The notes: generated from the sequence alone by a model not told the origin. Positions 1 through 22,249 are shown, numbered from the stretch's first letter. The stretch: DNA of 22,249 nt from a virus (IMGVR_UViG_3300045999_003667:1-22249), one strand, 5' to 3'. Program-made: numbers and translations.

Positions 1-617
1 AACGGAAAGCCGACGCCGCCCACGTTGTCGAAGACTTCGATCGTGTAGCGGTTGAGCGCGGTGACTTCGTTGCGCACCTTCACCAGCGCGACGACGGGGT
101 CGGGGTCCGCCTCGCTGCTTGCGTACTTCAGCGGGCTGACGACGAACGGGTCGTTCAGCTCCGTGACGATGAGGAACTCGCCGTCCGTCGTCATGAAGTA
201 GCCGTCGACCCAACAGAAGTCGACGACGGTGCCAAGGTCCGGGTCGGTGACCTGCGCGAGCGATGAGCCTGTGAGGTAGTAGAGCCGACCGCCGCTCGCG
301 ATCGCAAGGCGGTCGAAGGAGTAGTCAAACGTGACGAGACCGCCGGGGCCAACGTCGCCGAGCTCGTTCACGACGCCGTCGGGGCCGATGCGCACGAGCT
401 TCGAGCCCATGACGCGGTACAGGTTGTTGTTCCAGTTGATGCCGCCGCGATCGACGCCAGGGCCAGTGCCGTCGCTCACGATGCCGTCGCCGGGGCGCAG
501 GTACGCCTCGCTGATGCCCGTCGCCTTCGGCACTGGCACCATATTGACCGGGTACGCCGTGCGAAAGTCGGGCGTCGTCGTCGTGTAGATTCCTGCGAGG
601 AGGGGGATCGCGGCCAT
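1..617 (-). CDS. P22 gp10-like packaged DNA stabilisation / tail accessory protein, 5' part only
   Basis: In P22 this protein (tail accessory factor gp10) joins the portal-gp4 assembly, closes the filled head and connects to the tail needle and tailspikes. The ATG is at 617-615 and the frame stays open to the window edge, giving about 205 N-terminal residues. Visible family features are an early PVNM motif (residues 23-26), a YLRPGDG stretch (about 39-45) like the YLR-PG region of P22 gp10, a YRV-G-KL-like segment, and repeated short strand-rich units typical of its beta-propeller-like fold. It starts one base after the stop of the 88-residue gene upstream and lies downstream of gp4, as in P22-like phages. 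The C-terminus lies outside the window. I compared it with P22 gp10 from memory only; the family call is fairly sure. Confidence 0.85.
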   Translation of the reverse strand, partial: MAAIPLLAGIYTTTTPDFRTAYPVNMVPVPKATGISEAYLRPGDGIVSDGTGPGVDRGGINWNNNLYRVMGSKLVRIGPDGVVNELGDVGPGGLVTFDYSFDRLAIASGGRLYYLTGSSLAQVTDPDLGTVVDFCWVDGYFMTTDGEFLIVTELNDPFVVSPLKYASSEADPDPVVALVKVRNEVTALNRYTIEVFDNVGGVGFP

Positions 618-618
618 T

Positions 619-885
619 TCACCACTTCACTTTGTCGGCCCAGTGGGCCGCACTCATCTTACCCTTGGCGATGTTCTTCGCGTGGCGAGCCTTGAAGGAC
701 GCGCGGCGCTTCTTGTCGGCGTCGCTCTCCCCCTTCGACGGAGGCGAGCCGCTGACGCCCTGCTGCCCGAAGCGAATCAGCTTCTCCTTGCCGCCCTCGC
801 ACGCCTTCACGACGTGCGACTTCTTCGGATGGCCCGGCGTTCGCTTCGGGCTGTTGCACTTGAGCGCGGCCTTCGTGGTGGCCAT
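619..885 (-). CDS. Small basic phage protein, 88 aa, function unknown
   Basis: I chose the ATG at 885-883, which overlaps the stop of the upstream gene by one base (TGATG). A longer reading upstream would only shadow that gene. The product is lysine and arginine rich. It has an N-terminal CNSPKRTPGHPKK segment, a VVKACEGGKEKLIRFG block (about residues 25-40) and a C-terminal RASFKARHAKNI...MSAAHWADKVKW block. From memory these blocks recur in small conserved proteins of podovirus and other phage structural regions, where the pattern SF-ARH...YW...W is preserved. Its place between fibre-like genes and gp10 suggests a virion or assembly role. No catalytic motif or membrane segment is visible, and I do not assign a function. 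Confidence 0.75.
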   Translation of the reverse strand: MATTKAALKCNSPKRTPGHPKKSHVVKACEGGKEKLIRFGQQGVSGSPPSKGESDADKKRRASFKARHAKNIAKGKMSAAHWADKVKW

Positions 886-1235
886 CAGTCGTTCGACGGC
901 GCGGGGGCGACGGGAGCATCGGCCATCGGCGGCACGCTCATATCGGGAAGCGGTGGCGCGATGATGGCGGGCGCGTCGGGCACGATCTCGATGATCGTGA
1001 GGCCGAGCTGCTGCGCGGTGTAGGTGTACAGGTAATCGTCGTCGGTGCCCCACGCGGCGTAGGCGTCGCCCGTGAGCGTAAGCGGCGCGGTGGGCACGAG
1101 GTCTGCGCCGTCAGGCGTCGCGCGAAGGTGCCACCAAAGCCCCGCAGCGGAAGCCGGAAGGACGGACACGTTATCAATGACGAGGATGGTTGCAGGGCCG
1201 CCGAAGGCGGGAACGGGCTGAATCGTTGCGTACAT
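885..1235 (-). CDS. Hypothetical phage protein, 116 aa
   Basis: The ATG at 1235-1233 follows the fibre-like gene's stop (1247-1245) by 9 bases. The protein is acidic. It opens with MYATIQPVPAFGGPATILVI, has a central aromatic segment with a run of acidic residues (DDDYLYTYTAQQLGL, about residues 65-79), and ends in a proline/alanine-rich tail from about residue 86. I do not recognise the family. No signal peptide, membrane helix or enzyme motif is seen. Its position within the virion module and its stop/start overlap with the next gene suggest it is cotranscribed and possibly structural. A small tail-associated or chaperone-like protein for the upstream fibre is possible but unsupported. Confidence 0.65.
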   Translation of the reverse strand: MYATIQPVPAFGGPATILVIDNVSVLPASAAGLWWHLRATPDGADLVPTAPLTLTGDAYAAWGTDDDYLYTYTAQQLGLTIIEIVPDAPAIIAPPLPDMSVPPMADAPVAPAPSND

Positions 1236-1244
1236 GGTGAGCTT

Positions 1245-2201
1245 TCAGAGACCCGCGGTCTCGTAGGTGACGGTGATTACCTTGTCGACGGCGCTGGAGG
1301 AAATGGCGTTGGACGTGGTGACGGTGCCGGTCGTGCCGCTCGTCGGTCCCACGACGGCCACGCCGTTTCCAAGCGCAGTGCCCGCGCTGTTGGCCGCTGC
1401 GCCAGCCGCGATGCGAAGCGGCGTAAGGAGCGGCGGCGTCGCGATGGTTGCGCCGCCCGTTGCGCTCGACGTGCCGCCCGTAAAGACGGTGTGCAGCGTG
1501 ACCGTGCGGCCCACGAGCGTCCAATATTGCGTCGCGGTCACGTACGTCCAGCCGGAGAGGTCGCCAGCAGCGAGAACGCGCGTGCCCTCGCGGTATGCGT
1601 CGAGGGTGTTGGCGTCCCCGTTGCCCGGCGTCGCGGGGAGCTTGAGGCCGTAGCCGGCGGTGGCGGAAATGTCGAGCGAGGTCGTGGTGAATCGGCCGCG
1701 CTCGGTCTGCGAACCAAGGTTCGCGGCCGACACGTTGAACGTGATCAGGTTGTACGATCCGATCGCCATCGTGTTCGACGATGCAGGGCGATAGATGCCA
1801 TTGAATCGGCTGGTCGTTCCTTCATCTCCAAAGGTGATGAACGAGTCGCTTGCCGTGACGCCTACCTTGAGGTTTCCGGAGACTTGAGCCTTTTCCTGCG
1901 GACTCGCCGTGCCGATGCCGACGCTGCCGGTCGTGCCTTTGACAAACAGCGCAATCGATGATCCTGGTGCATAGACCGTAGTGTCGCGAGACGTTGCGTA
2001 TTGAATCGCAAGTTCAGCCGACGATGTTGAGAGAACGTTTCCCGCAAACCGAAGAAGCCCAATTGCTACGGTGCTTCCGCTCTGCGTGATGATGCTATCG
2101 GTCAGCGTCGTCCCCGAGCCACTCCACACCGGGATCGTGCCGGGGGTGCCGGAGCCGCCGACGGGAGAGCCAAGCGGGGCGGATACTGCTTTGAGTGCCA
2201 T
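1245..2201 (-). CDS. Tail-fibre-like virion protein, 318 aa
   Basis: I chose the start at ATG 2201-2199. A longer in-frame reading to 2459 overlaps the upstream gene and is arginine/serine-rich noise. GAGGG lies about 10 bases upstream. The sequence is rich in Gly, Thr, Ser and Ala. The N-terminal region has PGTIPVWSGSGTTLTDSII, then SVGIGTASPQEKAQVSGNL (about residues 91-110), the 'GIGT-SP-KL-V-G' kind of repeat common in phage tail fibres and other trimeric surface proteins. A GLKLPATPGN...NTLDAYREGT block introduces a different C-terminal domain. The same block occurs in the 473-residue protein two genes upstream. The likely role is receptor recognition or tail decoration. The exact position in the virion and any receptor are unknown. 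Confidence 0.7.
   Translation of the reverse strand: MALKAVSAPLGSPVGGSGTPGTIPVWSGSGTTLTDSIITQSGSTVAIGLLRFAGNVLSTSSAELAIQYATSRDTTVYAPGSSIALFVKGTTGSVGIGTASPQEKAQVSGNLKVGVTASDSFITFGDEGTTSRFNGIYRPASSNTMAIGSYNLITFNVSAANLGSQTERGRFTTTSLDISATAGYGLKLPATPGNGDANTLDAYREGTRVLAAGDLSGWTYVTATQYWTLVGRTVTLHTVFTGGTSSATGGATIATPPLLTPLRIAAGAAANSAGTALGNGVAVVGPTSGTTGTVTTSNAISSSAVDKVITVTYETAGL
1581..1650 (-). repeat. Copy A of a 70-base sequence shared by the two fibre-like genes
   Basis: Aligned without gaps to 2861-2930, I count 55 of 70 identical bases. Both copies encode the LPATPGN...NTLDAY-EGT block in the same frame, just before the C-terminal domain. The similarity extends over the DNA, not only the protein. 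Confidence 0.75.
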
Positions 2202-2202
2202 G

Positions 2203-2511
2203 TCAGAAGCCCTCGCCGGGGATGACCTGGAGCGAGCCGCCAGCAGCCGCCGCGACGTGCGCGAAGAACTGGTAGCCGCGCTGCTTCGTGATGGTCTTCG
2301 TCTGGCCGGGGAGGATCGTGTAATCCGCGTTAAGCGACGCGGTGAGCGAGTTCGTCTCGCCGAAGCGAATCGAGCAACGCACCGCCGAGAGGTTCGTGAT
2401 CTCGACCGCCGAAGAGTTGTTCGGGAACGCCTGCACGGCGCTCGCAACGCCAGGAGCAACGAGGACGCCCTTACCGTAGTCGGGCGCGAATGGCTGGGTG
2501 TAGTAGCTCAT
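2203..2511 (-). CDS. Hypothetical virion-region protein, 102 aa
   Basis: The ATG is at 2511-2509 and the stop at 2205-2203 lies just before the start of the 318-residue fibre-like gene. The sequence begins MSYYTQPFAPDYGKGVLVAPG, then alternates hydrophobic and polar residues (VEITNLSAVRCSIRFGE, TILPGQTKTITKQRGYQFFAHVA), which suggests an all-beta sandwich of about 100 residues. Small beta proteins of this size between fibre genes may decorate the capsid or tail or link fibre parts. I recognise no named family. No signal peptide or membrane segment is seen. Spacing to both neighbours (1 and 10 bases) supports cotranscription. Confidence 0.7.
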   Translation of the reverse strand: MSYYTQPFAPDYGKGVLVAPGVASAVQAFPNNSSAVEITNLSAVRCSIRFGETNSLTASLNADYTILPGQTKTITKQRGYQFFAHVAAAAGGSLQVIPGEGF

Positions 2512-2521
2512 GGGTTTGGCC

Positions 2522-3943
2522 TCAGATCATGTAGGTGACTTGTGCGCGCAGCCCTTGGCCAGCGAGCAGCGAGAAGCTTGCAACGCCGGACTTCGCAAAA
2601 CGAAGCGATGTCGCTCCTCCGGTCTTTGCGATGATAAAAAACAACGAGTCGAAAACGTAGGATCCGACACTTAGATCGACCGAAGGGTGGATCGAAGCTG
2701 GAATATTGTTGAGAAAGTCAGTCGCATAAGTGTACGTGAGCGACGAACCGGCAGCGACGACAATCGTGATCTCCAGCGTCACCTGGTTGCCCGTGCGCTG
2801 ATAACGACAAGAGAACGTAACGGTGCCGACCACGCCCGCGCCGTTGTAGACCGGCGTGAAGGTGCCCTCGTCGTAAGCGTCGAGCGTGTTCGGGTCAGGG
2901 TTGCCAGGCGTCGCCGGGAGCTTGATTCCCTGCCCCGTGCCGCTGGCGATGAAGCTCGTGCCGTTCGTTGCAAGCTGCACGTTGCCCGTCGGCGAGATGT
3001 AGAGGCGATCGCCAACGATGCCGCTTGCGCACGTCGAGAACGTCAGCGAGCTCGAGCGACCCGCCGCCCAGTTTGATTGCGCGTCGAACTGGATGCGCCC
3101 GGCCTCGAAGAAGCCCGTGCCGTCGTGTGCGCGCGAGATGAAGGCGCCGAGGTCGTCGCCGGAGAGGACCGCCGCGGGGAGGAGCAGCGTTCCGCGCGCG
3201 ATGTTGGAGCGGAAGCCCGCGGTGCCCGTCGTGCCGTCGGTGTAGTTTGACGCCTCGAAGAGCGCTGTGCGGGGCGCCGTGCTCGCCGCGTTGCAGACGG
3301 ACATCGCCGTGTCTGCGTCAGACTGGAAATTGAACTGGTTGCCGTACACCGCAAGCTTCAGCCCGGGGAGGATGTTGCCGCCGATCGAGACCTCGGTGCC
3401 GTTGTCGCGCACGATTGAGTTGGCGAGCGTCGTTGGCGCCGTCCACTTCGGGAGGAAGTCCACCGTGCCCGATCCGACGCTGGTAGGCTTCTCGGTCGTG
3501 TACCAAGCGACGGAGAGAACGTCGTAGCGCAGCGTCAGCGAGGCGCCGGCCTGGATGCCCGTTGGGGCGCCGCCCACCGCCGTCGCGCCGTTGAGCGTGA
3601 ACGTGAGCGCGGTAACCTCCTGCGAGGTGAAGAGCACGATCTCTTGACCGTCTGCCGCGCTCGCCGCGGGCGGAAGGACGATCGTGCCCGTGGCCATCGT
3701 GCCCGTCGGCGTCAGCAGCACGAAGAGCGAGTTCGCGCCGGTCGGCAGCGTGAGCGTGAAGCCCGAGAGCGTCGGCGACGCGGTGACGCGCTCGAAGGCC
3801 GGGGACATCCACGCCTGCTCGATGTACGTGAGCAGCGTCGAGATCGACGCCTTGCGCGCGTCGCCGTTGCTTGCGGAGTACACGGGGATTTGATCGGACC
3901 CCGAGAGCTGGTTGAGTTGCGCGAGCTGGTTGATCGTTGGCAT
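2522..3943 (-). CDS. Tail-fibre-like virion protein, 473 aa
   Basis: The ATG at 3943-3941 is preceded by AGGA and lies 15 bases after the gp4 stop. The first 45 residues (TINQLAQLNQL...SDQIPVYSASNGDARKASISTLLTYI) look like the N-terminal segment seen in many podovirus and siphovirus fibre or virion proteins, with an NGDARK...S...L pattern. A beta-rich region with PTGANSLFVLLTPTG follows, then VDFLPKWTAPTTLANSIVRD, and the GIKLPATPGNPDPNTLDAYDEGTFTPVY block (written here as residues about 338-365). A roughly 110-residue C-terminal beta domain follows, as in fibres where a short DxYEEGTxTP-like motif comes before the receptor-binding tip. The predicted role is adsorption. It could also be a needle or head fibre, since the domain order alone does not decide. 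Confidence 0.72.
   Translation of the reverse strand: MPTINQLAQLNQLSGSDQIPVYSASNGDARKASISTLLTYIEQAWMSPAFERVTASPTLSGFTLTLPTGANSLFVLLTPTGTMATGTIVLPPAASAADGQEIVLFTSQEVTALTFTLNGATAVGGAPTGIQAGASLTLRYDVLSVAWYTTEKPTSVGSGTVDFLPKWTAPTTLANSIVRDNGTEVSIGGNILPGLKLAVYGNQFNFQSDADTAMSVCNAASTAPRTALFEASNYTDGTTGTAGFRSNIARGTLLLPAAVLSGDDLGAFISRAHDGTGFFEAGRIQFDAQSNWAAGRSSSLTFSTCASGIVGDRLYISPTGNVQLATNGTSFIASGTGQGIKLPATPGNPDPNTLDAYDEGTFTPVYNGAGVVGTVTFSCRYQRTGNQVTLEITIVVAAGSSLTYTYATDFLNNIPASIHPSVDLSVGSYVFDSLFFIIAKTGGATSLRFAKSGVASFSLLAGQGLRAQVTYMI
2861..2930 (-). repeat. Copy B of the 70-base sequence shared by the two fibre-like genes
   Basis: Partner of 1581-1650 (55 of 70 bases identical, ungapped). It codes for the equivalent block in the 473-residue protein. 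The most divergent ten bases lie in the middle, over the codons around PDPN/GDAN. Confidence 0.75.
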
Positions 3944-3958
3944 GGCGGTCCTGTTGCT

Positions 3959-4441
3959 TCAGTCGTAGTCGATCGGGGCGTCGTTGCCCGCGAGGAGCGG
4001 ATCGACGGGATGCGGAAGGAACGGGTCGCCCTGCCACGTCCACGGCTTGTTACCAGCGCCTGCGGGCATTGTGCGCGGGAACTGCTGCTCCTGCGGCATC
4101 GCGGCGCGCACGAGGATCGTGTTGTAGGCTTCGCGCGCGGTGGCCATCGTCGCGGGCAGGACTTGCTTGCCGTAGCTCGGGGCGATGCGACACGCGAGGT
4201 TCGTGACGATCGCCTCGTTCGCGCGGTCGGGCACGCCGGTCTGCGAGTCGAGGTCGCTTTGCTGCGGCGAGAGCGGCAGCGGGTAGCCGAGGCGAATGCC
4301 GCGTTCGTTCCACTCGGCCATCATGCCGTCGAGACGACGCAACGCCGTCTGGAGGTCTTGCGGGGTCGAGTTGAACACGTAGTCGGCGAGGCCGATCTCG
4401 GTCAGCGCCGCCTCGATGTACTGCCGCTTCGTGTAGCCCAT
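3959..4441 (-). CDS. P22 gp4-like head-completion / tail accessory protein, 160 aa
   Basis: In P22, gp4 binds below the portal ring after DNA packaging and is the first tail accessory factor. The sequence matches what I remember of the family: YTKRQYIEAALTEIGLADYVF at the N-terminus, then LQTALRRLDGMMAEWNERGIRLGYPLP (about 30-56), TGVPDRANEAIVTNLACRIAPSYGK (about 68-92), and a proline-rich end with PAGAGNKPW (about 126-134). The length agrees with the 160-170 residues usual for the family. The start at ATG 4441-4439 is just after the upstream TAA (4447-4445). It is flanked by coat/portal genes upstream and gp10 downstream, the expected neighbourhood. Confidence 0.88.
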   Translation of the reverse strand: MGYTKRQYIEAALTEIGLADYVFNSTPQDLQTALRRLDGMMAEWNERGIRLGYPLPLSPQQSDLDSQTGVPDRANEAIVTNLACRIAPSYGKQVLPATMATAREAYNTILVRAAMPQEQQFPRTMPAGAGNKPWTWQGDPFLPHPVDPLLAGNDAPIDYD

Positions 4442-4444
4442 GGA

Positions 4445-4798
4445 TTAGCCCTCCGGCGGCGCGTTCACGTTCGCAAGCAAAGACTCGATGCGCTCGCCGA
4501 GCGTCTTGTCGCTCCAGCGCTTGTCGACCTTGATGCCGAGTTCGGCGGCCTTCGCTTCGAGCTCCGCGCGCGTCGGCGGGGCGTCGTCGTCGACGGTTAC
4601 CGGAAGGTCGTCGACCGCGGGAGCATCGATCGCGGGCGCGTCAGCAGCGGCGACGGGCACGGGAGACTGAGCGGACTTCGGCGCGAGGGCGTCGGCCTTG
4701 CTCGTGCACCAGCCTTCGGCGACGCGCTTGGCGACGAGGTGCGGGGCCTCGCTGCGGTATTCGAGCCCGTGCTTTCCCTTACGGAAGACGAGAGGCAT
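4445..4798 (-). CDS. Hypothetical virion-region protein with C-terminal helical (SAP/HeH-like) motif, 117 aa
   Basis: The ATG at 4798-4796 begins one base after the stop of the 47-residue gene upstream. The N-terminus (MPLVFRKGKHGLEYRSEAPHLVAKRVAEGW, cited in pieces: PLVFRKG, LEYRS, VAKRVAEGW) resembles small proteins encoded beside P22-like coat genes. The middle, about residues 48-78, is a low-complexity Ala/Pro/Asp linker. The C-terminus (TRAELEAKAAELGIKVD, about 76-92, then a second helix with LGERIESLL) looks like the helix-extended loop-helix/SAP-like or Rho-N-like module found at the ends of phage head-tail proteins. It may bind nucleic acid or a virion partner. The function is not known and the motif call is by eye. 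Confidence 0.65.
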   Translation of the reverse strand: MPLVFRKGKHGLEYRSEAPHLVAKRVAEGWCTSKADALAPKSAQSPVPVAAADAPAIDAPAVDDLPVTVDDDAPPTRAELEAKAAELGIKVDKRWSDKTLGERIESLLANVNAPPEG

Positions 4799-4799
4799 T

Positions 4800-4943
4800 T
4801 CACTTCCCCTTCTTCGCGGCCTTCGCCTTGCGCGCCGTCGAAAGCGCGATCGCGACGGCCTGCTTCTGCGGCTTACCGGCCTTCATCTCCGTCTTGATGT
4901 TCTTCGAGACGGAGCCCTTCGAGTATCCTTTGACGAGCGGCAT
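4800..4943 (-). CDS. Small basic protein, 47 aa (DUF6496-like)
   Basis: Translating 4943 to 4800 on the minus strand gives a 47-residue lysine-rich protein. It begins MPLVKGYSKGSVSKNIKTEM and continues with KAGKPQKQAVAIALSTARKA. The pattern NI-EM-AGKPQKQAVAIAL is, from memory, a hallmark of a small conserved protein family (DUF6496-like) found in many phage and prophage genomes. Its role is unknown; a virion or DNA-associated job is plausible from its charge. It sits between the coat-gene terminator and the 117-residue gene. There is no Shine-Dalgarno sequence in front of the ATG, and a small hairpin ends one base upstream. It is a real gene rather than noise because the family pattern is intact. 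Confidence 0.75.
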   Translation of the reverse strand: MPLVKGYSKGSVSKNIKTEMKAGKPQKQAVAIALSTARKAKAAKKGK

Positions 4944-4944
4944 G

Positions 4945-4962
4945 GCGTGCACGGTAGCACGC
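4945..4962 (-). promoter_or_regulatory. Small hairpin directly before the 47-residue gene
   Basis: GCGTGC and GCACGC (6 bp) enclose a six-base loop at 4951-4956. In the minus-strand transcript the hairpin ends one base before the start codon and occupies the place of a ribosome binding site. It may limit translation of the downstream gene. The function is inferred only. Confidence 0.4.
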
Positions 4963-4963
4963 G

Positions 4964-5004
4964 CAAGACAAAAAAGAAGGAGCGACCGAAGCCGCTCCTC
5001 CTTT
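4964..5004 (-). terminator. Strong intrinsic terminator after the coat gene
   Basis: In the minus-strand transcript, bases 5004-4993 pair with 4984-4973 to give a 12-bp stem (one G-U pair). The loop closes further by a G-U and a C-G pair around a UUCG tetraloop (C-UUCG-G), which is exceptionally stable. The 3' arm runs into a T-rich stretch (TTCTTTTTTGTCTT in the minus strand). It begins 18 bases after the coat stop codon. It should stop or attenuate transcription between the coat gene and the downstream tail genes. Confidence 0.85.
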
Positions 5005-5021
5005 CTCGAATCAGTGGCGAA

Positions 5022-6332
5022 TCACTGGTCGAAGAGCAGGATGCCCGCCATCTCCGGGTTCAGGAGCGCCGTGCCGAAGAGCACGTCGACGCGGTACTCG
5101 GTGAGGCTCGAAAGCAAGTTGAATTGCTTCTGCATCACGACCTCGATGCCCTGGTCGGTCGACGCGCGCATGACGGCGACACCGGCGTTCTCGGGGATCG
5201 CGAGGCGACCCGGGAGAAGCTCGATCGCCGACCGATGCCAGAAGCAGTTGATGTCAGCGGTCGTGGTGTTCAGGAAGGTGATCTGCGCAGCCGCGAGGCC
5301 GACGCCAGCGCGCTCGCAGTTCTTGTACTGAAGCTCGGCCTCGGTCGGCGCGTTGTCGGCGCTGATGATCGGCGGGGTGATGACGATCGTGTTACCGACG
5401 GGAGCGCCGACAACGCGGAAGGTCTTCGGCTGGCCGGTCGGGCGCTTCGTGATGAGATGCACCGCCTCGATGCCCTCGATGGTGAACGAGTCGCCGTCGT
5501 TGAAAAGGGCGCCGTTGTTCACGGTGACCGTCTGGAAGCGGTTGTCGACGTTCATCGTGCCCGCAACGCTGACCGTGGTCGCGCGCGGAACGAAGTTCGC
5601 CTGCGCGCCGTTGGTCGCGATGGTCGCGGCGCCGGGGATCTGCGTGTTGCCGGTCTGACGGAGCGCGTAGTCCTGCTTGTACGTCTCGAACGACGAGACC
5701 ATGCCGACGAACGCGCGCTCGAACGCCTTGTCGGAGCGGTTGTTCGCGCCGAAAGAGCGCGTCGTGCCGACGACGTTGCCCGCGAGGCCGTTGTACGACC
5801 GCGAGGAGAGCGAGAGGTAGCGCGAATCGCCAGGCACGCCGGTCTCGTTCATGAGCGTATCGCAGAGCGCGATGTCATCGAACGAGCCCGCCGGGGTGCC
5901 CGTCGTGACGACGAGCGAGCCGAGAGCGGTCGCCGTCTGCATCACCGCGACGTTGATGTCGGAGGCGAGCTTCTGGTTCGCGCCAGACGCGAGACGGCCT
6001 TCCTGAAGCGCGTCGCGAAGTTCGACGGAGTTCATGCCCCACGCGACGGTTTTGAGGTTCGTGATGCTCGCCGGGACGGTGAGCTGCGTCTTGTCCGAGA
6101 TGGTGATCGGCGTGCCCGGCGTGGTCGTCGCCGAGGTCATGATGTACGGCTGCGGGCGCCACACGGTACCGTAGTTCGGCGAGACACCCGGCGGGAAGAT
6201 CGTCGTGCGGGCCGCGTCGGTCTGGTTGTAGTTGTAGACCGAGACGTTGCGGCTCATCACGAGCGCGTCGTTGAAACCCTCGAGGAGCTGTTCGAAGGCG
6301 ACCTTCTCTTCTTTGGAAAATGCGTTGGCCAT
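5022..6332 (-). CDS. Major capsid protein, P22 coat (gp5) family, 436 aa
   Basis: This is the HK97-fold shell protein that builds the procapsid around the scaffold. The length (436) is close to P22 coat (430). The segment NVDNRFQTVTVNNGALFNDGD (about residues 253-273) matches the P22 coat stretch NVDNRFATVTL...GD, and is followed by an IEGIEAVHLITKRPTGQPKTFRVV region like the P22 insertion domain and its flank. The N-terminus is MANAFSKEEKVAFEQLLEGF, and a long helix with ELRDALQEGRLASGANQKLASDI (cited in part) corresponds to the spine helix. Start ATG 6332-6330 has AAGGA eight to nine bases upstream. The gene lies directly after scaffold, and a strong terminator follows it. Confidence 0.92.
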   Translation of the reverse strand: MANAFSKEEKVAFEQLLEGFNDALVMSRNVSVYNYNQTDAARTTIFPPGVSPNYGTVWRPQPYIMTSATTTPGTPITISDKTQLTVPASITNLKTVAWGMNSVELRDALQEGRLASGANQKLASDINVAVMQTATALGSLVVTTGTPAGSFDDIALCDTLMNETGVPGDSRYLSLSSRSYNGLAGNVVGTTRSFGANNRSDKAFERAFVGMVSSFETYKQDYALRQTGNTQIPGAATIATNGAQANFVPRATTVSVAGTMNVDNRFQTVTVNNGALFNDGDSFTIEGIEAVHLITKRPTGQPKTFRVVGAPVGNTIVITPPIISADNAPTEAELQYKNCERAGVGLAAAQITFLNTTTADINCFWHRSAIELLPGRLAIPENAGVAVMRASTDQGIEVVMQKQFNLLSSLTEYRVDVLFGTALLNPEMAGILLFDQ

Positions 6333-6350
6333 TGTCGTATTCCTTAAACG

Positions 6351-7226
6351 TTACTTCGTCTGCGCTTGTGCCTTCAACTTCGCCTTGTAGGCGATGACCT
6401 TCGTGAGATCTCCGGTCTTGTCGGCCTCTTCGCGCAGGCGTTCGAGTACTTGATCATGAGAACCGCCCGCGAGGCGAGTCGTCGACTTGACGATGACTTC
6501 GGGAGCGGCGGCGGGTTTGCGTGGGTTGACCTTCAACTGAGTCTCCAGCTTGGCGACCGCGAAGGCGAACCTCACGGGGTCACTGATGGCGGCGAGCTCC
6601 TTGAGCTTTGCGGGGTCTTTGCCGATGGCGTAGGTGACGAGTGCAGGGTTCTCAGACCCGCTCACGATGATGCCTTGCTGCGTGACGTTGAGCGACTCGG
6701 TGACGCTTGCTTCGGCGTCCTCGTAGTCGCGCACGCGGAGGGAGGCTTTCGCCTTCCCGTAGGCGTCAAGTCGCGCCTGCCATGCCTGCTTCTGCTGCTC
6801 CTCGGATTGCTTCTGCTTTGCGGCGTGCTCGTCAGCCTGCCGCTTCCGCTCGAACCATCCTGCGAGGGCAACCTCGAACTTCTCTGCGTCGTAGTCGTGG
6901 TCTTCGAGCTTGGGTTTCGCGCCGACCGCAGGCGGCTGGTTCTCGACCTGCGGCGTCTGCACCTTCGCTCGAAGCTCGCGCACCTCGCGCTGAAGCTCTC
7001 GCTCTCGTCGCCGAAGCTCGCGAACCCACGCGGGGGCGGCTTGCTTCGGCTCCTCGGCCTGCACCGGCTTGTCGCCGATGCTGACCTCGACCTCATCGTC
7101 GATCGCGTCCTCGTCTGCCGCTTCGGCCTCCGGCGTTGTCTCGTCGGCCTGCGGTGCCTCAGGCGTCTCGCCCTCGGTCGTCTCGGTTGCGGTCGTCTCT
7201 TCGGTCGTCTCCTCGGTTTCTTCCAT
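6351..7226 (-). CDS. Scaffolding protein, 291 aa
   Basis: Scaffold directs coat assembly and portal incorporation and leaves the procapsid before or during packaging. The call rests on position between portal and coat, plus composition. The first 70 residues are almost only Glu, Thr, Ala, Asp and Pro (EETEETTEETTATETTEG). They are followed by a charged coiled-coil region (RELRRRERELQREVRELRAKV, about 68-88), further Lys/Gln/Glu-rich helices with AAKQKQSEEQQKQAWQARLD, and a short basic C-terminal tail ending KAKLKAQAQTK. A basic C-terminal helix-turn-helix is what P22 scaffold uses to bind coat. The start ATG 7226-7224 has GAGGG four bases upstream. Sequence identity to P22 gp8 is not evident by eye. 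Confidence 0.82.
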   Translation of the reverse strand: MEETEETTEETTATETTEGETPEAPQADETTPEAEAADEDAIDDEVEVSIGDKPVQAEEPKQAAPAWVRELRRRERELQREVRELRAKVQTPQVENQPPAVGAKPKLEDHDYDAEKFEVALAGWFERKRQADEHAAKQKQSEEQQKQAWQARLDAYGKAKASLRVRDYEDAEASVTESLNVTQQGIIVSGSENPALVTYAIGKDPAKLKELAAISDPVRFAFAVAKLETQLKVNPRKPAAAPEVIVKSTTRLAGGSHDQVLERLREEADKTGDLTKVIAYKAKLKAQAQTK

Positions 7227-7262
7227 CGTGCCCTCTGCTCGGCGATAGGCTCGCCGGTGGCC

Positions 7263-9311
7263 TTACGACTGCGGGGCGGGTCGCGCGGTAGTGGCTCGCG
7301 CTATCGCTTCGGCAGTCTTGATAGCCTGATCCTGTGCGGAAATGTTGACAGACGCAAGGGTCTTGACCGTTTCGGCCTTCGTCTTCTCGCTGTTGGCGAT
7401 CGCGAGCTGCGTGTCGGCCTGCGCCTTCATCGCCTTCGCTTGCGCTTCTTGCGCGGCGGCTTGCAGGTAGAGCGCCTGCGGGTCCGGCTGCGCGTTCTGC
7501 ATCGCGGCTGCCATCTCCTGCGCCTCTTCCTCCGTCGGCTTCACGGCGCCCATCTGCACGAGCTTCTTGCGGAAGAACGCGCGCACGTCGGAGACGCCCT
7601 CGCCCTCGATGTTCATCATCGCGAGGGATTCGAGCACGGCCTTCGTCTGCGGGTCAGAGGCCACCGCGATGAGCGGCGTGAGCGTGCGCACCGTCGCGCT
7701 GCGCTTGCTCTGCGACGACGGCCCAACGTCGACGGCTACGTCGAAGCGTGCGCGCGAGAGGTCGTTCGCCATCTCGACGGCGCCCGTCTCGCCGATGGTC
7801 GGCTTCACGAGCTCGACGGCAGACGCGCCGCCTTCGGCGTCGACGGTCTTCATCGTGCGACCCTCTTCGACGTAGACCTCGCGCGCCATGCCGAGCCACA
7901 CCTCGCCGCAGCGCTTCATGGCTTTGGCGAAGTTGCTCACGTAGATGAACGTTTGCATGTCGAGCCGCTGCTGCACGGCGGCGACCGTCTCCGCAGCGAC
8001 GTTCGCGCGCACCTGCTCGCCGGCTTCGGCGTTGCCGAGCACGTCGCGCATGTCCTGCTCTGCGATCTGAATCAGCGCGGCAAGCGCGGGCGGAACCTGC
8101 GGCGGCTTCGTGTAGCCGAGCGGACCCGCCGGGGCTGACGAGCCGTCGGGGTTCGTCAGGCGGTTCAAGAGCAGGTACGGGAAGTTGCGCAGGTTGTCCT
8201 GCTCCCACATCCACTGGTGACCAGCGACCTGCTCGGGGTCGAAGAGCGGCTTTTCGACGGACGAGAGCGCGCTGATCTCGGCGAGCTTCGATCGCTGCAT
8301 GTTCGCGATGCGCTGCGCGTCCTTCGCGAGGCGAACGTGGCCCATGCAACGTTCGATGTTGTCCACGAACCAGCGCTTGCCGTACGTGACGACGATCGGG
8401 ATGTTCGGACCCGCGATGAGGCCGAAGTCTTCGAGCACACGACCGCCGGAGAGCAGGTACTTATGAACTCGGCGAGTCTTGCGACGCTTCGACGGAAGTT
8501 CCGTTGCGCCGGTCGACGCGAGCATCTGCTCGAGGTTCTCGTCCTCGTCGAAGTCGGCGCGGGCGTACGTCTGCTCCGAGCCGTCGAGCAGGCGGAACAC
8601 GCGCAGCGTCTCCGTGCGCTCTTCGACGCGGTAGTATTCCGCGATGTACACCACGTCAGGCGAGCACCAATCGAAGTACGTCTCGTAGATCTGCTTCGGC
8701 CAAGACGACGGGTTGTCTTCGAACTGCGCTTCATACTCCTCGGGCGTCATCGACGAGATGACGAAGCAGTATCGCGCATCCGACTTGTCCTGCCGCTTCG
8801 CGTCGAGGTCGAAGTAGACCGACGTGTCCGCGTCGAAGATCGGCTCGATGCGGATGCGTTGTTTCTCGTTCTCGGGGTCGAGCTCGTCTTCGAGCACCGT
8901 GCGAAGGCGCCACGCGCCCATGCCGCCGCCGACCGCTTCCTCGAACGCGTTGTCGTACGCTTCATCCGCCACCGAATCCTGCTCGTCGGCGCGGTAGAGC
9001 CCATCGCAGAGGTCGGCGAGCTTGTCGGCCTCGCGGCCGTCCTTCGGCACGTAGTCGACCGTGATGCGGTTCGCGCGGTACTCGTTGATGATGCGCATCA
9101 CGCTCAGCGCGACCTTGTTCACCTCGAGCCGCGGGCGGTTCTCGAACTGGCGTTGCAGCGGGCCTTCCCACTGCGCGCCAGCGATCGAGTAGAAGCGCCG
9201 GTCGTCGAGACACTGACGCCTCTCATCCTGAAGCGCAAATTGGATTGTGTTGAACCGGCGCAAGGCCTCGTCGTGGATGCGTGCGAGCTTCGCTTCTTTC
9301 GTCTCGGCCAT
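7263..9311 (-). CDS. Portal protein, P22 gp1-like, about 682 aa
   Basis: The portal is the dodecameric ring at one vertex through which DNA enters and leaves. The N-terminal 200 residues match the P22-type portal family: ALQDERRQCLDDRRFYSIAGAQWEG, RPRLEVNKVALSVMRIINEYRANRI and GMGAWRLRTVLEDELDPENEKQRIRIEPIFD (cited in part) recall the conserved start of the family, including W-in-'AQW' and 'RP-LEVNK'. The C-terminal 150 residues are Ala/Gln/Lys-rich helices (QAAAQEAQAKAMKAQADTQLAIA) like the coiled barrel of P22 portal. Length (682) is near the 725 of P22. Two starts are possible, GTG 9320 and ATG 9311. I chose ATG because AGGTG precedes it and the family usually starts with MA. Confidence 0.9.
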   Translation of the reverse strand: MAETKEAKLARIHDEALRRFNTIQFALQDERRQCLDDRRFYSIAGAQWEGPLQRQFENRPRLEVNKVALSVMRIINEYRANRITVDYVPKDGREADKLADLCDGLYRADEQDSVADEAYDNAFEEAVGGGMGAWRLRTVLEDELDPENEKQRIRIEPIFDADTSVYFDLDAKRQDKSDARYCFVISSMTPEEYEAQFEDNPSSWPKQIYETYFDWCSPDVVYIAEYYRVEERTETLRVFRLLDGSEQTYARADFDEDENLEQMLASTGATELPSKRRKTRRVHKYLLSGGRVLEDFGLIAGPNIPIVVTYGKRWFVDNIERCMGHVRLAKDAQRIANMQRSKLAEISALSSVEKPLFDPEQVAGHQWMWEQDNLRNFPYLLLNRLTNPDGSSAPAGPLGYTKPPQVPPALAALIQIAEQDMRDVLGNAEAGEQVRANVAAETVAAVQQRLDMQTFIYVSNFAKAMKRCGEVWLGMAREVYVEEGRTMKTVDAEGGASAVELVKPTIGETGAVEMANDLSRARFDVAVDVGPSSQSKRSATVRTLTPLIAVASDPQTKAVLESLAMMNIEGEGVSDVRAFFRKKLVQMGAVKPTEEEAQEMAAAMQNAQPDPQALYLQAAAQEAQAKAMKAQADTQLAIANSEKTKAETVKTLASVNISAQDQAIKTAEAIARATTARPAPQS

Positions 9312-9323
9312 GCCTCGCACCTA

Positions 9324-10616
9324 TCACCGACGCCAAGCGTGCGCCACGGGTTGCGGCGGCTGGAGTTGCACGGGCTTCGCAGCCTGCACACGACGCGCGC
9401 CTTCGCAGGCGTAGCGCAGGGCGTCGATGACGTGGTTGTCGCGGTCGTCGAGCACCGGAAGGACGGCGCCCGTCAGCGGGTCGGCCTTGTAGCTGTAGAG
9501 CGTCAGCTCGTCGATGAGGTGCGTGCAGCGCGGGTGCACCACGATGTCGTGGCTCTTCAGCCACTCGACGCCCTCTTCGAGCGAGCGCGGACCCTTCACC
9601 GCTGCCATGATCTTCGGGAAGCCATGCCGCCGCATGTGCGCGATGGTCTCCGGGCGCGCCGAGTCGGCGACGATGGGCCACGTCTCCGAGCCCGGCACCG
9701 TGAGGAAGAGCGCGGGCGTGTCGACGATCTCGACGCCGACGCCGTACGCCTCGTGGTCGACGTAGAGCGTGCGGCCCTCGATGTAGCAGCGCACAAGCAC
9801 CGTCGGATCGACGGCAAAGCCCCAGTCGGCGCCGAAGCGGATGACCGCGTCACGCGGTGCCTCGAACTCCTCGACGCGCCAGTTCTTAAAGACGCGCCGT
9901 TCCGAGTTGCGCAGGTACTCTCCTGCCCAAACGTGGCGGAACTTGTCGGGGTCGCGCTTGCGGTCGTACTCGAGCTCCGCGCGGAGCACTTCGGGGAACC
10001 AGGGGTTCGATTCGTAGTTCACGCCGACGACGACGGCATCGGGCGGCAAGCGCTCGCCGCGAAGGAGCGCGTCCACCGGGTCGGTCGACTGGCTCGGGTT
10101 CCATGTGAACCAAAGCTCGGAGCCAGGCTTGCGGATCGTCGGGCGCAGAAGGTCGAGCGAGCGCTGCGAGAGGCTCTGCGCTTCCTCGACCCATGCGCAG
10201 TCGTAGCCTTCGAGCGACTTGATCGAGTCCGCCGTGTGGTTCTGCATTCCCTGGAAGATGATGCGCCCGTCGCCCTTGCGTGACTTGATGACGGCCTCCT
10301 GAACCTCGAAGTACGCGCCGACGCCGAGCGCTTCGATCTTCGCTTCGATGAGGCGCTTGACCGACTGGCTCAGGCTCTTCTGCACTTCGCGCACGCAGAC
10401 CGTCGACCGGTTCGGGTCGAGCACGTGCGCCTCGACGAGCATCTCAGCGAAGGCGTGCGACTTGCCCGAGCCTCGCCCGCCCCAGGCGCCTTTATAACGC
10501 GCCGGAGCGAGGAGGGGCATGAACCATCGCGGCGTCTCGATGCGGAGCGTTTTAGAGGCATCCTGGCGCGAGGAACGGGCATCCTTGCGGCTGGTCGCTT
10601 TACTCGCCGTCGCCAC
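9324..10616 (-). CDS. Terminase large subunit (packaging ATPase/nuclease), 430 aa
   Basis: It drives DNA translocation into the procapsid and cuts concatemers. The start is GTG 10616-10614, preceded by AAGGTG at moderate spacing, and it overlaps the small terminase by 17 bases. The ATPase motor shows Walker A GGRGSGKS (about residues 47-54) and a Walker B-like CAWVEEAQSL followed by the coupling segment. The nuclease domain has GADWGFAVDPTVL (about 248-260), a second acidic IVADSARPE stretch, and a C-terminal RDNHVIDALRYACE with the last metal-binding aspartate. This arrangement is that of the Terminase_3/PBSX-type RNase H-like large subunits. The gene order small terminase, large terminase, portal is standard. 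Confidence 0.93.
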   Translation of the reverse strand: MATASKATSRKDARSSRQDASKTLRIETPRWFMPLLAPARYKGAWGGRGSGKSHAFAEMLVEAHVLDPNRSTVCVREVQKSLSQSVKRLIEAKIEALGVGAYFEVQEAVIKSRKGDGRIIFQGMQNHTADSIKSLEGYDCAWVEEAQSLSQRSLDLLRPTIRKPGSELWFTWNPSQSTDPVDALLRGERLPPDAVVVGVNYESNPWFPEVLRAELEYDRKRDPDKFRHVWAGEYLRNSERRVFKNWRVEEFEAPRDAVIRFGADWGFAVDPTVLVRCYIEGRTLYVDHEAYGVGVEIVDTPALFLTVPGSETWPIVADSARPETIAHMRRHGFPKIMAAVKGPRSLEEGVEWLKSHDIVVHPRCTHLIDELTLYSYKADPLTGAVLPVLDDRDNHVIDALRYACEGARRVQAAKPVQLQPPQPVAHAWRR

Positions 10617-10983
10617 GCTTCACCTTGTCGACGATGACTCGCTCGATGCGTGCGAGCTCGATGGGCGCTCCGTCCGCGCCGGTGATCTCGTGCCGCTCCG
10701 TCTCGCGCCAGCGCGCCTGCGTCTTCAGGAAGAAGATGGCCGAAGTCGTGTCGCCGCTCAGCGCTTTCTGGATGAGGCCCTGAGCGACCTTCGCGACGAC
10801 CTTGCTTTTGCCGCGTTTATAACGTTCGGCAATGTCTGCGTCGCGCTCCATCATGGCGAAAAACGTCGTTCGCCCGATGCCGAAGTAATCGGCGACCTGC
10901 TCGGCGGAAAGGAACGCTGCAAGCGTCTCGACCTCGGCGCGCTGCTTTTCGGTGAGCACCTTCGGTTTGCGTCCTGCTTTCAT
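10600..10983 (-). CDS. Terminase small subunit, 127 aa
   Basis: Recognises the packaging site and loads the large subunit. The N-terminus MKAGRKPKVLTEKQRAEVETL... leads into a helix-turn-helix: AAFLSAEQVADYFGIGRTTFFAMMERDADIAERYKRGK (about residues 23-59, cited in part as SAEQVADYFGIGRTTFFAMM). AQGLIQKALSGDTTSAIFFLKT (about 88-104) and ARWRETER complete the pattern familiar from phage small terminases, where 'G-TTA-IFFLK-R-GW' follows the HTH. It lies directly before the large subunit with a 17-base overlap, and its ATG forms an ATGA overlap with the stop of the glycosyltransferase gene. Confidence 0.88.
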   Translation of the reverse strand: MKAGRKPKVLTEKQRAEVETLAAFLSAEQVADYFGIGRTTFFAMMERDADIAERYKRGKSKVVAKVAQGLIQKALSGDTTSAIFFLKTQARWRETERHEITGADGAPIELARIERVIVDKVKRGDGE

Positions 10984-11855
10984 GCTGTCCTCGGCTGTTT
11001 GCGGACTGTCTCGCGCATGATCTTCGGCGAGACGTTGTGCCAGTTGATCTTATGGTGCAAGCGGTAGCGCCCTCCTCGCGGGTCGCCCATCTCTCCCACC
11101 TTGACGCAGCTCGGCGCGTACATGACCGAATAGAAGCTCTTCACGTAGGTGCCGCTTTCCAAGTACATTTCTGTCATTCCGCCCGCGTTCGACTGCGTTT
11201 GCATTTGCACGAGCTGCGCCTGAATCACGGTTAAGAACAGCGCTCCGCGCCTGCCTGCCGAAGTGTAGGTGTTCACGTCTTCGTTCACTCGGCCAACGAA
11301 CTCGAACGGCCTGTCAGTCGAGCAAATGAAAGAGTTCATCGCTTTGCGCCGAAGCGAAGGAGTGTGCTGGCTGTTGTCGCCCCCGATGTGATCGCCGCCT
11401 TGGCTCATGGCGACCGACTGGGCGCCGCTCTTCTCGAAGAACTCCACGAGCGATGCGAAAACTTCGTCCATCGTCGTCTTCACACGCGCCCAGACGTACT
11501 CCAGCGCGCTGCTGTGCCTGATGGCAAACGACGTGTAGTCGTCATCGAGCTGGATGAAGTACTTGCACCCGACTTGCTTCGCGAGGTCGAAGCAGGCGTT
11601 TCGCGCGTAGAAGATTGCACGCCGGTCGTTGAAGTTATCGCCTTCGTCGAACCGCTTTGCGATGTCAGACTTCGAGAACGTGAGCACGGCGTCACCGAAT
11701 CGCTTCCTGTACTCGCCTCCGGTCTTGTCCTCGTCGTCGATGACGATGAACACCTTCCCAGTGTAGCCTGCTTTTCGCAACGTATCGTAGGTATGCACCC
11801 GGTCTGGGCGACCGTGCGTGAGGATGAACGCGCAGAAGTCAGGAGGCATCGCCAT
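10980..11855 (-). CDS. Predicted DNA-base glycosyltransferase, TET-associated (TAGT) type, 291 aa
   Basis: Expected role: transfer of a sugar to a modified base in phage DNA. The protein begins like a GT-A nucleotide-sugar transferase: FILTHGRPDRV (about residues 10-20), FIVIDDEDKTG (36-46), then an invariant-looking acidic triad LDDD (103-106) typical of metal/nucleotide-sugar binding. Later motifs are GGDHIGGD (153-160), NSFICSTDRPF, GRVNEDVN (188-195), GGMTEMY, GTYVKSFYSVM, and a C-terminal LHH...INW...PKI block (266-279). Together these match what I recall of the TAGT family, described computationally beside TET/JBP oxygenases in phages and related to the GREB1 end domain. The start ATG 11855 has AGAGGG five bases upstream. 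It overlaps the ParB-like gene by 17 bases and the small terminase by ATGA. No oxygenase is visible nearby. Acceptor base and sugar are unknown. Confidence 0.75.
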   Translation of the reverse strand: MAMPPDFCAFILTHGRPDRVHTYDTLRKAGYTGKVFIVIDDEDKTGGEYRKRFGDAVLTFSKSDIAKRFDEGDNFNDRRAIFYARNACFDLAKQVGCKYFIQLDDDYTSFAIRHSSALEYVWARVKTTMDEVFASLVEFFEKSGAQSVAMSQGGDHIGGDNSQHTPSLRRKAMNSFICSTDRPFEFVGRVNEDVNTYTSAGRRGALFLTVIQAQLVQMQTQSNAGGMTEMYLESGTYVKSFYSVMYAPSCVKVGEMGDPRGGRYRLHHKINWHNVSPKIMRETVRKQPRTA

Positions 11856-12672
11856 TCCAGCCCTCTGCGTCTGCGAGCTTTCCGAGTCGTTCGGTCAGGT
11901 GCACGAATCCGTTTTCGATCGCCTTGTCAAAGTCGATGATGACCAGCGCGGAGCGCTCGAACAGGCCCTGCGTCTTCTCATCGGCGTGAGCGTAGAACTC
12001 GGCGATGTTGCGGAAGTTGAAAACCGTGTGCCTCTCGGCTGCGAGGCGCAGGAACGCCGAAACGTCTGGCGGCAACTTCGCCGCGTCGATTTCGCGCACG
12101 AGTTCCTTCGCCTTCGAGTTGTCAAACAGCTCCTCGACCTTTGGGCGATCGCCCTTCGGCTCGTAGATTGGAGCCTCGATCTTCTTCGTGTACGTCTCGC
12201 CGTCGAGTTCTTTTGCCTCTCCGGCCTCTGACGTTGCGCCGCTTTGCTCGTCGATGCTCTTGATCTCTTCTTCGCCGAACCCCGTCAAGTCAAGGTCGAA
12301 CCCAAGCTCGCCAAGCTCGCCGAGTTCGAGCGAGAGCATCTCGGCATCCCATCCGGCGTTCAGGGCCAGCTTGTTGTCGGCGATGACGTAGGCCCTTCGC
12401 TTCGCGTCGGACCAGCCACGAGCGACGACGACGGGCACCTCGACCATGCCGAGCTGGCGCGCGGCGAGCACGCGACCGTGCCCCGCGATGATGCCGCCGT
12501 CTTCGTCGACGAGCACCGGCGTCGTCCAGCCCCACTCGCGAATCGACGCCGCGAGCTGCGCCACCTGCTCGTCGGAGTGCGTGCGGGAGTTGCGCGCGTA
12601 CGGCGTAAGACGCTCAATAGCCCATTTCTCTACGTTATCCGCTGGGTTACTTTTCCCTACAGCTGCCTTCAT
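11839..12672 (-). CDS. ParB/Srx-domain protein with phage-specific C-terminal domain, 277 aa
   Basis: The N-terminal half is a ParB/sulfiredoxin-like domain (about residues 14-95). It has IERLTPYARNSRTHSDEQVAQ (cited in part), SIREWGWTTPVLVDEDGGIIAGHGR with the GxxAGHGR box, and RRAYVIADNKLALNAGWD. Such domains are common beside phage methylases and base-modification enzymes and may bind DNA or have NTP-dependent activity. An acidic, low-complexity linker (about 110-165) follows, then a C-terminal domain with PIYEPKGDRP, RHTVFNFRNIAEFYAHAD, ALVIIDFDKAIENGFVHL, which I remember from phage ParB-like proteins. ATG 12672 has GGAAGG ten bases upstream. An alternative ATG at 12690 lacks a Shine-Dalgarno sequence. 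It overlaps the TAGT gene by 17 bases, suggesting a joint function. Confidence 0.8.
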   Translation of the reverse strand: MKAAVGKSNPADNVEKWAIERLTPYARNSRTHSDEQVAQLAASIREWGWTTPVLVDEDGGIIAGHGRVLAARQLGMVEVPVVVARGWSDAKRRAYVIADNKLALNAGWDAEMLSLELGELGELGFDLDLTGFGEEEIKSIDEQSGATSEAGEAKELDGETYTKKIEAPIYEPKGDRPKVEELFDNSKAKELVREIDAAKLPPDVSAFLRLAAERHTVFNFRNIAEFYAHADEKTQGLFERSALVIIDFDKAIENGFVHLTERLGKLADAEGWNGDAS

Positions 12673-12736
12673 TTTCTGTCTGCCTTCCATGCTGCGTCAA
12701 AACTCGTAGCAGGTATCCGTATCGCCCGCATCTCGA

Positions 12737-12845
12737 CGTAACGGCGTAACCCCTTCTAAAGAAGGGGGTTACGTTACGTTACGCCATTCGATGCCTTGCC
12801 AACGTAACGAATTACCTGAAAGTTACGTTCCGTTACCATCGTTAC
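12737..12845. repeat. Cluster of CGTAAC/GTTACG motifs with a hairpin (iteron-like)
   Basis: I count nine copies of CGTAAC or its complement GTTACG in about 110 bases: 12737-12743, 12745-12750, three overlapping ones at 12768-12783 (a five-base tandem), 12803-12809, 12822-12827, and the tandem 9-mer CGTTACCAT at 12831-12839 and 12840-12848. The inner ones form an inverted repeat around TAAA (12754-12759 region), CGTAACCCC-TTC / GAA-GGGGGTTACG, with one G bulged. There is no T-run, so it is a poor terminator. It fills the gap between the primase-helicase stop and the ParB-like gene. It could be an origin, or an operator bound by the HTH or ParB-like protein. Confidence 0.7.
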
Positions 12846-12847
12846 CA

Positions 12848-14731
12848 TCACTTTCTTGACGCGATGCGCAACGCGTTTGCGTGCTCGCCATCGACCATCC
12901 GCCACCCGTGCTCGTGCGCCTCGATGGCCCCGCCCTCGAGGAGCTGCTGAACGAACTTCCCCCCGTTCGGCTTCACCGTCTGCTTCGCGGAGCTCTCGCG
13001 CATCCCGTTCTCGACGAGGTAGGCGACGGCAGCGGAGCGCGAGAGGTACGGAAGACCGTCTCGGAATTCCGCGCCAGCAGCCCACCACGCGGCCTCGTAG
13101 GTTCGCCGCGCCTTGTCGGCTTGGCTCGGCTTCTTCGCGCGTCCTTGGGCCGCTTGCGCGTCGGCGTCGCGTACGAACACCGCCCCCTTGATCTCCTCGC
13201 CGTCTTCGTCAACCCACCCGAGCGCGACGGGTTCGAGCCTGCCGAACATCGGCGCAGGTGCCTCGGCATCCTTCATCTTCGCGCAGGAAAGCTCGATGGT
13301 CCCGTCGTCGGCCTTCGAGACCATGATGGAAGCGTCGAGCGACGCCTTGAACGCGGAGCTGCCACGAGCGCGCCCCTTGGCCCCTTCGCCGTGCCCGACG
13401 TGATGGTTAAGCACGACCGCCGAGCGAAGCGCCGAGGCGACCACGTTGGCCGCGTTGAAGAAGTTGCGAACGTCGCGCGCCGCGTTCTCGTCGCCGGACA
13501 TGTGGTTGTTCACGGTGTCGATGACGACGATCACCGAGTCGGCGTCGGTGAGCTCGCGCACCGCTGCGATGATCTGCGCCGCAGCCGAGGCCGAATCGAG
13601 GTCGATGCCCTTGTTCGAGATGAGCAGGTTGTCGAGGTTCTCGACGCCGTGATGACGGCACCACGCGGCGACGCGCTGCCGGATGCCGTAGTTACCTTCG
13701 CCCGCGAGGTAGACGACGACGCCGGGCTTCGTGCGCTGGCCCATCCATTCGCGCCCCGCTGCGATGCTGCAAGCGATGTCGAGCGTGACGAACGTTTTCC
13801 CCGCGCCGCTCTCGCCGAAGACCATCGTCGTGCCGGATGCTGGAATCCATTTCTTCACCGCCCACTCGAGCGGCGCAGGCTGCGAGAGGAAGCTCGTCGC
13901 GCGGGAAAAGAAGTACTCGCTCGGGGCCTTCGCTTCGACGAGCGCAAGGATGTCGCGGGCGATGTCGTCGCCTAGCGCAGCGTTCGCCGCCACGTCGTGC
14001 TCGACCTCGTACCGCGACGCCGAATGCACGAGCTGCCGGAGCTCCGAGGCCGGAAGCGGCACGTCGCAGCGCGTCTCGTTCGTGACGCTGAGCGCGGCGA
14101 GGATCTCCGCCTCGCCCATGCCGTAGCGGCGCATGACGCCCGCGAGAGAGTGGAGACCGTTGTTCCGGTTGCCCGTGATGAGAGAGCCGTCTCCCGTCAG
14201 CGCTACCGGCTGGCGGCGCTTCGCCTCGATGCCTTCGAGCCAACGCTGCGGGATGCCCATCGGGGCTACGCCCTCGAACGGGTCAGAGCTGAGTTCCCAT
14301 CGGTACTCTCGCCCTTCGATGCGGCTCGGGAACGCGACGAAGTACCTGCCATCGGAAAGGAGGTCGATGCCATCGCGCAGCTTGCAGCTCTTCACGCCCT
14401 CGACGTAGGCGGCGAGGTAGTGCTGACCGCCGCCCGCCGTGAGCTGCACGGCGCCGTCAGGCTGCGCGCCACGCTCGTCTGTCCACGAGCTCCAGCTATC
14501 GTCGCCACCGTTGCGCGGGTCGATGTCGAAGACGACGAGTCCCGAGGCCGCGCCGCAGGCGATGCCCACGTTCCGGTCGTCGTGGCCTTGGAACCATCGG
14601 CGAATCGTCGCCTCGTCCGTCGTCGCGTCGTTCACGCCGTGCTGCGTCGCTGGGAGCTTGCCATTCGGAACGATGGGGAGGACGGGCCAGCCCCACGAGG
14701 CGTAGGCGAGCGCGGCTTCGAGTGGGGTCAC
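12848..14731 (-). CDS. Bifunctional primase-polymerase / RepA-like helicase, 627 aa
   Basis: Starts phage DNA replication by priming and unwinding. Residues about 1-155 are an archaeo-eukaryotic Prim-Pol domain: ALAYASWGWPVLPI, NVGIACG, VVFDIDPRNGG with the DxD metal pair (D69, D71), GGQHYLAAY (catalytic His region) and GIDLLSDGRYFVAFPS. A helical primase C-terminal-like region follows (about 160-250; RNNGLHSLAGVMRRYGM). Residues about 285-480 are a RecA-fold AAA_25/RepA helicase domain with Walker A GESGAGKT (306-313), YLAGEG, and Walker B VIVVIDTVNN (400-409), then VVLNHHVGHGE. The tail (about 520-627) resembles a winged-helix module. The start is GTG (14731-14729), overlapping the stop of the HTH gene as GTGA. 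It lies on the structural-gene strand, opposite to the recombination genes. Confidence 0.88.
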   Translation of the reverse strand: MTPLEAALAYASWGWPVLPIVPNGKLPATQHGVNDATTDEATIRRWFQGHDDRNVGIACGAASGLVVFDIDPRNGGDDSWSSWTDERGAQPDGAVQLTAGGGQHYLAAYVEGVKSCKLRDGIDLLSDGRYFVAFPSRIEGREYRWELSSDPFEGVAPMGIPQRWLEGIEAKRRQPVALTGDGSLITGNRNNGLHSLAGVMRRYGMGEAEILAALSVTNETRCDVPLPASELRQLVHSASRYEVEHDVAANAALGDDIARDILALVEAKAPSEYFFSRATSFLSQPAPLEWAVKKWIPASGTTMVFGESGAGKTFVTLDIACSIAAGREWMGQRTKPGVVVYLAGEGNYGIRQRVAAWCRHHGVENLDNLLISNKGIDLDSASAAAQIIAAVRELTDADSVIVVIDTVNNHMSGDENAARDVRNFFNAANVVASALRSAVVLNHHVGHGEGAKGRARGSSAFKASLDASIMVSKADDGTIELSCAKMKDAEAPAPMFGRLEPVALGWVDEDGEEIKGAVFVRDADAQAAQGRAKKPSQADKARRTYEAAWWAAGAEFRDGLPYLSRSAAVAYLVENGMRESSAKQTVKPNGGKFVQQLLEGGAIEAHEHGWRMVDGEHANALRIASRK

Positions 14732-14898
14732 TTGCGGGCCTCGAGGTAGTTCGAGAGGGCCTCAAGGGTCGAGGCCTTCGGGTCGCCCTTGCCGTCTCGG
14801 ATGCGCGCAACGGTGAGCGGTGAAATGCCGGTCGCCTTCGCCACGATGTCGAGCCGTCGGTCTGCCAGCAGCTTGCGAATCTCTTCAGTGGTCAGCAT
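14728..14898 (-). CDS. Small HTH transcriptional regulator (Cro/CI-like), 56 aa
   Basis: The protein is almost only a helix-turn-helix: LTTEEIRKLLADRRLDIVAKATGISPLTVARIRDGKGDPKASTLEAL (shown in part), with the recognition-helix turn ATGISPLTVARI at about residues 22-33. A G-G-P-xxS/TL-L pattern follows as in Xre family proteins. I chose ATG 14898-14896; a second ATG at 14910-14908 would add MLCR, and longer readings add unlikely residues. It is the first gene of the leftward unit, faces the rightward cluster, and its stop overlaps the start of the primase-helicase. Likely it controls one or both divergent promoters at about 14899-15048. No effector domain is present. Confidence 0.82.
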   Translation of the reverse strand: MLTTEEIRKLLADRRLDIVAKATGISPLTVARIRDGKGDPKASTLEALSNYLEARK

Positions 14899-14905
14899 AC
14901 GGCAA

Positions 14906-14935
14906 AGCATACGCGACGCACAAGCTAACGCGCAA
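14906..14935 (-). promoter_or_regulatory. Candidate leftward promoter for the HTH gene
   Basis: On the minus strand a TTGCGC (14935-14930) and TATGCT (14911-14906) lie 18 bases apart, a fair -35/-10 pair. The start site would fall about at the ATG at 14898, suggesting a leaderless transcript. No Shine-Dalgarno sequence precedes that ATG. The direct repeat AGCATAC (14894-14900 and 14906-14912, 12-base period) overlaps the -10 and the start and may be an operator. A prediction by eye only. Confidence 0.4.
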
Positions 14936-14968
14936 GAAGAAAAAACGACAAGGCGAGCGAAAAAAACA

Positions 14969-14997
14969 TTGACGAAAGAAGCTGGCGGGGTTAGTGT
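14969..14997 (+). promoter_or_regulatory. Candidate rightward promoter for the recombination cluster
   Basis: TTGACG (14969-14974) and TAGTGT (14992-14997) are 17 bases apart. The -35 matches the consensus in five of six positions, the -10 in the key T-A-...-T. An A-rich stretch (14961-14966) lies directly upstream and could act as an UP element. The first gene starts about 50 bases downstream at 15049. The promoter faces away from the HTH gene. Confidence 0.6.
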
Positions 14998-15048
14998 CTC
15001 TTCATCGCCCAAACGGAATCACCCGACCGAGGCGAAGAGGAACGAAAC

Positions 15049-15261
15049 ATGACCGCGAACGAAAACCCCGCCATCCGCACTATCTTCGGCAAGTTCTGCG
15101 ACGCGCAGATGGAAGCGTGGCGACTTTCGGACCTTCGCCTCCGCGTTCGTTGGGATGACGAGGCTGGGCAGGCGAAGGCCGCGAAGGCGTTTCACGAGGC
15201 GTACGCAGTCGAGACCGCGCTTCGCGCCGAACTCGACGCGCTCGGTTGGGTCTTCTGCTGA
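15049..15261 (+). CDS. Hypothetical protein, 70 aa, first gene of rightward cluster
   Basis: ATG 15049 has AGAGGAA about seven bases upstream. The product is a small, mixed-charge helical protein (NPAIRTIFGKFCDAQMEAW, then AKAAKAFHEAYAVETALRAEL), ending in LGWVFC. No known motif, no signal peptide and no membrane helix are seen. The first-gene position next to the divergent promoter is typical of small early phage proteins. I do not recognise a family and assign no function. The two predicted helices with alternating hydrophobic residues would suit a dimeric coiled-coil, but that is inference. Confidence 0.65.
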   Translation: MTANENPAIRTIFGKFCDAQMEAWRLSDLRLRVRWDDEAGQAKAAKAFHEAYAVETALRAELDALGWVFC

Positions 15262-15290
15262 AGACCGCACCGCGCCGCCCATGAGGGAAC

Positions 15291-15309
15291 GCGGGGCTCG
15301 ATGCCCCGC
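15291..15309 (+). other. GC hairpin in the gap before the Sak4-like gene
   Basis: GCGGGGC and GCCCCGC form a perfect 7-bp stem with loop TCGAT (15298-15302). There is no T-run behind it, so it is not a classical terminator. It lies in a 97-base gap between 15261 and 15359 and could influence mRNA stability or translation. This is a structural observation; the function is unknown. Confidence 0.4.
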
Positions 15310-15358
15310 CGGTGCACCCCGTCAACCGGATTCCCCGACCGACGGAGAAAGAAGACAC

Positions 15359-16033
15359 ATGGCCATTTCAATCAAGCGCACCTCTCGCGCCGCTGGCGCG
15401 GTGAAGGTGCTCGTGTACGGCGCCGCTGGCGCTGGCAAAACGTCGCTCATCCGCACGCTACCGAGCCCGATCGTGCTCTCGGCGGAAGGCGGACTCCTGA
15501 GCCTCGCTGACGACGAGGTGCCCTACATCACGATCAGCACCATCGCCGAACTGCACGAGGCTTACTCGTGGCTCGTCGGCTCGGACGAAGCGCGCGGCTT
15601 CGAGAGCGTCGCGATCGACTCTCTCTCGGAGATCGCCGAGGTCATCCTAACGACCGAGAAGCGCACGGCGAAGGATCCCCGTCAGGCGTACGGCGCGATG
15701 CAGGACCAGCTCGCAGAGCTGGTGCGAGCCTTCCGCGATGTCCCGACGCATCACGTCTACGTCACGGCGAAGCTCGACAAGACGACGGATGAACTCGGGA
15801 AGATCACCTACGCGCCAGGGATGCCGGGAAACAAAACGGGTCAAGCGTTGCCCTACTTCTTCGACGAGGTGCTCGCCCTAAGGGTCGAGCGCGACGCGGA
15901 AGGCAACGCGGTCCGCGGCCTCCAGTGTGCGCCCGATGGCGCATGGCTCGCCAAGGACCGCTCGGGCAAGCTCGAACAGTGGGAGTCTCCAGACCTCGGC
16001 GCGGTCATCCGCAAGATTGCGGGGACGCCATGA
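15359..16033 (+). CDS. Sak4-like single-strand annealing/RecA-like ATPase (AAA_24), 224 aa
   Basis: Phage recombination ATPase. The sequence starts MAISIKRTSRAAGAVKVLVYGAAGAGKTSL, with Walker A GAAGAGKT (21-28). A short FESVAIDSLSEI segment (about 81-92) supplies the Walker B aspartate, and HHVYVTAKLDKT (about 121-132) is the next core strand. KITYAPGMPG and ALPYFFDEVLALRVE (cited in part) match the conserved second half of this phage nucleotide-binding family. Length (224) is typical. The in-frame ATG at 15281 would add 26 residues of low-quality sequence. I chose 15359, which has a GGAG about 11 bases upstream. It is followed at ATGA by the next gene and two genes later by a DUF669 protein, a pairing often seen for Sak4. 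Confidence 0.85.
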   Translation: MAISIKRTSRAAGAVKVLVYGAAGAGKTSLIRTLPSPIVLSAEGGLLSLADDEVPYITISTIAELHEAYSWLVGSDEARGFESVAIDSLSEIAEVILTTEKRTAKDPRQAYGAMQDQLAELVRAFRDVPTHHVYVTAKLDKTTDELGKITYAPGMPGNKTGQALPYFFDEVLALRVERDAEGNAVRGLQCAPDGAWLAKDRSGKLEQWESPDLGAVIRKIAGTP

Positions 16034-16431
16034 GTCGCGAACTCGACGACCTCTCCGCTCAGTGGTGCGACGCGAAGGCCGACGAAGCGATCGCCGTCGC
16101 TCGCCGCCGCACCATCGAAGACCGCCTCGTCGAGCTCCTCGCGCTCGAAGAGGGCAAGGAGGGCACGACGAACGCTCGAACGGAGACCGGCTACGCCATC
16201 AAGGTCGTCGGGCGGATGAACCGCAAGGTCGACGCCGAGCGCCTTCAGGAACTCGCCGCAGAGCACGGTCTCTCCGAACACCTCGGCTCGCTCTTCCGCT
16301 GGTCCGCCGACATCAACGCGGCTGCGTGGAAAGCCGCCGCACCAACGATCACCGCGCCGCTTCTCAGCGCCATCACCACGACGCCGGGTCGCCCGTCGTT
16401 TTCCATCACCGCTCCCATCAAGAAAGACTGA
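16030..16431 (+). CDS. Hypothetical phage protein, 133 aa
   Basis: The ATG (16030) overlaps the previous stop (ATGA). The product begins MSRELDDLSAQWCDAKADEAIAVARRR, a charged helix, followed by IEDRLVELLALEEGKEGT. Then comes a strand-turn segment (ETGYAIKVVGRMNRKVDAERLQELA) and a hydrophobic-polar tail ending ITAPIKKD. The pattern of an N-terminal helical hairpin and a short beta part with K-V-A/D resembles small proteins placed between Sak4-like ATPases and ssDNA-binding proteins in other phages. I recognise the place, not a function. It could assist loading of the annealing or ssDNA-binding partners, but that is a guess from context. Confidence 0.68.
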   Translation: MSRELDDLSAQWCDAKADEAIAVARRRTIEDRLVELLALEEGKEGTTNARTETGYAIKVVGRMNRKVDAERLQELAAEHGLSEHLGSLFRWSADINAAAWKAAAPTITAPLLSAITTTPGRPSFSITAPIKKD

Positions 16432-16436
16432 ACACC

Positions 16437-16910
16437 ATGGCATCCTTTGATTTCGACGCATCCTCCGTTCCGCAAACCGAGAAGAGCTACGAGGTGCTGC
16501 CCGCGGGCTGGTACACCGCCAGCGTCACCGGCGCCGAGGTGAAACAGACCAAGAGCGGCACCGGGCAATACTTGCGCGTCGAGTACACGATCTCGGGGCC
16601 GAGCGGCGCAGGCCGAAAGGTCTGGTCGAACTATAACGTCAGGAATGAGAATCCGAAGGCCGAATCCATCGGGCGCGAGCAGCTCGCCGAGCTCTGCCGC
16701 TGCGTCGGGCTCGCCCGCGTCAACGACACCGACCAGCTTCTCGGCTGCAACGTGTCGGTGAAGCTGAAGGTGCGCGAAGCCTCGAACGGCTACGAGGCGC
16801 AGAACGAGGTGCAGGGGCACAAGGCGCTCGAGGGCTCCGCGCCGCCTGCTCCGGCGGCTGCCCCGAAGGCCGCGGCGAAGGCCGGGCCGAAGCCCCCGTG
16901 GGCGAAGTGA
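16437..16910 (+). CDS. DUF669-type putative ssDNA-binding protein, 157 aa
   Basis: The start ATG 16437 is five bases after the previous stop. The sequence FDFDASSVPQTEKSYEVLPAGWYTASVTGAEVKQTKSGTGQYLRVEYTI (shown in part: YEVLPAGWY, AEVKQTKSGTGQYLRVEYTI) and RKVWSNYNVRNENPKAESIGREQLAEL matches the DUF669 family, with the GxYLxVEYxI and NxKAESIGREQLAEL features. This family is found in many phage recombination clusters and is thought to act as an OB-fold-like single-strand DNA-binding partner of Sak4. The C-terminal tail is Ala/Pro/Lys-rich and ends PPWAK, like the flexible tails of many ssDNA-binding proteins. A hairpin terminator follows 12 bases after the stop. Confidence 0.85.
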   Translation: MASFDFDASSVPQTEKSYEVLPAGWYTASVTGAEVKQTKSGTGQYLRVEYTISGPSGAGRKVWSNYNVRNENPKAESIGREQLAELCRCVGLARVNDTDQLLGCNVSVKLKVREASNGYEAQNEVQGHKALEGSAPPAPAAAPKAAAKAGPKPPWAK

Positions 16911-16921
16911 CCCTTTGAGAA

Positions 16922-16969
16922 GGTGAGGGGCGCGGACGGAAGGCGTTCGCCCGCGTCCCTCGCCGTTTT
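16922..16969 (+). terminator. Intrinsic terminator/attenuator after the DUF669 gene
   Basis: Bases 16922-16935 pair with 16951-16964 over 14 positions with two G-U pairs. The loop (16936-16950) is 15 bases. Immediately after comes G and a four-T run (16966-16969). The stem is strong but the T-run is short, so it may only attenuate. It lies between the ssDNA-binding and exonuclease genes, in the sense of both. Confidence 0.6.
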
Positions 16970-16990
16970 GAATAGCACAGGAAGGCAGAG

Positions 16991-18016
16991 ATGAAGATTC
17001 CCGAACCACAGAACACGATCGCCGCCCTCATCGACGCGGCGCACGAGGCAAAGCGCGCATCGCACAAGGAGTGCTTTCGCCCGCACATGGGCGCGAGCAC
17101 GCTCGGCGAGAAGTGCGAGCGTAAGCTCTGGATCTCGTTCCGTTGGGCGGTGCGCGAGCAGTTCCCGGGGCGCATCCTTCGCGTCTTCCGTCGCGGGCAC
17201 CGCGAAGAAGAGACGGTCGTCGAAGACCTTCGCGCCATCGGGATGAAGGTGCGCGCGACGGGTGCTGACCAGACGCGCGTGGAGTTCGGCTCGCACGTCT
17301 CGGGGTCGATTGACGGCATCATCACGGCTGGCGTGCCGGAAGCCCCGAAGGCTGCGCATGTGCTCGAAATCAAGACGCACAGTAAGAAGTCGTGGGAGGC
17401 GGTCGAGAAGGAGGGCGTCGAGAAGTCGCAACCGAAGCACTTCACGCAGATGCAGATTTACATGCGCGGAACCGGCGTCGACCGGGCGCTCTACGTTGCA
17501 GTCTGCAAGGATGATGACAGACTGCACACCGAGCGCGTCAGGTATGACCGCGAGCACGCAGAGCGCGCCATCGAACGTGGGCAGCGCATCGCCCTCGCCG
17601 ACGAGATGCCGCCGCCGATCTCGACTGACCCGACGTGGTACGAATGCAAGTGGTGCAGCGCGCACGACCTCTGCCACGGCTCGAAGGTCGTTCGTGAGGT
17701 GAACTGTCGAACCTGCGCGCACTCAACCGCCACGCCGGAGTCGACGTGGACATGTGCGCGGCACGGCGACAACGTGATGCCGACCGACTGGACGCGCGAG
17801 GCGCACGAGTGCCACGCGCTGCACTTCGACCTCGTGCCCTGGCTCATGGCCTACATGGACGACAACGGAGCGCCCGTCTTCATCATCGACGGCACCGAGG
17901 TGACGAACGGCCCCGGCGGCTTCAGCTCGGCCGAGATCGTCGCGAACCCGAAAGCGTGCGTCGACCCGACGCTCGTTCAGCTTCGACGCAAGTTCGACGC
18001 GAAGGTGGTGGGATGA
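16991..18016 (+). CDS. Cas4/RecB-like PD-(D/E)XK exonuclease with extra C-terminal cysteine module, 341 aa
   Basis: A recombination exonuclease that would generate single strands for Sak4/SSB. ATG 16991 has AGGAAGG five bases upstream. GEKCERKLWISFRW (about 39-52) is the Cas4-like N-terminal cysteine motif. The catalytic centre is GSIDGI (about 105-110) followed by VLEIKTH (124-130), with Q153 and Q155 as the usual QxxxY-like Gln motif. Cysteines C219, C222 and C228 in YECKWCSAHDLC would complete an iron-sulfur cluster as in Cas4. After this, residues 238-280 contain a second pattern, CRTC...WTC...EC (C239, C242, C255, C274), and a further 60 residues follow. This C-terminal module is unusual and resembles the separate 67-residue protein encoded downstream. 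The stop forms ATGA with the helicase start. Confidence 0.85.
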   Translation: MKIPEPQNTIAALIDAAHEAKRASHKECFRPHMGASTLGEKCERKLWISFRWAVREQFPGRILRVFRRGHREEETVVEDLRAIGMKVRATGADQTRVEFGSHVSGSIDGIITAGVPEAPKAAHVLEIKTHSKKSWEAVEKEGVEKSQPKHFTQMQIYMRGTGVDRALYVAVCKDDDRLHTERVRYDREHAERAIERGQRIALADEMPPPISTDPTWYECKWCSAHDLCHGSKVVREVNCRTCAHSTATPESTWTCARHGDNVMPTDWTREAHECHALHFDLVPWLMAYMDDNGAPVFIIDGTEVTNGPGGFSSAEIVANPKACVDPTLVQLRRKFDAKVVG

Positions 18017-19617
18017 CCGTCGCCCTTCGAGACTACCAACAACGCGCCATCGACCAGCTCTACGCCTGGTTCGAGTCGCACCCGAGCGGGCACCCGTGCC
18101 TCGTACTCCCGACCGGCGCGGGCAAATCGCACATCGTCGCCGCGCTCTGCCGCGATGCGCTCACGAGCTGGCCGGAAACGCGCGTGCTGATGCTCACGCA
18201 CGTCAAGGAACTCATCGAGCAGAACGCGGAGAAGATGCGCCAGCACTGGCCTGGCGCGCCGATGGGCATCTACTCGGCGAGCATCGGGCGGAAGGAGCTC
18301 GGCGAGCCCATCACCTTTGCGGGCATCCAGTCGATTCGGAAGCGCGCCGCCGAAGTCGGACACGTCGATCTCGTCATCATCGACGAGTGCCACCTCGTCT
18401 CGCACAAGGACGAGGGCGGCTATCGCACGTTCATCGCCGACCTCGTGCGCATCAACCCCAAGCTGCGCGTCGTCGGTCTCACTGCGACGCCGTACCGTCT
18501 CGGGCACGGCCTCATCACCGACGAGCCCGCGCTCTTCGCCGACCTCATCGAGCCGGTGAGCATCGAAGAGCTCGTGCACAAGCGCCACCTGGCCCCGCTG
18601 CGCTCGAAGGTCACGCAGGCGAAGCTGAGCACCGACGGCGTGCACAAGCGCGGCGGCGAGTACATCGAGAGCGAGCTGCAAGCGGCGGTCGACACCGCCG
18701 ACAAGAACGCCGCCGTCGTGCGCGAGGTTCTCGCGCTCGCAGGTGACCGCCGCTCGTGGCTTTTCTTTTGCTGCGGCGTCGAGCACGCACGCCACGTTTG
18801 CGACGCCCTACAGGCCGAAGGCGTCGCTGCTGCGTGCGTAACGGGCGAGACGCCGAAGGCTGAGCGTCAGCGCATCCTAGCGGCGTTTAAGCGTGGCGAG
18901 CTGCGTGCCCTCACGAACGCGAACGTCCTCACGACCGGCTTCGATGCGCCGAACATCGACCTGATCGCGATGCTTCGCCCGACGCTCTCGCCGAGTCTCT
19001 ATGTGCAGATGGCGGGTCGCGGGCTCAGGCCGAAGGCGCACACTGACCATTGTCTCGTCCTCGACTTCGCGGGCGTCGTCGCCACGCATGGGCCGATTAC
19101 CGCCGTGCAGCCGCCAGACAAGGCGGGCGAAGGCGACGGCGAAGCGCCGGTGAAAGTGTGCGACGAGTGCGGGGAGCTCGTGCACCCGACGTGCCGAACC
19201 TGCCCGTCGTGCGGCTTCGAGTTCCCGCCGCCGCCTGAGAAGAAGTTCGCGCTCAGGAACGATGACATCATGGGCCGCGACGGCTCCGACCTCATCGTCA
19301 CCGAGTGGGAGTGGCGCCGCCACGTCAGCGCGTCGAACGGCCTCGAGATGCTGCGCGTCCGTTACTACGGCGCGATCTCCGACGCACCCGTCGACGAGTA
19401 CCTAACGGTCCGCCATCCGGGCTACGCTGGCGACAAGGCGTGTCGCATCCTGGCGAGCATCGCGCAGAGTGCAGGCGTCTCGCCGGGCTGGGCGCTCGAA
19501 GGCGACCTAAACGCCGTCGCCGCAGCGATGAACGGCGCGAAGCCGCCACGGCTCGTGACGTTCAAACGCCGCCCAGACAACGCGCGATTTGTGGACATGA
19601 GGAGGCGCGAATGGTGA
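18013..19617 (+). CDS. SF2 DEAD/DEAH-like helicase with zinc ribbon, 534 aa
   Basis: I chose ATG 18013, which overlaps the exonuclease stop as ATGA. Upstream residues in this frame are not part of it. Domain 1 has the Q-like LRDYQQRAID, Walker A LPTGAGKS (32-39), motif Ia LTHVKELIEQ, DECH box (124-127) in VIIDECHLVS, and TATP (157-160) in GLTATPYRLGHG. Domain 2 has LTTGFDAPNIDLI, then QMAGRGLRP (motif VI) with the arginine finger. About residue 376 begins a zinc ribbon, CDECGELVHPTCRTCPSCGFEF, with four cysteines in two pairs. The C-terminal 120 residues are a separate domain seen in such phage helicases. The likely role is unwinding in phage replication or recombination, possibly with the exonuclease. 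The helicase substrate is not known. Confidence 0.88.
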   Translation: MTVALRDYQQRAIDQLYAWFESHPSGHPCLVLPTGAGKSHIVAALCRDALTSWPETRVLMLTHVKELIEQNAEKMRQHWPGAPMGIYSASIGRKELGEPITFAGIQSIRKRAAEVGHVDLVIIDECHLVSHKDEGGYRTFIADLVRINPKLRVVGLTATPYRLGHGLITDEPALFADLIEPVSIEELVHKRHLAPLRSKVTQAKLSTDGVHKRGGEYIESELQAAVDTADKNAAVVREVLALAGDRRSWLFFCCGVEHARHVCDALQAEGVAAACVTGETPKAERQRILAAFKRGELRALTNANVLTTGFDAPNIDLIAMLRPTLSPSLYVQMAGRGLRPKAHTDHCLVLDFAGVVATHGPITAVQPPDKAGEGDGEAPVKVCDECGELVHPTCRTCPSCGFEFPPPPEKKFALRNDDIMGRDGSDLIVTEWEWRRHVSASNGLEMLRVRYYGAISDAPVDEYLTVRHPGYAGDKACRILASIAQSAGVSPGWALEGDLNAVAAAMNGAKPPRLVTFKRRPDNARFVDMRRREW

Positions 19618-19814
19618 AGCTGAAGACGATCCAAGAGTGGCGTTTGGTTGTGAACAACCCGCCGAAATGCTGCGTGAACTGTGACAACTACGTCAGCCGA
19701 TTTGGCGACTGGGAAGAAGGTGCAAAGTGCAGACTGTTCGAGCAAAGCCCGCCGCGCGAGTTCGCCGAAGCCGAAAACGAGTGCCCGGCATGGCTTCAGC
19801 TGATCCCATTCTGA
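19611..19814 (+). CDS. Cysteine-rich small protein (putative zinc knuckle), 67 aa
   Basis: ATG 19611 overlaps the helicase stop by seven bases; GAGGAGG lies just upstream. The core is CCVNCDNYVSRFGDWEEGAKCRLFEQ (about 20-45, shown in part: CCVNC...AKCRLF), followed by AEAENECPAW (53-61). The four cysteines C21, C24, C40, C58 form a C-x2-C-x15-C-x17-C pattern typical of a small metal-binding unit. The exonuclease two genes upstream has a similarly spaced set (C239, C242, C255, C274). No catalytic residues are evident. It may be a DNA- or protein-binding accessory of the nuclease/helicase cluster. No family name is assigned. Confidence 0.68.
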   Translation: MVKLKTIQEWRLVVNNPPKCCVNCDNYVSRFGDWEEGAKCRLFEQSPPREFAEAENECPAWLQLIPF

Positions 19815-20164
19815 GAGTCCCCACCGAGCACGAGGAGCAACGCAACCTCGTGCGCTGGTTTCGCCAGACGTACGGGCTCGTAACGCGCGGTGGCGTGCGC
19901 ATCTTCGCCATTCCCAACGGCTCGCAGCGCAGCCGAACGACCGGCGCGAGGCTGAAGGCCGAAGGCGTCAGCGCTGGCGTGCCCGATCTTTTCATTCCGG
20001 CCTTCTCGCTCTGGATCGAGATGAAGCGCGCCGAGGGCGGAAGCGTCTCTGCCGAGCAGCGCGACTGGCACACCTACCTGCGGAGCATCGGTCACACGGT
20101 GCTCGTTTGCCGTGGCTTTTCCCACGCGAAAGAAGAAATCGAAGCCTTCGTGAGAAAGATGTAG
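19790..20164 (+). CDS. VRR-NUC domain nuclease, 124 aa
   Basis: A small PD-(D/E)XK-fold nuclease of the type found in many phages, associated with restriction and repair proteins and expected to cut branched or damaged DNA. The sequence is TEHEEQRNLVRWFRQTYG (first acidic/Gln motif at E14-Q17), FAIPNGSQRS, GVSAGVPDLFIP (PD at about 65-66) and LWIEMKRAEG (ExK at 77-79), then SAEQRDWHTYLRSIGHTVLVCRG, the closing strands. The length is that of standalone VRR-NUC proteins. ATG 19790 overlaps the preceding gene by 25 bases. An earlier ATG (19727) in the same frame would add 21 arginine-rich residues lying wholly inside the preceding gene. This ends the first rightward block, followed by a 91-base gap. 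Confidence 0.85.
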   Translation: MASADPILRVPTEHEEQRNLVRWFRQTYGLVTRGGVRIFAIPNGSQRSRTTGARLKAEGVSAGVPDLFIPAFSLWIEMKRAEGGSVSAEQRDWHTYLRSIGHTVLVCRGFSHAKEEIEAFVRKM

Positions 20165-20255
20165 ACGAGACCTCTTTTCTTTCGTAGAACATCACTCGTC
20201 GACGCATTCGCGACGACGCCGCCGAATGGGCGGGGAACTGAGAAAGGCAACGACG

Positions 20256-20432
20256 ATGGATAAGGTTACTCTTCACCGCGACGGCAGCATCACCTTCTGG
20301 TCGGTCTACAACCAGTGCTGGACGCGCTCGGTGCGCATTTCCGACCGCGAGCTGGCCGCGATGCACGCCGACGACCGCAAGCGCTGCCAGCGGCAGATGG
20401 CGCGCTACAACGCCGCGACCGAGGCCCTCTGA
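20256..20432 (+). CDS. Small hypothetical protein, 58 aa
   Basis: ATG 20256 has AAAGG at eight bases. An earlier in-frame ATG at 20226 would add ten residues. The protein reads MDKVTLHRDGSITFWSVYNQC (first part) with a central WTRSVRISDRELAAMHADDRKRCQRQM region. A beta hairpin of about 20 residues followed by a helix rich in Arg and Asp is suggested. Two cysteines are too few for a zinc site. It begins the second block of small accessory genes. No family is recognised and no function is assigned. The stop overlaps the next ATG as TGATG. Confidence 0.65.
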   Translation: MDKVTLHRDGSITFWSVYNQCWTRSVRISDRELAAMHADDRKRCQRQMARYNAATEAL

Positions 20433-20710
20433 TGAGCCTCCTGGTTATGGCAATCGCCGACCAACTCGCCGACGACGCCTGCGGCCCGTACTGGGGATCC
20501 AAGCTTCGTCACGACACGCGCGTTGGTCGCATTGCACGCGCCGCCCGTAGCGCCGCCGCTGCTGCGCTCGTCTGCCACCTTGGCGACGCCGACCACGCCG
20601 AGTGGCACTACGAGGCCCCCGGCTTCGGCGAGCGCCTGGCGGCGGCGCGTAGCGTCGCCTCGACGGCGTTCGAGGCTGAGGTTCGTTACTTGAAGGAGCA
20701 TGGGGCATGA
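20432..20710 (+). CDS. Small hypothetical protein, 92 aa
   Basis: ATG 20432 overlaps the previous stop. It begins MSLLVMAIADQLADDACGPYW, then a helical region with RVGRIARAARSAAAAALVCHLG and GFGERLAAARSVASTAFEAEV. The Ala/Arg-rich helices are charged on one face and not hydrophobic enough for membrane segments. I recognise no motif. The gene is in an operon of small proteins typical of phage accessory early regions. The stop overlaps the next start (ATGA). Confidence 0.65.
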   Translation: MSLLVMAIADQLADDACGPYWGSKLRHDTRVGRIARAARSAAAAALVCHLGDADHAEWHYEAPGFGERLAAARSVASTAFEAEVRYLKEHGA

Positions 20711-21054
20711 AGACGATCGAAGAACTCGAAGCGGAGCTCGAGACGGTCAAGCGCGAACGCGACGAAGCGCGCGCCGAGGCGGAGCGGCTGCGGGAAGAAT
20801 GCCGCCTGCGCAAAGCCGAGCGCGATCAGGTTGAACGTAACGGATTTGCAGCGACAAAAGGACTGGTTGACGAATCCGAGCGGCTGCGCGCAAAGGCTCT
20901 CGCTTACGATCTAGCCTACCGCCGTGGGGCGGAGGCGATGCGGGAGGCGTGTGCGAATTGCGTCAAGCACCTTTCGCACGAGGACGGGCTCGGCATGGGC
21001 TCGCAACGCCTGGAAGGAGCCATCCGCTCGCTTCCGATTCCGGGGGAGCCATGA
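20707..21054 (+). CDS. Coiled-coil hypothetical protein, 115 aa
   Basis: The first 45 residues are a clear heptad coiled coil: TIEELEAELETVKRERDEARAEAERLREE (shown in part). A more mixed region follows, with LAYDLAYRRGAEAMREACANCVKHL (about 68-92) that includes a CxxC pair (C83, C86), then a Gly/Pro-rich end. The helical N-terminus suggests oligomerisation. The CxxC alone does not prove metal binding. The overlap of starts and stops on both sides (ATGA) ties it to its neighbours. Function unknown. Confidence 0.68.
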   Translation: MKTIEELEAELETVKRERDEARAEAERLREECRLRKAERDQVERNGFAATKGLVDESERLRAKALAYDLAYRRGAEAMREACANCVKHLSHEDGLGMGSQRLEGAIRSLPIPGEP

Positions 21055-21407
21055 GCCGCGTGTCACTGCTGGAGCAGCACGCAATCGAGCTGCTGGCGGC
21101 TGATCCTGAGTGGCGGGCGTTCCGCTTTGAGCACCGTCTTCTTACGATCTACCTGGAAGGAGGAATTGCTCCAACGTTTAGCCGGGGACCGCGAAAGGGG
21201 CAGCGAAACTGGGCAAAGCGCACCGACGTTCGCTCGATCGAAATACCGCACGATCACCACGATCGGTGGATCAAGGCATGGCAAGAGCGGACCGGATTGT
21301 GCTCGCGATGCGAAGGCCGAGGCGAGGTATTTGCTCGCTGGAATCTCGAAATTGGCGTGACCTATCGAAAGTGTCCGGTGTGCGCTGGAGGCGGGAAAAA
21401 GCCATGA
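21051..21407 (+). CDS. Hypothetical protein with DnaJ-like CxxC pairs, 118 aa
   Basis: The ATG at 21051 overlaps the previous stop. N-terminal residues (VSLLEQHAIELLAADPEWRAFRFEHRLL) are helical. A basic middle (RGPRKGQRNWAKRTD) and a His-rich IPHDHHDRWIKAWQERTG lead to two cysteine pairs, CSRCEGRGEV and KCPVCAGGGKK, spaced by about 20 residues. The CxxCxGxG form is the zinc-binding repeat of DnaJ central domains, here in one truncated repeat pair. The role could be a nucleic-acid or protein chaperone-like zinc finger. It sits in the operon of small accessory genes. No known enzyme residues are evident. Confidence 0.68.
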   Translation: MSRVSLLEQHAIELLAADPEWRAFRFEHRLLTIYLEGGIAPTFSRGPRKGQRNWAKRTDVRSIEIPHDHHDRWIKAWQERTGLCSRCEGRGEVFARWNLEIGVTYRKCPVCAGGGKKP

Positions 21408-21769
21408 TCGTCCCATCGGAAATGAACTACCGCGAGCACTGCGAGGATAACGGAGTGGGCTGCGCAAAGCATCCTCCGACGCTGCGCCTCGCTCTCTCGC
21501 CAGGGTGCGCGAGCTGGATGGTTGACGAGGATTGCCCGGGCCTGCGATGCGTGTGGCCTGCGGCGATCGAGCGGCATACGTGCGATGACCCCGGCCTATT
21601 GGACGCAGAGTACGCAACGCAACTGCGCAGGATGGGGCTCGCGTACGCGTGGCTTCTCGACACCCGGCTCCCGATGCGCGGCAGGTTCGCGCTCCTACGT
21701 CGGATCTGGAAGGCCGAAAAGCTGCGCGCAAGGGGCAAAATCGTAGCGGGAAAGAAGGTGGAGATATGA
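21404..21769 (+). CDS. Hypothetical protein with Cys/His-rich N-terminal part, 121 aa
   Basis: ATG 21404 overlaps the previous stop as ATGA; an internal ATG (MNYREH) is 18 bases further. The N-terminal half carries cysteines and histidines in HCEDNGVGCAKHPP, ALSPGCASW, EDCPGLRCVWPAAIERHTC, a set that could bind one or two zinc ions. The C-terminal half is helical and basic (LRRMGLAYAWLLDTRLPMRG..RKARGKIV pattern). No family is recognised. Next to three other small genes with Cys-rich segments, it may bind nucleic acid, but nothing fixes that. Confidence 0.62.
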   Translation: MIVPSEMNYREHCEDNGVGCAKHPPTLRLALSPGCASWMVDEDCPGLRCVWPAAIERHTCDDPGLLDAEYATQLRRMGLAYAWLLDTRLPMRGRFALLRRIWKAEKLRARGKIVAGKKVEI

Positions 21770-22249
21770 TCAACCTCGACGAAATCGAGCGCCGCGCAAA
21801 CGCGGCGACGCCGGGGCCGTGGACGTATCACGAGGGATGCGGATACGTTGAGGTTCCACCGTGTGGCGCGATTGAGTTCAAGCCAGGATGGGAACGCTCG
21901 GTGCACTTCCTCGCACGCGTTCATAACAACCACGTTGAAGGCGAAGACGGCCTTGGCTTTGACGGTGCGTTTATCGCCCACGCCCGCACCGACGTACCCG
22001 CGCTCATCGCCCGCGTGCGGGAGCTGGAGGCGGAGTGCGAGCGACAGTCAACGCTTGCCGCCACGACGTTCAACGCGCTGATCGCGAACGACATCGCGCA
22101 AATGCGCGCCTACGGCCTGAGCTACGAAGGCGTGCGCAAGGTGCTCCACGAGCACGACGACGGGGAGATCTCCTTCGGAAAGCTCATGGACCTGATTCGC
22201 GCCGCTGCGCGGGCGATGGCGGAGGACGAGTGCGCCGAGATGCGCGTCC
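21766..22249 (+). CDS. Ead/Ea22-like protein, 5' part (runs off right edge)
   Basis: ATG 21766 overlaps the previous stop (ATGA), with GGAG close upstream. It reads about 161 residues to the edge. The opening LDEIERRANAATPGPWTYHEG and the later DGAFIAHARTDVPALIARVRELEAE (about 65-89) are the recognised marks of the Ead/Ea22-like family of small phage early proteins, with the conserved A-TPGPW and FIA-AR-DVP-L motifs. In lambdoid phages such genes lie in the early left region. Their role is not known. The remaining segment is helical with a 'MRAYGLSYEGVRKVLHEHD'-type region. Gene end and full length are not visible. Confidence 0.78.
   Translation, partial: MINLDEIERRANAATPGPWTYHEGCGYVEVPPCGAIEFKPGWERSVHFLARVHNNHVEGEDGLGFDGAFIAHARTDVPALIARVRELEAECERQSTLAATTFNALIANDIAQMRAYGLSYEGVRKVLHEHDDGEISFGKLMDLIRAAARAMAEDECAEMRV

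Follow-up and report, generated by a model that had tools for sequence, protein, structure and literature searches.

To our knowledge, every DNA glycosyltransferase characterized biochemically transfers sugar to a hydroxyl that was placed on the base beforehand. The locus described here raises the question of what a transferase of the TAGT family does in a stretch of phage DNA in which no gene for making such a hydroxyl is recognized. Our answer, to which we assign a probability of roughly 0.6, is that it belongs to a widespread phage cassette for glycosylating DNA, the presumed substrate, with no TET/JBP oxygenase involved.

The window, by which we mean the whole stretch of 22,249 bases that was analyzed, is an IMG/VR virus record of a P22-like phage with genes for P22-type portal, scaffold, coat, and tail accessory proteins. 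Read along the minus strand, a primase-polymerase/helicase gene (14731-12848) is followed by ParB, TAGT, the small and large terminase subunits (TerS and TerL), and then portal, scaffold, and coat. The features on which the argument turns are these:

11839..12690, minus strand: ParB/Srx plus C130 gene, 283 residues (ParB_N, E=6.7e-07; PHROG 620, E=2.8e-63)
12382..12633, minus strand: ParB/Srx N-terminal domain, residues 20-103, an exchangeable module (identity to ParB-methylase proteins; profile match to ParB/Noc/Srx structures)
11842..12240, minus strand: C130 domain, residues 151-283, conserved core about 167-268 (adjacent to TAGT; no PDB fold match)
10980..11855, minus strand: TAGT glycosyltransferase gene, ATG start, 291 residues, predicted GT-A fold (PF20691, PHROG 842, AlphaFold2, Foldseek, dN/dS)
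11538..11546, minus strand: codons of D104-D105-D106, a DxD-type metal and sugar-nucleotide motif (D105 and D106 invariant, D104 99% conserved in 111 homologues)
11052..11057, minus strand: codons of H267-H268 near the TAGT C-terminus (96% and 95% conserved in 111 homologues)
10600..10983, minus strand: small terminase subunit, 127 residues (PHROG 309, E=2e-21)
9324..10616, minus strand: large terminase subunit, 430 residues (Terminase_3, E=2.4e-32)

Overlap of the TAGT gene with both of its neighbors had been described in a sequence-only reading of this DNA; it measures 17 nt with ParB (11839-11855) and 4 nt with TerS (10980-10983), and TerS overlaps TerL by 17 nt (10600-10616). An in-frame ATG at 12672, 18 nt downstream, is an equally possible start for the ParB gene and would yield 277 residues. 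Between the primase-helicase and ParB genes, positions 12735-12845 contain repeated GTAAC/GTTAC units and a hairpin (CGTAACCCC...GGGGTTACG); this array is a candidate replication origin or operator. Two relatives (L005 and L007) keep the layout of the array with GGTACCT as the unit and a hairpin stem altered on both sides, differences from the window that represent concerted turnover. The array is not favored as a binding site for ParB, because the unit changes while the ParB core stays nearly identical.

The 291-residue protein is a constrained GT-A transferase and is apparently intact, and its catalytic activity is predicted from sequence and model. It matches the Pfam TAGT family PF20691 over profile positions 4-205 of 205 (E=1.8e-34; 119.9 bits, cut-off 27.5) and PHROG 842 with E=6.4e-77, which bears out the family that had been proposed from motifs. 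No match was obtained when the TAGT profile was compared with PDB sequences; the AlphaFold2 model (pLDDT 93, pTM 0.90) has GT-A enzymes as its top PDB matches in Foldseek (E ~1e-5, probability 1.00, TM ~0.4), in agreement with the anticipated fold. The three motifs noted in the sequence-only reading, HGRPD with R16, DDD at 104-106, and the late HH at 267-268, are real, each being conserved in at least 95% of 111 diverse homologues. Invariant or nearly invariant positions in the same alignment comprise R16, D104-D105-D106, Q152, D155, K171, M173-N174, D193, G226, Y231, K239, and H267-H268. Comparison with four relatives gives a dN/dS of about 0.09-0.18, that is, purifying selection.

The partner of this transferase had been taken to be ParB. 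The key piece that was overlooked is the C-terminal part (about 115 residues) of the "ParB" protein, an orphan helical domain here called C130. It has no match in Pfam or NCBIfam, methylases included, and no fold match in the PDB; its clear structural matches among viral proteins are confined to relatives that are 46-50% identical. In Vibrio jumbo phages, C130 is encoded by a separate gene (139 residues) just upstream of TAGT.

The linkage of C130 to TAGT is nearly absolute in viral and bacterial loci, counts of which include related phages (145 C130 loci are left after reduction to 80% identity). About 300 viral loci contain 285 TAGT genes with enough flanking sequence to be tested; C130 directly adjoins TAGT in 280 of these and lies within 3 kb in the remaining five. 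ParB occupies the same frame as C130 in 239 of the 280 pairs and is absent from 41, and the order of the pair is reversed in two loci (L095 and L096). No locus has C130 without TAGT, including 80 loci that were retrieved by C130 itself, and all 28 records with C130 in the phage collection also carry TAGT. The same holds in bacterial genomes (Bacteroides, Veillonella, Blautia, Desulfovibrio, Pantoea, and others), where C130 is next to or near TAGT in 29/29 testable loci, the separation being ~0.8 kb in one of them (L334). Across 111 nonredundant ParB-fused loci, pairwise identities of C130 follow those of TAGT closely (rho 0.85), and those of the ParB domain far less (rho 0.24). Adjacency and this difference in correlation indicate that C130 and TAGT form the unit of inheritance, within which ParB is swapped; ParB/Srx is an exchangeable add-on. 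In several loci (L154, L118, L125, L148, L159, L327, L328, and L332) TAGT genes stand in tandem, accompanied by one or two genes for C130, an arrangement that, for example in L327, L328, L332, and L154, suggests stepwise addition of two sugars.

Nor is the composition uncommon, as had been supposed, since the cassette is found in hundreds of phages and prophages. Its carriers are phages of bacteria and archaea, and in Rac-type phages and prophages of Escherichia coli it lies between trkG and terminase. At least 80% of the Rac-type ParB-C130-TAGT-TerS-TerL stretch is present in 764 of 5,426 complete E. coli genomes (~14%), some copies being annotated as "GREB1-related protein." K-12 MG1655 retains only the 87-codon ynaK in the cryptic Rac prophage (L310:4378-4641), followed by ydaY, and ynaK is a remnant of the ParB half of the cassette. 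This distribution, together with the K-12 remnant, makes the question testable in laboratory strains.

Long records with the cassette, searched for genes that could make the acceptor, numbered 95 (two sets of 46 and 49, many of them related prophages). TET/JBP was found in none of them by a search that detected it in mycobacteriophages Nigel and Zemanar (E ~5e-8); a C5-methylase occurs in 3/95 and a thymidylate-synthase-family gene (PF00303, above the cut-off) in 2/95, namely a Vibrio jumbo phage and record G058. Profiles of the T4 alpha- and beta-glucosyltransferases (alpha-GT, PF11440; beta-GT, PF09198) each matched 0/45 cassette records, with T4 and T6 positive as expected. For the window phage, whose genome is incomplete, the search covered the window and a 33,362-base contig (L342) that shares 20.4 kb with it at 99.93% identity. 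Neither that contig nor the Pfam-scanned genes of the window include a TET, C5-methylase, or thymidylate-synthase-family gene, in line with the absence of an oxygenase or methylase noted there before. The contig does encode a DPPY-type N6/N4 DNA methylase of 303 residues (L342:1247-2158), which lies beyond the window at a distance of ~11 kb from the cassette. A TET or methylase partner outside the window was rejected on the basis of the contig, which adds only this methylase, an enzyme that makes no hydroxyl, and of the 95 long records, in which such genes are absent or rare; for this phage itself, the missing part of the genome may still hold a partner gene.

The sequence-only reading had left two possibilities, a partner elsewhere in the genome or an acceptor prepared differently. 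Because the absence of TET/JBP is general for the clade, the second fits better. C130 was considered as a metal oxygenase in place of TET. That candidacy is weakened, since its alignment shows no conserved His/Cys metal set and no PDB fold matches; the few polar positions that never vary hold Tyr, Arg, Glu, or Asp. Without a conserved His/Cys set, C130 has no obvious acceptor-making activity.

The published pairing with TET, from which the TAGT family takes its name although it is no element of the profile, was confirmed in actinophages, for a distant clade of TAGT. Actinophages carry ParB and TET genes at the genome left end, and the Mycobacterium phages Baee, Donny, and Serendipitous resemble the window in having a related ParB N-domain and a PF20691 transferase. 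They differ in that TET is present and C130 is not; no C130 could be detected in actinophage TET operons even with filters off, and a profile comparison of C130 with the C-terminus of the TET-linked ParB gave a probability of 0.1%, so the two were not equated. The actinophage TAGT (249 residues) has no BLAST similarity to that of the window and only a weak profile match (73% probability). The same modification slot (L380:1-5652; L370-L372) occurs there in several variants: ParB-TET, ParB-TET-TAGT in the three phages just named, and ParB-TET-aGPT-PPlase2-DNA kinase. In the sister phage Wooper, terminase follows the ParB-TET operon. C130 and TET are mutually exclusive in all records seen, which may reflect lineage rather than function, since the TAGT clades differ too.

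A biochemical precedent is the beta-glucosyl-HMC-alpha-glucosyltransferase of T2/T6, the Tequatrovirus TAGT, which shares with the window protein a PF20691 match, found in T6. The authors of a 2026 study assign it a GT-A fold and report that it adds a second glucose to alpha-glucosyl-hydroxymethylcytosine in DNA (PMC13216743), and the T6-like TAGT locus has been described (PMC13390438). The T-even route glycosylates a pre-made hydroxyl (PMC13390438, PMC13216743). The T2/T6 substrate is DNA in which glucosyl-hydroxymethylcytosine is already present, and T-even phages have the alpha-GT that all 45 cassette records tested lack; no T-even record of the phage collection has C130. In phage T6 (L356, MH550421.1:22359-22970), the six-frame TAGT match contains one TAG stop inside the matched frame. 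The same 2026 study lists solitary TAGT homologues in 288/753 phage genomes and leaves their role open (PMC13216743). Like the window clade, these have TAGT without alpha-GT or beta-GT, and the set probably includes the C130-linked clade; the study does not mention ParB, and its passages covered here name no partner gene. A search of the literature outside the computational base-modification survey for ParB together with DNA glycosyltransferases found nothing, and in the papers covered a modified nucleoside is reported for no phage of the C130-TAGT clade.

The T-even precedent is also the natural model for an alternative in which a conventional but unrecognized or distant enzyme of phage or host, such as a divergent oxygenase, a dNTP hydroxymethylase, or a hydroxylase, supplies the hydroxyl and TAGT acts as it does in T-even phages. 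Such an arrangement would agree with the pre-made hydroxyl on which the characterized DNA glycosyltransferases depend, and a few records do carry a gene of the appropriate kind, as the thymidylate-synthase-family genes of the Vibrio jumbo phage and G058 and the three C5-methylases illustrate. These are rare exceptions in searches whose positive controls worked and in which TET/JBP never appeared. Moreover, clustering of neighboring genes yields no common conserved partner beyond C130, terminase, portal, and replication genes, and we consider a separate hydroxyl-making enzyme unlikely.

An indirect case that the cassette acts on DNA draws on its exchangeable domain. The ParB_N match is above threshold (29.7 bits, cut-off 26.3), and a profile of the N-domain reaches solved ParB/Noc/Srx structures (Noc/ParB, E ~1e-12). 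Pfam does not list a middle helix-turn-helix domain in the window protein, and ParA was not seen among the genes scanned. Over residues 15-115 the identity is 73% to the ParB portion of a record that carries the annotation "adenine specific DNA methyltransferase," and the best matches to phage ParB-DNA methyltransferase fusions (PHROG 498) are 62-73% identical in this N-terminal domain. There the C-terminal half is a methylase, whereas the window has C130 and a separate TAGT instead. A third setting is that of TET. Nocardia phage NTR1 has C130-TAGT directly before terminase, and its ParB N-domain is 55% identical over 143 residues to the TET-associated ParB of mycobacteriophage Nigel, and the match stops just before C130. 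Judged by sequence comparison, ParB N-domains are therefore common to three kinds of DNA-modification operon, the strongest indirect argument for DNA as the substrate.

The same observations bear on a more modest view, in which C130 is a mere folding or docking peptide for TAGT, and ParB, a nuclease or partition gene transcribed along with it, plays no part in modification. The scarcity of invariant polar residues in C130, its lack of a known fold, and the 41 pairs that do without ParB would all suit this view. The in-frame fusion of ParB to C130 in the great majority of pairs is harder to reconcile with it, as is the recurrence of the ParB N-domain in other DNA-modification operons, and on balance we regard it as rather unlikely.

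The genomic surroundings of the cassette fall into two classes. Where ParB is fused, TerL lies within 3.5 kb downstream in 65/78 nonredundant loci with enough flank, and the median gap of 391 nt is the size of a small terminase gene. ParB-less loci have TerL within that distance in only 3/21; assigned by sequence, a DNA sliding clamp is directly downstream in 10/21 and a family A polymerase (PolA) upstream in 11/21. A NAD-dependent nucleotide-sugar epimerase gene (PF01370, E 1e-34 to 1e-56) is in or beside the cassette in ~10 loci, a count made by hand, the neighbor cluster around these genes being contaminated by shadow frames. It overlaps the TAGT stop in seven (L103, L108, L121, L128, L131, L150, and L163), sits between C130 and TAGT in L156, and is upstream in L173. 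A SAM-dependent methyltransferase-like gene, recognized by PF13489 in L173 and by a sequence motif in L243, is found directly upstream of ParB-less C130-TAGT in these two loci (L173:7037-8964; L243:8219-8956), preceded by a GalE-like gene in L173.

Placement directly before terminase and head genes is also compatible with a protein target in the virion or the packaging machinery (terminase, portal, or capsid) instead of DNA, and protein glycosyltransferases such as ColGalT1 are among the Foldseek neighbors of TAGT. We consider this improbable: cassettes without ParB often sit between the genes for DNA polymerase and sliding clamp, away from head genes; the TerL families beside the same TAGT vary so widely that no single protein target is evident; and the family members studied act on DNA (PMC13216743). 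Modification of RNA or of free nucleotides by the pair, or a role in defense or toxin chemistry, is very improbable despite the presence of AvpGT, crystallized with the nucleoside Ara-A, in the Foldseek list and the ability of ParB/Srx domains to bind and hydrolyze NTPs (PMC5512222), since the surrounding genes consistently serve to package or replicate DNA and ParB domains of this type are also found with DNA methylases and TET.

For a DNA-glycosylating cassette, a working model can be outlined. TAGT would be the catalytic GT-A subunit, and its family, its fold, and the associated epimerases suggest that it transfers sugar from a nucleotide sugar, which would come from the host or, in some relatives, be the product of the phage epimerase. 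C130 would be a dedicated, obligate partner subunit that probably binds TAGT and presents or prepares the base. By analogy with the phage ParB-methylase fusions and the ParB-TET operons, ParB/Srx may serve as an exchangeable DNA-recruiting module that brings the complex to DNA in phages expressing the cassette with packaging genes. Translation together with the terminase genes would probably make sugar addition a late step, carried out on DNA that has been replicated but not yet packaged. Relatives that lack ParB and have polymerase and clamp genes next to the cassette may add it during replication, and the proximity of the clamp hints at delivery by the replisome, which has been suggested for the T4 alpha-GT (PMC13216743).

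The acceptor in this model might be a base without any modification, or one that has first been prepared, either by the complex or by an unrecognized enzyme. A tentative but real possibility is that C130 and TAGT constitute a two-subunit enzyme that places sugar directly onto an unmodified DNA base or onto an acceptor of its own making, needs no oxygenase and no pool of modified dNTPs, and is delivered to phage DNA by ParB or by the replisome or packaging machinery. A point against the cassette model as a whole is that known chemistry does not explain such a transfer without a pre-made hydroxyl. Mom of phage Mu is a late, accessory phage DNA modification that needs no pre-made hydroxyl; if direct attack on the base is correct, the cassette would work in a similar manner, with unrelated family, donor, and product.

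What appears to be new here is that C130 and TAGT form an obligate pair, that this pair is free of TET and almost always of other genes for making an acceptor, and that it occurs in two genomic contexts. Known routes of DNA glycosylation need a prior hydroxyl, and in this clade the usual genes for making one are almost always absent, which points either to a new way of preparing or attacking a DNA base or to a familiar family with a changed substrate. The position of the cassette, near terminase when ParB is present and near polymerase and clamp when it is not, suggests how such enzymes reach phage DNA. Sugar-decorated DNA is relevant to escape from restriction, to type IV restriction, and to base calling in nanopore sequencing.
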